Positions 1-64,000 of a DNA stretch of 64,000 nucleotides are shown here, in pieces. Source of the DNA: Lachnospira sp. (GTDB lineage Bacteria > Bacillota > Clostridia > Lachnospirales > Lachnospiraceae); the NCBI GenBank assembly GCA_017621205.1, contig JAGATQ010000016.1, positions 1 to 64,000 of the forward strand, in the 5' to 3' direction. The translations under genes were made by a program, and so were the position numbers. The notes beneath the pieces are model-generated. The model was not told where the DNA came from and did no database searches. It worked only from the letters and a program-made list of their open reading frames with translations. Positions within the stretch are counted from its first letter, which is position 1. The number at the start of each line of letters is the position of its first letter.

Positions 1-293
1 AGTAAAAACGGAGTCTCCTTCATTCGAACCAGTTCAAAATAACACTTGGCTATCTTTTCCTGTCCTTTTTACTGTTTTTAGGTGTTGCTTTTTGCAACTG
101 TTCCCATTCCTATCACTAGTAATTCCTTACTACCGATATCATGAAACTTTTTTGTCATTTTCAGGTTTGTCTTATTATTCAGTTATCAAGGTTGTCCTGC
201 ATGTGATTCTCTCCCTTAATCAACGGTTTGAATACATGCTGTGCTGCCTTTCTGCCTCATTTATTCTAGTGTTTTTCGTCGGCAACGAAATTA
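1..293 (-). other. Untranslated leader, probably of an rRNA operon beyond the left edge
   Basis: No convincing gene is seen here; the only open frame is short and lacks a ribosome binding site. Read on the minus strand, this is the first ~290 nt downstream of a near-consensus promoter. It contains a stretch, CTTGATAACTGAATA, that resembles the conserved antiterminator-like leader segments ahead of clostridial 16S genes. I infer a pre-rRNA leader whose 16S gene would start just outside the window. A long leader of some other highly expressed RNA is the alternative. Confidence 0.4.
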
Positions 294-322
294 ATAATAC
301 CACTTGAAATCTCCTTTGTCAA
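294..322 (-). promoter_or_regulatory. Strong sigma-A promoter facing out of the left edge
   Basis: On the minus strand the -35 is TTGACA (plus 317-322) and the -10 is TATTAT (plus 294-299) with a 17-bp spacer. Immediately upstream (plus 323-365) the minus strand is very A-rich, like an UP element. This strength with a long non-coding leader is typical of stable RNA operons. Confidence 0.7.
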
Positions 323-398
323 CATTTTTTTCAAATTTATTTTACGTCTTTTATTTTTCTTTAATTTGTGCGTTAATCATCAAACAATAGCATACTTA

Positions 399-1766
399 TT
401 ATACTAAATCTAAAGCCTGTACTACATTAGCAACACCAATTAATTTGATATTATTCATATCGTGTTTCATTTTTTTTAATTGCTCCAAATTACCGGATGG
501 TAATATACAGGTCCTAAATCCCAACTTTTCTGCCTCTCTTACTCGCTGTAATGGCATGGAAACTGCCCGGACTTCACCAGTTAACCCTACTTCGCCAAAT
601 ATAATAGTCGCTTCATCCAAAGCCCGGTTCTTATAGCTGGAGGCAATTGCCATAATAATTCCCAAGTCAATTGCCGGTTCATTTAACCGCATTCCCCCAG
701 CTACATTGACATAAGCATCACATCCGCCCAAAGAAAGTCCTGCCCTTTTCTCCAATACCGCCATGAGCAAATTCACCCGGTTGTAATCCAATCCTACTGT
801 AGTCCGTCTTGGCAGATTAAAACTAGTCTGTGAAACCAGTGCCTGTATCTCCATCAGCATGGGACGGGTTCCCTCTAAAGAACACACAACCACAGAACCA
901 GAAGCATCAACGGGACGTCCACTTAACATCACTTCCGAAGGATTCGTTACCTCCCGCAATCCTTCTGGCTGCATTTCAAATACACCAACTTCATCCGTGG
1001 AGCCAAAACGGTTTTTGGCACCACGAAGCATCCGGTAAACCGCGTGACGGTCACCTTCAAAATATAATACTGTGTCTACCATGTGTTCTAATGTTCTAGG
1101 ACCAGCAACCACCCCTTCCTTGGTTACATGTCCTACTATCCATATCGTAATTGCTTTTTGTTTGGCAATCTTCATCAGGCGTGCTGTTACTTCCCGAACC
1201 TGTGAAACACTCCCTGCTGCCGAGGTAACCTCTTCAGCATACATTGTTTGTATAGAATCAATCACCACCATCTGCGGATTGGTCTCCGTGATAGCACTCT
1301 CGATGGTATCTATAGATGTCTCGCAAAGAAGGGACATAGAGTCCTTAAACTCTCCTAAACGGTCTGCCCGCATCTTAATCTGTTGCAAGGATTCCTCACC
1401 GGATACATACAACATGCGAATATTATCTGCACTTAAATTACGGCAAATTTGTAACAGCAGTGTGGACTTGCCGATACCCGGGTCACCACCAACTAAAATT
1501 AGGGAGCCTTCAACAATCCCGCTCCCTAATACCCGGTCTAATTCACCAATATGTGTGCTAATCCTTCTCTCTTCCAAGGCTTCTACTTCACCTAGCGGAA
1601 CAGGACGGTTCCTTTGAACCTTCGCCCCTGACCTTTTGATGCTCTTCGCATGAACCGTCTCCTCAACAAAACTGTTCCACTCCTGACAGGAGGGGCATTG
1701 CCCCATCCATTTAGCAGATTCATAACCACATTGCTGACAGAAGAATATCTGTTTTACTTTTGCCAC
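399..1766 (-). CDS. radA: DNA repair protein RadA
   Basis: RadA (Sms) is a RecA-related ATPase and helicase that promotes branch migration in recombinational repair and transformation. The 455-residue protein has the usual length and layout: an N-terminal C4 zinc finger (Cys10, 13, 24, 27), a RecA-like core with Walker A GGDPGIGKS near residue 93, the RadA-specific KNRFG motif near residue 250, and a C-terminal Lon-protease-like domain. The start is GTG at 1766, three bases after the stop of the upstream gene, so the two are probably translationally coupled. In many clostridia radA lies near clpC, as here. Confidence 0.96.
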   Translation of the reverse strand: MAKVKQIFFCQQCGYESAKWMGQCPSCQEWNSFVEETVHAKSIKRSGAKVQRNRPVPLGEVEALEERRISTHIGELDRVLGSGIVEGSLILVGGDPGIGKSTLLLQICRNLSADNIRMLYVSGEESLQQIKMRADRLGEFKDSMSLLCETSIDTIESAITETNPQMVVIDSIQTMYAEEVTSAAGSVSQVREVTARLMKIAKQKAITIWIVGHVTKEGVVAGPRTLEHMVDTVLYFEGDRHAVYRMLRGAKNRFGSTDEVGVFEMQPEGLREVTNPSEVMLSGRPVDASGSVVVCSLEGTRPMLMEIQALVSQTSFNLPRRTTVGLDYNRVNLLMAVLEKRAGLSLGGCDAYVNVAGGMRLNEPAIDLGIIMAIASSYKNRALDEATIIFGEVGLTGEVRAVSMPLQRVREAEKLGFRTCILPSGNLEQLKKMKHDMNNIKLIGVANVVQALDLV

Positions 1767-1769
1767 AAC

Positions 1770-2183
1770 TTAAATTCTCTCAACTTGAATATGAACAAGC
1801 ATTCCTTCTCCCAATTCCACACTAATTGGAAGCTTACCACCAAGATTCGTCTTCATACTGCCAGCGTCAGTACTATTAATTACTACCTTATACTCACTCT
1901 CCGGCTCCAACTCCAATGTAATCATTGCATCCTCTTTTCCCTCGACAGAGAATGCTACTCTACTGTCTGTCACATTCAAATTGTGTACTACCGTTCCCGG
2001 TACAGACTCATATACGAACAAACCATTCCGTTCCAGTTTGGTAATCTCATGAAAAGTCTTAATCTTATATAAATCACCATCATGCTCAAAATCCGCTTTT
2101 TTCGTCTTAGTTGGCAAGGCATAATTACCAAAGCTGATAGTACCATCACTCTCTGTACGGATTAATTCTTCAATCACTGCCAT
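1770..2183 (-). CDS. Conserved small protein of unknown function, upstream of radA
   Basis: A 137-residue soluble, acidic protein with no signal peptide or membrane segment. It appears beta-rich, with alternating hydrophobic residues and a Gly/Leu-rich C-terminus. I recall similar proteins in Lachnospiraceae, sometimes labelled endosialidase-like, but nothing here shows enzymatic activity. It has a strong ribosome binding site (AGGAGGA, 8-9 bases ahead of ATG 2183). It is the first gene of a two-gene unit with radA. Function unknown. Confidence 0.75.
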   Translation of the reverse strand: MAVIEELIRTESDGTISFGNYALPTKTKKADFEHDGDLYKIKTFHEITKLERNGLFVYESVPGTVVHNLNVTDSRVAFSVEGKEDAMITLELEPESEYKVVINSTDAGSMKTNLGGKLPISVELGEGMLVHIQVERI

Positions 2184-2377
2184 AATATGCTCCTCCTAAA
2201 GTAATTTAACTTAGATAACTGCAAAACATGCTACTATAATGCGGTAATCATAAATTCATATAACTTAGCCTGCTACTCGAACCTATACCTGTGCAAAAGC
2301 ACAAATTAATACAAAAAATATGACTACCTGCAGATAAGCTCAAGTTTTACGGTTCTATATATTTCATTAACAAATTA

Positions 2378-2406
2378 AGTATAACAAATTTCGTCACATA
2401 TTGCTA
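2378..2406 (-). promoter_or_regulatory. Candidate promoter for the 137-residue gene and radA
   Basis: Minus strand TAGCAA (plus 2401-2406), 17-bp spacer, TATACT (plus 2378-2383). The -35 is weak but the -10 and spacing are good. It would leave a leader of about 190 nt that holds only a small TGTGC/GCACA hairpin; no known riboswitch is recognised in it. Confidence 0.4.
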
Positions 2407-2424
2407 GCGTTTGTCATATAAAAA

Positions 2425-2440
2425 CCAATATTTTTATTGG
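2425..2440 (-). terminator. Likely clpC terminator
   Basis: On the minus strand, CCAATA-AAAA-TATTGG is followed by TTTTTAT, starting 36 bases after the clpC stop. The stem is only 6 bp but the U-run is good. Confidence 0.55.
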
Positions 2441-2476
2441 AAATGATATCCTTACTTGCTTTATCCCCATTCAGCA

Positions 2477-4933
2477 TTATCTCTGCACCTTAAAGTACAG
2501 TTTCTTCTTCTTGGTAGTTACAACCACGCTATCTCCCTGTCTGATTTCCTCCCTCAGTATTGCATCTGCCATCGCATCCTCAAGCTCTGTCTGAATCGCT
2601 CTTCTAAGTGGTCTGGCACCATAAATCTTATCTGTCCCCTTTTCCAGCAGATAATCAACTGCCCGGTAATCACAACGAAGGGAAATGTCAAGCTGTTCCT
2701 TGGTTCGCTCCGCCAGATTAGAAACCATAAGATGAACAATGCTCTTTAAATTCTCCTTTGAAAGCATGTGGAATACAATCGTTTCATCTATACGATTGAT
2801 AAATTCAGGTTTAAACAGCCGCTTCACTTCATCCATCACTGCCTGTTTCATTTTCTCATGCTCCGCCTTGTTATCCTCCTTCGTGGCAAAGCCCAACTGC
2901 TTTGGTTCCACGATATTTTTAGCACCACAATTAGAAGTCATGATAATAATAGTGTTCTTGAAGCTTATTTTGCGCCCTTGCGAATCTGTAATATGTCCCT
3001 CATCTAACACCTGGAGTAAAATATTAAATACATCCCGGTGTGCCTTTTCTATCTCATCAAACAAAACTACAGAATACGGATGACGACGTACTTTCTCACT
3101 AAGCTGCCCCCCTTCTTCATAACCTACATAGCCCGGAGGAGAACCAATCATCTTGGAAACACTGTAGGATTCCATATATTCAGACATATCCACCCGTATA
3201 ATATTTTTTTCGTTACCAAACACCGTCTGTGCCAATGCCTTACAAAGCTCTGTTTTCCCAACACCTGTAGGTCCTAAGAAAAGAAATGTACCAATCGGAT
3301 GATTAGGTTCTTTCATGCCTACTCTTCCCCGCTTTACAGCATGTGCAACAGAACGAACCGCCTCATCCTGCCCAATCACCCGCTTGTGAAGCTCCTCCTC
3401 CAAATGTAATAACTGGGTCTTCTCCTCCTGTGCCAATCGGTTGACCGGAATCTTAGTAATAACAGAAACTACCTCTGCAATATCCTCTGCATAAATAGTG
3501 AGAGCATCACCATTATTAACTTCCTTCTGCTTTTTTAAGAGAATGCGGTTTAAGCTCTTTTGTTTCTTCTCCTGTTCCAGCTTTAATCGGCTCGCTTCCT
3601 TAAGCTCTCCAGCAAGTATTGCCTTTTCCTTTTCTTCAGCTAAAAGGGCAAGCTCCTGTTTTAATGCGGAAATTGATGCATTCTCATCCAGTCCGCCAAT
3701 CCTCTTTCTTGCAGCCGCCTCATCCATAACATCAATCGCCTTATCCGGCATAAAGCGGTCGTTAATATATCTTGCAGAAAGCTGTACTGCTGCCTCCAGC
3801 GCTTCATCTTTTAAAATAACACGATGATATTTCTCATAATGCGGGCGAAGTCCTTTTAAAATCTGTAAGGTCTGTTGCTCACTCGGCTCTTCCACCTCCA
3901 CTGGCTGGAACCGACGCTCCAAAGCAGCGTCCTTTTCTATATATTTGCGGTATTCCTCCTTAGTAGTTGCACCAATGACTTGTATCTCTCCTCTTGATAA
4001 TGCTGGTTTTAATATGTTGGATGCATCCATAGCCCCCTCAGCATTGCCTGCGCCTACAATAGTATGAATCTCATCAATAAATAAAAGAACATTACCATTA
4101 CCCTGTAATTCTTCTAATAATTTTTTAATACGCTCCTCAAATTCACCACGATACTTCGTTCCGGCAACCATACCGGACAAATCCAATGTTAATACCACTT
4201 TATCCTGAACAGATGCAGGAGCCACACCATCCGCAATATACTGCGCCAAGCCTTCTACTACTGCGGTCTTACCTACTCCGGGTTCTCCAAGCAGACAGGG
4301 ATTATTTTTATTTCTTCTACTTAGAATCTGAATCAGACGCTGAATCTCACCTTCTCTTCCAACAACGGGATCCAATCTCTGCTCTTTTGCAGCCTGCGTA
4401 AGATTTCTTGTATAGCGGTCCAGAATCGGCGTCTTACTCTTTGTCTTGGACTTTCCACTATGAAACATCGAATACTCACTTTTCGCCTTGTTGGAATCCA
4501 CACCCAGCACCACTAAAGTATCAACAAATATCTTTTGAACATTAACTCCGAGTGTTGTTAAGAAACGGACTGCAACCGCTTCCCGTTCCTTTATCAGTGC
4601 AAGCAGAATATGTTCCGTTCCAGCAAGTGCCTGTCCATAGAAGCTGGCTTCCTTGACTGCCATATCCATAACCCGCTTTGCCCGCGGAGTAAACTTACCC
4701 TTACTCTTAGTCACAATCCCCCCCTCAGAAATAATAAGCTGGTCAGCCAGCTTTAGTACAAGATCAAGCTCCACTCCATTCTCTGTTAAAATCTGGTATG
4801 CTACACCCTTCCTTTCTTTTAACAAACCAATCAGTATGTGCTCCGTCCCAACAAACTCCTGCTTCATGGAGGCTGCTGTACGGACTGCTGCACTAATTGC
4901 AAAATTGGCATTCTGTGTAAATTGGTTCTGCAT
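2477..4933 (-). CDS. clpC: ATP-dependent Clp protease ATPase subunit ClpC
   Basis: An AAA+ unfoldase that feeds substrates to ClpP and controls stress and development proteins. An N-terminal double Clp repeat (about residues 1-145) is followed by AAA-1 (Walker [10 protein letters not shown]), a UVR-like coiled middle region (about 400-470) and AAA-2 (Walker [10 protein letters not shown], Walker [11 protein letters not shown]), then the ClpB-type D2 small domain. The start is set at 4933 (MQNQFTQ), which has AGGAGG 5 bases upstream; the longer frame to 4972 has no such site. That gives 818 residues, normal for ClpC. It lies behind a GntR regulator whose TAG stop sits in the ribosome binding site of clpC, instead of the ctsR-mcsAB arrangement of Bacillus. 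Confidence 0.95.
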
Positions 4934-4943
4934 ATCGGTCCTC

Positions 4944-5312
4944 CTAATCATCAAATTCCAGATACATATCATGTATAATCTGTTGCAGTTCTTCTACTGC
5001 AATATCCCTGCAAATTGCTTCTGCCACCATCAGCTTCATTGCCATATTCAGACTGTCCATGGGCTGATTCTGCACCTCAATATGAACCACTGCCCCCCGG
5101 CGGCGATCCATCAATAGATATCCCTCCTGCCGAAGCATGGCATACGCCTTGTTCACTGTATGCATATTCACACCAAGCTCCTCAGCTAACTGTCTAACAG
5201 AAGGGAGAGACTCTCCATCATGAAGCTGCTCCCTTGCAATACCTAAAACAATCTGATTCCGAAGCTGAATATAAATGGCTTCATCACTATTAAAGTCAAT
5301 ATGAATCCGCAT
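4944..5312 (-). CDS. GntR-family (YtrA-type) transcriptional regulator
   Basis: A short GntR regulator of about 122 residues with an N-terminal winged helix (SVRQLAEELGVNMHTVNKAYAML) and a short helical tail instead of a ligand-binding domain, as in the YtrA subgroup. The start is placed at 5312 (MRIHIDF) because AAGGA lies 8 bases upstream; the longer start at 5321 would abut that site. The stop overlaps the Shine-Dalgarno of clpC, so clpC is co-transcribed and probably coupled. A promoter with an inverted repeat over the -10 lies just upstream, which suggests autoregulation and hence control of clpC. The effector is unknown. Confidence 0.88.
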   Translation of the reverse strand: MRIHIDFNSDEAIYIQLRNQIVLGIAREQLHDGESLPSVRQLAEELGVNMHTVNKAYAMLRQEGYLLMDRRRGAVVHIEVQNQPMDSLNMAMKLMVAEAICRDIAVEELQQIIHDMYLEFDD

Positions 5313-5344
5313 ATTCCACATCCTTTATCTTCTTTGCATTATAA

Positions 5345-5393
5345 GTTATAGCTGTTATACACATAATATAACATAGATTTTAAAAAAGAACAA
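5345..5393 (-). promoter_or_regulatory. Promoter and candidate GntR operator of the gntR-clpC operon
   Basis: Minus strand: TTGTTC (plus 5388-5393), 17-bp spacer, TATATT (plus 5365-5370). A perfect inverted repeat GTTATA-N7-TATAAC spans plus 5354-5372 and covers the -10; a third half-site, GTTATA, lies at plus 5345-5350. Binding here would block initiation. The identity of the repressor as the adjacent GntR protein is inferred. Confidence 0.6.
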
Positions 5394-5456
5394 GAAAAGA
5401 TTCCGATTGTATTACTAAGACGGTTAAGTATTGTTAATATGAAAAGACATACCTGT

Positions 5457-6242
5457 CTATAACACTTCCCTGTGAATTATTTTCATGACACCCTGATCTT
5501 TGTTAGAGGGAGCAATATGGGCAGCAATCTCTTTCAGCTTTTCGTGGGCATTCTCCATGGCATAGCTTTCCTTGGCCTCTAATAGCAGCTCATAATCATT
5601 AAGATAATCTCCAAAAGACATTGTTTCCTCACGCGAGACACCAAGCTTTTCCTGTATTGTCCGAAGTGCAGCACCCTTATTAACCCCGGGATTCATTACA
5701 TCTACCCAGTGTGCTCCGGAAATCTGAATATTAAGTTGCCTTCCAAACCTTTTCGTCAATTTAGGATAAATATGCTGCTCAATTGCCTTTTCATCAAAGA
5801 TAGCTATTTTAAATATATCATCCTGCACGGCAAGATTATCTTCAACCAGTATCTGATTCACATAATAATGGGCAATCTCCTCCTCTGCCTCCTCTGTTCC
5901 AAAATACTCATGATAAGTTGCCTTCGTTCCACAAAGCAACAATTTCCCACCAATTTCACGGCAGCAGTGAACAACCTCCTCAACTAACCGCTTTGGAATA
6001 ACCGACAAATTAAGGCTCTTCTGCTGATACATCACATACGAACCATTATCACAGATAAACACCAGCTCTTTTAAATAGTTAGAAAACTGCTGTTTCAGGG
6101 TAGCATAAGACCTACCACTGGCAATGGCAAAATATATGTTCTGCTCATAAAGCTTTTTAATAACTTCGTCAAAATCCGGTGGTAATTCCCGGTTCTCATC
6201 AAGCAAGGTTCCATCCATATCTGTCGCAATCAGACGTATCAT
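5457..6242 (-). CDS. Cof-type HAD-superfamily phosphatase
   Basis: A 261-residue haloacid dehalogenase hydrolase of the Cof/YidA group, which dephosphorylates sugar phosphates or related small metabolites. It has motif I DMDGTLLD at residues 8-15 with nucleophile Asp8 and acid/base Asp10, the SGR motif near residue 42, a C2B cap in the middle, and motif IV as GDYLNDYELL near residue 215. Motif IV is usually GD..ND, and both Asp positions are present. It appears to be a single-gene unit. The substrate cannot be read from the sequence. Confidence 0.9.
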   Translation of the reverse strand: MIRLIATDMDGTLLDENRELPPDFDEVIKKLYEQNIYFAIASGRSYATLKQQFSNYLKELVFICDNGSYVMYQQKSLNLSVIPKRLVEEVVHCCREIGGKLLLCGTKATYHEYFGTEEAEEEIAHYYVNQILVEDNLAVQDDIFKIAIFDEKAIEQHIYPKLTKRFGRQLNIQISGAHWVDVMNPGVNKGAALRTIQEKLGVSREETMSFGDYLNDYELLLEAKESYAMENAHEKLKEIAAHIAPSNKDQGVMKIIHREVL

Positions 6243-6299
6243 ATAAATCCTCCATATTCTTTCATGATAATATAATTATTCAACAGTTCTGTATACAAA

Positions 6300-6330
6300 A
6301 AGCGGCTGGTATCAGTTTACCCAACCGCTT
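6300..6330 (-). terminator. Intrinsic terminator of the purine operon
   Basis: On the minus strand a 10-bp stem with one G-U pair (AAGCGGTTGG/CCAGCCGCTT) and an 11-base loop is followed by TTTTTGT, 13 bases after the purD stop. Confidence 0.8.
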
Positions 6331-6343
6331 GTATTATATAACA

Positions 6344-7615
6344 CTACGCCTCCTCAATCGCCTTCCCGATATCATGACGCATATATTTGTTATCAAAGGA
6401 AATCCACTCTGTTGCCGCATAGGCATTGGCTCTTGCCTTTACCAAATCCTCTCCCTTAGCAGTTACCCCAAGTACACGTCCACCATTAGTAACAACACCA
6501 GCCGCAGTCTGCTTCGTCCCTGCGTGGAACACATAATAGTCTTCCTTATCCTTAAAGGTATCCAGACCATCAATCAAAAATCCCTTATCATAGTGCTCTG
6601 GATATCCGTCGGATGCCAACACAACGCATACCGCCGCATTATCTTCAAATTGCAAATCAATTTCATCGAGTTTTCCATCGATACATGCCTCGCAAACATC
6701 AATAATATCATTCTTCATCCTTGGCAAAACTACCTGTGCTTCTGGGTCACCAAAGCGGGCATTGTACTCCAACACCTTTGTCCCCTTCTCTGTAATCATC
6801 AAACCACAGAACAAAACGCCAACAAATGGTCTTCCCTCTGCCGCCATCGCATCCATGGTCGGCTGGTATACCTTTTCCATACAAAACTGAGCAATCTCTT
6901 CTGTATAAAAAGGACTTGGTGAAAAGGTTCCCATACCACCGGTATTCAAGCCCTGGTCTCCATCCTTGGCACGCTTGTGGTCCTGAGCCGAGGTCATGGT
7001 TTTAATATGTTTACCATCGCAGAAGCACAGTACTGATACCTCCCGGCCAGTCATAAACTCCTCAATCACAATCCGGTCACCAGCAGAGCCAAACTGCTTG
7101 TCCAGCATCAGCGTCTTCACACCCTGCTGTGCCTCTTCCTTCGTATTACAGATTAACACACCCTTGCCCAGTGCCAAGCCATCTGCCTTTAATACAATCG
7201 GATAATCTGCTGTTTCCAGATAGCAAAGGGCATCCTCAGAAGAATCAAAGGTTTCATAAGCCGCTGTCGGAATGTTATATTTCTTCATCAAATCCTTGGA
7301 AAATGCCTTGCTACCCTCGATAATTGCGGCATTCTTTCTTGGACCAAAAACACGCAGTCCCTGTGCCTCAAAGGCATCTACCATACCTGCAACAAGCGGG
7401 TCATCCATGCCTACAATCGTCAAATCAATCTCCTTCTCCTTGGCAAATGCTACCATCTCTGCAATATCCATAGCCGGAATCGGTACACACTCTGCCAGCT
7501 CACCAATTCCTGCATTACCCGGTGCACAATATATCTTATCCACCCGTTTACTCTTTGCAACACTTGTTACAATAGCGTGTTCACGACCACCACTGCCAAC
7601 AACTAATACTTTCAT
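6344..7615 (-). CDS. purD: Phosphoribosylamine--glycine ligase
   Basis: GAR synthetase, the second step of de novo purine synthesis: phosphoribosylamine + glycine + ATP to GAR. The 423-residue protein has the normal length, with an N-terminal Rossmann-like domain starting VLVVGSGGREHAI, an ATP-grasp core (KADGLALGKGV, YNARFGDPEAQ) and the C-terminal PurD domain. It is the last gene of a purM-purN-purD unit, 32 bases after purN, and is followed by a clear terminator. Confidence 0.97.
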   Translation of the reverse strand: MKVLVVGSGGREHAIVTSVAKSKRVDKIYCAPGNAGIGELAECVPIPAMDIAEMVAFAKEKEIDLTIVGMDDPLVAGMVDAFEAQGLRVFGPRKNAAIIEGSKAFSKDLMKKYNIPTAAYETFDSSEDALCYLETADYPIVLKADGLALGKGVLICNTKEEAQQGVKTLMLDKQFGSAGDRIVIEEFMTGREVSVLCFCDGKHIKTMTSAQDHKRAKDGDQGLNTGGMGTFSPSPFYTEEIAQFCMEKVYQPTMDAMAAEGRPFVGVLFCGLMITEKGTKVLEYNARFGDPEAQVVLPRMKNDIIDVCEACIDGKLDEIDLQFEDNAAVCVVLASDGYPEHYDKGFLIDGLDTFKDKEDYYVFHAGTKQTAAGVVTNGGRVLGVTAKGEDLVKARANAYAATEWISFDNKYMRHDIGKAIEEA

Positions 7616-7647
7616 GTTCTGCCTCCTTGACTATATGTATATAAACA

Positions 7648-8277
7648 TTAATTATTCTTTATTGTTACCTTACCATCAGTGACTGTCACCCTGCCATTGG
7701 CAATCAAATCAATTGCCTTGGGCATAATCTTCCACTCTGCCTGCTCCATAATACGCTGTTGGAGTGTCTTTGGCGTATCCTCCTCCAACACCTCCACCGG
7801 CTGTTGCAGTATGATTGGTCCCGTATCGGTTCCCTTATCCACAAAATGAACGGTAGCTCCCGATACCTTAACGCCACGTTCTAATGCTTTTTCATGTACC
7901 TTCAAGCCATAAAATCCAGTACCGCAAAAGGATGGTATCAATGAGGGGTGGATATTGATAATCCGATTTTCGTAAGCCTCAATCATCGCCTCAGGAATCA
8001 CTACTAAAAATCCAGCCAGCACGATTAAATCCACATTATATTCCTGCACCTTGGCAAGCAATGCGGCATTGAATGCCTCTCTGCTTTCATACTCCTTAGG
8101 AGAAATAACAAGAGCATCTATCCCTGCATTCCTGGCACGTTCCAAGGCATATACCCCGGGATTATTGCTAATCACAACAGAAATCTCTGCATTGGTAATC
8201 GTCCCATCTACTACACCATCAATAATTGCTTGAAGATTCGTTCCACCACCGGAAACCATAACTGCAATTTTTAGCAT
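7648..8277 (-). CDS. purN: Phosphoribosylglycinamide formyltransferase
   Basis: GAR transformylase (10-formyl-THF dependent), third step of purine synthesis. Of 209 residues, the N-terminus MLKIAVMVSGGGTNLQ carries the phosphate-binding GGGTN loop. The IHPSLIPSF motif carries the catalytic Asn/His region, and the TVHFVDKGTDTGPII motif carries the catalytic Asp. The start overlaps the end of purM by 7 bases, so the two are translationally coupled. Confidence 0.96.
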   Translation of the reverse strand: MLKIAVMVSGGGTNLQAIIDGVVDGTITNAEISVVISNNPGVYALERARNAGIDALVISPKEYESREAFNAALLAKVQEYNVDLIVLAGFLVVIPEAMIEAYENRIINIHPSLIPSFCGTGFYGLKVHEKALERGVKVSGATVHFVDKGTDTGPIILQQPVEVLEEDTPKTLQQRIMEQAEWKIMPKAIDLIANGRVTVTDGKVTIKNN

Positions 8278-9296
8278 ATTGTAACACCCTTCTCTCCTGC
8301 CTTTATTTCTCCAATAACATAGGCTTCATCACCCACTGCACACAACGCCTCTACTGCCTTATCTACATCCGCAGAATCTAAAGCAATGACCATACCAATA
8401 CCCATATTGAAGGTATTGTACATCATCTCTTCCGAAACATCCCCATTTTTTTGTATCAGCTTAAAAATAGCCGGAACCTCATAGCTATCCTTCTTTACGA
8501 CGGCATGTGCACTGTCTGGAAGCATGCGTGGAATATTCTCATAAAATCCACCACCTGTGATATGGGAGCAGCCCTTAATCCGAACTCCTGCTTCCTTGAC
8601 ACTGCGGAGTGCCTTAACATAAATTCTCGTAGGAGCAAGCAATGTCTCACCCAAGGTTTTACCAAGCTCCTCATAATAGGTATCAAGAGATTCCCTTGTC
8701 ATTTCAAACACTTTTCGAACCAGTGAAAATCCGTTGCTATGCACTCCGGTGGAAGCAATTCCTACCAAAACATCTCCATCCGTAATCGTTTCCCCTGTAA
8801 TCAGCTCCTTCTGGTCACATACACCAACAGCAAAGCCAGCCAAATCATAATCATCCTCCGGCATCAATCCCGGATGCTCTGCTGTCTCCCCACCAATCAA
8901 AGCGGCATCTGACTGCACACACCCTTCCGCTACTCCGCTTACAATGGAAGCAATCTTCTCCGGATAATTCTTACCACATGCTATATAGTCAAGGAAAAAT
9001 AATGGTTCGCCACCTGCACAGGCAATATCATTGACACACATTGCCACCGCATCAATGCCTATGGTATCATGCTTGTCCATAATCATCGCAAGCTTCACCT
9101 TGGTGCCGCAGCCATCGGTTCCAGACAACAGTACTGGCTCCTCCATCTCCTTAATTTTCTTAAGGGAAAATGCCCCCGAAAAGCCACCAAGATTGGTTAA
9201 CACCTCTTCTCTCATCGTCGCCTGAACATGCTTCTTCATCAACTCAACCGATTTATAACCCGCCTCAATATCAACCCCGGCTTTTTTGTAATCCAT
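8271..9296 (-). CDS. purM: Phosphoribosylformylglycinamidine cyclo-ligase
   Basis: AIR synthetase, the ATP-dependent ring closure in purine synthesis. The 341-residue protein has a normal length and begins MDYKKAGVDIEAGYKSV, the usual AIR synthase start. The catalytic region includes SGTDGCGTKVKLA (about 58-70) and the glycine-rich ITGGGFYENIPRML near residue 245. It is the first gene of the purM-purN-purD unit, with AGGAGGAGAAA ahead of ATG 9296. The 183-bp upstream gap is AT-rich with no clear purine riboswitch. Confidence 0.97.
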   Translation of the reverse strand: MDYKKAGVDIEAGYKSVELMKKHVQATMREEVLTNLGGFSGAFSLKKIKEMEEPVLLSGTDGCGTKVKLAMIMDKHDTIGIDAVAMCVNDIACAGGEPLFFLDYIACGKNYPEKIASIVSGVAEGCVQSDAALIGGETAEHPGLMPEDDYDLAGFAVGVCDQKELITGETITDGDVLVGIASTGVHSNGFSLVRKVFEMTRESLDTYYEELGKTLGETLLAPTRIYVKALRSVKEAGVRIKGCSHITGGGFYENIPRMLPDSAHAVVKKDSYEVPAIFKLIQKNGDVSEEMMYNTFNMGIGMVIALDSADVDKAVEALCAVGDEAYVIGEIKAGEKGVTIC

Positions 9297-9479
9297 GTGT
9301 TTCTCCTCCTGAATTTTATTTTATATGTGTCATAAATGTAAGACATACATATTTATAATAACATACTCCCCAATATTTTTACACATAAAATACAATTTTT
9401 TTAGGCTAATATCTCAGACCTCAATGAAATATTGAATGAATAAGCCTTATATGCATATAATGATGTTTTATTCCGACAC

Positions 9480-10664
9480 CTAATTAAGCCGATACGTTGT
9501 TTTATTCACCGTAATGGATGCAATATCATCTATATCTACCAAACGGTTAAATATAATAGTACAATACCCCTGCTCGTCAGCGGATATATTACTGCTATTA
9601 TCAATCGGTGTCTCACAAGCATGAATACCATCAAGCTCATGCTCCTGTACAATATAACTCGCCTTATTCTTATAGTTCACACATACATAATACACATTGT
9701 CCGAGTCATATAAATCGCTATTATCTATCCCTAATCCGGAATCTTCCATATCAATTCTCATAGAAAGCGGAGAAATATAGATTGCTCCATTGTCTTTATT
9801 AACATACTCTGCTTTCTTGACCGGAGTAAGAAGCGGAATCAAAAGCTCGCTTGTCTTAGTGTCCTCAACATACTTATCAAATGTTTCCGAATCTGCCTCA
9901 AACATCTCTCCCCGGCTGCATGGGTACTCCTGCACCTCCATACTAAGTGTCTTTGTCCCGGCATCATTCGGTTCCATCACCATATAGTCATAGCAATAAA
10001 GTACCTCCTTAGTTGATTTCTCTAAATCAACCAGAATATGTTCCGAACAGGTAGGAAAATGAAACCAAAAGTCTGGCTCTTGGGAAAATTCCGCCCCCCG
10101 ATATTCATTATTAAGCTGACTATATTCGAATGCATTGACTTCTCCTTCTCTTTCCAATTTGAATTCAACAATAGCAGCATTGCCATCATGCACAGAGGAC
10201 AAAATTGTAAGCGTAGTATCCCCAAGTTTTTTTATAATTGGTTTATGATACACATGGCTATCCAACAGCTCCCTGGCTCTATCCAAGTCAACCTCGACAT
10301 ATTCCCTTTCTGGGAAAGTATGGACAAATGGAAATGCCTGCTCATCATATAGCACCTCCTTATGGACTTTAATATTATGCTGCGTTAAATTCCCCCATAT
10401 CCGGTTAAAAAATTCCCCATCTGTCGCTGCATTTACCGCAAGGGGAGCTGCAATAATTAACAGGGAGGCTGCAATCGCTACCTTGACAAGATTACTTCTT
10501 CTCTCAGCAAAAACATTCCTTTGGTATTCTCTAAGCATTTTCTTTTTCCTTTGTTGGTACTCCTTAGAAAATTTATGTACACCTTCTAAATCATCAAAAG
10601 CTTCTATTGATATTTCATAGGTTTTCCAATTTATATAACTCATTTCCTGTTTCATATTCATCAC
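9480..10664 (-). CDS. DUF4179 anti-sigma-like membrane protein
   Basis: A 394-residue protein with a cytoplasmic N-terminus of about 60 residues, a single transmembrane segment (about 62-82, LVKVAIAASLLIIAAPLAVNA) and a large extracytoplasmic domain. The membrane-proximal part matches what I know as DUF4179, regularly encoded after ECF sigma factors, and probably acts as an anti-sigma factor and sensor. Its start lies about 50 bases inside the 3' end of the sigma gene with AAAGG 5 bases ahead, so synthesis of the two is coupled. The stimulus is unknown. Confidence 0.82.
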   Translation of the reverse strand: MMNMKQEMSYINWKTYEISIEAFDDLEGVHKFSKEYQQRKKKMLREYQRNVFAERRSNLVKVAIAASLLIIAAPLAVNAATDGEFFNRIWGNLTQHNIKVHKEVLYDEQAFPFVHTFPEREYVEVDLDRARELLDSHVYHKPIIKKLGDTTLTILSSVHDGNAAIVEFKLEREGEVNAFEYSQLNNEYRGAEFSQEPDFWFHFPTCSEHILVDLEKSTKEVLYCYDYMVMEPNDAGTKTLSMEVQEYPCSRGEMFEADSETFDKYVEDTKTSELLIPLLTPVKKAEYVNKDNGAIYISPLSMRIDMEDSGLGIDNSDLYDSDNVYYVCVNYKNKASYIVQEHELDGIHACETPIDNSSNISADEQGYCTIIFNRLVDIDDIASITVNKTTYRLN

Positions 10665-11169
10665 TGCCTTTCACTATCATCTTCAACATACGCTTTGCCC
10701 TCTCAAAGCGTTTTCTTACATTGGCTTCTGTAATTCCAAGTTCCCGTGCTGTCTCTCTCACAGATAAATTCTTAATAATCAAACATGAAACAACCGCATA
10801 ATACTTGGACGGCAAATCAGAAATTAATTCCTCCATATCCAAAGGCTCTTCCTTCATCTCCTCTCCCGACACATCCTTTATATCTGTAGCTTTATCCGAA
10901 AGATACATCATCTCCTGTTCTCTTCTTTTTTTGTTATAGATATCGATAGAAGCATGTTTTATAACCGTTATCATATACCGCTTACAATCATCCGATTGTA
11001 TATCCTCAAAATATATATTGTGCTTCATCAGTTTTAAAAATGCTTCCTGCACTGCATCCTCTGCTAACTGAACATCCCGCAGAATACTGTAAGCAATCTG
11101 AAACAGCTTTTGTTCATATAACCTATAGCAGCCCTCAATAAATTTTACTGATGCCCTTTTACTATGCAT
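10615..11169 (-). CDS. ECF-type RNA polymerase sigma factor
   Basis: A 184-residue sigma-70 family factor with region 2 (about 14-85, LAEDAVQEAFLKLMKH) and region 4 (about 120-170, with a helix-turn-helix around VRETARELGITEANVRKRF), joined by an acidic linker. Region 3 is absent, as in ECF sigmas. It is co-transcribed with the overlapping DUF4179 gene, its likely antagonist. The regulon is not visible. Confidence 0.92.
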   Translation of the reverse strand: MHSKRASVKFIEGCYRLYEQKLFQIAYSILRDVQLAEDAVQEAFLKLMKHNIYFEDIQSDDCKRYMITVIKHASIDIYNKKRREQEMMYLSDKATDIKDVSGEEMKEEPLDMEELISDLPSKYYAVVSCLIIKNLSVRETARELGITEANVRKRFERAKRMLKMIVKGSDEYETGNELYKLENL

Positions 11170-11338
11170 CTACCCACCTCCTCCTATTTGTGCATTATCC
11201 TATCTAAATAAAGCTCACAACCGTACGTATTGTGCTTACACTATATATAACCAGTATAACAGTTATTTTGTGACAAAAAATAAGATAAAAAATATGTGCA
11301 CCTTAACTGCTAAATAGTGCCACTTGCAACAAAAGGAA

Positions 11339-11367
11339 TTGCCATCTGCACAAATACTTGATACAAT
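11339..11367 (+). promoter_or_regulatory. Promoter of the LytTR-ABC operon
   Basis: TTGCCA (11339-11344), 17-bp spacer, TACAAT (11362-11367). The predicted start of transcription (~11374) lies about 28 bases before ATG 11402, which supports the shorter LytTR start. Confidence 0.65.
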
Positions 11368-11401
11368 ACCTGCAATTATAAAAGGAATGGGAAGGATGCT
11401 A

Positions 11402-11857
11402 ATGAAATATACAATCCGCCAGATTACTGAGGGGGAAGATGAAATTATAATTCAATATCGCAGAATGACCCCGGATATCGAACGTATCTTAAATGTTATC
11501 AATGGAACCAATAAAAAACTTTCGGGCTGGAAGGAAAAAACGCTTACCCTGATAGACCCAAATACTATATTATATATTGAAAGTGTGGATGGCAAGGTCT
11601 TTGCATACACAAAGGAAGACGTGCTCCGGTTGGATTCTTCCCTAAACCAGTTGGAGCAGCTCCTGACGGATATCAATTTCTTCCGGTGCAGCAAATCCAT
11701 GATTGTTAATATTAATAAAGTGGAAAGTCTGAAAAGCCTTCCATCCAACCGCATTGACGCAAGTATGTGCAATGGGGAGCACATCATAATATCAAGAACC
11801 TATGCGTCCGATTTTAGAAAACGATTAAAGCGAGGTGCAGATAATGAAGAAAACTAG
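11402..11857 (+). CDS. LytTR-family DNA-binding regulator
   Basis: About 151 residues. The C-terminal half is a LytTR domain (residues ~45-145), with EKTLTLIDPNTILYIESVDGK and FFRCSKSMIVNINKVESL as its usual anchor segments. There is no receiver domain, as in the LytTR proteins paired with DUF3021 in Firmicutes. The start at 11402 has GGAAGG 6 bases upstream; an earlier in-frame ATG lies within the promoter. It overlaps the next gene by 14 bases and probably controls the ABC exporter that follows, perhaps together with the DUF3021 protein as membrane sensor. Confidence 0.88.
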   Translation: MKYTIRQITEGEDEIIIQYRRMTPDIERILNVINGTNKKLSGWKEKTLTLIDPNTILYIESVDGKVFAYTKEDVLRLDSSLNQLEQLLTDINFFRCSKSMIVNINKVESLKSLPSNRIDASMCNGEHIIISRTYASDFRKRLKRGADNEEN

Positions 11858-12323
11858 GAAATTACTATCCATCTGGGAACACTATATAACAATGGAAATC
11901 GGAGTTGAATTCAAAGCCTGTCTTTATTTTTTCTGCATTCTGTTTTTCTACTCCGTATACAAGGTAATTGATGGCAGCTTAGAAGCCAATATCATACACA
12001 TGACAGAAATGATTTTTCTAACCTATGTCATGGGATATGTACAGGTTTATTTGCTATCCAATTTTGACGAGGGAGAACAACTGCGAGGAAGGGAATTATT
12101 TTACATGGTGCTTTGCACAGGTATCTACACTGTCATTTCCTTTCTCGGCAAATGGTTTGACCAAAATATTGCGGTGACTATTGGATTTGCCTTCTATATG
12201 ATAGCAGTATATCTGTGTGCATTTATTGTCTACCAATCCAAACGGAGAATTGATGAAAAACTTTTAAATGAGGAGCTACAGGCTTTTCAGGAAAGGCAGG
12301 GTGAAAATGAACAAAGTCATTGA
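11844..12323 (+). CDS. DUF3021 family membrane protein
   Basis: About 159 residues with four predicted transmembrane segments (about 24-42, 52-70, 84-102, 112-131) and a charged C-terminal tail. DUF3021 proteins are almost always encoded after a LytTR regulator and are thought to regulate it at the membrane. The start at 11844 has GAGG 8 bases upstream; the upstream GTG at 11835 overlaps that site. It overlaps both neighbours, so all three genes are probably translated in series. Confidence 0.8.
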   Translation: MKKTRKLLSIWEHYITMEIGVEFKACLYFFCILFFYSVYKVIDGSLEANIIHMTEMIFLTYVMGYVQVYLLSNFDEGEQLRGRELFYMVLCTGIYTVISFLGKWFDQNIAVTIGFAFYMIAVYLCAFIVYQSKRRIDEKLLNEELQAFQERQGENEQSH

Positions 12324-13131
12324 AATCAATCATCTAACCAAACATTATGGAAAACACAGGGGAGTTCTTGACATAAGCTTTCACGTCAACGAGGGAGAAA
12401 TCTTTGGCTTTTTAGGTCCGAATGGTGCTGGCAAATCTACTACTATCCGTTCCATGCTGGGACTGATTCGATTTGAAACGGGCAGCATTAAAATTTTAGG
12501 AAAGGACATCCAAAAAGACAAGGAAACGATATTAAACGAAATTGGCTATATGCCATCAGAGGCAATGTTTTATCCTGCCATGAAAGTAAAGGATATTATT
12601 CGAATGGCAGCAGATGTACGAAAAAAAGATTGCCAGCAAGAGGCAGAAAAATTATGTGAGCGGTTACAGGTTGATGTAAATAAAAAAATCAGTGATTTAT
12701 CCTTAGGGAACCGCAAGAAGGTAAGTATTATCTGTGCCATGCAGCATAAGCCGAAGCTGTTTGTTTTTGATGAGCCTACCAGCGGACTAGACCCCCTTAT
12801 GCAAACAGAATTTTTCAAGCTGATTCGGGAATACGTCGCCGGGGGAGCAACCTGTATGTTATCCACGCACGTCCTTTCCGAGGTAAAACAGCATTGTAAA
12901 AATGTAGCAATAATGAAAGAAGGCAGACTGCAATGTGTGGATACTGTAGATAATATTACAAAAACAAGCACAAAAAGAATCCGTATGCTTCGTGACGGAA
13001 AACAGGAGGATTTTATCTTTAAAGGAGACTTAAACGATTTGTCCAAGGAACTCGTGGGGCATGATATTGCAGACATTCTCATTGAGGAACCACCCCTTGA
13101 AGAAATATTTATGCATTTTTATCAGGAATAA
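12307..13131 (+). CDS. ABC transporter ATP-binding protein
   Basis: About 274 residues. It has Walker A GPNGAGKST near residue 38, the signature LSLGNRKK near 135, and Walker B LFVFDEPTSGLDP near 155, followed by a C-terminal regulatory extension. It resembles the BcrA/CcmA group of peptide- or lipid-export ATPases paired with ABC-2 permeases. ATG 12307 has AGGG upstream and overlaps DUF3021 by 17 bases. The partner is the permease downstream. The substrate is unknown; bacitracin-like or membrane-active compounds are plausible by analogy. Confidence 0.92.
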   Translation: MNKVIEINHLTKHYGKHRGVLDISFHVNEGEIFGFLGPNGAGKSTTIRSMLGLIRFETGSIKILGKDIQKDKETILNEIGYMPSEAMFYPAMKVKDIIRMAADVRKKDCQQEAEKLCERLQVDVNKKISDLSLGNRKKVSIICAMQHKPKLFVFDEPTSGLDPLMQTEFFKLIREYVAGGATCMLSTHVLSEVKQHCKNVAIMKEGRLQCVDTVDNITKTSTKRIRMLRDGKQEDFIFKGDLNDLSKELVGHDIADILIEEPPLEEIFMHFYQE

Positions 13132-13171
13132 TACGCAAATAACAATCTGGCTTTTTGCCATGTTTATTAAA

Positions 13172-13202
13172 AACTCAAAACTTCAAGTGCGAAGTTTGAG
13201 TT
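13172..13202 (+). other. Intercistronic hairpin between ATPase and permease genes
   Basis: AACTCAAAACTTC - AAGTGC - GAAGTTTGAGTT forms a 12-bp stem with one bulged A. It lies 40 bases after the ATPase stop and 33 bases before the permease start. It lacks a proper U-run (TTAAAAATT follows), so it is more likely an RNA stability or attenuation element than a full terminator. Confidence 0.55.
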
Positions 13203-13234
13203 AAAAATTAAAAATGGATAGGGAGGAGTAAGCT

Positions 13235-14026
13235 ATGTTTACGATATATAAACATGAAATAAAAACCTACATAAAAACCTTACTGATATGGTTTGCCTGT
13301 GTAGGAGGCATGGGCTTGATGTGCATCCTGCTTTTCTCCAGCATGCAGGATAGCATGGAGGGGATGGCGGAAAGCTTTGCCTCTATGGGAGCATTCTCCG
13401 ATGCCTTTGGAATGAACCAGCTTAGCATTGCCACGCTAACAGGCTTTTACGCAACAGAAATCGGAACCATACACAGCCTGGGCGGGACTATGTTTGCTGC
13501 CATTATCAGCACCACAATGCTGTCGAAGGAAGAGGACGGACATACCAGTGAGTTCCTTTTTTCTCTGCCCATTTCCAGAAGTAAGGTTATCACAGCAAAA
13601 TGGTGTGCCTCTGTAACGCATATTCTTCTATTTAATGTACTCTGCGTCGGTATCTATCTTTTAGGGATTACAATATTGGGCGAAGAAATTGCCATGAAGG
13701 AACTGCTTCTATATCATGTTCTGCAGCTTATGATGCAGCTTGAGCTTGCTGCTATATGCTATGCTATTTCTGCATGTTCAAAGAAAAATAAGTTCGGTCT
13801 GGGACTTGGAATCGTATTGCTTTTTTACGCTTATGATTTAATTGCAAGAGTGATACCAGCCCTTTCCGATTATAAGATACTTAGTCCATTTTCATACGCA
13901 AATGCTGCGGATATATTAAGCACCGGCACCGTCTTAACCGAAGCACTACTGTTGGGAGTCGGTGTTTTAGCGGGATGTATCTGCATAACCTATATGGTGT
14001 ATACGAAAAAAGATTTAGCTGCTTAA
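13235..14026 (+). CDS. ABC-2 type permease
   Basis: A 263-residue polytopic membrane protein with six predicted helices (about 18-38, 68-90, 118-140, 160-180, 190-212, 232-254). It also has the conserved MLSKEEDGHTSEFLFSLPI stretch near residue 88, common to ABC-2 permeases. It has a strong GGAGGAG site. It forms the export pore for the ATPase upstream. It lacks further subunits, so the complex is presumably a homodimeric permease with two ATPases. Confidence 0.88.
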   Translation: MFTIYKHEIKTYIKTLLIWFACVGGMGLMCILLFSSMQDSMEGMAESFASMGAFSDAFGMNQLSIATLTGFYATEIGTIHSLGGTMFAAIISTTMLSKEEDGHTSEFLFSLPISRSKVITAKWCASVTHILLFNVLCVGIYLLGITILGEEIAMKELLLYHVLQLMMQLELAAICYAISACSKKNKFGLGLGIVLLFYAYDLIARVIPALSDYKILSPFSYANAADILSTGTVLTEALLLGVGVLAGCICITYMVYTKKDLAA

Positions 14027-14122
14027 CAGGCATATATAGGGATGAATCTGGTCATCGTATGTTTTTATTTCAGAAATGAGTGCAGCAAGCATAATCAGCA
14101 GTAAAATGAAAAATACAATCAT
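14015..14122 (-). CDS. Possible 35-residue membrane peptide
   Basis: A small open frame beginning MIVFFILLLIMLAALISEIK and ending CLLSS. Its ATG lies five bases after the stop of the 196-residue gene upstream, and the end of that gene (GGGGGAAG) provides a good ribosome binding site 7 bases away. It is one hydrophobic helix with a short polar tail. It converges with and overlaps the 3' end of the plus-strand permease by 12 bases. It could be a real leaderless small membrane protein or a chance frame. Confidence 0.4.
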   Translation of the reverse strand: MIVFFILLLIMLAALISEIKTYDDQIHPYICLLSS

Positions 14123-14126
14123 TTAT

Positions 14127-14717
14127 TTACTTCCCCCAATCCTCTATTAATGCTTTCGTCCAGTATTTCTTGGGCAAAATCATAACCGACTTACAATACT
14201 CTGGTGCTGTAATGATTGGCACAACACTACCCTTTAAGGTTCTCTTTGGCAAATGCTTACGAAATACCATCAAGGCAAGGAATGTCATATCCATAACGGG
14301 GCTATCCCCTGATGACGCCCGAAAACTAAAAGAAGACCGATCCATTTCATCTCGTATCACGGCAACAATCTCCCTTAATTCCTGAGGGGTATCCTGTTCC
14401 GTTTTATCTTTATAATAAAAGAGTGTATGTGCAAATTGTCTTAAAACCCAAGGATTGCGTTCAGCCAAAGGGTCTGTCGTATATATAAGGTTTGCCGGAT
14501 GATTTGTTTGTGGAAAATAGCGAAACAGGATTTCATTCGCTTGCACAATATAACCATAATAGATTTTTCCATGGGTACAAAGAGTACTTTTTTCCTTGTA
14601 GATAGAATAAAGTGCATCCTTAGGGGTCATCCATTCCGGACAGGGAAGTGTTTTCAAAAAAAGTGGTTTATCAGCGTAACGGGCACGCATTTCTTCTAAT
14701 TCTTTTTGGTAATCCAT
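14127..14717 (-). CDS. Conserved hypothetical protein
   Basis: 196 residues, soluble, with no signal peptide. It is rich in aromatic and basic residues, with motifs such as PCPEWMTPKDALYSIY (about 26-41) and a helical C-terminus. I do not recognise the family. It has its own ribosome binding site (AAGGAGATACACA) and no functional neighbours except the possible small peptide immediately downstream. Function unknown. Confidence 0.65.
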   Translation of the reverse strand: MDYQKELEEMRARYADKPLFLKTLPCPEWMTPKDALYSIYKEKSTLCTHGKIYYGYIVQANEILFRYFPQTNHPANLIYTTDPLAERNPWVLRQFAHTLFYYKDKTEQDTPQELREIVAVIRDEMDRSSFSFRASSGDSPVMDMTFLALMVFRKHLPKRTLKGSVVPIITAPEYCKSVMILPKKYWTKALIEDWGK

Positions 14718-14935
14718 TGTGTATCTCCTTTATAAATTTTTATATTCGTTCGTTAATTGTGAAACAGAGCAGAGCAAATCAGAGCACCTCTTAATCTATT
14801 TATCTATTCCTTCTCCTCTTAATTATACTCAATATAGTATCTGTTAGCAAATGATTATCTTATAAAATTTTATCATTATCTTACGTTTCATAACTAAACA
14901 AGGAAAACACAAATATTTGTTCTTATTCATAAAAA

Positions 14936-14972
14936 ATAATGCTATATTGCCCTCTCTGCAATATAGCATTAT
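14936..14972 (-). terminator. bioY terminator
   Basis: A perfect 15-bp stem (plus strand 14936-14950 with 14958-14972) and 7-base loop, followed on the minus strand by TTTTTT. It lies 10 bases after the bioY stop. Confidence 0.92.
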
Positions 14973-14981
14973 CATGAACAT

Positions 14982-15611
14982 TTACACCAATTGATTCTTT
15001 CTCAAGGTTGCCCGAAGCGGAATACCAACAACAATCGCAATGACAATTTTCATAGCATCCCCCGGTAAAAAAGGTATCACACAGACTGCCAGAACACTAT
15101 TAATATAGGCTGCTCTAAATTCCATTCCCTGTTGAAGCATATACCAAGCCGTACCAAAAACATAACATATGAAAAGCCCTAGCAACATCCCTGCTACATA
15201 GAGAACAATCCGAAAAAGCGTCGTCTTACTTTTCGTTGAGCATTCTTTTCTACTGGCAAAATCAATAATGATTCCTGTCGCAATCGCAGTAAAAACAAAG
15301 CCAATTAGATATCCCCCAGTGGGTCCCACAAGCTTTGCCGGTCCCCCGGTAAAACCAGAAAATACGGGTATACCAACCAACCCAATCAGTAAATAAAGCA
15401 CATAACTAAGTGTTCCTCTCTTCCATCCTAATGCAAATACCGCAATATAAATCATTAAATTGGTAAAGGAAATGGGTACCAGAGTAAAGGGCAGTGGAAT
15501 CGAAAAAGGGGCTACGACACATATCATTGCTGCCATCACTGCTATTAGTGTCATTTGCAGAATTTTCTTTGATTGGCTCACACCTGTTGCCATTGTGTTG
15601 TTATTTTCCAT
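14982..15611 (-). CDS. bioY: Biotin transporter substrate-binding subunit BioY
   Basis: The S-component of an ECF-type biotin uptake system: 209 residues, six predicted transmembrane helices. It carries the family stretch FTGGPAKLVGPTGGYLIGF (about 87-105), which forms the biotin site. It is a single-gene unit with its own terminator. No energising EcfAAT module is in the window; a shared one elsewhere in the genome is expected. Two BirA-type operators at the promoter show that it is repressed when biotin is plentiful. Confidence 0.94.
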   Translation of the reverse strand: MENNNTMATGVSQSKKILQMTLIAVMAAMICVVAPFSIPLPFTLVPISFTNLMIYIAVFALGWKRGTLSYVLYLLIGLVGIPVFSGFTGGPAKLVGPTGGYLIGFVFTAIATGIIIDFASRKECSTKSKTTLFRIVLYVAGMLLGLFICYVFGTAWYMLQQGMEFRAAYINSVLAVCVIPFLPGDAMKIVIAIVVGIPLRATLRKNQLV

Positions 15612-15644
15612 TGTTTTATCTCCTTTTAGAACTTTAAAATCTCA

Positions 15645-15736
15645 AATGTAAACCATTCCATTATAATTGGTTTACATTCGAGATTATATCATGCCAGGCG
15701 AAAATGTCAACCGATTTTTGTTATCGGTTTACATTT
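15645..15736 (-). promoter_or_regulatory. bioY promoter with two BirA-type operators
   Basis: Minus strand: perfect TTGACA (plus 15705-15710), 16-bp spacer, perfect TATAAT (plus 15683-15688). Operator 1 (plus 15645-15678) is a perfect inverted repeat AATGTAAACCA-N12-TGGTTTACATT over the transcription start. Operator 2 (plus 15702-15736) has 14-bp arms with one mismatch and overlaps the -35. Both fit the Firmicute biotin-repressor pattern of TGTAAACC-type half-sites separated by about 14 bp. Confidence 0.88.
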
Positions 15737-15805
15737 TTTCTTATACAATTTTACATATAGGGCAGCCATTAAAAAACTTGTTGTAAATTCGAACGGCATA
15801 AAACC

Positions 15806-16309
15806 CTACAACGCATATTCCATAATATAATCATCCATTACAAATCCGTTACCGATATCCGCTGCCTCCTCTTTTACTGTAACAAATCCCCAATTCTTAT
15901 ATACATCCACCGAATGTCCATTTCCACGGTTTACCGTTAAGTAAATCACCTTAAGCTGATACGCTGTAGCAATTCCTTTTAAAAATTCAAACGTCTGCGA
16001 AGCATAACCTTTCCCACGATAAGATTTTAACAAATATAATTTACTCAAAAATAGCTTCTTTGTATCCTCCTCGATATGGATACCAACATAACCAATAGAG
16101 ATGCTATTTAATTCCAAAAGAAAATAATCATAGCCCTCTTTGGTAATCTGCTTTGTCAAAGCCTTCTCCGACTGAAAACGCTCCACCATATAATCCACCT
16201 GCTCCACAGTAATAATTCCCGGAAAAAACTCATGCCACACCTTATCTGCAAGACTGGCAAGAAGGCAAATCTGCTCCTTCGTCTCCACTGGTATAAATTG
16301 TAACTTCAT
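15806..16309 (-). CDS. GNAT-family N-acetyltransferase
   Basis: About 167 residues with the acetyl-CoA binding motif A LLKSYRGKGYASQTFEFLKG near residue 100 (R-G-K-G-Y-A) and a motif B segment VNRGNGHSVDVYKNWGF. The start at 16309 (MKLQFIPVE) has GAGG 8 bases upstream; the longer frame lacks a site and runs into the upstream gene. It follows the 82-residue gene by 43 bases and may be the last gene of the rnf transcript. The substrate is unknown. Confidence 0.85.
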   Translation of the reverse strand: MKLQFIPVETKEQICLLASLADKVWHEFFPGIITVEQVDYMVERFQSEKALTKQITKEGYDYFLLELNSISIGYVGIHIEEDTKKLFLSKLYLLKSYRGKGYASQTFEFLKGIATAYQLKVIYLTVNRGNGHSVDVYKNWGFVTVKEEAADIGNGFVMDDYIMEYAL

Positions 16310-16352
16310 TTTTGTACCTCGCTTTTTATTTCTTAGGTTTTTATAATCTCCA

Positions 16353-16601
16353 TCATTCCAAAAACAATAAAATAAGACAACCTTCCTTTTTATCCCAGAC
16401 AGCTTCTGCACCCTCAACCGAAGCAACAATTGTACGAATTTGTTGCATACGTTCCTCTACCATATCCCATTTTTTCTTATGAAAATAAAAATAGTACTGG
16501 GTCACATCTGTTGCGTATGCTACCCGGTCTGGCAATAGTCCGGTCTTCTCATATAAAAGCTGACAATAATCCCTGTTACTGTGCCAAAATCTTCTCGCCA
16601 T
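16353..16601 (-). CDS. Small conserved-looking protein of unknown function
   Basis: 82 residues, no signal or membrane segment, basic N-terminus (MARRFWHSNRDY) and alpha/beta character. Its ATG lies six bases after the stop of the thioesterase gene, with GAGG well placed, so it is translated in the same operon. I do not recognise it. Confidence 0.6.
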   Translation of the reverse strand: MARRFWHSNRDYCQLLYEKTGLLPDRVAYATDVTQYYFYFHKKKWDMVEERMQQIRTIVASVEGAEAVWDKKEGCLILLFLE

Positions 16602-16607
16602 GTTCCC

Positions 16608-17027
16608 TCATTCCTCTATAATGCTCCGGTTCATAATATAAAAGGTGAAGGTGCCCGTCTCCACAAGCTCTCCACGGTCATCCGTCAGGCAGACATCATA
16701 TACGGATATCTGTTTCCCATCCCGCACAGCCCTTGCCTCACAATATATTTTCCCAGTGTTTATAGCAGGCTTTAAATAATTCATGCTACCTGTTACTGTC
16801 GTCGCATAGTTGCCACAGGAGCAGGCCGCACAGCCACTAATAACATCTGCCAGTGTATACAATGCCCCTCCATGCACAGAACGATAAGGATTCAAGTGTC
16901 TTTCATGAATCCTCATCTCTCCCTTGGCATATCCTTCTTCGTATTCTGTCAGCGAAATATCCATATCAAGAATATATGGATTCTGTTCTACAATATCATA
17001 CATCGCCTGTTTTATTTTTGGATTCAT
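16608..17027 (-). CDS. PaaI/YbgC-type hotdog thioesterase
   Basis: About 139 residues with the PaaI motif NPYRSVHGGALYTLAD (about 46-61), whose HGG segment forms the CoA thioester site. It probably hydrolyses acyl- or aryl-CoA thioesters. The start at 17027 (MNPKIKQ) has GGGAGAAG upstream; the longer frame reads through rnfB in another frame and has no site. It overlaps the 3' end of rnfB by 32 bases, so it is translated from the rnf transcript. Confidence 0.85.
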   Translation of the reverse strand: MNPKIKQAMYDIVEQNPYILDMDISLTEYEEGYAKGEMRIHERHLNPYRSVHGGALYTLADVISGCAACSCGNYATTVTGSMNYLKPAINTGKIYCEARAVRDGKQISVYDVCLTDDRGELVETGTFTFYIMNRSIIEE

Positions 17028-17826
17028 CTTCTTCTCCCTGTACATGGATAATCTTTTTCGGACATTTGGAAACACAGGCACCACAATGGGTACATTTCTC
17101 CTGATTGATATGTGCCACATTATCGGTTACTGTAACAGCATCAAATTCACAGGCTTTTACACAAAGCCCACAGCCAATACATCCAACAGAGCATGCCTGC
17201 ATTACATCCTTACCCTTATCCTTCGAACTGCAATCCACCACCTGTCCAGCAGTTTCCGGTATCAGTTCAATCAGATTTTTCGGGCAGGCATCAACACATT
17301 TTCCACACGCCTTACATGCTTCCTTATCCACCACTGCAATTCCATCTACCACATGAATCGCATCAAAAGGACATGCCTTTACACAATTTCCAAAACCAAG
17401 ACACCCATAGGAGCATGCCTTCGGGCCACCTCCTGGCGCCATGGATGCCAGCAGACAATCCTTCGGTCCACTGTATTCATAGCCCTCCTTCGCCACATCA
17501 CAAGTTCCTGCACAGTTAACATGGGCAATCATCCGCACCCCTGTTCCCGCTTCCACTCCCATAATAGCCGCAATTGCAGCAGTCACAGCATCTCCTCCTA
17601 CCGGACATGCAGAAACCTCTGCTTCGCCCTTCGCAATCGCCGCAGCCAATCCATCGCAGCCGGCATAGCCACATCCACCGCAATTATTGCCCGGAAGCTC
17701 GGCACGAACCGCCTCTTCCCTCTCATCAACAGCTACTTTAAATTTCTCGGAAAAGAAACAAAGAAATAATCCAATCACCAGTCCTGCTACACCAACAATT
17801 GCTGTTGCAAGTATCACACTACTCAT
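16996..17826 (-). CDS. rnfB: Rnf complex subunit B, polyferredoxin
   Basis: Electron-entry subunit that accepts electrons from reduced ferredoxin. Of 276 residues, one N-terminal helix (about 5-26) anchors it. It is followed by the Fe-S domain NCGGCGYAGC, and then by further cysteine clusters: CSYGC...GNCVKACP, CKACGKCVDACP, CSVGCIGCGLCVKAC and CTHCGACVSKCP. This multi-cluster form is typical of clostridial and acetogenic Rnf and longer than that of enterobacteria. Last rnf gene, 13 bases after rnfA. Confidence 0.96.
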   Translation of the reverse strand: MSSVILATAIVGVAGLVIGLFLCFFSEKFKVAVDEREEAVRAELPGNNCGGCGYAGCDGLAAAIAKGEAEVSACPVGGDAVTAAIAAIMGVEAGTGVRMIAHVNCAGTCDVAKEGYEYSGPKDCLLASMAPGGGPKACSYGCLGFGNCVKACPFDAIHVVDGIAVVDKEACKACGKCVDACPKNLIELIPETAGQVVDCSSKDKGKDVMQACSVGCIGCGLCVKACEFDAVTVTDNVAHINQEKCTHCGACVSKCPKKIIHVQGEEDESKNKTGDV

Positions 17827-17839
17827 AGCTTTTCCTCCT

Positions 17840-18415
17840 TTAGATTAATCCGGCAAAGCCGTAGAAGGCAATCGCCATCAAGCCTGCTGTAACCAATACA
17901 ATTGGCATACCCTGAAAGCTGGCAGGAATATCATTATATTCGATTTTCTCCCGGATACCTGCCAATATCACAATAGATATGGTAAAACCAACCGCCGTTG
18001 CAAAACCGCTTACTAAGGCTGTCACAAAGCCATACCCATCGGAAGCATTACTGATAGCCACACCAAGCACAGCACAGTTTGTCGTAATCAATGGCAGATA
18101 TACACCCAATGCCTGATAAAGCCCTTGAGAATATTTCTTTAAAAACATTTCAACGAACTGTACCAACGCCGCAATCACAAGAATAAACACAATCGTCTGC
18201 ATGTAGGTTACACTTAATGTTTCCAGAACAAAATGATTAATTAACCATGTCACCGCAGAAGAAACCGTAATAACAAAAATCACGGCACCACCCATTCCGG
18301 CTGCGGTCTTAACTTTTTTGGACACACCAAGGAACGGACACAGACCCAAGAATTGACTTAACACCACATTATTTACCAAAGCTGCACCAACAGCTACCAA
18401 AAATAATTCTTTCAT
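17840..18415 (-). CDS. rnfA: Rnf complex subunit A
   Basis: Integral membrane subunit of 191 residues with six helices. The paired cysteines in LGLCPFLG (about residue 26) and TNCAVLG (about 113) are those that hold the membrane-embedded 2Fe-2S cluster together with RnfE. It lies 11 bases after rnfE and 13 before rnfB in the same operon. Confidence 0.97.
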   Translation of the reverse strand: MKELFLVAVGAALVNNVVLSQFLGLCPFLGVSKKVKTAAGMGGAVIFVITVSSAVTWLINHFVLETLSVTYMQTIVFILVIAALVQFVEMFLKKYSQGLYQALGVYLPLITTNCAVLGVAISNASDGYGFVTALVSGFATAVGFTISIVILAGIREKIEYNDIPASFQGMPIVLVTAGLMAIAFYGFAGLI

Positions 18416-18426
18416 CAGCTATCCTC

Positions 18427-19146
18427 CTATTCCTGCTTCTGCTCTTTTAAAACTGCTTCCCCATCTATCTGTTTCTCATGTCCACCACAGATTCCGGCAC
18501 TGGCGCAGCCTGCACAGCCTGCGTCACAGGAAGTCACCAGCTTAACATTCACCGCCTTACGATTCCGTATCTTATTCTGGATGGCAACCAAAAAAGCAAG
18601 CACAAAAAATGCTCCCGGTGCCAATACAAAAATGGTGATTGGCTCATACACCTTTGGCATAACTGTTACATTAAATGCCGTGCCATTCCCCAATATCTCA
18701 CGGAATAGTCCAATTAAAGTTAATGCAATCGTAAACCCTAATCCCATTCCCAAACCATCAAACATGGAAGGAATAACCTTATTTTTAGAAGCGTATGCCT
18801 CTGCACGGCCTAAAATAATACAGTTTACTACAATCAATGGAATATAGATTCCAAGAGACTTGTTAAGGCTTGGAATATACGCCTGCAAAAGCATCTGCAC
18901 CAAGGTTACAAAGGTTGCTACGACAACGATAAATGCAGGAATACGGACACGGTTCGGAATCAATTTGCGAAGTGCCGCAATCATCATATTGGAGAGGGTA
19001 AGCACCACCGTGGTCGTCAGTCCCATCCCAGCACCATTGATAGCGGATGAGGTTACTGCAAGGGTCGGACACATACCGAGCATCATAACAAATACCGGAT
19101 TCTCTTTGACAATACCGTTATATAATCGTTCCACTGGTTTATTCAT
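18427..19146 (-). CDS. rnfE: Rnf complex subunit E with Cys-rich C-terminal tail
   Basis: About 239 residues, six helices. It carries the RnfA/E cysteine signature in LGMCPTLAV (about 24) and VNCIILG (about 105) and forms the pseudo-symmetrical core with RnfA. After the last helix there is a ~45-residue tail containing CDAGCAGC and, six residues on, a fourth Cys (CASAGIC pattern), which the family core does not require. The start is ATG 19146, with GGAGG 8 bases upstream, overlapping rnfG by 8 bases. Confidence 0.95.
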   Translation of the reverse strand: MNKPVERLYNGIVKENPVFVMMLGMCPTLAVTSSAINGAGMGLTTTVVLTLSNMMIAALRKLIPNRVRIPAFIVVVATFVTLVQMLLQAYIPSLNKSLGIYIPLIVVNCIILGRAEAYASKNKVIPSMFDGLGMGLGFTIALTLIGLFREILGNGTAFNVTVMPKVYEPITIFVLAPGAFFVLAFLVAIQNKIRNRKAVNVKLVTSCDAGCAGCASAGICGGHEKQIDGEAVLKEQKQE

Positions 19147-19792
19147 CGCTGCCACCTCCCGTCACATACTGGTAAAATGCAATTCCGGCATTGACAGCAT
19201 TCGTAACAGAATTCGTCGTAATCGTTGCACCACTCAATGCGTCAATCTCATTATCTGCACTCGCACCGGATTTCGTGTAGGCAAATGCTTCCACTTTTTT
19301 ATCCTTAAATTGGTCTTTGAACACAGCCTCTGTTGCTTTCATACCAAGACCCGCTGTCTCACCAATATCTGTAAACTCAATTCCGGTTACTGTTCCATCG
19401 ACGGTAATACCCATGGAAAGCGTAAGCGTTCCCTCATATGCCTCGGAATTCGTAATCGTCATGACATAACCGATAATCTCCGGATTGGCCGAACTGGTAG
19501 CATCCAAAGCATTGGCTGCCATAATTTCATTTATTACATTGTTCTCTGCGAGATCAGTCTCCTTCATTGCCTCCTTAACATGTCCGGCAATGGCATCAGC
19601 ATCTTCCATTCCCTCTACCGCAACAAAACTTTTCGCCTCGGGAAATACGGTCTGATATGCCTCCTGTTTTACTTTCTCCTCCTGCTCGGCAATGGGTTTC
19701 TCTGTCACCTTATGCACAAAACCAAGCAGACAGCCTGCAACCAATGTAATCAGTGTCAAAGCAAGGGCATCTTTTATTAATGCTTTATTCAT
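19139..19792 (-). CDS. rnfG: Rnf complex subunit G, covalent flavoprotein
   Basis: About 217 residues, with one N-terminal helix and an extracytoplasmic FMN-binding domain. The flavinylation motif is present as LSGATITTNS near the C-terminus, where the Thr of SGAT accepts FMN from ApbE. The start at 19792 (MNKALIKDA) has GGGAGG about 8 bases upstream and overlaps the end of rnfD by 8 bases. The flavin transferase gene apbE is encoded about 4 kb upstream. Confidence 0.95.
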   Translation of the reverse strand: MNKALIKDALALTLITLVAGCLLGFVHKVTEKPIAEQEEKVKQEAYQTVFPEAKSFVAVEGMEDADAIAGHVKEAMKETDLAENNVINEIMAANALDATSSANPEIIGYVMTITNSEAYEGTLTLSMGITVDGTVTGIEFTDIGETAGLGMKATEAVFKDQFKDKKVEAFAYTKSGASADNEIDALSGATITTNSVTNAVNAGIAFYQYVTGGGSDE

Positions 19793-20726
19793 GCTGCTTC
19801 CCTCCCATCCCAAATGGTGTCGGCATTGTTATTTTTTCTATCAATGGCACCAATAAATTACAAATAATAATAGAGTAAGACACGCCTTCCGCAGTTCCAC
19901 CAAACAAACGGAATATTGCAGTCAATACGCCTAGGCATACTGCATAAACATACTGCCCCTTTACTGTTATTGGAGAGCTGACATAATCCGTTGCCATAAA
20001 AAAGGCTCCAAGAATCAATCCCCCACCAAATACATGGGCGGCAATATATTTTATATCGAAGCCCTGTCCTCCAAACAAGGTTACCATGAGAACGACGGTT
20101 ACTATGTAGGTTACCGGAATTCGCAGGGTAATCACCTTGCGAATTACCAGATATAAGGCCCCTACCAAAAGCCATAAAGCAGAGGTCTCTCCAATGGTTC
20201 CTGCAATTCCTCCAAAAAACATATCCTTAACACTTACTTCTGAGAGAGCCCCATTCTTTACAAAGGAAAGGGGAGTCGCTCCCGTCACTCCATCATAGGT
20301 AAAGCTTGTCATCTGTCCTGCAAAGGAAATCATAAGAAAACATCTTGCTCCCAAAGCCGGATTCATAAAATTCTGCCCAAGACCGCCGAACAACTGCTTT
20401 ACAATAATAATAGCAAAGGCACTTCCAAGCACCGCCATCCACCAGGGAACCGTGTGGGATAAATTCATACCAAGCAACAGTCCTGTTACTGCTGCTGAAC
20501 AATCTGTTACTGTCACCTTCTGCCCCATCAGCACCTGATAGAGCCACTCAAAAAGAATAGCTGAAAGAGTTGATACAATCAGAATGACAGCCGCTTTCGC
20601 TCCAAAATTATAGATTCCATAAATACTTGCCGGCAGCAATGCAAGAAACACATCTGCCATAATACTTGACGTTGTCCTTTTATCTCTCACATGGGGAGAA
20701 TTGGATACATGTAGCAAATTACTCAC
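19785..20726 (-). CDS. rnfD: Rnf complex subunit D, membrane flavoprotein
   Basis: About 313 residues with 9-10 predicted helices. The periplasm-side flavinylation site is visible as DGVTGATPLSF near residue 165; the Thr in TGAT carries covalent FMN. RnfD is part of the cation-translocating core. The start is taken as GTG 20726 because AAAGGAG lies 8 bases upstream; the alternative GTG at 20735 overlaps that site. Confidence 0.94.
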   Translation of the reverse strand: MSNLLHVSNSPHVRDKRTTSSIMADVFLALLPASIYGIYNFGAKAAVILIVSTLSAILFEWLYQVLMGQKVTVTDCSAAVTGLLLGMNLSHTVPWWMAVLGSAFAIIIVKQLFGGLGQNFMNPALGARCFLMISFAGQMTSFTYDGVTGATPLSFVKNGALSEVSVKDMFFGGIAGTIGETSALWLLVGALYLVIRKVITLRIPVTYIVTVVLMVTLFGGQGFDIKYIAAHVFGGGLILGAFFMATDYVSSPITVKGQYVYAVCLGVLTAIFRLFGGTAEGVSYSIIICNLLVPLIEKITMPTPFGMGGKQHE

Positions 20727-20741
20727 GTCCGACACTCCTTT

Positions 20742-22064
20742 CTATTTCTTCCTTCTATCTGCTAACACCTGTTTTCGCATTGCTGCAATCGTATGAGTCA
20801 GATGCCTTTTGGCAGGACAGATATACGAACAACAGCCACACTCACAGCACTCCATGCCATGAAACCTTACAAAGGCCTCCTTATCATTATGTGCCGCTGC
20901 CACAGCCGCCTTCTGAGGAATAATCCGCCCCGGACAAACTGTCGCACAACGACCGCACCGAATACAATTACCCGGCTCATTTGCCGAAACCGCATCCTTC
21001 GTCAAGGCAAGAACAGAAGAAAAGGTCTTGTGAACCGGAATCTCTAATGTTGCTGTCGCACGCCCCATCATGGCACCACCGATAATAATTTTCTCCGGCT
21101 CTTCCTTAAAACCTCCAGCGGCTTCCACAAGCTCAGACGCCATCATTCCAAGATGTACCCGGAAATTAGCAGGACCTGCAACCGCATCTCCGGTAACGGT
21201 CACCATACCTTCCATTAACGGCTTCCCCTCATAAACCGCCCGCCAGATAGAAATCAAGGTATCTACATTGTGGACAATACAACCCACATCTGCCGGAAGC
21301 ATGGAAGAATTAACCTGCCGCTTCGTCACTGCATAAATCAAGGTACGCTCTCCTCCTTGCGGATACTTGGTTTTTAAGGTTGCTACCTCCATACGTTCTT
21401 CCCCTTGAATACATTCCGAAAGCAATCTGATAGCCTCCGGTTTGTTATCCTCCACACCGAACACTCCTCTTGCCTTGGGAAACAACTGTAACACAATACG
21501 CATACCAGCCACTAGCTGCTCCGTCATCTCAAGCATTCTGCGGTAATCCGAGGTTAAGTATGGTTCACACTCCGAGCAATTGGCAATAATCGTATCAATA
21601 CTATCCGGTTCTTTGGGCGAGAGCTTCACATGTGTCGGAAATCCTGCTCCACCCATACCGACAATGCCCGCTTCCTTTATCTTGTCAATAATCTCTTCCC
21701 TGCCCAAGGAAGAAAGCTCTCCATCAAAGGGATGGTATGCTATCTCCTCGTATTGCCCATCATTTTCAATGACAATACTATCGACTTTACTGCCACCCGC
21801 CATAAGGCGAGGCTCAATCATCTTAACGGTTCCAGATACAGAACTGTGAATATTAGCAGAAACAAAGCCTGACGCCTCTGCAAGCTTCTGTCCACGAAGT
21901 ACCCTGTCCCCCTTCTTTACCACTGGTGTAGCTGGAGCACCGATATGCTGGCTCAACGGGAATACTAAAGTCTTTCCCGGCTGTAAATCCCTTGACAAAG
22001 CCGCCTCTGATAATTCCTTACCCTCATAAGGATGTACACCACCCTTAAACGTTAATTTTGCCAT
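20742..22064 (-). CDS. rnfC: Rnf complex subunit C, NADH-binding subunit
   Basis: 440 residues. This peripheral subunit exchanges electrons with NAD. It has a Complex-I-51-kDa-like domain with the glycine-rich GMGGAGFPTHVKL motif (about 135-147), a SLBB segment, and two 4Fe-4S motifs, CIRCGRCATVCPGRI and CCECGCCSYICPAKR, in the last ~80 residues. First gene of rnfCDGEAB; a 173-bp gap upstream presumably holds the operon promoter, which I could not place with confidence. The complex couples ferredoxin oxidation by NAD to H+ or Na+ export. Confidence 0.97.
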   Translation of the reverse strand: MAKLTFKGGVHPYEGKELSEAALSRDLQPGKTLVFPLSQHIGAPATPVVKKGDRVLRGQKLAEASGFVSANIHSSVSGTVKMIEPRLMAGGSKVDSIVIENDGQYEEIAYHPFDGELSSLGREEIIDKIKEAGIVGMGGAGFPTHVKLSPKEPDSIDTIIANCSECEPYLTSDYRRMLEMTEQLVAGMRIVLQLFPKARGVFGVEDNKPEAIRLLSECIQGEERMEVATLKTKYPQGGERTLIYAVTKRQVNSSMLPADVGCIVHNVDTLISIWRAVYEGKPLMEGMVTVTGDAVAGPANFRVHLGMMASELVEAAGGFKEEPEKIIIGGAMMGRATATLEIPVHKTFSSVLALTKDAVSANEPGNCIRCGRCATVCPGRIIPQKAAVAAAHNDKEAFVRFHGMECCECGCCSYICPAKRHLTHTIAAMRKQVLADRRKK

Positions 22065-22237
22065 CCTACTACCTCTTTTCTACAATTATTTTATAACTTG
22101 CGTTGGTGCAATGTATCTATTCTCATGTAACTTTTATATACGCAACTTTCACACATAATGATATGATAATGAACAAATGATTGTGATATTCAACGAAACA
22201 ACATCCTTTCTTATTTTAATACAAAAGACACCAAAAT

Positions 22238-22738
22238 TCAACTCTTGAGCCCACTAAGTCTTTGATTCAAATGCCCAGCGAGTATACCAATCACTATACC
22301 GGAAACCACACCAGAAACCAGTAACACCGGCAAATAACTAACCAATGCTGCCTGCTCCATCACAATCATGGCAACAACAATCTGCCCCATATTGTGAAGC
22401 ACCCCTCCTGCCACACTTACCCCTACAGGAGAAAATGACTTACTTTTCTTTAATAAAATCATTCCAACAAGACTGCATAACGCTCCAGCCAGACTGTAAA
22501 GCATGGTAAATAATCCGGAAAATAGCAACGCTGCCAAAACAACTCTGGTCACCGATAAAACAAATGCCTGCTTTGCTCCCATCTGGTATAGCACAAGCAT
22601 AATAACTGCATTAGCAATTCCTAGCTTCACACCGGGTACCGCCACAAATAACGGAAGGAGGCTCTCTAAGTAAGAAACAACCAGTGCCACTGCCAGAAAC
22701 ATTCCATACAGGGCAACCCTTTTACTGCGTGTGTACAT
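22238..22738 (-). CDS. Gx transporter family protein (HepST component I-like)
   Basis: 166 residues with five predicted helices. It resembles the Gx-transporter family, earlier labelled heptaprenyl diphosphate synthase component I, an S-component-like membrane protein. It overlaps the NusG-II gene by 17 bases. Together with NusG-II and ApbE it is commonly found beside rnf-type or other extracytoplasmic flavoprotein loci, so a role in supplying or organising flavinylation is inferred. Confidence 0.82.
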   Translation of the reverse strand: MYTRSKRVALYGMFLAVALVVSYLESLLPLFVAVPGVKLGIANAVIMLVLYQMGAKQAFVLSVTRVVLAALLFSGLFTMLYSLAGALCSLVGMILLKKSKSFSPVGVSVAGGVLHNMGQIVVAMIVMEQAALVSYLPVLLVSGVVSGIVIGILAGHLNQRLSGLKS

Positions 22739-23198
22739 GAAACGTTTCTCCTTTCCAACAATACTGAATCAGGTAATTGCGAAACTCAAAGAATCCAGTA
22801 ACCCCGTCAAGCTCCCCCTCCCTGGCTCCTTCAATGGAAATTACCAGCTTATGGGGAAGACACACAATTGTCTCCCCTTTTCTGGAAATTGCTTTTTGAT
22901 AGACGCAAAGCTTATCCTTACAATCCGCCCCGGTAACAGAAGCCGTTCCTCCTTGAATATGCAAATGATTTTCTCCCCAGGTGGTCTTAATATCTGTAGA
23001 TATCGTCTCATCTAAAGAATACGCTGCTATCTGCCTTCCATCTACCGTGACAATAACCCGTGCCCCTTTCTGTTGAAAAAGGATGAGGAGCATGAAAATC
23101 AACATTGCTGCTGCTAAAATAACAACAATCAGAACCAAATCCGTTTTATATAAAAATCTTTTTCTATTTTCCCTTTTATCTTTATTTAACGCAATCAT
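22722..23198 (-). CDS. NusG domain II-containing membrane-anchored protein
   Basis: 158 residues: an N-terminal helix (about 21-42) and an extracytoplasmic NusG-II (KOW-like) beta domain containing the pattern CKDKLCVYQKAISRKGETIVCLPHK with its conserved Cys residues. Such proteins accompany FMN-binding electron-transfer systems and appear in flavinylation gene clusters. The overlap with the Gx-transporter gene shows co-translation. Confidence 0.82.
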   Translation of the reverse strand: MIALNKDKRENRKRFLYKTDLVLIVVILAAAMLIFMLLILFQQKGARVIVTVDGRQIAAYSLDETISTDIKTTWGENHLHIQGGTASVTGADCKDKLCVYQKAISRKGETIVCLPHKLVISIEGAREGELDGVTGFFEFRNYLIQYCWKGETFHVHTQ

Positions 23199-23255
23199 GC
23201 TATCCCCATTCTTCCATAATCAAAATCGTTTAACCAAGATGCCAAAAAACTATCT

Positions 23256-24299
23256 CTATTCTACAAGCCGATAAGCATCATTGGTTATTTCAAAGCTTTC
23301 TTTCAAGCCCTCTGTTATCGTTACCTGCTTGTGCTCATCAATAAAGATTGCTTCTGCATGATACTTCTCTGCCAATGCCATCCCCTCCTCTAATCCAAGA
23401 ACAAAACAGGCGGTAGACAATGCATCGCTATCTAAGCCGTATTCACTAATTATCGTAACAGAAATCAGACCACTTTGAGCCGGTCTCCCTGTCCTTGGGT
23501 CAAGAATATGATGATACCGTTTATTATCCTCCATAAAGTATTTTTCGTAATCACCAGAGGTAGACAAAAAACAATTGTCCTTTATGGACAGCACTCCCAT
23601 GACCTCCCCTGTCTCTCCTCTTGGATTCTGAATGCCAAGCTTCCAAGGAGTTCCATCCGGCTTATGACCCACAACCGCAATACTTCCCCCAACCGAAATT
23701 GTACCGGAGCAAAAATCCGCATGCCGCAACGTATATGCCAGCTCTTCACAGGCAATCCCTTTGCCGACCGCCCCTAAATCAATCTGTGTCCCTTCAAGCA
23801 GCCGAAAGGATTGACCACCATCAAGCAGTATATTTTTATAATTCACCCTATTGAGGGCTTCCTTAAGCTCTGTCTCATCAGGCACCCTTGGATGCTCCGA
23901 TTCAATATTCCAAAGCTTTGCAATAGGGGCAACTGTAATATCTAATGCTCCATTACTGTCCCGCTCAATTTCATATATACGGTCAAGCCAGCCCTTTAAA
24001 CGGGCATTCACCTCAACTCCTCCACCTCCGGCACTTTGGTTCAGTCTGGCAACCTCCGAGCCTGAAATTCTCCACGACAAAAAATCATTTTCCAGAATAT
24101 TGATATCCTGCATTAAGATGTTTGATTTCTCCTCCGCTTTTTTTCCATATAAATGAAATTGTACAACTGTGGACATGGCACTCCCCGTCATATCGTATGC
24201 TTCCTGTATCCTATTCTGAACCATCAGACAAAAGGAAACAAGAATTACCACAAGAAGCACTGCAAAAGCACTATATTTTTTTCTCTTTTCCAGTCTCAT
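23256..24299 (-). CDS. apbE: FAD:protein FMN transferase
   Basis: ApbE moves FMN from FAD to a Thr in S/T-G-A-T motifs of extracytoplasmic proteins. Of 347 residues, a membrane anchor (about 9-28) is followed by the ApbE domain: MSTVVQFHLYG near residue 42, a GAVGKG flavin/Mg site near 178, DGTPWKLGIQNP near 215, and the terminal DSDALSTACFVLG. It is first in a likely unit with the NusG-II and Gx genes, just upstream of rnf. The visible substrates are the TGAT of RnfD and SGAT of RnfG. Confidence 0.95.
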   Translation of the reverse strand: MRLEKRKKYSAFAVLLVVILVSFCLMVQNRIQEAYDMTGSAMSTVVQFHLYGKKAEEKSNILMQDINILENDFLSWRISGSEVARLNQSAGGGGVEVNARLKGWLDRIYEIERDSNGALDITVAPIAKLWNIESEHPRVPDETELKEALNRVNYKNILLDGGQSFRLLEGTQIDLGAVGKGIACEELAYTLRHADFCSGTISVGGSIAVVGHKPDGTPWKLGIQNPRGETGEVMGVLSIKDNCFLSTSGDYEKYFMEDNKRYHHILDPRTGRPAQSGLISVTIISEYGLDSDALSTACFVLGLEEGMALAEKYHAEAIFIDEHKQVTITEGLKESFEITNDAYRLVE

Positions 24300-24352
24300 A
24301 ACTGCCTGCCTCCATACTTCTCTGAATCTTATATGCTACGAATTATTATCAA

Positions 24353-24390
24353 AAAAGGGCATCTTATGCTTATCCATAAAACGCCCTTTT
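24353..24390 (-). terminator. Terminator of the lysine/alanine-rich protein gene
   Basis: A 16-bp stem with two G-U pairs and a 6-base loop, followed on the minus strand by TTTTTT. It separates the upstream gene (stop 24465) from apbE. Confidence 0.88.
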
Positions 24391-24464
24391 CTCCATACAA
24401 TTATACTTATCAAAATAAGAAACAACCATTTCTTATTCTCTATCTGCCAAAAACAACATCACCA

Positions 24465-24968
24465 TTATGACAATGCTACGCTTCCCTTAAGCTCTGATGC
24501 CTTGCCTGCATTGGAAACATAGTATGCAACATTATTCTTTGGCTGAACATATACATCCACATTCTTTAATCCGGCAGGCTTTGCCCCCTGCTCAGTCAAT
24601 GCTGCTTTCACCTTATCCATGATATCTGCCTGACTAATATTAATCTCGTCATATTCAATAACAAATACATTCTCTTTTTCAACCTTAGCTGTTGTCTTTC
24701 TCGTTGTTGTCTTCTTTGCTGTTGCTTTGGCAGTTGTCTTCTTTGCCGCTGTCTTAGTAGCCGTCTTCTTCGCAACTGCTGTCTTCTTCGCAGCCGTCTC
24801 ATTCTTAGCGTCAGTCTTCACCTCTGGCTTAGTGGTAGCTGCTTTTGCCTCAGCCTTTGCCGGTACTGCCTTTGCCTCTGTCTTCACTGGTGCTGTCTTG
24901 GCAGCCGATTTCACATCTGCTTTTGTTGTTGCTGTAGCCGTTGTAGTTACATCTTTCTTAGTAGCCAT
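24465..24968 (-). CDS. Lys/Ala-rich protein with C-terminal DUF6465-like domain
   Basis: About 167 residues. The first ~100 are almost only Ala, Lys, Thr and Val in AAKK/TTK repeats like histone H1 tails. The last ~65 form a compact domain (VFVIEYDEINISQADIMDKV, then ...DVYVQPKNNVAYYVSN) that I know as DUF6465 of Lachnospiraceae. The tail suggests nucleic acid or polyanion binding. The start at 24968 has GAGGTG upstream and lies after the promoter, so the longer frame is excluded. Confidence 0.82.
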   Translation of the reverse strand: MATKKDVTTTATATTKADVKSAAKTAPVKTEAKAVPAKAEAKAATTKPEVKTDAKNETAAKKTAVAKKTATKTAAKKTTAKATAKKTTTRKTTAKVEKENVFVIEYDEINISQADIMDKVKAALTEQGAKPAGLKNVDVYVQPKNNVAYYVSNAGKASELKGSVALS

Positions 24969-24999
24969 ATATTTACACCTCTTTCTTTGAATTACTTGT

Positions 25000-25028
25000 A
25001 TCATATACCTAAAATCACGCATTTGCAA
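25000..25028 (-). promoter_or_regulatory. Promoter of the lysine/alanine-rich protein gene
   Basis: Minus strand TTGCAA (plus 25023-25028), 17-bp spacer, TATGAT (plus 25000-25005). It gives a leader of about 25 nt to ATG 24968. Confidence 0.6.
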
Positions 25029-25196
25029 GCTTTTAAACAATTTTCATAACATCAGACAACAAACGCAATTATTTTTGCATTTTTTTAAACAAAATGAACA
25101 ACAACCAAAGAACATTAAAATATAAATCGTTTTTTCACATTAGACCATAATCTAATATCAAATTTCTCAATTATTTTAATATTAATTGTCTAAAGA

Positions 25197-25237
25197 AAAG
25201 AGTGAAAAATTTTTTAAACAAATTTTTTCCACTCTTT
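25197..25237 (-). terminator. Terminator of the cellulase operon
   Basis: On the minus strand AAAGAGTG...CACTCTTT with an inner AAATTT-rich extension gives a stem of about 16 bp, followed by TCTTTAG. It lies 94 bases after the GH5 stop. The rest of the 290-bp gap (25041-25330) shows nothing else. Confidence 0.7.
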
Positions 25238-25330
25238 CCCTAGATAATTCATATTAGACTATTATCAAACAGCTGCTTTAACACTTCCATATTTAAAATT
25301 GTTTGCAGGAAACTATTCCTGAACAAAGCA

Positions 25331-28300
25331 TTATTTGACTTTAATCTTTACCGTATACTTTGTCTTACCTATTTTGACCGTTACATTGGCACTTCCCTTC
25401 TTTCTGGCATTTACTACACCGGAGGAAGATACCTTAACACAACGCTTGTTACTGCTGGTAAACTTCATGCCCTTAGAGGACAGCATATTAGAAGGATTCA
25501 CCAGATTTGCCTTCTTGTTCCGTTTCAAGGTCAGGGAAATTGTTTTCTTCGTCAATGAAACAACCTGATTCTTCTGTACCTTTACTTTTACTGTCTTCGT
25601 ATAGGAAACATCATCATATTCATAAGTAACCTTCAGACTGGCAGTTCCTGTCTTTTTACCAGTTACTTTACCAGAAGAGGAAGCATTAACAAGCTTCTTA
25701 CTCTTTTTGTTCGCATAGGCTACCTTTGTGATTTCTACATCGTCATCATTGGTCTGCAGACGAATACTCTTACCCTTTTGCAATAAAATATTGGAACAGA
25801 GAAGTGCAGGCTTTATGGTTTTATCATCCTCCTTATCCTGTGTGCTTTGTGTTGTATTAGTATCCTGTGTCTCGGATGAGGCAGGTTTCTCACTGGCAGT
25901 TGTATCATCCGGCTTCTGTGTTGTCTTATCCTCCTCTGAAGTATCCCCACCTCCTTCTTTATAATTGCTGCCATTGGTAGTCTTCACTGGTACATCAAAC
26001 TTCGTTGTGTCTGCTTTTACCGCAGGCTTATCACCCTGTCCGGTTATGGCTACGGTTCCACCAGATACTGTTACCTTGTCTGCTACAATACCAGAAGCAT
26101 CCTTACCACCTGTCACCGTTACTGTTCCACTCTTAATCGTAACCTCTGCTGCCTCAATTCCCGCAGCATTATCTCCACCTGTTGCCTGAACACTTCCGAC
26201 TGCACCTTCTGTCTGGGAAATGGTTACTGAGCCCTCTGCCTTTATCGCAGGCTGCCCATCAACGGTAGAAGTAACACTTGATGTTCCCTTTAGTACAAGC
26301 TCTATATCCTTATCTGCTTCTACTGCTTGCACCTTAGCATTCTCCAAATCAAGCGTTGCAGCTTCCTTGACAATAATCTTAATATCCGGATTATTGCCTG
26401 TGATAGTATAGGTCTCCTCCTCTACTAAGGTTAATTCCTTCTTATCCGCATCATAGGTTATGCTTCCATCATGTGCCTCAACATACCCTTCCTCATCAAG
26501 CTTCGTAAGGTCAACCGTATATTTGCTATTGGCATCCATCAAGGTAGTAGCCGATACGCTATCACTTGCCTCACTGGCATTGGCATCGTCTGTTTCTGCA
26601 TAGCGGATAGCAAAACTGTAAGTTGTATAACTCTTTAAATTGGTAAACTTATTTCCTGTCTGCCATTTATAAGAACCATTTGCCTGTTTAATACCATATT
26701 CCACCGTCTTATCATCTTGCAAAACAGGAACCAATGTTATACTGTTCGCTGTTACCTCTAAAATCTCCGGAGCAGTGTCCGGCTTCTCAGCGGCTGCCTT
26801 GCTTACCACACGGGTTATCGTCTTAGTAATTGCGTCACACTCTTCCTCTGCACAGGTAATTGCAAGGTCAGTAGAATATTCTCCAACTCCCATTCCATTT
26901 TTTAATGCCACTGTGATTACAGACGACTTTCCTGCTTCTAAGCCAATGATTTCATCCTCTGAAATTGTAAATTCCTTGTCATTGTCTAACTGAAGGAGAA
27001 TTTCATCAATCGTAACCGATGTATTATTCTCTATCGTTACGGTAACTCCGGAATCCACCGTATAACCTGCAATTAAATCATTTCCCTTAGAGACACTAAC
27101 ATCTAAAGTTCCGGTTATCTCGGTGTAATCAGCAGTAAATGTAACATCCTCTGTCACTGTCTTTTTCTCTCCCGGAAGAGAAACAATATCTTCACCCGTA
27201 AGCTTCCAACCATTTGCCTTATAGCCCTTCTTAGCAGGAAGTGACAGCAATGTAATCTCACTGCCTTTCTTTACAGAAGTCTTTGTATTGTCTGTACCAT
27301 TGACATAAGTAACATTACATAAAAGGACTGAATTACCCTCCAGATCCACAGGGTCAGGTGAAAAAACCGGATTGGAATCAGAACTTACCTGTCCACCATC
27401 TAATATAATCTTACCTGCAACAATTGGAATTTCACTTTCAGCATTGGCAATCACTGTACCACCAAGCAAAGATAATGTTCCCTCAACCTCAATTGCATTA
27501 TGGTTTCCAGTACCAGTTGCCTCAACCTGTCCCCCTAATATATCTACCTCTGCCGCAGCAATCGCAGCATTCTTTTCTCCGGAAGTTACTGTAAGAGAAC
27601 CAACACCAGTGGTACTACCATTATCAATCGTCAACTTTCCTTTTGCTGTAATGCCCTCAGCCACAAGGGAATGATTATCCAGATTAAGGTTTAAAACTCC
27701 CTCTCCTGCAAGAGATTTTAACTCCGTTCCTTTGAGCTTAACTGTCACACCGTCTGCACACTGTATTGTAACATCCTTATCATTTCCTATAATTGTATAA
27801 GTCTTACCACTTTCCTCAAGCGTTAAAACCTTAGTATCCTTGTCATAGGAAATCGTTCCGCCATGGGCATCTACATAATTCTCTTCCGCCAGCTTCGTTA
27901 CATCAACAATGTATTTGTCTGTATCATTAAAGAAGGTCGTTACCTTCAATGTCTTACCAGCTCCACTCGCCTCATAGATATCTGTCTGTACATACCGCAT
28001 CGCAAATTCATACGAAGTATATGCAGACAGTCCTGTAAATACATTGTCATCCTGCCACTTATAACTCGTACCCTGCTTTAGACCATACTGTACCGAAATT
28101 TCTCCTGTATCTTGCACAAGAGTCACCGTATTTGCTGTTGCACTGGAAAGCTTCGGAGCATCCGGTGCAGAATCATATTTCTTCTTTGTAACAAGAATCG
28201 TTATCTCTTTATCTATGCTATCATAAGCTGTAGCATCTGATGGGGTAAAGGTAACAACCACCTTTGTGTTATTGTCCTTTATTGTAACAGTCTTGTCTGT

Positions 28301-30841
28301 TGTCTTCCATGAAAAGATTCCAGCTACATCAGCTTTAAAGCTGGTTTCATCAAATGTAATACCAGAAAGCTTGCTTCCTGCTTCTACTGTTATGCTTGGG
28401 GGAACAGTTACCTTAGGTGTATTCTTAGTAACTGTTACACTACAGCTTGCTGTTACTGCATTGTCCCCGCTTCCAACTGTCGCTGTAATGGTTGCACTTC
28501 CAGAGCCTTTAGCAGTTACTTTACCTGTCTCATCTACTGTTGCTACTGCCTCCTTATCTGACGTCCATGTTACCGTCTTATCTGTCACTCCTGTTACAGT
28601 AGGTTGCAAGGTTGCTGTTTCTCCTGCTTTTAATGTAAGCGTCTTTTTATCAAGAGTAATTCCCGGTGCAGTTACCGTTACCTTACAGGTTGCAGTCTTA
28701 CCACCGTCTGTCGTCGTAACCGTTATCGTTGCAGTTCCTGCTCCTACGGCAGTTACCTTGCCCGTCTTATCTACTGTTGCAACCGCCTCTTTATCTGACT
28801 TCCATGTTACTGTCTTATCTGTTGCTGTAGATGGGCTAACCGTTGCGGTTAGTGTGGCAGATTCCCCTTTAGCTAAGGATAATGTGGTTTTATCAAGGGT
28901 TACCTTAGAAACTGCATCCGGATTCTCCTTCTCTTTTTCTGCTTCTTCATGAGCACGGTAAGTATTCACAAGCCAAAGCCCGGTTGTACTCAAATCCTCT
29001 TCTAGCCATCCACCCTGTTGTTTTCTACAGGAGGACACAAAATAAGAGGCAGATTCCGCTTTATAACTTAAGCTCCAACATGCATAGCTGATATTATTCT
29101 CATCACAAAGCTTTATCCATGCATCCGCATTGGCTGTATCGTACCCACCATTACCACTAGCATCACAAACACCAAACTCTGTAACAAATATCGGAGTTCC
29201 GGCAGCAATTGCTGTTTTCACTTTATTCATCTTATCCGCATAATGAGAACCAGAATAAAAGTGGAAGGTATATAAAATGTCCTCAAAACCATCGTCCTTT
29301 AATGGCTTCTTCGCTACATCATCAACATCCTGTGACCATGTATTCGTTCCACAGATAATCAAAGATTTACTTCCACAATCCCGAATCACTGTAGCAACCT
29401 CTTTACAATAGCTGTATAAATCACCACCAGCACCATTCTTATACCATTCTACCCCTGTTGGCTCATTACAAATCTCAAAAATCACATTTTTATTGTCCTT
29501 ATATTTTGTTGCATACTTTGTAAAGAATTCTAATGCCTGTGCTTTGGTCGGATATGGACTCTCCGCATGAATATGCCAATCCACAATTACATACATTCCT
29601 AAATCTGTAGCCGCCTGCACTCCCTTCTCAATCTTAGCATCCAGTGTTGCCTGCCCGCCACATGTATATCCATTATATTGCGTAACATAGCTTACTAAAC
29701 GCACCATATTAACGCCCCACTCATCACGCAAGGATTGGAAGGCTTGCTTATTGACATAATCTCCGTTGTCCTCCACCCATTGCATACCGTGTGTACTGGC
29801 ACCCCTAAGCTGAAATGGATTACCACTCTCATCTACAATCACCGGAGTACTATAGCCAGACACCTCCTGCAAATGAAGTGCTCCATGCTTGCCAACCGGA
29901 GTATCACTATATGCTACATCCTGTGTTGTTCCTGTTAATGGGTATTTTAACTGGCTTGCATTGTCCTCCTCTGTCAAGGCAGAAACAACTGGTGTTCCTA
30001 AAGAGGCACCACCTGCAAAACCAAATTTATCATCCGAAGTACAGGAAAAAGTAGAATTCGCAGCAATCTCTTTGGTGTGTTTTATTACAATGGTATTATC
30101 CACCTTAGACGCTGTACATCCCCCAAAGGACTGGAAATTATTTACTGTTCCGGAAAATGGAATTACCACTTTCAACCCCTTTACCGCAGTGCTATTGCCA
30201 TTGGTAATGGAATAATTAAATTCTGCCCAGTCACTGTTACCACTTAATTTCGTTACCTTTGCTGATAAACCTTCTACTGGAACACTGGTATCACCACCAC
30301 CAGAACTTCCAGAGGACTTAACTGCTGTAATCTTAGCAGAGGTAATCGTATAATTGATAGCTGTCCCAATATCGCACTGCGTAAATCGAACTCCCACCCT
30401 GCTCAAAGTACTATACGAAGTTAAATCTACAGCAACATTAACTTCTGAATCAAGTGCAGTTACCTCCGCACCATCATCCTTCCAATTACCATATTCTGCA
30501 TCCATAGAATAAGCAACAACCGTTGGCATCTTACCAGATGTGCTGTTGACCTTTACAGATGCTTCAAATTTCAGACTACTATAGGTACCCAGATTACTAA
30601 GCATAGTTGCATCCAAATTATTAAACTGCTGCTCGCAAAAAATATCCGGTCCATACTCATCCTGGGCCACAGTTCCAGACTCTGTCAACGGTGTTCCATT
30701 TAACAGGTCGTATACAACTGTATTGTCTTCTGCCTCTACCTTCCAACTCGTTACATTCATTCCCGACATAATAAATGCAATTGCCAGCACGAATGCTACA
30801 ATTCGTTTAAACGCCTGTCGGAAAAGCTTTTCCTTCTTCAT
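25331..30841 (-). CDS. Giant secreted GH5 cellulase with Ig-like and repeat domains
   Basis: About 1836 residues. A signal peptide (about 1-38) precedes a CBM-like beta domain (40-175), a second beta domain (190-290) and a GH5 catalytic domain (about 330-640). Its acid/base Glu is in IFEICNEPTG (~460) and its nucleophile Glu in PIFVTEFG (~555). Two BIG2 Ig-like domains (about 650-810), two long repeat units of Fn3-like plus parallel-beta stretches (about 890-1650), a Thr/Glu/Ser-rich linker and a Lys-rich double Ig-like C-terminus (~1680-1836) follow. It probably cleaves beta-1,4-glucan or mannan outside the cell. No LPXTG, SLH or dockerin is seen. The start is the ATG at 30841 with GGAGG 6 bases upstream. 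It is 27 bases after the GH9 gene. Confidence 0.92.
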   Translation of the reverse strand: MKKEKLFRQAFKRIVAFVLAIAFIMSGMNVTSWKVEAEDNTVVYDLLNGTPLTESGTVAQDEYGPDIFCEQQFNNLDATMLSNLGTYSSLKFEASVKVNSTSGKMPTVVAYSMDAEYGNWKDDGAEVTALDSEVNVAVDLTSYSTLSRVGVRFTQCDIGTAINYTITSAKITAVKSSGSSGGGDTSVPVEGLSAKVTKLSGNSDWAEFNYSITNGNSTAVKGLKVVIPFSGTVNNFQSFGGCTASKVDNTIVIKHTKEIAANSTFSCTSDDKFGFAGGASLGTPVVSALTEEDNASQLKYPLTGTTQDVAYSDTPVGKHGALHLQEVSGYSTPVIVDESGNPFQLRGASTHGMQWVEDNGDYVNKQAFQSLRDEWGVNMVRLVSYVTQYNGYTCGGQATLDAKIEKGVQAATDLGMYVIVDWHIHAESPYPTKAQALEFFTKYATKYKDNKNVIFEICNEPTGVEWYKNGAGGDLYSYCKEVATVIRDCGSKSLIICGTNTWSQDVDDVAKKPLKDDGFEDILYTFHFYSGSHYADKMNKVKTAIAAGTPIFVTEFGVCDASGNGGYDTANADAWIKLCDENNISYACWSLSYKAESASYFVSSCRKQQGGWLEEDLSTTGLWLVNTYRAHEEAEKEKENPDAVSKVTLDKTTLSLAKGESATLTATVSPSTATDKTVTWKSDKEAVATVDKTGKVTAVGAGTATITVTTTDGGKTATCKVTVTAPGITLDKKTLTLKAGETATLQPTVTGVTDKTVTWTSDKEAVATVDETGKVTAKGSGSATITATVGSGDNAVTASCSVTVTKNTPKVTVPPSITVEAGSKLSGITFDETSFKADVAGIFSWKTTDKTVTIKDNNTKVVVTFTPSDATAYDSIDKEITILVTKKKYDSAPDAPKLSSATANTVTLVQDTGEISVQYGLKQGTSYKWQDDNVFTGLSAYTSYEFAMRYVQTDIYEASGAGKTLKVTTFFNDTDKYIVDVTKLAEENYVDAHGGTISYDKDTKVLTLEESGKTYTIIGNDKDVTIQCADGVTVKLKGTELKSLAGEGVLNLNLDNHSLVAEGITAKGKLTIDNGSTTGVGSLTVTSGEKNAAIAAAEVDILGGQVEATGTGNHNAIEVEGTLSLLGGTVIANAESEIPIVAGKIILDGGQVSSDSNPVFSPDPVDLEGNSVLLCNVTYVNGTDNTKTSVKKGSEITLLSLPAKKGYKANGWKLTGEDIVSLPGEKKTVTEDVTFTADYTEITGTLDVSVSKGNDLIAGYTVDSGVTVTIENNTSVTIDEILLQLDNDKEFTISEDEIIGLEAGKSSVITVALKNGMGVGEYSTDLAITCAEEECDAITKTITRVVSKAAAEKPDTAPEILEVTANSITLVPVLQDDKTVEYGIKQANGSYKWQTGNKFTNLKSYTTYSFAIRYAETDDANASEASDSVSATTLMDANSKYTVDLTKLDEEGYVEAHDGSITYDADKKELTLVEEETYTITGNNPDIKIIVKEAATLDLENAKVQAVEADKDIELVLKGTSSVTSTVDGQPAIKAEGSVTISQTEGAVGSVQATGGDNAAGIEAAEVTIKSGTVTVTGGKDASGIVADKVTVSGGTVAITGQGDKPAVKADTTKFDVPVKTTNGSNYKEGGGDTSEEDKTTQKPDDTTASEKPASSETQDTNTTQSTQDKEDDKTIKPALLCSNILLQKGKSIRLQTNDDDVEITKVAYANKKSKKLVNASSSGKVTGKKTGTASLKVTYEYDDVSYTKTVKVKVQKNQVVSLTKKTISLTLKRNKKANLVNPSNMLSSKGMKFTSSNKRCVKVSSSGVVNARKKGSANVTVKIGKTKYTVKIKVK

Positions 30842-30874
30842 ACACATCCTCCTTCTCTTAAAAACACAACCGGT

Positions 30875-33451
30875 TTACTTAACCGTTACATTTACAATAT
30901 ATTTTGTCTTATTCATTGTTACTGTAATCTTTGCCTTGCCCTTTTTCTTTGCTGTAACCAATCCCTTTGAGGATACCGCTGCAATCTTCTTGTTGGAAGT
31001 TTTGAATTTCATTCCCTTTGAAGAAAGCATATTGGCAGGGTTCACAAGATTACATTTTGCTTTTCGCCTTATCTTAACAGAAATATTCTTTTTGTTTAAA
31101 GCATAAACTGCATTCTTCTGTACTTTAACCTTTACCGTCTTATTGTATGTTGCTCCATTATATTCATAAGTTACTTTTAGCTTTGCAGTACCTATCCTCT
31201 TTGCCTTTATCTTACCAGATGAGGATGCCTTAACCAGCTTCTTGCTCTTACTGTTTGAATAACTAACTCTGGTAATTTTAACGTCCTTGTGGTTTGTGGT
31301 AAGTGTATATGTCTTGCCCTTCTGCATCAGAATATTGGAGGTCTTTAATGCTGGAACAATGGTGTTGTTATTATTTTCATTACCATTATCTTTATTCCCG
31401 CTTCCACTACCTGAGCTTCCATTTCCGGTATTTCCACTTCCGCTGCCTGAATTTTCATTTCCGGTATTTCCGCTACCTGTGTTTGTGCTTCCACTGCCTG
31501 AGCTTCCATTTCCGCTGCTTATACCGTTTAATACAATCGCAGCTATCTCTTCCTCAGATAACAAATCCTTCTTTACATTGGCATTATTCTTATGTAGCAG
31601 ATATAACCCGGCAGCCGCTCCTACGAAGCCTGCATTGTAATCCAACGCAACCTCATTACAGTTATAATCAGCCTGATTGTCTGCGTATGTATCATTGGCA
31701 TCACTCGGACCACCTACCAATGCACCTAATAATGTATAATGATTATCAACTGTTGTGCCCGCATCATTGGAACGGGAAGCTGCCCTATGATGAGGGTACT
31801 TACTGGAATTCTCATTGTAACCAACTACAAAACAGCGTTTGTTATTATTGTTACCTAACAGATAATTCATCTGACCTGTCGCCCAACCGGCAAAGGAGCC
31901 TTTATCCGTTGAAAACTGTCCATTTCCCTGATCATATATCAAACCGAGGAATTGCAGGGTTGTGTTATATCTTGCAGAGCCCCATCCATCGACTAATTTG
32001 AATCCCTGTGCTGTATTGGTATTACCATAGCTTGCGAAGGCATTTACGGTAGACCAGTCCTTCAGCAGTACCGATGCCACAGCCCATGTGTTATCCCAGG
32101 TCAATACCCATCCGGTCTTGATATTGTTACTGGTGTAATAATTATCCAGCACTGATTTATAGCTGGCATCGCCCGTTGCAACATAAAGTGCCGCTGCTGC
32201 TGTACAATAATCATCTTTCCAATCAGAGGAATCATAAAAACCGCTTGCTCCATTGGTCGCACAGCTTCCTTTGTTTGTATCTGCAAATGCAAATAAATCC
32301 TTTGCCACCTTCAGATATTCAGCATTGCCAAAATTAATATAATGTAATGCCAATGCTGCAGCCGCTACACTAACCTCATCCGTTGCCGGGTTGGCCGAAT
32401 CCGCGAAAAAGGCTCCTCCTCTGGTACTTTGTGGCTGTGATTCGGGTGGTCCCCAATAACTATGGTCGGGTCCGCCCTCACCCACTTGATAACAGAACGC
32501 CTCTACGCTGTCACCATTGTAAACTGTACATCTCTTAAAATAATCACAGAAATGATCCATAATGGTCTTATAATGCTCTGTCTGTCCAAGCTCATCATAA
32601 GCGGCTTTAAACTGATAATAGCTCAATGCCAATACTGTAGCAGAATACCCCTGGGGAAGACCAAACTTTACATGGTCACCCGCATCATGAAACCCACCTG
32701 ATACATCAATCGTTTTACCATTGTAGGTTACATTCTTATCCTGCACATGGCAATTACTACGCCAGCCCAGTGCACATCTGCCTTCTATTTCGCCACACAT
32801 GTTCGCATCATAAAAATACAGAGATTCCTGCAACAGCTTCGCATAATTATATTCTATAGCCAGATTTTTATCGGTTACTGTATCTTTAAGAGAACCACCG
32901 GAACCGCTACCACCTGTACCACCTGTTTCGTCATTAGTCTCACCAGAAGAATAATCATATCCGGAGGAGGTTCCTTTATTATAGTATACCGCTTCAACCG
33001 TAATGCTGGATGCATCCACGTATTTAGCTGCAAATCCGCCTCCCGGAATATCGTTCTGCATAACACCTGTTTGCAGCACTGCATTGGCTCCTGACTGCAT
33101 CGGATACATATAAATGGTATCTCCATCAGCCACAAAAGTAGCATTCCAGCACTTAAAAGCACTTGCCGTTCCACTTGGAACCTTCAATTTAACAATCCAG
33201 TCACAAATAGCAGTCCCTGAATTATTCGTTATGGTCATATCAAAGCCTGACCAATCATTGGACGGAGCCTCCTGATTAGTAAGTGCAGCACTCACGTCAG
33301 TCGAGTAGTCTCTTGTTGTACCAAAATCAGCCGGGGGACTACCCTCTGCCTTCACATACCAGCCTGCCACATTCATGCCTGAAAACACAAATGCCACTGC
33401 CAGCAGCACCGCCAGCATACTTTTTCCAAAACGTTTTACCTGTTTCGGCAT
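30875..33451 (-). CDS. Secreted GH9 endoglucanase with CBM and Ig-like tail
   Basis: About 858 residues. A signal peptide (1-36) is followed by a cellulose-binding-like domain (about 45-158) with ITNNSGTAICDWIVKL, typical of CBM2-like folds, then a Gly/Ser linker. The GH9 (alpha/alpha)6 domain (about 195-640) has the base pair of Asp in FHDAGDHVKF (~256/259) and the acid Glu in CNEVALDYNAG near its end. A Gly/Ser/Asn-repeat linker and the same Lys-rich double Ig-like tail as the GH5 protein follow. The start at 33451 has AGGAGG 6 bases upstream. It forms an operon with the GH5 gene; together they attack cellulose. Confidence 0.94.
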   Translation of the reverse strand: MPKQVKRFGKSMLAVLLAVAFVFSGMNVAGWYVKAEGSPPADFGTTRDYSTDVSAALTNQEAPSNDWSGFDMTITNNSGTAICDWIVKLKVPSGTASAFKCWNATFVADGDTIYMYPMQSGANAVLQTGVMQNDIPGGGFAAKYVDASSITVEAVYYNKGTSSGYDYSSGETNDETGGTGGSGSGGSLKDTVTDKNLAIEYNYAKLLQESLYFYDANMCGEIEGRCALGWRSNCHVQDKNVTYNGKTIDVSGGFHDAGDHVKFGLPQGYSATVLALSYYQFKAAYDELGQTEHYKTIMDHFCDYFKRCTVYNGDSVEAFCYQVGEGGPDHSYWGPPESQPQSTRGGAFFADSANPATDEVSVAAAALALHYINFGNAEYLKVAKDLFAFADTNKGSCATNGASGFYDSSDWKDDYCTAAAALYVATGDASYKSVLDNYYTSNNIKTGWVLTWDNTWAVASVLLKDWSTVNAFASYGNTNTAQGFKLVDGWGSARYNTTLQFLGLIYDQGNGQFSTDKGSFAGWATGQMNYLLGNNNNKRCFVVGYNENSSKYPHHRAASRSNDAGTTVDNHYTLLGALVGGPSDANDTYADNQADYNCNEVALDYNAGFVGAAAGLYLLHKNNANVKKDLLSEEEIAAIVLNGISSGNGSSGSGSTNTGSGNTGNENSGSGSGNTGNGSSGSGSGNKDNGNENNNNTIVPALKTSNILMQKGKTYTLTTNHKDVKITRVSYSNSKSKKLVKASSSGKIKAKRIGTAKLKVTYEYNGATYNKTVKVKVQKNAVYALNKKNISVKIRRKAKCNLVNPANMLSSKGMKFKTSNKKIAAVSSKGLVTAKKKGKAKITVTMNKTKYIVNVTVK

Positions 33452-33544
33452 ATAAAACCTCCTTTTCCATTTATCAAGATTATCTACGCACCTGCCACAG
33501 AACACAGTGGGGGGATACTGCATTCCATAGCCCTACTTAGGCAA

Positions 33545-33573
33545 ATTATACCATAAAACGTTGGGAAAAGTAA
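33545..33573 (-). promoter_or_regulatory. Candidate promoter of the cellulase operon
   Basis: Minus strand TTACTT (plus 33568-33573), 17-bp spacer, TATAAT (plus 33545-33550). The -35 is poor, so an activator may be needed. The leader would be about 90 nt. Confidence 0.5.
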
Positions 33574-33683
33574 TGTTTTTCGGCGATTTTCACATTCGTC
33601 AAAACAACGAAATTTTATAGTGAAATTTCATTATTAAGAAGCTTTTAGGGACATTTTTCACAAGAGAAACAAAAATACCATTG

Positions 33684-33710
33684 CAAAAAAATAGGAGCTT
33701 TCGCTCCTAT
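33684..33710 (-). terminator. sigG terminator
   Basis: ATAGGAGC-GAAA-GCTCCTAT on the minus strand followed by TTTTTT, starting 6 bases after the sigG stop. Confidence 0.92.
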
Positions 33711-33716
33711 TCCTCT

Positions 33717-34496
33717 TTATACCTCTAACAAACCACGCATATATTTCAACGCATTTTTTTCCAGTCTTGACACCTGTGCTTGGGAAATTGCAATCTCATC
33801 TGCCACCTCGGTCTGTGTCTGTCCCTCGAAAAAGCGCCTTCGGATAATATCGTATTCCCTTGGCTTCAGCTTCTTCATTGCTTCTTTTAGAGAGATCTCC
33901 TCAACCCATGTCTCTTCTTTATTTTTCTTATCCCGCACCTGGTCCATTACATAGAGGGTATCTCCTCCTTCCTGAAACACCGGCTCATATAAGGAAACCG
34001 GAGTTACAATCGCATCCAGGGCAAAGAGAATCACTTCCTTTTCTATATCAAGCTCCTTGGCAATCTCCTCAATGGTAGGTTCCTTATTATATTGTTTAAT
34101 ATAATTTTCTTTAGTATATATTGCCTTATAGGCGATATCCCGCAAGGAGCGGGACACCCGGATGGAATTGTTGTCGCGAAGATAACGACGAACCTCACCT
34201 ATTATCATTGGTACCGCATAAGTCGAGAATTTTACATCTAACGTAATATCAAAATTGTCAATTGCCTTCATCAGACCGACACAGCCTACCTGAAACAAAT
34301 CATCTGCATTTTCATTGGCGTGATGAAAACGCTGGATTACACTTAACACCAGTCTCAAATTACCCTTGATATATTTCTCTCTCGCTTTTTTATCTCCTTG
34401 CTTTATCTGAATTAACAGCTCTTTCTTCTCCTTCTCTGAAAGTAACGGCAGCTTTGCAGTATTGACACCACATATTTCTACTTTATTAAGAGCCAT
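33717..34496 (-). CDS. sigG: Sporulation sigma factor G
   Basis: The late forespore sigma factor. The 259-residue protein is nearly the canonical length and begins with VEICGVNTAKLPLLSEKEK, the sigma-G hallmark. Region 2 (about 45-115, with DLFQVGCVGLMKAIDNFD), region 3 and region 4 (about 195-250, helix-turn-helix TQTEVADEIAISQAQVSRLE) are complete. It directly follows sigE, as in most spore formers. Confidence 0.96.
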   Translation of the reverse strand: MALNKVEICGVNTAKLPLLSEKEKKELLIQIKQGDKKAREKYIKGNLRLVLSVIQRFHHANENADDLFQVGCVGLMKAIDNFDITLDVKFSTYAVPMIIGEVRRYLRDNNSIRVSRSLRDIAYKAIYTKENYIKQYNKEPTIEEIAKELDIEKEVILFALDAIVTPVSLYEPVFQEGGDTLYVMDQVRDKKNKEETWVEEISLKEAMKKLKPREYDIIRRRFFEGQTQTEVADEIAISQAQVSRLEKNALKYMRGLLEV

Positions 34497-34552
34497 CCCG
34501 CCTTTCCTCCGTATCTATATGATACTATTAAGGATGACCCAATTACCATTTT

Positions 34553-35293
34553 TTATACGCTCAATCGAAGCATTTCTTTCCGCAGCCGTTTCATTATTTT
34601 CTTTTCCAGACGGGAGATATAAGATTGGCTGATACCAAGGTAATCTGCTACCTCCTTCTGGGTTTTTTCCTGTTGGTCTCCGTTCAAGCCAAAGCGAAGC
34701 TCAATAATCATTTTCTCCCTCGGATTTAAAATAGTAATCGCCTTTTTAAGCAGACGCTTCTCTACCTCGTCTTCCAGATTTTTGCTTACCACATCCTCTT
34801 CCGTCCCCAAAATATCAGAAAGAAGAAGTTCATTTCCGTCCCAATCTACGTTTAATGGTTCATCAATGGAAACCTCACACTTCATCCTGCTGATTTTACG
34901 AAGATACATTAAAATCTCATTCTCAATGCAGCGGGAAGCATACGTTGCCAGCTTTATATTTTTGTCTGCCCGAAATGTATTGATCGCTTTGATTAGCCCG
35001 ATGGTACCAATTGATATCAAATCCTCTGTCCCTACGCCGGTATTATCAAACTTCTTGGCAATATAAACTACCAAACGAAGATTGCGTTCAATTAACAGCT
35101 TTTTTATCTCCTTGTCTGAGTCTCCTCCAAGACGCTCTACTACGTTTCGTTCCTCCTCAGCAGATAAGGGTGCCGGAAGCACCTCGGTCCCGCCAATATA
35201 ATGAACCTCCCTATGCTTTCGTAAAAATATTCCTTTAAAACTATGTACAAACCGAAATCCATTCGCCCCTGTTGTAATTACTTTTAACACCAT
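34553..35293 (-). CDS. sigE: Sporulation sigma factor E precursor
   Basis: The early mother-cell sigma factor, made as an inactive precursor. The 246-residue protein has a pro-sequence of about 30 residues ([15 protein letters not shown] marks the boundary region), region 2 (about 65-135, [20 protein letters not shown]) and region 4 with [20 protein letters not shown]. It lies 43 bases after spoIIGA, whose product processes it. Confidence 0.96.
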
Positions 35294-35336
35294 GATTCCC
35301 TCCTAATTATGTTTACTTTACCTATCTTATAAATGA

Positions 35337-36158
35337 CTATGCACTACGCATCTCCATATTGGCATGTAATATCACATCATATTCCTGTTTATGGGAAAAT
35401 ACCTGCTCATCCACTGCCAGCAAAACATTGTGATAACAGCTTTTTTCTTCCTTCCCCTTCCAAATTACCATCTCTCTACAGCGATATGCCTTAAGCATTC
35501 CATGCTCATTGCCCAAAGAATAATACGGTACAAGCACCTGTTTTCCCAATATGCCAGACAATCTCTGTCTTAAGGACTCCGATACAATCACCACCATAGA
35601 ACCCATATAGGGGTCCATCAAATGATTGCCGGAATCATAAAAGCCCTTTACCGTAACTCGTTGCTTACCAGTAGAAAAGCTTACATCATATAGTGTTTTT
35701 TCTGCCTTTATCTCCAAAAGAACATTCTGTTGTAAAAATAAAAACATTCCATAGCCTGCACTCCCTCCTAAAAACAGATATAAGCTATTTTTTATTCCCA
35801 ATGTTCCGGTTAGCCACATCACCAGACCACCCATACAAAGAGAAACAATAAATAATAGTAAAAGCTTCTGAAAAAGCCTTTTTACATGTACCGTACCAAA
35901 TGCAATCATCAGGGCAGCACACAAGGTTGCCAGTGGGATTATCAGATTACTGAGCAGAACGTGCAGTGCCTTAAAGCCTAGCAAATGAAATTTTATGTAA
36001 CAGTACATCCAAAGTACATTCATTCCTGCGGCAAATGAAGAAGACAACAATATTCTGCTAACCCGGACATCCCAATGGCACAGTCGGCTTGTAATATGAA
36101 ATAAAAAAAAGTCAAAGCACCATACGAGCAAAAAAAGAATATCCGGATACCATATCAT
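35337..36158 (-). CDS. spoIIGA: Sigma-E processing protease SpoIIGA
   Basis: A membrane aspartic protease that cleaves pro-sigma-E. Of 273 residues, five predicted transmembrane helices fill the first ~150. The C-terminal protease domain has the D-S-G motif FYDSGNHLMDP near residue 185. Its place just before sigE is diagnostic, because the sequence of this family is poorly conserved. Confidence 0.9.
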   Translation of the reverse strand: MIWYPDILFLLVWCFDFFLFHITSRLCHWDVRVSRILLSSSFAAGMNVLWMYCYIKFHLLGFKALHVLLSNLIIPLATLCAALMIAFGTVHVKRLFQKLLLLFIVSLCMGGLVMWLTGTLGIKNSLYLFLGGSAGYGMFLFLQQNVLLEIKAEKTLYDVSFSTGKQRVTVKGFYDSGNHLMDPYMGSMVVIVSESLRQRLSGILGKQVLVPYYSLGNEHGMLKAYRCREMVIWKGKEEKSCYHNVLLAVDEQVFSHKQEYDVILHANMEMRSA

Positions 36159-36234
36159 TTTTCATCCCTCCTGATTTAGAATAACAGATATGTCGTGCAA
36201 AGATTGTAGAAAAACGCCCTTACAACATAAAAAA

Positions 36235-36259
36235 ACACAGTGTTATTGAAACACTGTGT
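36235..36259 (-). terminator. Terminator after ftsZ
   Basis: On the minus strand ACACAGTGTT-TCAAT-AACACTGTGT followed by TTTTTTTAT, about 70 bases after the ftsZ stop. It separates the dcw operon from spoIIGA. Confidence 0.88.
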
Positions 36260-36327
36260 CGATTTATTATAGTATTTTGTTATAACGCAATAATACAGCC
36301 TAAAAAACAATATAATGTATCTTATAC

Positions 36328-37533
36328 CTACTTTCTGGTCAAAAGAAAATCTGGAATCTTGATACCACTATTCTTTGGCTCTGCCTGAGGAGTAACAAAA
36401 GTCTGCTGCTGTGTTGGCTTCATCTCTGGAAGAGGCTGTTGAACCGGCTGCTGCTGAACCGGCTGTGGTGCCGCTGCTGCAGGTGCCGCCATCTGTGCAG
36501 CCTGTACCTGCGCCTGAGCAGAATATGTATTCTTCACATAATCATCCAGCATACTGCTCTTTTTCTTGGGCTGCTGCGGCTCTTCTAATCCTGTCGCCAC
36601 GATTGTTATGCTAAGCTCGTCATCCATCTCTTCGCCACTATCCACTGTACCAAAGATAATGTTCGTATCCGGTCCGGTTACATCTTTCAAACACTCGATT
36701 GCTTCACCAACCTCAATGATACCAACATCACCAGAGAAGTTCACCAGAACATCCGATGCTCCCGCAACGTTCGTCTCAAGCAACGGACTCTGCATCGCCA
36801 TCTGCATCGCCTCCATCGCCTTCTCCTCACCACTGCTCTTACCAAGACCGATATGGGCAATGCCCTTGTCCTTCATAACCGTCTCAACATCGGCAAAGTC
36901 GGCATTAATCGTACCCGTACAGATAATCAAATCAGTAATGCCCTGCACACCCTGCTGTAATACACCATCCGCAGTCTTAAATGCTTCATCAAGTTTCGTC
37001 TTCTTAGAGCAGATAGAAAGTAACTTATCATTGGGAATCACAATTAATGTATCAACATGCTCTCTCATCTTGGCAAGTCCTGCAATCGCATTGTTCATCC
37101 TCGGCTTACCCTCAAAGGAGAAAGGTTTTGTTACCACACCTACTGTCAGAATACCCATATCCTTGGCAATCTGTGCAACGACTGGTGCTGCACCGGTTCC
37201 GGTACCACCACCCATACCACAGGTAACAAACACCATCTGGGCATCCTTGATGATATCAGCGATTTCTTCCTTATTCTCTTCAATGGCACTGGCACCAATC
37301 TCTGGCTTCGCTCCTGCACCAAGTCCCTTGGTGAGCTTCTCACCAATCTGAACCTTGGTCTCAGCCTTACAACCCTGTAATGCCTGCTTGTCCGTATTAA
37401 TACCAACTAAGTGAACACCGTTAATCTGCTCATCTGCCATACGGTTAATGGCATTATTACCGGCACCACCCACACCAATTACATAAATCTTGGCAATCGG
37501 CTGGTTATCATCATTATACTTTATCTCAAACAA
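36328..37533 (-). CDS. ftsZ: Cell division protein FtsZ
   Basis: The tubulin-like GTPase that forms the Z-ring. The 401-residue protein has an N-terminal GTPase domain with the tubulin signature [11 protein letters not shown] (about 108-118) and the start [18 protein letters not shown] Gln/Pro/Ala-rich linker (about 330-385) is followed by the conserved tail [11 protein letters not shown] that binds FtsA/SepF-type partners. It is the last gene of the division cluster. Confidence 0.98.
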
Positions 37534-37639
37534 GGTTACTTCCTCCTTCTACACTCATACTATTATGATACACTCTTTACTATAATAGTATCTTTTGGAA
37601 AAATAATCAACCCTAATTGTCAAATTCTTTTACTCTCCC

Positions 37640-38389
37640 TTATTTTTTAGGAGTAAATGTGGCATTTCCCGAATTCACACTGAAATTTTCCATGTGCAAT
37701 GTTCCCTTAAGTCCGCTAGCTTCCTTCAGCATATTGGGCAGCTCTGCCATCTTCTCATCGACCGTCGAGGGATTGCCCAGAGCAATCTCTATTTTCTTAT
37801 GATATAAAAATACTTCTCCGTTGGCAAATTTTACCGATTTTATTACCAAATCGTACTTACGGATGAGCTGAGTAATATTCAATATCTGATTTACCGTTTT
37901 TTTGTCCTTAAACGGAAGCTTTTCGTTCACTACAACACTATCAAATTCCAAACCGTTAATGAGCGGAACATCATCAAAGCGTTTCGTGCTGCTCTCCAAT
38001 ACAATACCATCTTTATCGAAATACATGTACTCCTCCATATTCTCAATACAGCCAGCCATGGTCTTCTCGTAGATGGACACCGCAATGGCATGCCGGTCCA
38101 CAAAATCCACGTCTAAGCTCTCCACGAAAGGAATGTCCTTAGGAGGACGCAGCTTGCATTTAAGCATATACAATATGCTGTTATCTATGTACCCCGCCTT
38201 TTTAAGCTCCAAAAGCATCTCTTCATCTGTGTAATGCTCATTGCCGGAAAATTCAATACGGTTAATCTTAAATTGTGTCAGAAGCACTCCCAGCAATATC
38301 GCAATCACCAGCATCACTACCGCAACAATATAACCAGTTTTTTTCTTCCTTTTGGACGATTCAATGACGACAAAATCATTTCGTTCCAT
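37640..38389 (-). CDS. ftsQ: Cell division protein FtsQ/DivIB
   Basis: About 249 residues: a basic cytoplasmic N-terminus (SKRKKK), one helix (about 17-38) and an extracytoplasmic POTRA domain starting INRIEFSGNEHYTDEEML. It scaffolds the divisome with FtsL and DivIC. The start is ATG 38389, which overlaps the ftsW stop region by 2-3 bases, with AGGGAGGAAT upstream. The longer frame runs inside ftsW. Confidence 0.9.
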   Translation of the reverse strand: MERNDFVVIESSKRKKKTGYIVAVVMLVIAILLGVLLTQFKINRIEFSGNEHYTDEEMLLELKKAGYIDNSILYMLKCKLRPPKDIPFVESLDVDFVDRHAIAVSIYEKTMAGCIENMEEYMYFDKDGIVLESSTKRFDDVPLINGLEFDSVVVNEKLPFKDKKTVNQILNITQLIRKYDLVIKSVKFANGEVFLYHKKIEIALGNPSTVDEKMAELPNMLKEASGLKGTLHMENFSVNSGNATFTPKK

Positions 38390-38390
38390 T

Positions 38391-39530
38391 TTATTCCTCC
38401 CTTTGCATGGTTCGTGCAACCGACATGACCACGCCCATCTCACAAAGTAAAAATGCAATTGATGTTCCACCATAGGATATAAACGGCAACGGAACACCTG
38501 TATTCGGTATGGTATTGGTTACAACCGCAATATTAACAAATACCTGTATTCCAATATGTGCCATGGCCCCAATGACAATCAATGCTCCATATAAATCCTG
38601 TACTCTAAGTACTACCCGGTATAACCGAATCAGTAATAGAAGATATAGTACAATAACACCAATTGCTCCCACAAAACCCAGTTCCTCACATATAATAGAG
38701 AAAATCATATCATTGTGTGCCTCCGGCACAAACCCAAGCTTTTGCAAGCTCTGTCCCAAGCCCTTACCTAGTAATCCACCAGAGCCTATCGCATACAAGG
38801 ATTGTACCGTCTGATATCCATCCTCATTGGCAAATGGGTCAAGCCAGATTTCAAAACGTCCTCCACGGTATTCCTTACCGCCCAGATTATAAAATACGAA
38901 CAACATTCCTAATGCCGCCAACGCCAGTATAATCAGTGGTTTTTTCTTTGGTGCAGATACATATAACATAATGGCAGCAATCGCTACTAAAATAATCGCT
39001 GTACTTAAATTCTCTATACCAACCAGAATAATCGGTATTGCCATTAGAATAGAAGCAGTGATCATATATTTGAGCTTGGCAATCTTGTTAATATTCACTG
39101 TTAACAGCTTGGCATAAGATAATATTAGTGCAAGCTTGGCGACCTCCGATGGCTGAATACTGAAGGGACCAATATATAACCATCTCTTAGCACCATTTAC
39201 AACCCTTCCGAATAACAACACATACGCCAGCATTAGATTCACAACAATAAATAAAAGCCAGCTATATTTCCACCAGACATGGTAATCCCTGCCTGACAGC
39301 CAAAGCATTGCAACAAATCCGACTGCAGCAAACATGCCCTGACGGATAACCCAATATGCCGGGTTATCATATTTGGTGCTTGCTGTATAGTAGCTGGTGC
39401 TATATATCATAACCAAACCAAAGACAATTAAAATCATAATGACAATTAGAAGGGTGTAATCGAATCTTCCCTTAGTCTTTTTACGTTTGCGGGAAGTTTT
39501 CTTCTGCTCGGTTTTTACCGCTTCTTCCAT
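38391..39530 (-). CDS. ftsW: SEDS glycosyltransferase FtsW
   Basis: Peptidoglycan polymerase of the division septum: 379 residues, ten predicted helices and SEDS motifs including WLYIGPFSIQPSEVAKLALI (about 130-149) and the C-terminal NTGVPLPFISYGGTS. It works with the class B PBPs of the same cluster. It lies 46 bases after murD. Confidence 0.95.
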   Translation of the reverse strand: MEEAVKTEQKKTSRKRKKTKGRFDYTLLIVIMILIVFGLVMIYSTSYYTASTKYDNPAYWVIRQGMFAAVGFVAMLWLSGRDYHVWWKYSWLLFIVVNLMLAYVLLFGRVVNGAKRWLYIGPFSIQPSEVAKLALILSYAKLLTVNINKIAKLKYMITASILMAIPIILVGIENLSTAIILVAIAAIMLYVSAPKKKPLIILALAALGMLFVFYNLGGKEYRGGRFEIWLDPFANEDGYQTVQSLYAIGSGGLLGKGLGQSLQKLGFVPEAHNDMIFSIICEELGFVGAIGVIVLYLLLLIRLYRVVLRVQDLYGALIVIGAMAHIGIQVFVNIAVVTNTIPNTGVPLPFISYGGTSIAFLLCEMGVVMSVARTMQREE

Positions 39531-39576
39531 TCTTCAAACACTCCTTTAATTCTTTCTTAGCCATTCTATACTACCA

Positions 39577-40932
39577 CTACAACGCCTTGACATATTCTTT
39601 AAATAGATTGCCCCTCTGTTCATAGCTGTCAAACATATCCCAGCTTGCACATGCCGGTGATAAAAGCACCGCATCTCCCGGCTCTGCCTTTACCGCACAT
39701 ATGTTTACTGCCTCCTGTAAATCTGACACCATTATAATATCAGAAAAGCCCTGTGCAACCGCTGCATTTCTAATCTTCTCGGCAGTTTCACCAAATAATA
39801 CCAGATATTTTACCTTGCCATCAAAACAAGCAACCCAATCGTCGAAAGGTACTTTTTTATCATAGCCGCCACCAATCAGCAGTGTCGGCTTTACCATCGC
39901 CTGAATCCCCTTAATTGCAGCATCCGGATTCGTCCCTTTTGAATCGTTATAATAATCTACGCCATCCACGGTATCCACATATTCAATCCGGTGTTCTACA
40001 CCCATAAACTGCGTTACTACATTATGTATCACCTCTGCCGGAACCCCCATAAAATAAGAAATTGCCGCTGCTGCCAGCACATTTTCCACATTATGTACCC
40101 CAAGAAGCTTAAGTTCTGACAGCTTACAAAAAGTCAGCTCTGTATTTCCCTTTTTTCTTAAAACCATAGCATCCTTTTCTACGCACACACCATCATCAAG
40201 CAGTTCACGCCGGCTAAAATAAACTACCCTTGCCCGCACATTATCTGCCATGGCTCTTGTAATATCGTCATCGTAATTAAGCACGATTACCTCATCTGCA
40301 CTCTGGTTACTGGCAATCTCAAGCTTTGTCTGTGCATACATCTCCATCGTGTGGTGACGGTCCAGATGATCTGGTGTCACATTCAGCACTGCGCTAACTG
40401 TCGGTTCAAAATCAACAATGCTTTCCAACTGAAAGCTGCTAATCTCTGCAACGGTTACCGTATCGTCCGTCATCAGCTGAGAAGCTTTTGTATAGGGTGT
40501 CCCGATATTGCCAACCACAAATACACTGTCATAATATGCCTTCATAATCTCTCCGACCAAGGTCGTAGTTGTCGTCTTGCCATTCGTACCGGTAATCGCC
40601 GCCAGTCGCCCTTTACCAAATTGATAGGCAAGTTCCACCTCACTCCAGATTGGAATATTGTTGTTTCTAAAAAGTGCAGTAAAGGGAGCTTCAATAGAAA
40701 TACCCGGACTCATCACCAGCAGTACCACTTGCTGAAGCTGCTCTTCCTTAGGCGTACCAATCATAATAGAGGCATTGTCAGAGGCTAACTCATCCATCAC
40801 CCGTTGCTTATCACAGCTTTCATTCTGGTCAAATAGAATAACTTTAGCTCCTAATCCCAATAACAGCTTTGCCGCTGCAATCCCGCTTTTTCCGGCTCCG
40901 GCAACCATTACCTCTTTTCCTTTTACATTCAT
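39577..40932 (-). CDS. murD: UDP-N-acetylmuramoylalanine--D-glutamate ligase
   Basis: Adds D-Glu to UDP-MurNAc-L-Ala. About 451 residues, with an N-terminal Rossmann-type domain (MVAGAGKSGIAAAKLL), ATP-binding AITGTNGKTTTTTLVGE near residue 110 and the C-terminal Mur ligase domain with DSKGTNPDA near 315. The start is ATG 40932 because GGAGG lies 8 bases upstream; the TTG at 40947 overlaps that site. Confidence 0.96.
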   Translation of the reverse strand: MNVKGKEVMVAGAGKSGIAAAKLLLGLGAKVILFDQNESCDKQRVMDELASDNASIMIGTPKEEQLQQVVLLVMSPGISIEAPFTALFRNNNIPIWSEVELAYQFGKGRLAAITGTNGKTTTTTLVGEIMKAYYDSVFVVGNIGTPYTKASQLMTDDTVTVAEISSFQLESIVDFEPTVSAVLNVTPDHLDRHHTMEMYAQTKLEIASNQSADEVIVLNYDDDITRAMADNVRARVVYFSRRELLDDGVCVEKDAMVLRKKGNTELTFCKLSELKLLGVHNVENVLAAAAISYFMGVPAEVIHNVVTQFMGVEHRIEYVDTVDGVDYYNDSKGTNPDAAIKGIQAMVKPTLLIGGGYDKKVPFDDWVACFDGKVKYLVLFGETAEKIRNAAVAQGFSDIIMVSDLQEAVNICAVKAEPGDAVLLSPACASWDMFDSYEQRGNLFKEYVKAL

Positions 40933-40982
40933 CTCACGTTCCTCCAACTCTATATTTTATAATATCGCTAATCTCCTAATTC

Positions 40983-41939
40983 CTACATAGCCAAAAGTCC
41001 AATCAGGCACAACACTGCCGTCACAATAGAAAAGATTGCCACCACCTTTGTCTCCGGCCATCCACTTAATTCAAAATGATGATGCATTGGTGCCATCTTA
41101 AACACCCGCTTTCCCGTCATTTTAAATACCATTACCTGAATCATCACGGACAGTACCTCAATTACATAAATAAATGCGACAATGGGAATGAATAGCGGAA
41201 GCTTTAGCATATATGCTGTTGCTGCCACAAAACCTCCCAATGCAAGAGAGCCTGTATCTCCCATAAACACTCTCGCCGGATAAACATTATAAACCAAAAA
41301 GCCCAGCAGTGCCCCTACAACTGCACAGGTCATCGGCTCCACACCAGATTGCAGTGCAATAGCAGCCACCGTAAAGTAAGTTGCAATCAGCATGGTAACG
41401 CTGGAGGCAAGACCATCCAGCCCATCCGTGAAATTCGCCCCGTTTACCGTACCTAGTACAATAAATAACAGTGCCGGAATATACCACGGCCCCAAATCCA
41501 GATAAAGTCCATCCGTAAAAGGAATCAACATCGTTAAATCATCTACATACCGGGTCATATAATAGGCAAATATTAATGTGACTATAACCTGAAACAGCAT
41601 CTTCTGCCACGCTCTTAATCCCATAGAACGCTTCATGACAACCTTAATATAGTCATCCAGAAACCCAATCAGACCAAAACCCAGCGTAACAAACAAAATC
41701 GGAGCCAGTGCAGGATAATCCTTCATATAAAACACGGATACCAACACAATACTGGCAAGAATAATCAGTCCACCCATGGTTGGTGTTCCCGACTTTTTGA
41801 GATGAGATTCCGGCCCCTCCTCTCTGACAAACTGACCAAATTTCAATTTTTTTAAAAACGGAATGACAATGGGACACAGCAATACACTGACAAAGAATGC
41901 AATCACCACCGGCATCAATGTTTCATATTGAATATTCAT
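40983..41939 (-). CDS. mraY: Phospho-N-acetylmuramoyl-pentapeptide transferase
   Basis: Makes lipid I on the inner membrane face. About 318 residues, ten predicted helices. The motifs are ESHLKKSGTPTMGG (about 40-53), GFLDDYIKV (about 92-100, the catalytic DD), NFTDGLDGLA and MAPMHHHFE near the end. The start at 41939 has AGAGGGAAG upstream. It lies between the second PBP gene and murD. Confidence 0.97.
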   Translation of the reverse strand: MNIQYETLMPVVIAFFVSVLLCPIVIPFLKKLKFGQFVREEGPESHLKKSGTPTMGGLIILASIVLVSVFYMKDYPALAPILFVTLGFGLIGFLDDYIKVVMKRSMGLRAWQKMLFQVIVTLIFAYYMTRYVDDLTMLIPFTDGLYLDLGPWYIPALLFIVLGTVNGANFTDGLDGLASSVTMLIATYFTVAAIALQSGVEPMTCAVVGALLGFLVYNVYPARVFMGDTGSLALGGFVAATAYMLKLPLFIPIVAFIYVIEVLSVMIQVMVFKMTGKRVFKMAPMHHHFELSGWPETKVVAIFSIVTAVLCLIGLLAM

Positions 41940-42059
41940 ATACTTCCCTCTATTTCGGAATAAGCAGGTAGTAATACCATTACTTGTTTCCATAAATTAT
42001 TTTATACTCTCTCGTAGTATAATGCTTTTGCTTCTTTTTAGCAAGTATTGCATATTCAT

Positions 42060-43835
42060 CTAATCCGTGATGATGATATTGGTTTCTTTTGTTTCCTCCT
42101 CTTCCGGCCTCGTTTTCTCTACATTCAGATAGGGCAGAATATTATGAAAAATATCTCCTACCACCGGAGCTGCAATGGTTCCCCCATAGTATATGCCCTC
42201 TGGCTCATTGATGAGCAGTAGTACCATTACGGACGGGTTATCTGTAGGAGCAAACCCAAGGAAAGAGGATATATATCTTGCATTTCCTCGCGGAAGCTTC
42301 TCACTGGTCGCTGTTTTTCCGCCTATGGCGTAACCAGAAAGCTTGGCATTTTTTCCTGAGCCTTCAGATACTACTGCCTCCAAAAGCTCCCGCATCGTCT
42401 GGGAAGTCTCTGCACTAACCGCACCAGACTTTGTCGGGTAGGTAAGCTTACGCACCTCCTTCGTTTCACTGTCCTCCACTGCCACCCCAAAATGTGGGGT
42501 AATTAATGTCCCGCCATTCACCACTGCCGATACGGCACGGATTAATTGAAAAGGCGTAATCTGAAAGGACTGCCCAAAGGACATTGTCGCAAGCTCGACC
42601 GCTTTTACATTTTCCAGCTTATGCATAATAGAGGATGCTTCGCCGGGAACATCAATCCCTGTTTTTTCAAACAAACCGAGCCTTTTATAATATTTGTACA
42701 TATTTTTTGCTCCAACCCGCTCTCCTACTTCCATAAATACCGGGTTACACGAATTCATAACACCCTCCTTGAAGGTTTCTGCTCCATGGCCTCCCGCTTT
42801 ATGACAGCGGATTCTTCTGTCCTCCACGATTTTATAACCTGGGCAGAAAAAACTATCGGTTACCTTTACCACATGCTCCTCTAACGCTGCTGTCGCAGTC
42901 ACAACTTTAAAGGTAGAGCCCGGCTCATAGGTGTCATTTACCACCTCGTTACGCCACATCTGGTTGCACAAGTTCTGTTTTTCTTCTGCCGAAAGCCCCT
43001 CCGTCTTTACATCCTCCCCTAAGGTAAATGGCTCATTCAAGTTGTATTCCGGTACATTCACACAAGCATAGATTTCCCCATTTTGAGGATTACATACAAT
43101 GACTGAAACAGATTTCGCATTTTTTTCCTTTTTTACCTTATAGGCAGCCTGTTCTGCATAGGTCTGAATATTGTAATCCAGCGAGGTAATGAGATTATCC
43201 CCTGCAATTGCCTCCTGCCTGCTCTCTGCACTGTGCTCTACTCTTTTTCCCCCGGCATCCGTTAGTGTCAGAATATAACCCGGAGTTCCCATCAGCACAT
43301 CCTCATACTGTACCTCCAAGCCTACAATTCCCTGATTATCGCCTCCGGTAAAGCCAAGCACCTTTGACGCCAGTGAATCAAATGGATAAGTACGCTTATA
43401 ATCCTCGTCAATCATAACACCTGCCAAATGATAGGCACGAATTTTCTCTGCCAGCTCCTTATCCACATTACTCTTTATCTTTTCCCTAGAGGAAACCTTC
43501 TCTACTTTTTTTCTCACTGCCTCTTTATCCATTTCAAGATAGGAGGATAGTACTTCAATTACCTTTGCTTCATCCTTTAGCTGACTGTGAATAACAGAGA
43601 TTGTGCAGACGGAACGGTTATTGGCAAGCACCACACCGTTTCTGTCATAGATTAATCCGCGGGGAGCTTTAATCTCCCTCTGCCTCTCATGCAGCTCCTT
43701 TGCCATCCTCTCATATTCTGAGGATTGAAATACCATAATGTAAAACAATCTTCCAATCAGAAAACCTGCAACGAGTAGTAATATAATGATATAAAGCGTC
43801 GTATGCCTTCTCTGATATAAATAATAGCCATTCAT
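42060..43835 (-). CDS. Class B penicillin-binding protein (FtsI/SpoVD type) with altered KTG box
   Basis: A 591-residue transpeptidase. It has an N-terminal helix (about 15-35), a dimerisation domain starting APRGLIYDRNG, and a transpeptidase domain with SxxK as GSTFK (~305) and SxN as SCN (~360). The third box reads GGKTATSEK (~510), where the usual KTG is KTA. It is the second of two tandem class B PBPs and is closer in length to SpoVD without a PASTA domain. The duplicated arrangement suggests one vegetative and one specialised (sporulation) enzyme; which is which cannot be decided here. Confidence 0.92.
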   Translation of the reverse strand: MNGYYLYQRRHTTLYIIILLLVAGFLIGRLFYIMVFQSSEYERMAKELHERQREIKAPRGLIYDRNGVVLANNRSVCTISVIHSQLKDEAKVIEVLSSYLEMDKEAVRKKVEKVSSREKIKSNVDKELAEKIRAYHLAGVMIDEDYKRTYPFDSLASKVLGFTGGDNQGIVGLEVQYEDVLMGTPGYILTLTDAGGKRVEHSAESRQEAIAGDNLITSLDYNIQTYAEQAAYKVKKEKNAKSVSVIVCNPQNGEIYACVNVPEYNLNEPFTLGEDVKTEGLSAEEKQNLCNQMWRNEVVNDTYEPGSTFKVVTATAALEEHVVKVTDSFFCPGYKIVEDRRIRCHKAGGHGAETFKEGVMNSCNPVFMEVGERVGAKNMYKYYKRLGLFEKTGIDVPGEASSIMHKLENVKAVELATMSFGQSFQITPFQLIRAVSAVVNGGTLITPHFGVAVEDSETKEVRKLTYPTKSGAVSAETSQTMRELLEAVVSEGSGKNAKLSGYAIGGKTATSEKLPRGNARYISSFLGFAPTDNPSVMVLLLINEPEGIYYGGTIAAPVVGDIFHNILPYLNVEKTRPEEEETKETNIIITD

Positions 43836-43892
43836 AACCGAAACAACCAGTCTTTTTTAACATCATATTATGGAACTGGTTCAGTTATGTCT

Positions 43893-45986
43893 CTATTGTA
43901 CTGGTACCTCTGTAGTCACCTGCTGCTGTGTCGTAGCAATATCCTGTGCCGTAGTACCGTTCTGCCCGCCAGAAGCATCCTCTGTTGTTGCCCCCTCTTG
44001 TGTCGTAGCACCTTCCTGTGTCGTAGAGATATCATCATTGTTCAGATATTTTTCAGCATTGGAATGTGCATTAATTCTCTTACCACTCTCATTGACGTTA
44101 ATGGTATCCTTATTCTGCTCTTCCTTAGAAACCTCCTTCTGCTCAATACCAAGATAGGGAAGAAGCTGTTTCATAATATTTTGTACAATATGCACAGCAT
44201 AGCTTGTCTGGTCCTGTGGCGTTAAATTAATTTCATCCACCGTGACATAGACAACTACCTGTGGAGTATCATATGGTGCAAATCCGATAAAGGATAACAG
44301 ATACTTACCATTGTCTCGTGGAAGCTTCTCTGCTGTCCCCGTCTTACCTCCAATATCATACCCCGGAATCTGGCAGCCGGTTCCTGTACCTTCCTCTACT
44401 ACGGTTTTTAAATATTTCTTAATTAACTTTGAAGTACTTTTGGATATGGTCTTTTTTACCAGTTTCTTGTCAATGGTTTGTACTGTTCCTCCCTGCTGGT
44501 TACGAATTTCTTTAACCACATGAGGCTCATAATAATTCCCCCCATTAATCAGAGAGCAGAATCCACTACAAAGCTGTATCATAGAACAGTTAAAGCCCTG
44601 TCCAAAGGAGTTGGTTGCAAGGTCCGTCGGTCCGATATTATCTGGAGAATAAATTAAGCTCTCTGCGGAAGCTTCTCCAGGCAAGTCTATATTAGTATAT
44701 TGTCCAAACCCGAAGATGCTCTGATACTTGGTAAATAAATCCGCCCCCATCTTCGCATTGATATGCATCATCGTAACGTTACAGGATTTCGCAATGGCAG
44801 TTTCAATATCAATCTGTCCATCCGTATTATGACATTTAATATCATGATCCCCAACCTTCAAAATACCATTACAGTAAAAGGTGTCCCCATCCTTGACAAT
44901 CCCTTCCTCCAATGCGGCACACATAGTAAAGGGTTTAAAGGTGGAACCCGGCTCATAGGTATCACTGATGGTATAATTACGCCATATCTCATTATATGCC
45001 TCTATCTCTTCTTTATCCGACATTTCATAAAGCTCCTGCTCAGAATAATAATTTAATAAATTCTGCTCATCCTGTGGCTGGTTCAAATCGTAGGTTTTGG
45101 AATTCGACATTGCCAAGACCTCACCATTGTTCGGATTCATCACCAGTGCCGAAACATTCTTAGCACCAACAGCACTCATAAAGGTAGCAATCTCCTTATC
45201 TACAATACTCTGGGCATTCAAATCAACGGTAGATACAACCGTATTGCCATCGGTAGCATTACGCACCTCGGTCTCTACTGCTCCATCACTGTTCATATAG
45301 CTGTATTTCCTACCCTCATTGCCATTCAGCACCTCGTTATACTGTTGTTCAATACCCCAGTTGCCCACATTGCCACTGCTGGTATATCCAATCAAATGAC
45401 ACGCCACCGTATGGTTCGGATAGGTTCTTGTATAGTTCTCTTCCAGATTAACACCAATCACACATTTACCCTCATCTGTCTTCACATAGTCCATGTAAGC
45501 AGATACCTTCTCATAGGATAAATCCTTGAACGCAACATAGTAATAGGAATCCGATTTCTCCTGCAAAATACGTTCAATTTCTCCCTTGGGAAAATCAAAA
45601 TACTGGTACAGTGCATTGACTGTAATATCATGATAGGTAATTTCATCCTTTCTTCCAGCATTTCTCTTATATTTTTTACACTCCAGAATATTCTTCGGTT
45701 CCAGAATCAAATTATAAATCTTCGTGCTGGTTGCCAGATAGGAACCCTTGCAATCCAAGATATCTCCCCGACGGTAGTTCAACACAGTACTGTTATATTT
45801 TTGCTGCGACAAAACTTTTTTTTGGTATTTGTCTGTATCCTTTATCTGATAGCTGACAAGATTATATATGACAGCCCCAAAGCCTGCCATTATCACAACA
45901 ACGACAAAAAACAGACGTGCAAACATCTGTTTTCTGACTCTTGGTAATGGTCTATTTATTTTAAAACTTATCCGGGATTTTCTCAT
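43893..45986 (-). CDS. Class B penicillin-binding protein (FtsI/PBP2B type)
   Basis: A 697-residue septal transpeptidase with one N-terminal helix (about 21-42), a dimerisation domain, and a transpeptidase domain carrying GSTFK (~348), SCN (~400) and GGKTGTAEK (~555). After the catalytic domain comes a ~60-residue extracytoplasmic tail rich in Thr, Gln, Glu and Ala with a perfect TTQEGA doublet, an unusual low-complexity addition. It follows the ftsL-like gene by 9 bases. Confidence 0.93.
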   Translation of the reverse strand: MRKSRISFKINRPLPRVRKQMFARLFFVVVVIMAGFGAVIYNLVSYQIKDTDKYQKKVLSQQKYNSTVLNYRRGDILDCKGSYLATSTKIYNLILEPKNILECKKYKRNAGRKDEITYHDITVNALYQYFDFPKGEIERILQEKSDSYYYVAFKDLSYEKVSAYMDYVKTDEGKCVIGVNLEENYTRTYPNHTVACHLIGYTSSGNVGNWGIEQQYNEVLNGNEGRKYSYMNSDGAVETEVRNATDGNTVVSTVDLNAQSIVDKEIATFMSAVGAKNVSALVMNPNNGEVLAMSNSKTYDLNQPQDEQNLLNYYSEQELYEMSDKEEIEAYNEIWRNYTISDTYEPGSTFKPFTMCAALEEGIVKDGDTFYCNGILKVGDHDIKCHNTDGQIDIETAIAKSCNVTMMHINAKMGADLFTKYQSIFGFGQYTNIDLPGEASAESLIYSPDNIGPTDLATNSFGQGFNCSMIQLCSGFCSLINGGNYYEPHVVKEIRNQQGGTVQTIDKKLVKKTISKSTSKLIKKYLKTVVEEGTGTGCQIPGYDIGGKTGTAEKLPRDNGKYLLSFIGFAPYDTPQVVVYVTVDEINLTPQDQTSYAVHIVQNIMKQLLPYLGIEQKEVSKEEQNKDTINVNESGKRINAHSNAEKYLNNDDISTTQEGATTQEGATTEDASGGQNGTTAQDIATTQQQVTTEVPVQ

Positions 45987-45995
45987 ACAAATCTC

Positions 45996-46481
45996 CTATT
46001 TATTCTCTGGAATATCCTGATACTGCCTAACATAATCCGGATCAGCACTTTCGTACAATACAATATGCTTAGAGTCAGCATATTTCATACCGAATTCCTT
46101 GGATGCTTTCGTATAAATCTCATTCAGATTCACAGAGCTGTTTAGCTGCTCCTCTTGAGCAACATTCTCGTTAGTAAGCTGTGCTAATTCCGTCTGCATT
46201 GCTGCAATAGATGTTCTCTGTGCCGATATCTTGGCCTGCATCTGTAAAAAGCCTGCACAGGAAAATAAAGATGTCAGACAGACACCTGCTACCAGCATTG
46301 CAAATTTAAAATCAATTACTGCATCCTTGGCTAACCGCTTTCTGCGTCTTTCCTCAACCTTCGGATTGACCTTTCGTTCCGGACGTTGAATCTCCGGCTC
46401 ATACGCAGGCTGAAGCTTACGAACAGCATTCCCTTCTATATAATCATAATTGTAATCACGATGATTTCTTAACTGTGCCAT
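45996..46481 (-). CDS. ftsL: FtsL-like septum protein
   Basis: About 161 residues: a basic cytoplasmic part of ~75 residues, a single helix (about 77-97, FKFAMLVAGVCLTSLFSCAGF) and an extracytoplasmic coiled coil (about 98-130, MQAKISAQRTSIAAMQTELA). The family is recognised by topology and by its place between rsmH and the PBP, since sequence conservation is low. The start at 46481 has GGGGGA 5-6 bases upstream. Confidence 0.82.
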   Translation of the reverse strand: MAQLRNHRDYNYDYIEGNAVRKLQPAYEPEIQRPERKVNPKVEERRRKRLAKDAVIDFKFAMLVAGVCLTSLFSCAGFLQMQAKISAQRTSIAAMQTELAQLTNENVAQEEQLNSSVNLNEIYTKASKEFGMKYADSKHIVLYESADPDYVRQYQDIPENK

Positions 46482-46513
46482 AAAATCCCCCATTGATAGT
46501 CTGCTTCTTCGTC

Positions 46514-47449
46514 TCAAGCATGCTCAAACACTCTAAGCTTAGCACTCTTGGAACGGCTATTTTCTTCTAATTCTTTCCCGCTTGGTAAAATTGGCTTTCT
46601 CGTAATAACCCTGCCCTTTGACACTGCCCCACAGGTACACACTGGAAAACTCGGTGGACAGATGCATGGATTTTCAAATTTACGAAATGCATTTTTCACG
46701 ATTCTATCCTCCAGAGAATGAAAGGTGATAATACATATCCTGCCCTCAGGATTTAAGCGGTCTATCATACCGGAAAGCAATGTCTCAAGCACCTCAAGCT
46801 CCCGATTCAACGCAATCCTTATCGCTTGAAATGTCTGCTTTGCCGGATGCCCCCCCTTGGAACGAACCTTGGCAGGAATTGCCTGCTTTATGATCTCTAC
46901 CAGTTCGAAGGTCGTTTCAATCGGCTTGTCCTCCCGATTTCTAACAATATGCTTGGCAATATTCTTGGCAAACCGCTCCTCACCATAATCTCTTATGATA
47001 TGATAAAGCTGCGATTCTGTATAACCATTAACAACATCCCTTGCCGTCATGGTCTGCCGTGTATCCATACGCATATCGAGCGGTGCATTCTCCCGATAGG
47101 AAAATCCCCGGTCAAAGGTATCTAACTGGTAGGAGGAAACTCCTAAATCCAGTAGAATGCCATCAACTTTGGCAATACCAAGCGTATCAAGCACCGCCGG
47201 CATTGCTTCGTAATTGTTTCTTACAATGGTCGTCAAGTCTTTAAAGGGAGTCAGGCGTTCACCCGCTGCCAAAATTGCTGCCTCATCCTGGTCGATACCA
47301 ATAAGCCTTCCCTTAGAGGACAGCTTCTCACAGATGTGAAAAGCATGCCCTCCGCCTCCAAGAGTTCCATCCACATAAATCCCTGAAGGCTTGATGGAAA
47401 GATTATCGATTGTCTCAGAAAGCAGTACCGACTTGTGTGAAAAATCCAT
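46514..47449 (-). CDS. rsmH: 16S rRNA (cytosine(1402)-N4)-methyltransferase
   Basis: RsmH (MraW) methylates C1402 of 16S rRNA with SAM. It has 311 residues, the usual length. The SAM motif [15 protein letters not shown] is near residue 25 and [12 protein letters not shown] near 100. The conserved C-terminal segment includes a Cys-rich [13 protein letters not shown]. It lies 11 bases after mraZ. Confidence 0.97.
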
Positions 47450-47460
47450 AACAGTTCTCC

Positions 47461-47901
47461 CTAAATTCCCAGATTCGCAAACATGGAAGGATCGTCTGTC
47501 ACCATGTCTACATTAGCACCGTCAAACTCTTCCCATTTCTCTTTGTCCCAAATTTCAAAATAGTCAATGTTTCCGACGATGGCAACATCCTTTTGGATAT
47601 TGGCGTATTCTTTCTGGTTAGACGCTAACGAAATTCTTCCCTGGCTGTCAATTTCACCGCCAGAAGCCCCCGCTATTAAGAATTTCATAAACTTTCTACC
47701 GTTTACATCTGTCATAGGAATGGTCTTTAATTTCTCGGTGACCTCCTCCCACGCTTTCATAGGATAGACATTCAAACACCCGTTCAACCCTCTGGTGACA
47801 ACAAAGTCCTTCCCTAATTCAGCACGAAATTTGGCTGGCACAATTAGTCTGCCTTTAGAATCAATAGAATGAAAAAATGTCCCTAAAAATCCTAAAAACA
47901 T
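47461..47901 (-). CDS. mraZ: Transcriptional regulator MraZ
   Basis: Two AbrB-like SpoVT domains in 146 residues; [15 protein letters not shown] and [10 protein letters not shown] mark the two DNA-binding repeats. It is first in the dcw cluster and represses or tunes it by binding repeated boxes at its own promoter, which are visible upstream. The start at 47901 has GAGG 5 bases upstream. Confidence 0.96.
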
Positions 47902-47938
47902 ACTTGCCTCACCGCCTTTCCTGTTATGAAAGTCCGCT

Positions 47939-48011
47939 CCATTTCACTCCACTTCGTCCCACTTTTCCGCCACTGTGTTTTCATTTTACTCCACAACGTC
48001 ATTTTTGGCAA
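47939..48011 (-). promoter_or_regulatory. dcw promoter with four MraZ boxes
   Basis: Minus strand TTGCCA (plus 48006-48011), 17-bp spacer, TAAAAT (plus 47983-47988). Directly downstream there are four TGG repeats: GTGG at plus 47970-47973, 47959-47962 and 47949-47952, and ATGG at 47939-47942, spaced 11, 10 and 10 bases. This matches known MraZ operators, which are GTGG-type boxes at 10-bp intervals. Confidence 0.82.
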
Positions 48012-48177
48012 GCAATTTTTTTATTTTTTTCTTCCAAAAAGCCAGTAAATTCGGGGCTTGAGACAAGGTGGAGGGATTTCCCACCTCTTTTTCAACCATA
48101 TGTGGAAAACTGATTTTCCAAGGCACAAGATATTGTGTTTTGATATTTTTTAAAAATTTTTTCAAAAAACGACAAAA

Positions 48178-48214
48178 AAAGATACCAATGAAACAATGTC
48201 TCATTGATATCTTT
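48178..48214 (-). terminator. lgt terminator
   Basis: Two 14-base arms (AAAGATATCAATGA with TCATTGGTATCTTT on the minus strand, one wobble) and a 9-base loop, followed by TTTTTG. It lies about 70 bases after the lgt stop. Confidence 0.85.
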
Positions 48215-48282
48215 ATAACAACACTAATCCTTCAAATAACCATAAGAACCAAACAAATATTGATTATATTCACAACACACAT

Positions 48283-49260
48283 TTATTCAGATGGCTTATC
48301 TTTCTCCTCTGCTACCATATCATCAATAACTTCTCCACTTTCCTCCACCGATATCGTATCTGCTGCTTCGCCCTCTTCTTCCTCCTCAAAATAAAATGCC
48401 GCTGCTTTTTTATTGCGCCCTATTATAAATATAACGACACATGTGAGGATGACCAGCACCGCTACTACCTGTGAAACCGGAATTGGTGTTGTTCCAATCT
48501 TGCACAGAATCAATTGGTCTGTCCGAAGTCCTTCAATAAAGAACCGCCCCAAGGCATAGAGGACAGCATACAGTAAAAACACCTCTCCATCCACCTTTTT
48601 CTTTCTGCGGAGCAATAAAAGAATTCCAAAGATACAAAAACATAAAATACTTTCATATAAAAAGGTGGGCTGAACCTGAATATATTCTAAGCCAGTATCC
48701 GGAGTTATCGTTGTCACCTTATCGGAGTAACTGACATAAATTTTATCCACCGGAATCCGCATAGCAAACAATCCATCACAATTGCCTCCAAATGCTTCCC
48801 TGTTAAAAAAGTTGCCCCAGCGTCCCAGCGCCTGACCGAGCACCAATCCCGGTACTAATGTATCAATAATCAAGCCAAAGGATTGTTTTCTTACCCTGCT
48901 GAAGATATAAAGTACAAGAACCCCTGTCAGAATTCCTCCATAGATTGCCATGCCACCTTCCCAGATTGCAAATATGCTCTTCCAGTCATTCTTAAAACTA
49001 TCCCATGAAAAAATTACATAATAAAGCCTGGCTCCTATTATTGTTGGAATTACCGTTACCAGAAACGCATCCAGATAGAGCTCCTGATTCTGCCCTGTCT
49101 TCCTTGCCTCCCGGTAAGAAAGAATTAAAGCTATCACAAATGCCATTGCAATAATGATAGCATAGAGCTTAATCTCCCTGCCAAACAACGTAAACCCAGT
49201 GGGAAGATTCGATAAATATAACCCCAGATTCGGAAAGGATATATCATTTATACTGTTCAT
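48283..49260 (-). CDS. lgt: Prolipoprotein diacylglyceryl transferase with acidic tail
   Basis: Adds diacylglycerol to the lipobox Cys of prolipoproteins. The 325-residue membrane protein has seven predicted helices and the signature ALGRWGNFFNREAFGG (about 144-159). The final ~40 residues after the last helix form a Glu/Asp-rich cytoplasmic tail (FEEEEEGEAAD...) not needed by the core family. It lies 15 bases after ychF. Confidence 0.95.
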   Translation of the reverse strand: MNSINDISFPNLGLYLSNLPTGFTLFGREIKLYAIIIAMAFVIALILSYREARKTGQNQELYLDAFLVTVIPTIIGARLYYVIFSWDSFKNDWKSIFAIWEGGMAIYGGILTGVLVLYIFSRVRKQSFGLIIDTLVPGLVLGQALGRWGNFFNREAFGGNCDGLFAMRIPVDKIYVSYSDKVTTITPDTGLEYIQVQPTFLYESILCFCIFGILLLLRRKKKVDGEVFLLYAVLYALGRFFIEGLRTDQLILCKIGTTPIPVSQVVAVLVILTCVVIFIIGRNKKAAAFYFEEEEEGEAADTISVEESGEVIDDMVAEEKDKPSE

Positions 49261-49275
49261 AAGAACCTCCTTAAA

Positions 49276-50373
49276 TTACACATTAAACTTAAAAAGTATC
49301 ACATCTCCATCCTGTACTACATACTCTTTCCCCTCTGAGCGGACCAGACCATGCTCCTTTGCCGCAAGCATGCTGCCATGCTCCATTAAATCCTTATAAT
49401 TTACTACCTCTGCACGGATAAATCCACGTTCGAAATCCGTATGGATTTTGCCCGCTGCCTGTGGTGCTTTCGTTCCTCTCGTTATGGTCCACGCTCTCGT
49501 CTCATCCTCACCAGAGGTTAGATAACTGATTAACCCAAGCAAAGAATAGCTTGCCTTAATCAATTTCTCCAAGCCGGACTCGCAAAGTCCCAGCTCCTCA
49601 AGGAATTCTCTCTTCTCCTCTTCCTCAAGCTCTGAAATCTCCTGTTCAATCTGTGCACAAACCACAAAAACCTCCGCATCCAATTCCTTGGCGTATTCCC
49701 GCACCTTATTGAAAAACAAATTATTGGTCTCTGCCTCAGCAAGACCATCCTCTTCTACATTCGCTGCAAAGATAACCGGCTTAGCGGTCAGCAAATTATA
49801 AGAAGCAAGCCACGCCAGCTCGTCCTCATCCTCTGTCTCAAAGGTTTTAGCAAGCTTGTCCTCCTCCAGATGTGCCTTGATGCGGTTCAAAAGCTCTAAC
49901 TCCTTTGCCAGTTCCTTATCATTCTTGGCTCCCCGGACTACCTTACTGATACGGCGCTCTAACACTTCCAAATCAGCAAAAACGAGCTCCAGATTAATGG
50001 TTTCAATATCACGGATAGGGTCAATGGTGCCATCCACATGAACAATATTGCTGTCCTCAAAGCAGCGTACGACATGGACAATGGCATCTACCTCCCGGAT
50101 ATTGGCGAGGAACTGATTGCCAAGCCCTTCTCCCTTGGAAGCCCCCTTTACCAAGCCTGCAATATCAACAAACTCAATAACAGCAGGAGTTGTCTTCTTA
50201 GAATGATACATCTCAGTCAGCTTATCAAGCCGCTCGTCCGGTACCGGCACGACCCCGACATTAGGGTCTATCGTACAAAACGGATAGTTGGCTGATTCTG
50301 CCCCTGCTTTGGTTAACGAATTAAATAATGTACTTTTTCCTACGTTCGGAAGTCCGACGATTCCTAGTTTCAT
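49276..50373 (-). CDS. ychF: Redox-regulated ATPase YchF
   Basis: An OBG-family P-loop protein that binds ATP rather than GTP and associates with ribosomes. It has 365 residues, Walker A GLPNVGKST (about 7-15), DIAGLVKGAS near 70, a coiled-coil insert and a C-terminal TGS domain. It marks the end of the conserved backbone; accessory DNA starts about 200 bases upstream of it. Confidence 0.97.
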   Translation of the reverse strand: MKLGIVGLPNVGKSTLFNSLTKAGAESANYPFCTIDPNVGVVPVPDERLDKLTEMYHSKKTTPAVIEFVDIAGLVKGASKGEGLGNQFLANIREVDAIVHVVRCFEDSNIVHVDGTIDPIRDIETINLELVFADLEVLERRISKVVRGAKNDKELAKELELLNRIKAHLEEDKLAKTFETEDEDELAWLASYNLLTAKPVIFAANVEEDGLAEAETNNLFFNKVREYAKELDAEVFVVCAQIEQEISELEEEEKREFLEELGLCESGLEKLIKASYSLLGLISYLTSGEDETRAWTITRGTKAPQAAGKIHTDFERGFIRAEVVNYKDLMEHGSMLAAKEHGLVRSEGKEYVVQDGDVILFKFNV

Positions 50374-50599
50374 AACTTTTCTTACCTGTTCAGAAAACCT
50401 TTATTTTCATGTTTTTCTGCCTTTCTATGTATTTTAATTAAGTAATTTTATTCATTTTTAACGTGTTCTCCATCCCTTCATACACAATAAGCGAACAGAA
50501 AAAAGAACCCTGACACCATGCTAAAGTGTATCATAAACGGGTTCAAAAGTAAACGATGAAATTAGCTATATAACAAACAGCGTATAGAGTTACAATTGC
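50374..50599. other. Junction between backbone and accessory region
   Basis: No gene is seen. A long-range inverted repeat GAACCC/GGGTTC brackets about 28 bases at 50497-50536, and a TGACACCA, identical to the first bases of the right end of the IS that follows, lies inside it. It may be an older IS end. Confidence 0.35.
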
Positions 50600-51518
50600 T
50601 GTGACACCTGCCACTATACAAAAACGGTTGAGTCCTATAGAATGTTAATCGCCAAACCAGCATTCCAGAAAAAGGAGCATCAACCGTCATGAATACTATA
50701 ACACACTCACAACGATATTTGCCACATGAACTTAATACAAAATACTACGCAGCCAAACTTTACCGCACTGGTGCTGGCGTCGCCTTCGTCTGCAGACGCT
50801 ATCATATCTCTAAATCTTCACTCATGTGTTGGAACAAAAAATTTGATGGCTCAAGGGAATCCCTGTTAAATAAATCCCACAGACCCCTTTCCCCTCATCC
50901 TAATGCCCATACACAAGAAGAACTGAAGTGGATTAAAGACTACCTCCGCCGCAATCCCAAAATCTCCGTCTGCGAACTTTATGGTAAACTCCGTACTGCC
51001 AAAGGCTACAAAAGACACCCCGGTTCCCTTTACCGGATTTATCGGCGTCTGGGTTATTCCAGTGCTGCTCCTTCCACCAAAACAATGTACAGACCAAAAC
51101 CTTACGATACTCCAACCCAGCTGGGTATCAAATGGCAGATGGATGTTAAATATGTCCCAACCGCCTGTTATCATGGAGCTGTCCCACAAAAGTTTTATCA
51201 GTATACCATCATTGATGAGGCTTCCAGAGAACGCTTTCTTTATCCCTATATGGAGCAAAGCAGCTATTCTACCGCTGATTTCGTCAAAAAAGCCATTGCT
51301 TTCTTCGGCTATAAACCAGAAATCATCCAGACCGATAATGGGGCGGAATTTATACATATAAAATGAAACGTTACTTAAACCGTTCAAACAACATACCTAT
51401 GCAGGTATTGGGATGGAAGTCTCCTTTGCAGAAGCGTCTTGAACTTGAAGCACAGTAACCTATTTGCCTGTTAACATTCATAATAGCATTTCAACTTTTT
51501 TGAAAAGTTGGTGTCACA
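50600..51518 (+). mobile_element. IS481/IS3-like insertion sequence, internally deleted
   Basis: The ends read TGTGACACC (50600-50608) and GGTGTCACA (51510-51518), a 9-bp inverted repeat in the TG...CA style of this group. It holds one transposase frame broken by a deletion. No clear target-site duplication is seen, so the copy is old. Confidence 0.7.
50689..51458 (+). pseudogene. Transposase with DDE core, truncated by internal deletion
   Basis: The intact part (50689-51366, 225 residues) has an N-terminal helix-turn-helix (GVAFVCRRYHISKSSLMCW) and an rve-type core with the first Asp in WQMDVKYVP and the second in QTDNGAEF. It then stops after HIK. From 51363 another frame gives MKRYLNRSNNIPMQVLGW... 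ending at TAA 51458, which is the normal C-terminus of this family. An out-of-frame deletion has therefore removed the segment with the catalytic Glu. Not functional. Confidence 0.85.
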
Positions 51519-51891
51519 TCATTGACTAATATACAGGAATTAGATATATAAAAATCTAACAATTATCCCTTACAAAAGAATTGTCACAACAAAAGTTACG
51601 CTGTCTGGAATATTCAAGTATTTTTTACTATAACTATACTCCTGCATCTATTGTTAAATATATTCTTTATCAAATCAAAATAATAAAAAATTTTATTAAC
51701 GTTAATATAACACATGCGAATAACAACTTGCAGTATTATAAACAATCTCTATTCAACTATCAAAAATAATATTATGTATAAACTTAATATATTATACGTG
51801 CAGCAACTTCATTAATTTAACAAAGTTCTATATAGCTTTTTTCAGATTTTACAGTATAATATTTAAAATAAATTATACTGGAGGAATTCAT
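51519..51891. other. AT-rich spacer ahead of the YHYH gene
   Basis: 373 bp, very AT-rich, with no gene. A TATAAT at about 51854-51859 could be the -10 of the next gene; no matching -35 is convincing. Confidence 0.4.
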
Positions 51892-52392
51892 ATGAAACAT
51901 TTTAAAAGAGTTGCAACGATTATTTTTTGTGCAGTATTTTTATTCTCTTATACTGCACCATCTGCCCATTCAGGCAGAACAGATTCATCTGGCGGTCATC
52001 ATGATTACAAAAACAGAAGTGGACTAGGAGACTATCATTATCATTGTGGAGGTCATCCCGCACACTTACATAAAAATGGTGTATGTCCTTACTCCTCTTC
52101 AAGTAGCTCATCTTCTAGCAGTGCTAACAAATCATCATCTAGTAACAGTAAAACTTCATCTTCTAGTACTGCTAAAAGTTCAAGTTCAAAAACTTCAAAG
52201 TATTATAAATCCTCTGTTGTGAAAAAGGTACAGAAAAAACTTAATAAGTTAGGATATGATTGTGGGAAAATAGATGGTAAATGCGGAAAAAAAACAAAAA
52301 AGGCAATCAAAAAATATCAATCAGATGAAGATATGAAGGTTGATGGAAAAATAACTAAAAAGTTGTTAAAGAAATTAAAAATCGAAATATAA
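51892..52392 (+). CDS. Secreted YHYH-domain protein with peptidoglycan-binding domain
   Basis: 166 residues: a signal peptide (about 1-26), a His-rich YHYH-type segment (HHDYKNRSGLGDYHYHCGG, about 37-55, then CPYSS), a long Ser/Lys linker (about 65-102) and a C-terminal PG_binding_1-like domain (about 105-160, VQKKLNKLGYDCGKIDGKCG). The His and Cys residues suggest metal binding at the cell wall. It has a GGAGG site. The next plus-strand terminator is now about 1.9 kb away because a group II intron lies between. Confidence 0.8.
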   Translation: MKHFKRVATIIFCAVFLFSYTAPSAHSGRTDSSGGHHDYKNRSGLGDYHYHCGGHPAHLHKNGVCPYSSSSSSSSSSANKSSSSNSKTSSSSTAKSSSSKTSKYYKSSVVKKVQKKLNKLGYDCGKIDGKCGKKTKKAIKKYQSDEDMKVDGKITKKLLKKLKIEI

Positions 52393-52452
52393 ATATGTTT
52401 TTATATTTAATCGAGTTGGATGGAAATTTAAATAAATTTTCCGACCTCTCAC

Positions 52453-52484
52453 ACCACCATGCGTACCGTTCGGTACACGGCGGT
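52453..52484 (-). ncRNA. Group II intron domain V
   Basis: On the minus strand ACCGCCGTGTACC-GAAC-GGTACGCATGGTGGT folds into the catalytic hairpin with GAAC tetraloop, an inner bulge and G-U pairs in the lower stem. GTGTGAGAGG and the domain VI stem follow directly. Confidence 0.85.
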
Positions 52485-52493
52485 TCAATCAAC

Positions 52494-53775
52494 TTAACAA
52501 GTAACACACCTTTCGGTGTAGTAATCTAACATTGAGACTAGTCCAAATGAGGTTAGTCTCTTTGTGCTTATAGCCTTTTGTACCCAACCGTTGTGAGCAA
52601 GCCGGGCATATCTGCCTCCATTGTAGGCTATTTTATATGCTGCCCATTGGGGTACATCCAGCTTCATTAAGTTCTTTGCCCTGTTCTGTCGCGTTTTCCA
52701 ATGTTTCCAAATACACATGCGTAGTCTGTATCTTATGTTACCCTCAAGCTCTTTGCAGAGTGTTTTCATACTTCCAATCTTGAAGTAGTTAATCCACCTC
52801 TGATAAGCTGATTAAGTTTCACTATCTTGTAGCTATTGCTGACGCCCCAGCTTCGACGTGTGCGTTCTTTCATTCTCTTCTTGAACTTCGCAACAGATTT
52901 TGCATGTGTTTTTGCCTTGTATTGGTGTACCTGCCTGTCAAAGTAGAATCCAAACCCCAGATTTTTTAACCCTTGTGGTTTATCTACTTTGCTCTTGGTT
53001 ATATTGACCTTGGCCCTAATTTCCCCTCAATGAATCGGGATATATTTCTCATTACCCGATTCGCAGACATTTTACTTCCCACCATGATAATACAGTCATC
53101 TGCATATCGTACAAAATTTAGCCCTCTCTTTTCCATTTCCTTATCAAGTTCATTCAGCATGATGTTTGCTAGCAATAGAGAGAGAGTACCACCTTGTGGT
53201 GTTCCCACAACAGAATCTTTGTACTCTTCATCTATCATAATTCCGCTAACTAAATACTTTCTTACAATAGAAATAACATCTCCGTCCTTAATCGTTCTTC
53301 CTATTAAAGTCATCAGTTTGTCATGGTTTACTGTGTCGAAGAACTTTTCCAAGTCAATGTCAACAATCCAATCATTACCATCATTCATTATATCTAGTGC
53401 TGTTAGGATTGCCTACTGTGCACATCTATTCGGTCTGAATCCATAGCTATGGTCATGGAACTGTTCCTCATAGATTGGTGTTAACACCTGTGCAATGGCT
53501 TGTTGTACAAATCTGTCTGTTACTGTTGGTACTCCCAGGTTTTTGACACCACCATGCGGCTTTGGTATCTCCACCCTTCGTACTGCTTGAGGTTTGTATT
53601 TTCTCTCCCTCAATTGTTCCTTAATGATTTCGCCGTTCTTTTTAAGATGTTCTTTAAGGTCTGTATACTTCATTCCATCCACCCCCTCCGCACCTTTGTT
53701 TCGTACAACTTGCAGATATGCTCTGTTGAGGTTTTCACCAGACAATATCTGCTCCATTAGACTACTTGTGTCCAT
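52494..53775 (-). pseudogene. ltrA: Group II intron reverse transcriptase/maturase, degraded
   Basis: The pieces join as one protein of ~425 residues: an N-terminal RT part (from 53775, MDTSSLMEQILSGENLN), an RT core with RYADDCIIM (52999-53388) and a maturase/thumb part (to 52494). Three lesions are visible: an in-frame TAG at 53413 where CAG CAG is expected (CAQ-stop-AIL), a one-base frameshift near 53005 (at LG/KVNITKSK), and another near 52793 (at RGW). A fragment upstream of 53775 reads on to 53811 but lacks a better site. The intron can no longer move on its own. Confidence 0.88.
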
Positions 53776-54268
53776 GCGTTCTTTCCTTTCCGCCCCGCTT
53801 GATTTGACCACCTTTTACCCGATTGATTACGGCAGATGTTGTCATTTCTGCAATACGAGACATACTCGAACTGATTGATTGTTCGCCCCTTTGCTCCATC
53901 TCCATTACAGAGACTTCTTCGCTACTATGGGCTCGGCAACTTCTCACAGTTCGTTGTTACTAGGTTAATGGAACCTCTGTGAGACCTCCACGCTTAACGT
54001 GCACGCTCTTTCCCTCCATATATCCGCCGCATTTACTCTGCTACTACAAATGTGGTAGTTATTAGACTTTTTTGCTTTTAGCCAACTTATCTCTCGCAGC
54101 CTAGCCTTATATACGATTTCTGTCCGTCAGACCAGAGGTTTGCTTACAGTTTCCTTCAGATTCCACCTCACGATGGACACCCTTGCTGTTCGGCTATACA
54201 TTTCCCACTACCTGGGCATGTTCGGGACTTGCACCCATTAGAGCGTGCCCATGGCGCGCGAACTAAAC

Positions 54269-54304
54269 ATAGGAGACAGGTTAATTTCCCGTCCCCTATT
54301 TTTT
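54269..54304 (+). terminator. Plus-strand terminator beside the intron
   Basis: ATAGGAGACAGG - TTAATTT - CCCGTCCCCTAT, a 12-bp stem with two G-U pairs, followed by TTTTTT. It is oriented for the YHYH gene, from which the intron separates it. Confidence 0.78.
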
Positions 54305-54346
54305 AACATTTTATATTTAAAAATTCAATTTATATCTACATTAAAA

Positions 54347-54880
54347 CTACTGAATACATATTGAAAAATCATCATATATTCCGACTGGTACATCATCATC
54401 AAAATTATATTGTTCTACTGTATCTTTTTCAAACCCATAAACCATTATCATCTGTTTATCAGGATCAACAATCCAATACTCTCTAACACTTGCTGCACGA
54501 TATTTAAATAATTTTGCCATATAGTCTCTTGACTTGCTGCTTGGAGAAACAATCTCAATCACCCAATCAGGCGCACCATGGCATCCTTTTTCATCTAATT
54601 TAGAAAGGTCACAGATAACAGATATATCTGGCTCAATATAGTTTATATCATCTTTATTCAAAAATACTGCAAACGGAGCGGTATATATCTCACATTTTCC
54701 ATCTTTGCTGTCAATATAATTCGCTATTGTTTGATAAAGTCTCCCACTGATCCTTTGATGTGTTTTACTTGGCGGTGCCATATAGTAAATTTTGCCATCA
54801 ATCAGTTCAGCTCTTTCTCCATCTGGCAATGCATAAATATCAGCTATCGTATATACATCCTCTTTTCTTAATGCATCCAT
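54347..54880 (-). CDS. Uma2-family (DUF820) PD-(D/E)XK nuclease-like protein
   Basis: About 177 residues. It has the family start (YTIADIYALPDGERAELIDGKIYYM), the IEPDISVICD segment and VIEIVSPSSKSRDYMAK, which together carry the PD...ExK-type active-site residues. Uma2 proteins are common in cyanobacteria and in some clostridial accessory regions; their biological role is poorly known. The start at 54880 has GGAGG 10 bases upstream. No partner gene is evident. Confidence 0.85.
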   Translation of the reverse strand: MDALRKEDVYTIADIYALPDGERAELIDGKIYYMAPPSKTHQRISGRLYQTIANYIDSKDGKCEIYTAPFAVFLNKDDINYIEPDISVICDLSKLDEKGCHGAPDWVIEIVSPSSKSRDYMAKLFKYRAASVREYWIVDPDKQMIMVYGFEKDTVEQYNFDDDVPVGIYDDFSICIQ

Positions 54881-55249
54881 AATTCTTACACCTCCACTCT
54901 TAATATCATTATATCCCGCAGTCTCTGAAATTACAATCAAATTATTGAATATCTAATTATTGATAATATGTCATGATGTTCTCAGTTTAGGAAAATATAC
55001 TATCCTTTTCATTCCCTTGATATATCCAAGATTTAATGATATTTCTGTCCAGCCATTAAGATATTGAATAAGTATTTTTATTCATTCTGTTTCTGCTTTT
55101 GCTAATAATCCACGAAATTAATTTAAGATATTTTGTTTATAGTATATAATAGATAAAATCGTTGTCAATACTGATATAATTTTATAAATAATGCTCACAT
55201 ATTAATTTTGACAATAAAAATTCAAATTACCAAGGAGACAAATAAAACA

Positions 55250-55827
55250 ATGACAAGAATATGCAAATTACTAAGCATTATACTAATACTCTGTTTCTGT
55301 GTAACTTTTATACCAGATCAAAAAGCCATGGCAGCTAACAACTTGATTCATAAATCAAAAGAAGAAAGGTCTTACAAAAACTATGATGTAACTGATGATA
55401 AAATCAAAGATACTGTAAAAGTAACAGTAACGGAAAATAGGAAACATGAAAGTGATCATAGTGAAACAATGCGTATACACATTAATAATTCTGTGCTTTT
55501 TGATATATCAAATTTAGTTGATAGTGATGATGTAGGATTACATGAATTATTTCAACTTAAAAATGGTAAATTAAAAAGTATTTATGACCTTCAAACAAAT
55601 ACCTCTATGGATTATGCCAGAAATCATAGTATAGATTAACAAAAGTATCAGATAACACTATTACTGGCACTGTCTTCACACAGTTTCTTACTACTGGTGG
55701 TTTTTTAACATTTGATCTTGATATCAATATAAAGATGGTAAATTTTCAATTCCACCAATCAATCATCCTATTAAATACGTGGAAAAAAGATATAACAAGT
55801 GGACTGTAAACAGAAAAAAATATATAT
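55250..55827 (+). pseudogene. Secreted protein gene broken by two frameshifts
   Basis: The intact 5' part (55250-55639) has a signal peptide (LLSIILILCFCVTFIPDQKAMA) and a charged beta-rich domain. After the stop at 55639 coding continues in a second frame (TITGTVFTQFLTTGGFLTFDLDI, ~55645-55727). It then continues in a third frame (YKDGKFSIPPINHPIKYVE...VNRKKY, to ~55827), where an IS3 element begins. Two single-base indels therefore disrupt it. The family is not recognised. Confidence 0.65.
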
Positions 55828-55844
55828 AAGAAAGCTGGTTCAAA

Positions 55845-56801
55845 TCAATTGGCATACACATTAAATATTCTTTTGTTTTCAGGAATAGGATATTCTGCTG
55901 GCATATCAGAAGCCAGTGCTTTCTGTCGTACTTCTAATGGTGTTTTGCAGTGATATCTGTCCTGTGGACGTTCCTCACTGTAAAAACGCAGGTAATCTTT
56001 GATTGCATCTCTTAATGAAGCCTCGTCAGTTATCTCGTACATCTGGTACATTTCCGCTTTTATAATTCCCCAAAATCCTTCTGTTGGTCCATTATCAATA
56101 CAGTGTCCAACTCTGGACATAGACTGTTTCATTTCCTGTTTTTCAAGTTTCTTCTTGAATACTTTGTTTGTGTACTGGAATCCCCGGCCTGAATGAAAAA
56201 CCGGCCTGGCATCAGGTGAAGCTGCTATTGCCTGGTCAAATGTTTTAAATACCAGTCTGTTATCGTTCCTTGAACTAATAACATAAGCTACAGGATACCT
56301 GTCATACAAATCCAAAATAGCACTTAAATACAGCTTCTTTTTTTCACCGGGTACCTTAAATTCGGTCACATCAGTAACCCATTTCTGATTAGGAGCAGAT
56401 GCATAAAAGTCTCTTCGCAGTATATTTTCTGCTGTTTCATCAGGTTTTGAGTATGCATATTTTTTCTTCTTTTTACGGATAACTGAATGAATCCCCAGCT
56501 TCTTCATGATTCTATGAACCCTGTTTTTACTGTATGCAGTATGATTAAAATGATTAATCCAGGATGTCATTCGCCGGTATCCTAAGATATGGTTAAAACG
56601 TTCATCATATTCTTTAATTAGTTCTGCAAGTCTGATAGTTTCGTGTTCTGTATCAGGGATTTCCCTATGCAGCCATTTATAATAAGCAGCCCTTGATATT
56701 TCCAGTTGCCTGCACATCCACTCTATACTCCAGTTTTTCTCCGTATGATAATGTCTGACCGTCAAATATTCAGATTCATGGCGTACTTTGCCAAGCCTCA
56801 C
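55845..56801 (-). CDS. IS3 transposase orfB, catalytic Asp replaced
   Basis: 318 residues: an HTH_21 N-terminus (VHRIMKKLGIHSVIRKKKKK) and an rve core with the first Asp in WVTDVTEF and the Glu in NGPTEGFWGIIK. The second Asp is expected in HSDRGFQYT; here the sequence reads HSGRGFQYT (codon GGC), so the DDE triad is incomplete. The start is a GTG that overlaps the orfA stop (GTGA), implying coupled translation rather than a clear slippery-site frameshift. Probably inactive in transposition. Confidence 0.88.
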   Translation of the reverse strand: MRLGKVRHESEYLTVRHYHTEKNWSIEWMCRQLEISRAAYYKWLHREIPDTEHETIRLAELIKEYDERFNHILGYRRMTSWINHFNHTAYSKNRVHRIMKKLGIHSVIRKKKKKYAYSKPDETAENILRRDFYASAPNQKWVTDVTEFKVPGEKKKLYLSAILDLYDRYPVAYVISSRNDNRLVFKTFDQAIAASPDARPVFHSGRGFQYTNKVFKKKLEKQEMKQSMSRVGHCIDNGPTEGFWGIIKAEMYQMYEITDEASLRDAIKDYLRFYSEERPQDRYHCKTPLEVRQKALASDMPAEYPIPENKRIFNVYAN

Positions 56802-57496
56802 ATCCCTTCGAATTCCTTCACTTTTTTTAACAGTTCCACTACCCTGTCCTTTTCTTCTAACTGACGCTTTAACCGTAGATTTTCCCGTCTTAAACGCTCC
56901 ATTTCATCTACTTCGTCATCTGTTTTATGTCTTCCCCTTTTATCTGTTAAACCTGTTTCCCCATCAGTGTCATACTTCTTTACCCAGGAATAAACCTGGC
57001 TGTAGGAAACATCATACTTTGCTGCTGTGTTCTTATAATCACGGTTATGACTGATACAATAACCGACAATCTCTCTGCGTTCTTCAAAAGTTGTTTTTCT
57101 TCGTGCTTCTGCCATATAGACCTCCCGTTTCGGATTATAATCCTTAAGTTCTCTATTGGCATTATACTTCAAAACCCATCTTCTGAAAACCTCAGTTCCA
57201 GAGATACCATATTTGGCAGTAATGTCCATGATGGAACCTTTTCCGGTAAGGTATTCTTCAACAGCACGAATTTTTAATTCAGAGGAATAGCTTTTGTTAT
57301 GCCGGGAATTGTTAAAAGCATCAGACCCCATTATCCTGTACTTGGCAACCCATTCATTTAGCGATGAGGAGGAATGTTTTTTGACATTGTATGTTATTCC
57401 ATACTTTTCACAAACTTGAGCTGCTGAATATTTTCCGGACAGAAAATCTTCACATGCCCAGATTTTAAGTTCTATTGAAAACTTTGGTTTAGACAT
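56798..57496 (-). CDS. IS3 transposase orfA with three HTH units
   Basis: 232 residues with three consecutive helix-turn-helix units (about 1-50, 66-115, 130-178) and a C-terminal leucine zipper (MERLRRENLRLKRQLEEKD). This long form belongs to the IS150-like group. ATG 57496 has GAGG 7 bases upstream. Confidence 0.9.
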   Translation of the reverse strand: MSKPKFSIELKIWACEDFLSGKYSAAQVCEKYGITYNVKKHSSSSLNEWVAKYRIMGSDAFNNSRHNKSYSSELKIRAVEEYLTGKGSIMDITAKYGISGTEVFRRWVLKYNANRELKDYNPKREVYMAEARRKTTFEERREIVGYCISHNRDYKNTAAKYDVSYSQVYSWVKKYDTDGETGLTDKRGRHKTDDEVDEMERLRRENLRLKRQLEEKDRVVELLKKVKEFEGM

Positions 57497-57627
57497 AAAA
57501 ACACCTCTTAAATAGACTTTGTTTATTTGCCCTGTCTACTCAAGAGGTATCATATCAGGTAACAAAACTTGCGCACTTTATTTTTATGATAAGGTGCGAT
57601 ATACTCAAAGAAAGGATGAAAGGATTT

Positions 57628-58890
57628 ATGAGTACAGAACTTATGGCACCTAGAAAAAACAAACGCAATAAAGCCGGTATGGCTATTGCACAGGCGATTA
57701 TTGATGAATACCAGCCACAAACTGCTGAGGATATGCAGGCGGCTCTCAAAGATATCTTTGGACCAATGTTTGAATCCATGCTGCAAGGCGAAATGGATGC
57801 CCACCTTGGTTATGAATCCAATGATCATGGCTATAAAGCTACGAATAACCGTAGAAACGGATATAGCTATAAAACGGTTAAAACAACCTACGGGGATATT
57901 CCGGTAGATGTTCCAAGGGACAGGGATGCATCCTTTGAACCACAGGCAATACCAAAGCGTTCCAGGGATGTAAGCGGCATTGAGGATAAAGTATTATCCA
58001 TGTATGCCAAAGGCATGAGCCAGCGGGATATCGCTGATACCATTGAAGATATCTATGGATTTGAAATTTCCCATGAAACCATTTCAAACATCACAGACCG
58101 TGTGATTGAAACAGCAGATGAATTGCAGAACCGTCCGCTTAAAAAGTTTTATACCTTTTTATTTGTGGACTGTCTTTATGTCTCTGTCCGTAAAGAGATG
58201 GAAACAAAAAACTGTGCCGTTTATGTGATTCTGGGATACGACGTAAATGGGATAAAGGATATTTTAGGGATATGGATTGGCGAAGCAGAAGGAAAACACT
58301 ATTGGATGCAGATTTTTGATGAAATCAAAGCCCGTGGTGTAGAAGATGTATTGTTTATCAGCGTGGATGGTGTTTCCGGTCTGGAAGAAGGAGCAGGATC
58401 CATTTTCAAAGAAGCGGTGGTTCAACGCTGCATCGTGCATCTGATACGGAATTCCATCAAGTATATACCATCAAAGGATTACAAGGCATATACGGCACAA
58501 TTAAAGAAGGTTTATGGAGCTTCCAGCCTGAAAGCTGCAACAGCGGAATTTGAACGGTTTAAACAGGCATGGAGCCAGTATCCGGGAGCCGTTGATGTCT
58601 GGGTTCGTAACTGGCAGCATGTCGAGCAGCTATTTAATTATGGCAGTGCAGTCCGTAAGGTTATGTACACTACAAATGCCATTGAATCTGTCAATTCCAG
58701 TTTTCGGAAAGTAACGAAGAAGGGGTCATTTCCAAGTGAAGATGCCGTCAGAAAGGCACTATATTTGCGGATTACAGAGTTGTATAAAAAATGGAACGGA
58801 CGCCCGGTTCCAAACTGGGCTCTGGTCAGGAACCAGCTGGCCATGGATGATAAGATACAAGCTCGGATTCTCAAATATGAAAACTGTTAG
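57628..58890 (+). CDS. IS256-family (Mutator-type) transposase
   Basis: About 420 residues, apparently intact. Catalytic regions are FVDCLYVSVR (first Asp), SVDGVSGLEEG (second Asp) and TTNAIESVNSSFRK (Glu). It also carries the CIVHLIRNS stretch between them and an N-terminal HTH around GMSQRDIADTIEDIYGF. The start at 57628 (MSTELMAP) has AAAGG ahead; an earlier ATG at 57586 lacks a good site. Confidence 0.92.
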   Translation: MSTELMAPRKNKRNKAGMAIAQAIIDEYQPQTAEDMQAALKDIFGPMFESMLQGEMDAHLGYESNDHGYKATNNRRNGYSYKTVKTTYGDIPVDVPRDRDASFEPQAIPKRSRDVSGIEDKVLSMYAKGMSQRDIADTIEDIYGFEISHETISNITDRVIETADELQNRPLKKFYTFLFVDCLYVSVRKEMETKNCAVYVILGYDVNGIKDILGIWIGEAEGKHYWMQIFDEIKARGVEDVLFISVDGVSGLEEGAGSIFKEAVVQRCIVHLIRNSIKYIPSKDYKAYTAQLKKVYGASSLKAATAEFERFKQAWSQYPGAVDVWVRNWQHVEQLFNYGSAVRKVMYTTNAIESVNSSFRKVTKKGSFPSEDAVRKALYLRITELYKKWNGRPVPNWALVRNQLAMDDKIQARILKYENC

Positions 58891-58918
58891 AACAACTCTA
58901 AAACTGTTCCTGTAAAAA

Positions 58919-58941
58919 GGTGGTCGAATAACTCGACCACC
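58919..58941 (-). terminator. Terminator guarding the IS256 element
   Basis: A 9-bp GC-rich stem GGTGGTCGA/TCGACCACC with a 5-base loop, followed on the minus strand by TTTTTAC. It would stop transcription entering the transposase antisense from the right. On the plus strand it is a stem followed by A's, 28 bases after the transposase stop. Confidence 0.65.
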
Positions 58942-58985
58942 AAAAAAATCAAAAAACTTACACACTTTACTTGACAAACCCGTGC

Positions 58986-59078
58986 ATAGAAAAATGCCTG
59001 CACTTCAAATCGAAATGCAGGCATCATCTACACTAAATTTTAGATATTTCACCTGTCTACTTGACAAGGGGCATATCA
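58986..59078 (-). repeat. Probable IS end remnant
   Basis: The segment 59052-59078 (CCTGTCTACTTGACAAGGGGCATATCA) closely matches the outer end of the IS3 element at 57531-57558, in the same orientation. Next to it is a perfect 9-bp hairpin (ATGCCTGCA 58994-59002 with TGCAGGCAT 59016-59024) followed on the minus strand by TTTTTC. It looks like the upstream end of a second related IS whose body is gone. Confidence 0.5.
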
Positions 59079-59165
59079 AAATGTGCACCATATTTTCTTC
59101 ATAAATATTCTCCTTGTATTTACCATCGGTCTTCCTCTTCGGTCTTATTCTCTATTTTCCTGTTG

Positions 59166-59759
59166 TTAAACTTCGTCATTTAAGATATTTTTATATATTT
59201 TTTCATATTTTTGGCATATTTTCGTATAATCAACATAATCTTTTGATAATAAAAAAATAACAAAGAAACAAATTAGCATAAATATCATAATAATTGTGTC
59301 AATATATGAGAAACATATTAAATAACCATTTATAATCATGCGATTGTTAATATATGAAACTAAAGATATGAAAGAAATAATTCCAGAACCAGCCCCAACA
59401 AAAAACGATGCCAGTCTATGCACTCTATTTTCTTTCGTATAAAGAACTTTAAATTTTGAATCAACATCGCCTACTATCGTTTCCCAGCGCAATTTTTCAA
59501 AACATGGTTCTAAAAATAGCCTTATATATATTGAACAGCGTGCCATATGATATCTTCTTACATTAAGTAACCCCTGCATCGGAATAATGAATATAACAGT
59601 TAATATAAAAAAAATTGCATTATTTAATTCATATCCTAATCCAATAAGTGAAACACTTACTGTAAATATAGCAACAATTAAATTATCACACCTTTGCATT
59701 AATGTAAAAATCTCTTGTTTTATATTATTATATTCTAATTGCAATATTTCTTGTTCCAT
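59166..59759 (-). CDS. Four-helix membrane protein, SLATT-like
   Basis: 197 residues. An N-terminal amphipathic stretch is followed by two helices (about 27-45, 49-68), a cytoplasmic loop of ~45 residues with FLEPCFEKLRWET, two more helices (about 115-139, 148-172) and a basic C-terminal tail. The two-helix pairs with flanking cytoplasmic helices recall SLATT-type membrane proteins of bacterial defence loci, but no motif confirms it. It appears to stand alone between IS remnants. Confidence 0.6.
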   Translation of the reverse strand: MEQEILQLEYNNIKQEIFTLMQRCDNLIVAIFTVSVSLIGLGYELNNAIFFILTVIFIIPMQGLLNVRRYHMARCSIYIRLFLEPCFEKLRWETIVGDVDSKFKVLYTKENRVHRLASFFVGAGSGIISFISLVSYINNRMIINGYLICFSYIDTIIMIFMLICFFVIFLLSKDYVDYTKICQKYEKIYKNILNDEV

Positions 59760-60049
59760 AAGACATCTCCAATTCTACAAAATCAATTTTAAACCAAACA
59801 TACTTTTTTGAATATACTCTTCATTCATCAAGCAACTCATCGCATAACTTTTTAAGTATAATTTTTCGCCTTTCACATCAAAAATTTTGCCTATAATCTC
59901 CAACATATAATTTCTTTATGATACTCCTCTTGAAAAATAATCTTTCATTCTCTAAAGTCATTCTAAATACCTTCTAATTACTGTATTAATAACTATTTAC
60001 TTTGAATTAATATTTTTTGATTCCCACTAAAAAAATTTTCATCTTCTTT
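59760..60049. other. Non-coding AT-rich spacer
   Basis: No open frame or motif of note; no clear promoter for the membrane protein gene was placed. Confidence 0.4.
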
Positions 60050-60800
60050 CACCTTTTTACATCCCAATACTTTTTCATTTTTCATATCCGCAATTTAGCA
60101 TATTAAAACAGCTTCCCATGTGTTTATTGTCATATGACAATCTACTTTACTCATACTTGGGATAAATCCAACCTGTTTGCAGCATTCTGTAAATTCTTTT
60201 GATGTATTTGTCTATAATGCTAAAAATATAACTTTTTCATGCAGATTAATAACGAAAAATTGCAACACTTATTATCATCCGAATGAAAGAAATGTGTGAA
60301 ATCAAGGCATCATATTTTATTGATTTCCTTTGCAGTAAATTTCCAATTCTGCTTGTTTTCAAGCACTTTGTAGGATGATGCACCTTTTTCATATTTAGTT
60401 TCTTTCCTAGGTATGCATAAATTGTCTGTAAGTATCGACTTACCATGTATATAATAGGTTATTGTTATCTCGTTTTAAACTTTTGCTTTTTATTATAATA
60501 ATTAGATTTTCGTTATTTTGAGAAAATTATAATGCAAATTATGAAAATTCCACACTATTAAAACAACTAATGAATGGAATAAACGTTTCAGTATTGCTAG
60601 ATAAATCAATAAGTCGCTACTTGGTTTTCTTCACAAAGAAAGCTACATTTTTTTTGAAATTAGTTCCTTTGTGGAGTTCTGCTATTTCTTTTCGCAACCA
60701 CAGATTCTCTTTCATATATTTGTAAGCAAATTGGACTTCTTCATTTATCTGGCATTCTTCAAAAACTAACCAATCCAGTCTGATATGCTTGCTTTAAATA
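60050..60800 (-). mobile_element. Heavily decayed IS3-family element
   Basis: The minus strand shows scattered transposase fragments in different frames. An orfA tail (NEEVQFAYKYMKENLWLRK ... FKKNVAFFVKK, ~60614-60760) is followed by an orfB piece resembling SSYKVLENKQNWKFTAKEINK with a WCTDFT-like remnant (~60250-60400). A later piece, CCKQVGFIPSMSKVDC (~60130-60190), matches the usual FCKxxGxxxSMSKxxxPxDN of IS3 orfB. Many stops and shifts make it non-functional. The 201-nt open frame at 60246-60446 is part of this wreck, not a gene. Confidence 0.6.
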
Positions 60801-60971
60801 CTTTGTATTCTTTAAGTAAGACCTTTTAATTTAGGGTCTTCTTCAAAACGCTGGCATACAATTATATTTTATATATGAATGATATCCTATATGTCTTTTT
60901 CCTTCTAAAATTATATCTTATTTAGACCAAGGTGTTACAACTATAATATATTACAAGAATTTACTTAAAAT

Positions 60972-61853
60972 CTATAATTTTTCAAGCGACATATCAACTT
61001 TATCAATAGTATGTGTACCATAATTATACCTAAGATAAAACCCCTTATAAATTTCATCACAATAATGTCGTACCAATCCACATCCTGCACTATGTGTAGC
61101 ATGAGAATAGTAAATTAAAAGAATACTTTCTCCAACAACACAACCAATACAATGCCATTTACGATTAGCAAGCCTTTCAGGTGAGTGCCTTTTAATACTA
61201 CCAGATAATATATGTGAATACTCATTGTAATTTAATTGAATAATATCAATAAATCCTTGTTCTGTTATAGACTTCCATTCTCCCGAATAATAATCATTCT
61301 CAGAATTAATAATTTCCAACTTACTATTAAAATCAATTATATCTCCTACTCTTATCCATCCACCAGAAGGTGACTGTTCAATCAATGTGCGAATACTTGA
61401 TAATACAGCAGATTTAAGGTTATCTTTATTAGTCCAAAACTTAACCGTTCGTCCATCTTCAACTTTATTTTGAAAATTTTTCAAGAGTTCTTTTCCTAAC
61501 TCAGAAGATTCTGATTTTTTTTCTGGAATATTCTGAGTATCATTATTAATAAAAGCAATAATTGGCTTACCAGTAAGTAAAGCATAATCAAATTCCATTT
61601 CTATATATCCAAGTTTCCTACCTTCATCATTTATTCCCAGAGAACCATAACGTCCAGCTAAAATAAGCAAGTAATAATCACAATCATCTATTACATGTTT
61701 AATAATTTCCCATTGTGCCTTATTTGATGCTGTGAAAAGTTCCATACCAGTTGGAATACAATTAGATTCAAGCAGTGCTTGTATCACTTCTTTTCTTTCC
61801 TCTATTAAATCCTCATATGTTGAACTTACAAACACCTGATATTTCTTTTGCAT
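60972..61853 (-). CDS. DUF4062 (TIR-like) protein with unknown C-terminal domain
   Basis: About 293 residues. Residues 3-115 match DUF4062: YQVFVSSTYEDLIEERKEV, GMELFTASNKAQWEIIK, YYLLILAGRYGSL, then GYIEMEFDYA. This fold is related to TIR and nucleoside-deoxyribosyltransferase-like domains and occurs in signalling and defence proteins. The C-terminal ~100 residues (from SGEWKSI to the end) form a separate beta-rich domain with CIGCVVGESILLIYYSHATHSAGC, which I do not recognise. The start at 61853 has AGGGGG 8 bases upstream; the ATG at 61889 overlaps the previous gene. Third and last gene of the cluster. Confidence 0.78.
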   Translation of the reverse strand: MQKKYQVFVSSTYEDLIEERKEVIQALLESNCIPTGMELFTASNKAQWEIIKHVIDDCDYYLLILAGRYGSLGINDEGRKLGYIEMEFDYALLTGKPIIAFINNDTQNIPEKKSESSELGKELLKNFQNKVEDGRTVKFWTNKDNLKSAVLSSIRTLIEQSPSGGWIRVGDIIDFNSKLEIINSENDYYSGEWKSITEQGFIDIIQLNYNEYSHILSGSIKRHSPERLANRKWHCIGCVVGESILLIYYSHATHSAGCGLVRHYCDEIYKGFYLRYNYGTHTIDKVDMSLEKL

Positions 61854-61878
61854 TTCAGACACCCCCTCATTCGTTATT

Positions 61879-62565
61879 TCATTCGCCATATTTTAACTCA
61901 TATCTGATATAATCATTAACAACATGCTTAAAATCATCTATAGTAAAATCATTGAATAGTTTGGGAGAAAAGAAAATTCTTGCCATCGCAATTTGTGGAA
62001 GCAGAAAACCACTTAAAACATTTGCATTACCTGTTCTAATTAAAATATCAACTGGATAAGGAATTTCTAAATAATTGACGAATGATTCACCTGTTTTGTT
62101 AGCCTTATCTACAGCTATTTCTATTTCATTAAAAGAACTATAATTAAAGCAAAAATAAACTGTTTTTTTACCATTTGCTGTCTTTGATTCTATTATTGTG
62201 ATATATTTCAAAAATGGCTTTATATTAATATCATCTGCACTAACTATCTTAATTTTAATGTCATTTTCTATTGCATATGGTAAAAATATATTATTTAAAA
62301 ACTCCCATTCGGCAGTACAGAAATCATTTACCTCCTTGTCACTGCGTTTAAAATTTAAGGTACTTGCTAAATACACACTAAAATATTTCGTCCCTTGAGC
62401 AAAACTATAATCTATCATTTTAACAATACTGCACATAGAAACATAATAAGCTTCCAAATTAGTTTTATTATTCTTTTTTGCCCATCTTCTACCACCATCT
62501 GGAATTAGCGCAATATGTTCAGGAAAGCTCTTTACATTAGGATGGAAATTATTATTATTGTACAT
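61879..62565 (-). CDS. Divergent cis-prenyltransferase (undecaprenyl diphosphate synthase-like)
   Basis: 228 residues of the cis-IPPS fold, which extends allylic diphosphates with isopentenyl diphosphate. The first motif FPEHIALIPDGGRRWAKK keeps the catalytic Asp. A middle YLASTLNFKRSDKEV replaces the usual SxENWxRPxxEV, and ILIRTGNANVLSGFLLPQIA replaces IRTGG..RLSNFLLWQxAY. The Glu normally in AELYF that binds Mg is missing (ARIFF). It is therefore a paralogue, not the housekeeping UppS, and may be altered in activity. It follows the GT2 gene by 43 bases, with AAGGAG 5 bases from ATG. Confidence 0.82.
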   Translation of the reverse strand: MYNNNNFHPNVKSFPEHIALIPDGGRRWAKKNNKTNLEAYYVSMCSIVKMIDYSFAQGTKYFSVYLASTLNFKRSDKEVNDFCTAEWEFLNNIFLPYAIENDIKIKIVSADDINIKPFLKYITIIESKTANGKKTVYFCFNYSSFNEIEIAVDKANKTGESFVNYLEIPYPVDILIRTGNANVLSGFLLPQIAMARIFFSPKLFNDFTIDDFKHVVNDYIRYELKYGE

Positions 62566-62608
62566 AAATACTCCTTATCACTTTAACAATTTCAAAAATT
62601 AAAATATC

Positions 62609-63466
62609 TTAATTTAATGTCTTATAATTACATAAATAATAATTATTTACTTCATCTATAGAAGCTTGAAAAATATAGCTATTATATGCATTAATATAAA
62701 ATGCATAAAAATGAATATCACTTAAGATAATATCTATATCTTGATTCGTAAGTATCTTTTCTAAAAGCGTATTAAGTTTTTCATGTAAATCGTTTAACTT
62801 AAAATAAATATTATTAAGTTCAATTGCCGATGTTAGTAATGCATTCACCTCATTTGTACGTGTGCCAAGAAAACTATTATAATAATAGATAGCATTAGTA
62901 GAAATATTAAAAATAGGAATATCCATCAGAATGGAATAATTAACTAATCGATATACAATAGAATATCCTTTCGACATCAATAGATAATCGATGAGATCTT
63001 TTGACACTTTAAATGCTTTATATCCACATGCAACATCTGGTAAAAACCGACTTGAAACTTGTTTATATACAGCAGAAGCGAACGCATTTGCTATTGTTTT
63101 GCATGTAGGAATTGATATTGTTGAATCAAAACGATTCCCAAATACAATATCATAATCTTTTAGTGCATTAAGAAATTTATCTATATCATCAGGATTATGC
63201 TGACCATCTGCATCCATTAATAATACATATTTATAATCATTTTCTAGAGCATATTTAAGTCCCTCAAGAATGGCTTGAGACACGCCACAATTATAGGGCA
63301 TATTAATAACTCTAAAATTTTCTTGTTTAATTATTTCTAGTGTATTATCAGAACTACCATCATTTATCAACAAACAATTCCGTTTATATTTTTTCATCCG
63401 AAAAAGAACTGATTTAATCTGATTTGACACATTATATGCTGGAACAATAATTAAGGTCTCTTCCAT
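62609..63466 (-). CDS. GT2 glycosyltransferase, polyprenol-phosphate type without membrane tail
   Basis: 285 residues. A GT-A fold of the DPM1/GtrB-like family: ETLIIVPAYNVSNQI at the start, LLINDGSSDNTLEI near 32, the DxD-type LLMDADGQHNPDDI near 80-93 and VFGNRFD near 108. Such enzymes move a sugar from a nucleotide to polyprenyl phosphate. The C-terminal ~60 residues are helical but not membrane-spanning, unlike GtrB. First gene of a cluster with a cis-prenyltransferase, so lipid carrier and sugar transfer are encoded together. The site AAAGG precedes ATG 63466. Confidence 0.85.
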   Translation of the reverse strand: MEETLIIVPAYNVSNQIKSVLFRMKKYKRNCLLINDGSSDNTLEIIKQENFRVINMPYNCGVSQAILEGLKYALENDYKYVLLMDADGQHNPDDIDKFLNALKDYDIVFGNRFDSTISIPTCKTIANAFASAVYKQVSSRFLPDVACGYKAFKVSKDLIDYLLMSKGYSIVYRLVNYSILMDIPIFNISTNAIYYYNSFLGTRTNEVNALLTSAIELNNIYFKLNDLHEKLNTLLEKILTNQDIDIILSDIHFYAFYINAYNSYIFQASIDEVNNYYLCNYKTLN

Positions 63467-63557
63467 ATCGCTACCTTTCTAATATCTACTACCTACATCT
63501 TATAATAAACACTATAATAAATGAACTTCTCAAAATATTATTTTTATTTTCTGATTA

Positions 63558-63593
63558 ATTGTATCACATTATAGAATATTTTGTCTACAAAAT
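63558..63593 (-). promoter_or_regulatory. Promoter and palindromic operator of the GT2-prenyltransferase-DUF4062 cluster
   Basis: Minus strand TAGACA (plus 63582-63587), 18-bp spacer, TACAAT (plus 63558-63563). The -35 lies in a perfect palindrome ATTTTGT-CT-ACAAAAT (plus 63578-63593), extended by AATATT-like arms. A repressor site is likely; no regulator gene is adjacent in the window. Confidence 0.5.
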
Positions 63594-64000
63594 AATATTT
63601 TTAACTTATATTTAATAATAGATTATTCCTATTATTCTTTATATAAGTAATTCTCATTTTACCAATATTGTACAACAGATAATCAATTACTATCTGATTG
63701 ATAGATTATTGTGCTCCCACTATATCAAATTTCTCATCCTCATTAGCTACTCTTAATAACTACTAACTGTGAAAGAAGGTAAGCACTTGGCTCAAAAAAT
63801 CAACCTTACAAAAGATAAAACCTATTGTACAAGACTTTCGGGAACACTTTGACCTAATTTTGCTACAGGGGTATCAGCCTCCAAAGTGAGCTTCGAAAGA
63901 CGTTTTATAATGATTATAAGAAGGCTGTCGTACATGATTATATTGTACATACGGAAATCCTTCAATGGATAAATACAAGCTCATCGTCATTATAATAATA
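63594..64000. other. Right-edge region without a recognised gene
   Basis: AT-rich to about 63770, then of more coding-like composition. On the plus strand short interrupted frames can be read at 63790-64000 (for example PIVQDFREHFDLILLQGYQP), with stops. It may be a gene or transposase remnant; no family is recognised. Confidence 0.3.

What the first reader, a model, noticed from the sequence alone, without database searches (positions are those of the whole stretch)
60972..63593. Three-gene module: glycosyltransferase, divergent cis-prenyltransferase and DUF4062 protein
The genes are on one strand, 43 bases apart and then overlapping or nearly so, behind a single promoter with a palindromic operator, in an AT-rich accessory region between mobile-element debris. 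A lipid-carrier-type synthase with a polyprenol-phosphate-type sugar transferase would make a glycosylated prenyl compound. Adding a TIR-related DUF4062 protein with an unknown C-terminal domain suggests sensing or an effector step. I know of no described system with this trio. A role in phage defence or surface modification is inference.
Basis: partly seen in the sequence, partly recalled or inferred. Interest (0 to 1): 0.75.

Follow-up and report, generated by a model that had tools for sequence, protein, structure and literature searches.

The report
Three-gene NADase module with prenyl enzymes
Three adjacent genes encode a relative of sugar-transfer enzymes, an altered relative of the enzyme that builds prenyl lipid carriers, and a TIR-like protein from a family with a member reported to stop phage by destroying NAD+, whose tail is predicted to be a small ligand-binding barrel; together they would likely form a defence switch controlled by a prenyl-sugar molecule.

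Summary
The three genes are real: GT2 (62609-63466), divergent cis-prenyltransferase (61879-62565), DUF4062 protein (60972-61853), all on the minus strand. The set recurs: of 28 DUF4062 clusters with the same C-terminal domain, 12 share their exact longest-contig length with a relative of this prenyltransferase, against 2 of 92 other listed DUF4062 clusters. In the genomes sampled only the own genome had it.

DUF4062 is no longer of unknown function. A May 2026 preprint (PMC13174449) reports a TIR-like NADase giving abortive phage defence (Swarozyc, KpSwz). The window protein matches KpSwz over residues 13-185 (E 1e-40) and keeps the catalytic Glu. Its sensor half differs: a predicted eight-stranded avidin/calycin-like barrel with no Pfam match, where KpSwz has a winged-helix portal binder. 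The prenyltransferase family has an altered active site (E. coli UppS N28 to G, R200 to V/T/L, E213 to R). A related GT2-prenyltransferase pair occurs without DUF4062 in Bacteroidetes polysaccharide loci (15 of 20).

Best reading: a Swarozyc-like NADase with a new sensor, gated by a prenyl or prenyl-sugar ligand made by the two enzymes. Ligand, sign, NADase activity and defence are untested. New variant of a known kind.

The parts
62609..63466 (-). GT2 glycosyltransferase, 285 aa, first gene of the trio; PF00535, polyprenyl-phosphate-transferase-like (GtrB/DPMS/ArnC) catalytic domain without a predicted membrane segment
61879..62565 (-). Divergent cis-prenyltransferase, 228 aa; UppS fold family with altered active site (N28 to G25, H43 to Y40, E198 to A181, R200 to V183, E213 to R196 in E. 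coli UppS numbering)
   Evidence: PF01255 114.7 bits; below the TIGR00055 uppS cut-off (100.9 against 109.55 bits); profile match to 3ugs E 2.5e-45; residue table; separate UppS-like gene at G000:C23
60972..61853 (-). DUF4062 (TIR-like) protein, 293 aa from the conserved start; the ORF extends to an upstream ATG at 61889
   Evidence: PF13271 89.1 bits; KpSwz 10wc_A E 1e-40 over residues 13-185 of the 305-aa ORF
61599..61601 (-). Codon of the predicted catalytic Glu (E85 of 293 aa), aligned with the KpSwz residue taken to be E97
   Evidence: alignments; E85 invariant in 29 of 29 in A4
60975..61295 (-). C-terminal predicted eight-stranded avidin/calycin-like barrel (residues 187-293), no Pfam match
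63532..63601 (.). 13-nt perfect inverted repeat arms (63532-63544, 63589-63601) around a promoter-like site (-35 from 63587, -10 ending 63558, minus strand); possible operator
   Evidence: 0 of 500 shuffles for the inverted repeat; promoter matches in the region are not above shuffles

Best explanation
The locus encodes a TIR-like DUF4062 protein of the family whose KpSwz member is reported to destroy NAD+ during phage infection, joined to a predicted ligand-binding-type barrel, and it likely works as an abortive-infection switch whose ligand would be a prenyl or prenyl-sugar phosphate made by the neighbouring cis-prenyltransferase and GT2 enzymes. Predicted: the avidin/calycin-like barrel and the polyprenyl-phosphate-transferase-like fold of the GT2. 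Inferred: (1) the prenyltransferase and the GT2 act in one short pathway that makes a dedicated amphipathic molecule; (2) the barrel binds it; (3) binding or loss of the ligand on phage attack moves the TIR-like domains from an inactive to an active arrangement, as portal binding is proposed to do in KpSwz; (4) NAD+ is hydrolysed and the infected cell stops. I lean to the ligand holding the NADase off in healthy cells, because the two enzyme genes precede the effector gene in the operon, but the sign is not determined.
Confidence: 0.4

Rival explanations
1. Metabolic mini-cluster: the DUF4062 domain acts as a nucleotide N-glycosidase or deoxyribosyltransferase-type enzyme, and with the prenyltransferase and GT2 makes a small prenylated, glycosylated metabolite; the barrel is a binding part of the pathway. 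No immunity function.
For: Top VIA-align matches of the TIR-like half are DNPH1 and MilB, nucleotide N-hydrolases. Both partner genes look biosynthetic. No complete known defence system adjoins.
Against: The sequence match is to KpSwz, E 1e-40, with the catalytic Glu conserved, and that protein is reported as a NADase in defence. No transporter, resistance gene or further tailoring enzyme lies in the trio.
Confidence: 0.2
2. Surface modification plus back-up: the prenyltransferase and GT2 feed a surface glycan that alters phage adsorption, and the DUF4062 NADase is a separate second layer carried on the same operon.
For: Distant relatives of the pair lie in polysaccharide clusters in Bacteroidetes, with GT4-type genes, an acyltransferase and a multi-segment membrane protein.
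Against: The trio has no flippase, polymerase or further glycosyltransferase, and its GT2 has no predicted membrane segment. The DUF4062 sensor half is a predicted ligand-type barrel that itself tracks with the pair.
Confidence: 0.15
3. Reversed logic: phage infection switches on the prenyltransferase and GT2, or one of them senses the phage, and their product is a second messenger that activates the barrel-NADase, as in CBASS or Thoeris signalling.
For: Enzyme plus ligand-binding effector is the layout of signalling defence systems (recalled). All three proteins lack predicted membrane segments.
Against: Pfam shows only the catalytic domain in either enzyme, so no phage-sensing domain is visible. 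Prenyl phosphates as infection signals are not known to me (recalled).
Confidence: 0.15
4. The prenyltransferase relative is catalytically dead and serves as a lipid-phosphate sensor or a structural partner of the DUF4062 protein.
For: E213 (recalled as a metal ligand in E. coli UppS) is Arg in 25 of 25 of A1 and 20 of 20 Bacteroidetes loci, and R200 is V, T or L in all of them.
Against: The other active-site residues listed are invariant in the same sequences, and the UppS N28 position is one where an active irregular prenyl synthase also differs (PMC7839719 passages).
Confidence: 0.15

Closest known systems
Swarozyc / KpSwz (DUF4062 TIR-like NADase; PMC13174449, PDB 10wc, 11cq, 11cv)
   Same: Same TIR-like domain over about 170 residues (E 1e-40), catalytic Glu aligned, a C-terminal auxiliary half after a linker
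   Different: Auxiliary half is a predicted avidin/calycin-like barrel instead of the winged-helix portal-binding domain; two biosynthetic-type genes precede it in the operon
Undecaprenyl diphosphate synthase (UppS) and irregular UppS-fold prenyl synthases (cyclolavandulyl diphosphate synthase) or MM_0014-type cis-prenyltransferases
   Same: PF01255 family, the D26 equivalent and most active-site residues checked; all are matched by the A1 profile
   Different: N28 to G, H43 to Y, R200 to V/T/L, E213 to R; below the uppS equivalog cut-off; a separate UppS-like gene is present in the genome
Polyprenyl-phosphate glycosyltransferases (GtrB, DPMS, ArnC) and soluble GpgS
   Different: No predicted transmembrane segment, unlike GtrB/DPMS/ArnC (their anchors recalled); acceptor unknown
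Avidins / calycin-like barrels
   Different: 10-13% identity, fused to a TIR-like domain; ligand unknown
GT2-prenyltransferase pair in Bacteroidetes polysaccharide loci
   Same: Related pair (prenyltransferase 31-42% identity, GT2 26-31%)
   Different: No DUF4062; embedded with other glycan genes

Membership tests
Swarozyc (DUF4062 NADase defence) | DUF4062 TIR-like domain | tested here: met
   PF13271 89.1 bits against cut-off 24.7; KpSwz E 1e-40
Swarozyc (DUF4062 NADase defence) | Conserved catalytic Glu (E97 of KpSwz) | tested here: met
   Glu aligned; invariant in 29 of 29. The aligned Glu of 10wc_A (chain position 82 by my count) is taken as E97 from the construct start given in the paper
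Swarozyc (DUF4062 NADase defence) | Winged-helix auxiliary domain that binds the phage portal | tested here: not met
   By prediction: the match to KpSwz ends at residue 185 and the tail is modelled all-beta
Swarozyc (DUF4062 NADase defence) | NAD+ hydrolysis and abortive infection | not testable with these tools
   needs biochemistry and phage assays
UppS (undecaprenyl diphosphate synthase) | Score above the TIGR00055 uppS equivalog cut-off | tested here: not met
   100.9 against 109.55 bits
UppS (undecaprenyl diphosphate synthase) | Canonical active-site residues incl. R200 and E213 | tested here: not met
   V183 and R196 in the window protein; R200 and E213 changed in 25 of 25 of A1
cis-prenyltransferase superfamily | PF01255 profile | tested here: met
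   114.7 bits against 27; the A1 profile matches 35 distinct PDB sequences at E up to 0.001
Irregular (head-to-middle) prenyl synthase | Residue other than Asn at the UppS N28 position together with a shown irregular product | tested here: inconclusive
   Gly at that position in 25 of 25 (G25 invariant); product unknown
Polyprenyl-phosphate GT2 (GtrB/DPMS) | GT2 fold with Asp motifs | tested here: met
Polyprenyl-phosphate GT2 (GtrB/DPMS) | Membrane anchor | tested here: not met
   no hydrophobic segment at mean hydropathy 1.6 over 19 residues
Avidin/calycin-like barrel | Eight-stranded antiparallel barrel | tested here: met
   predicted model only
Avidin/calycin-like barrel | Small-ligand binding | not testable with these tools
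   no ligand assay
Known defence systems in PADLOC-DB 2.0.0 | Match of the trio to a model | tested here: not met
   0 families for each of the three proteins at E 0.1; this 2023 library predates Swarozyc

The most novel reading that the evidence does not exclude
A bacterial immune NADase gated by a dedicated prenyl-sugar phosphate: the operon makes its own amphipathic guard molecule with an altered cis-prenyltransferase and a soluble GT2, reads it in an avidin-like barrel fused to a TIR-like domain, and kills the cell by NAD+ loss when phage attack disturbs that molecule.
Probability: 0.25. Interest if true: 0.88.

Novelty: new variant of a known kind. Interest (0 to 1): 0.62.

Why it matters
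It would add an isoprenoid-derived ligand to the small set of chemistries that control TIR-type cell death, link isoprenoid metabolism to phage defence, and show how the DUF4062 family (also in human TEP1, by the preprint) swaps sensors. The trio is small and all three proteins lack predicted membrane segments, so it is directly testable: mass spectrometry of the barrel's ligand and an NADase assay would settle the central claim.

Tried and rejected
Trio confined to this strain: rejected, because protein searches show relatives of all three on shared contig lengths. Genome sampling found this prenyltransferase only in the own genome: family 1 of 200 and 1 of 397, order 1 of 392, class 1 of 391, phylum 1 of 348 (the samples overlap). 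In the genus, 3 of 5 genomes matched at E 1e-35 or better, but the two others, and a second own match, are at 5e-37 to 2e-36, far below the 1.5e-103 of the window gene. The genome-contig scan, which is limited to two peptide patterns and may leave out records near the window, gave 20 loci, all titled Bacteroidetes, Bacteroidia, Bacteroidales or Lentimicrobium, at 31-42% identity.

Phage or plasmid origin: no relative of the prenyltransferase in viral contigs. In phages (18 records, all listed) and plasmids (20 of 82 records listed) identities are 24.5-33.2%; where a feature is annotated it is an isoprenyl transferase, uppS or a hypothetical protein. DUF4062 is common in viral contigs (74 loci), but neither the barrel nor the prenyltransferase profile hit any ORF of these loci. 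In the viral structure library the four matches at E 0.001 or better do not look like the barrel by name or length; two proteins of 100-108 aa at E 2.4e-3 and 1.6e-2 (TM by target 0.68 and 0.64) were not followed.

Canonical UppS: rejected as a label, although the C. jejuni UppS 3ugs has the E198-to-Ala and H43-to-Tyr changes (alignment), so those two alone mean little. Defence island: not supported here. Of 28 non-trio ORFs of 110 aa or more listed for contig 50.4-86 kb, I scanned 17 and left out 11; they gave single PADLOC hits such as WYL, reverse transcriptase and PDC-S03, and no complete system that I could see (25 of 49 families shown). Empty site: ychF is found in the four same-genus genomes, and in one of them (G200) genes of contig 85.7-93 kb lie about 11 kb from ychF instead of about 35 kb, so the region is variable, but no exact empty site was read. 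The WYL gene on the right gave no match at E 1e-40 in those four genomes.

Literature: searches for antiphage defence with prenyltransferase, undecaprenyl or TIR terms gave nothing; with lipocalin they gave one general review (listing only). 'DUF4062' gave nine papers, one of them on its function by title and abstract. The spelling 'Swarozyc' alone gave none. PMC13174449: parts 1 and 2 of 6 of the text, the discussion and the figure legends were read, and a term search of the main text found no 'prenyl' or 'glycosyltransferase'; its supplementary Figure S1 on operons was not seen, so this operon type may be in it. PMC7839719 and PMC4790310: passages only; the second had nothing on these residues. 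No paper text was found for the roles of E213 and R200; they are recalled.

Full report
What is there. On the minus strand at 60972-63466 lie, in transcription order, a GT2 glycosyltransferase (62609-63466), a cis-prenyltransferase relative (61879-62565) and a DUF4062 protein (60972-61853, or 61889 with an upstream ATG). The gaps are 43 and 25 nt, each gene has a ribosome-binding-type sequence (by eye), and the 2-kb steps there are 27-29% GC against 37-47% up to 54 kb. Transposases lie to the left. Compared with one same-genus genome, the stretch from the ychF gene to about 85.7 kb of the contig is variable. A promoter-like site precedes the GT2 gene but such sites are not above shuffles in the region; a 13-nt inverted repeat around it is (0 of 500), while the shorter palindrome is not (69 of 500).

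Is the trio a unit? The protein database gives no DNA, but it lists the longest contig of each cluster. Of the 28 DUF4062 clusters that carry the same C-terminal domain (P0001-P0028), 12 have a longest contig of exactly the same length as one of the 41 closest prenyltransferase clusters (P0121-P0161). Of the 92 other listed DUF4062 clusters, 2 do, and one of these is on a contig length that also has the barrel type. Four lengths (6312, 25451, 32482, 73292) are shared by all three families (11 GT clusters, P0196-P0206) (lists). I left 34 weaker prenyltransferase clusters (P0162-P0195) and 109 weaker listed GT clusters out of the count; the DUF4062 list shows 120 of 2377 hits and the GT list 120 of 1053. 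P0030, a 42% relative that also seems to have the barrel, was counted on the control side. By identity, 9 of the 22 prenyltransferase clusters at 55% or more (P0121-P0142) and 3 of the 19 at 45-52% (P0143-P0161) share a length with a barrel-type DUF4062. On one contig of only 2130 bases the DUF4062 and prenyltransferase proteins would take up 1.6 kb, so they must be neighbours if the equal length means the same contig. In the own genome's clusters, the DUF4062 contig (150901) and the longest contig of the other two (357144) differ, so the third gene on that second contig is not shown.

Prenyltransferase. The family keeps the equivalents of E. coli UppS D26, R30, S71, N74, R77, E81, R194 and S202 in 25 of 25 aligned sequences, but has Y at H43, A at E198, V/T/L at R200 and R at E213 in all 25, and G at N28 in all 25. 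In the 20 Bacteroidetes loci the R200 and E213 changes are also universal. That E213 binds metal and R200 phosphate is recalled. A review passage says that the N28 position is where lavandulyl synthase carries the His needed for head-to-middle joining. C. jejuni UppS (3ugs) already has the Ala and Tyr changes, so the distinctive ones are R200 and E213, with N28. I read this as an enzyme with a changed second-substrate site; a dead enzyme is a live rival. The genome has another UppS-like gene at C23 with the canonical residues.

Distant relatives. Among 20 Bacteroidetes loci, 15 hold the GT2 (E below 1e-20) upstream of the prenyltransferase: in five of them within 71 nt or overlapping, in ten separated by 1.0 to 3.3 kb; three of the five misses have only about 3 kb of sequence upstream. 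No DUF4062 was found in them at E 1e-3. Neighbours, from representatives scanned, are GT4-type transferases, a second GT2, an acyltransferase and a protein with eight hydrophobic segments and no Pfam match. So the pair also exists apart from DUF4062 and belongs to glycan chemistry there.

Mechanism. I put these together as a NADase switch with a prenyl-sugar ligand (confidence 0.4; each inferred step is marked in the statement). What the trio lacks (flippase, polymerase, anchors) speaks against a surface polymer. Results against: no complete defence system seen nearby, the N-hydrolase-like fold ranks of the TIR-like half, indirect linkage data, weak plain Foldseek scores for the barrel, and many prenyltransferase clusters without a matched DUF4062. 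Nothing was found in print on this trio with the searches named, but the preprint's supplement was not seen.

Noticed in passing
window 59166-59759 (-): 197-aa ORF with four hydrophobic segments in two hairpins and no Pfam match at E 0.2 or better, no PADLOC and no PHROG match, 1.2 kb downstream of the DUF4062 gene on the same strand; may be a membrane effector or unrelated.
   Followed up: partly
viral contig loci L029-L102: 74 viral-collection contigs encode DUF4062 proteins, none with the barrel by profile search; DUF4062 genes seem frequent on phage or prophage contigs.
   Followed up: partly
proteins P0036, P0046, P0047, P0053, P0064: DUF4062 proteins listed with PF04472 (recalled as SepF, a division-protein family); an odd fusion not looked into.
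   Followed up: no
loci L003-L022: A recurrent Bacteroidetes polysaccharide cluster with a GT2-prenyltransferase pair and a membrane protein (cluster 3, 13 loci) with no Pfam match in the representative scanned.
   Followed up: partly
window 54347-54940 (-): Uma2-family protein (PF05685) in the same accessory region, next to reverse-transcriptase-like fragments (52999-53811, by eye; one RT hit among scanned ORFs).
   Followed up: no
proteins P0016 and P0017: Two barrel-type DUF4062 proteins carry an extra C-terminal region of about 100 residues; both are listed with PF06949.
   Followed up: no
contig length 10055: Two DUF4062 clusters, P0021 with the barrel and P0101 without, have the same longest-contig length, so one locus may hold two DUF4062 genes.
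   Followed up: no
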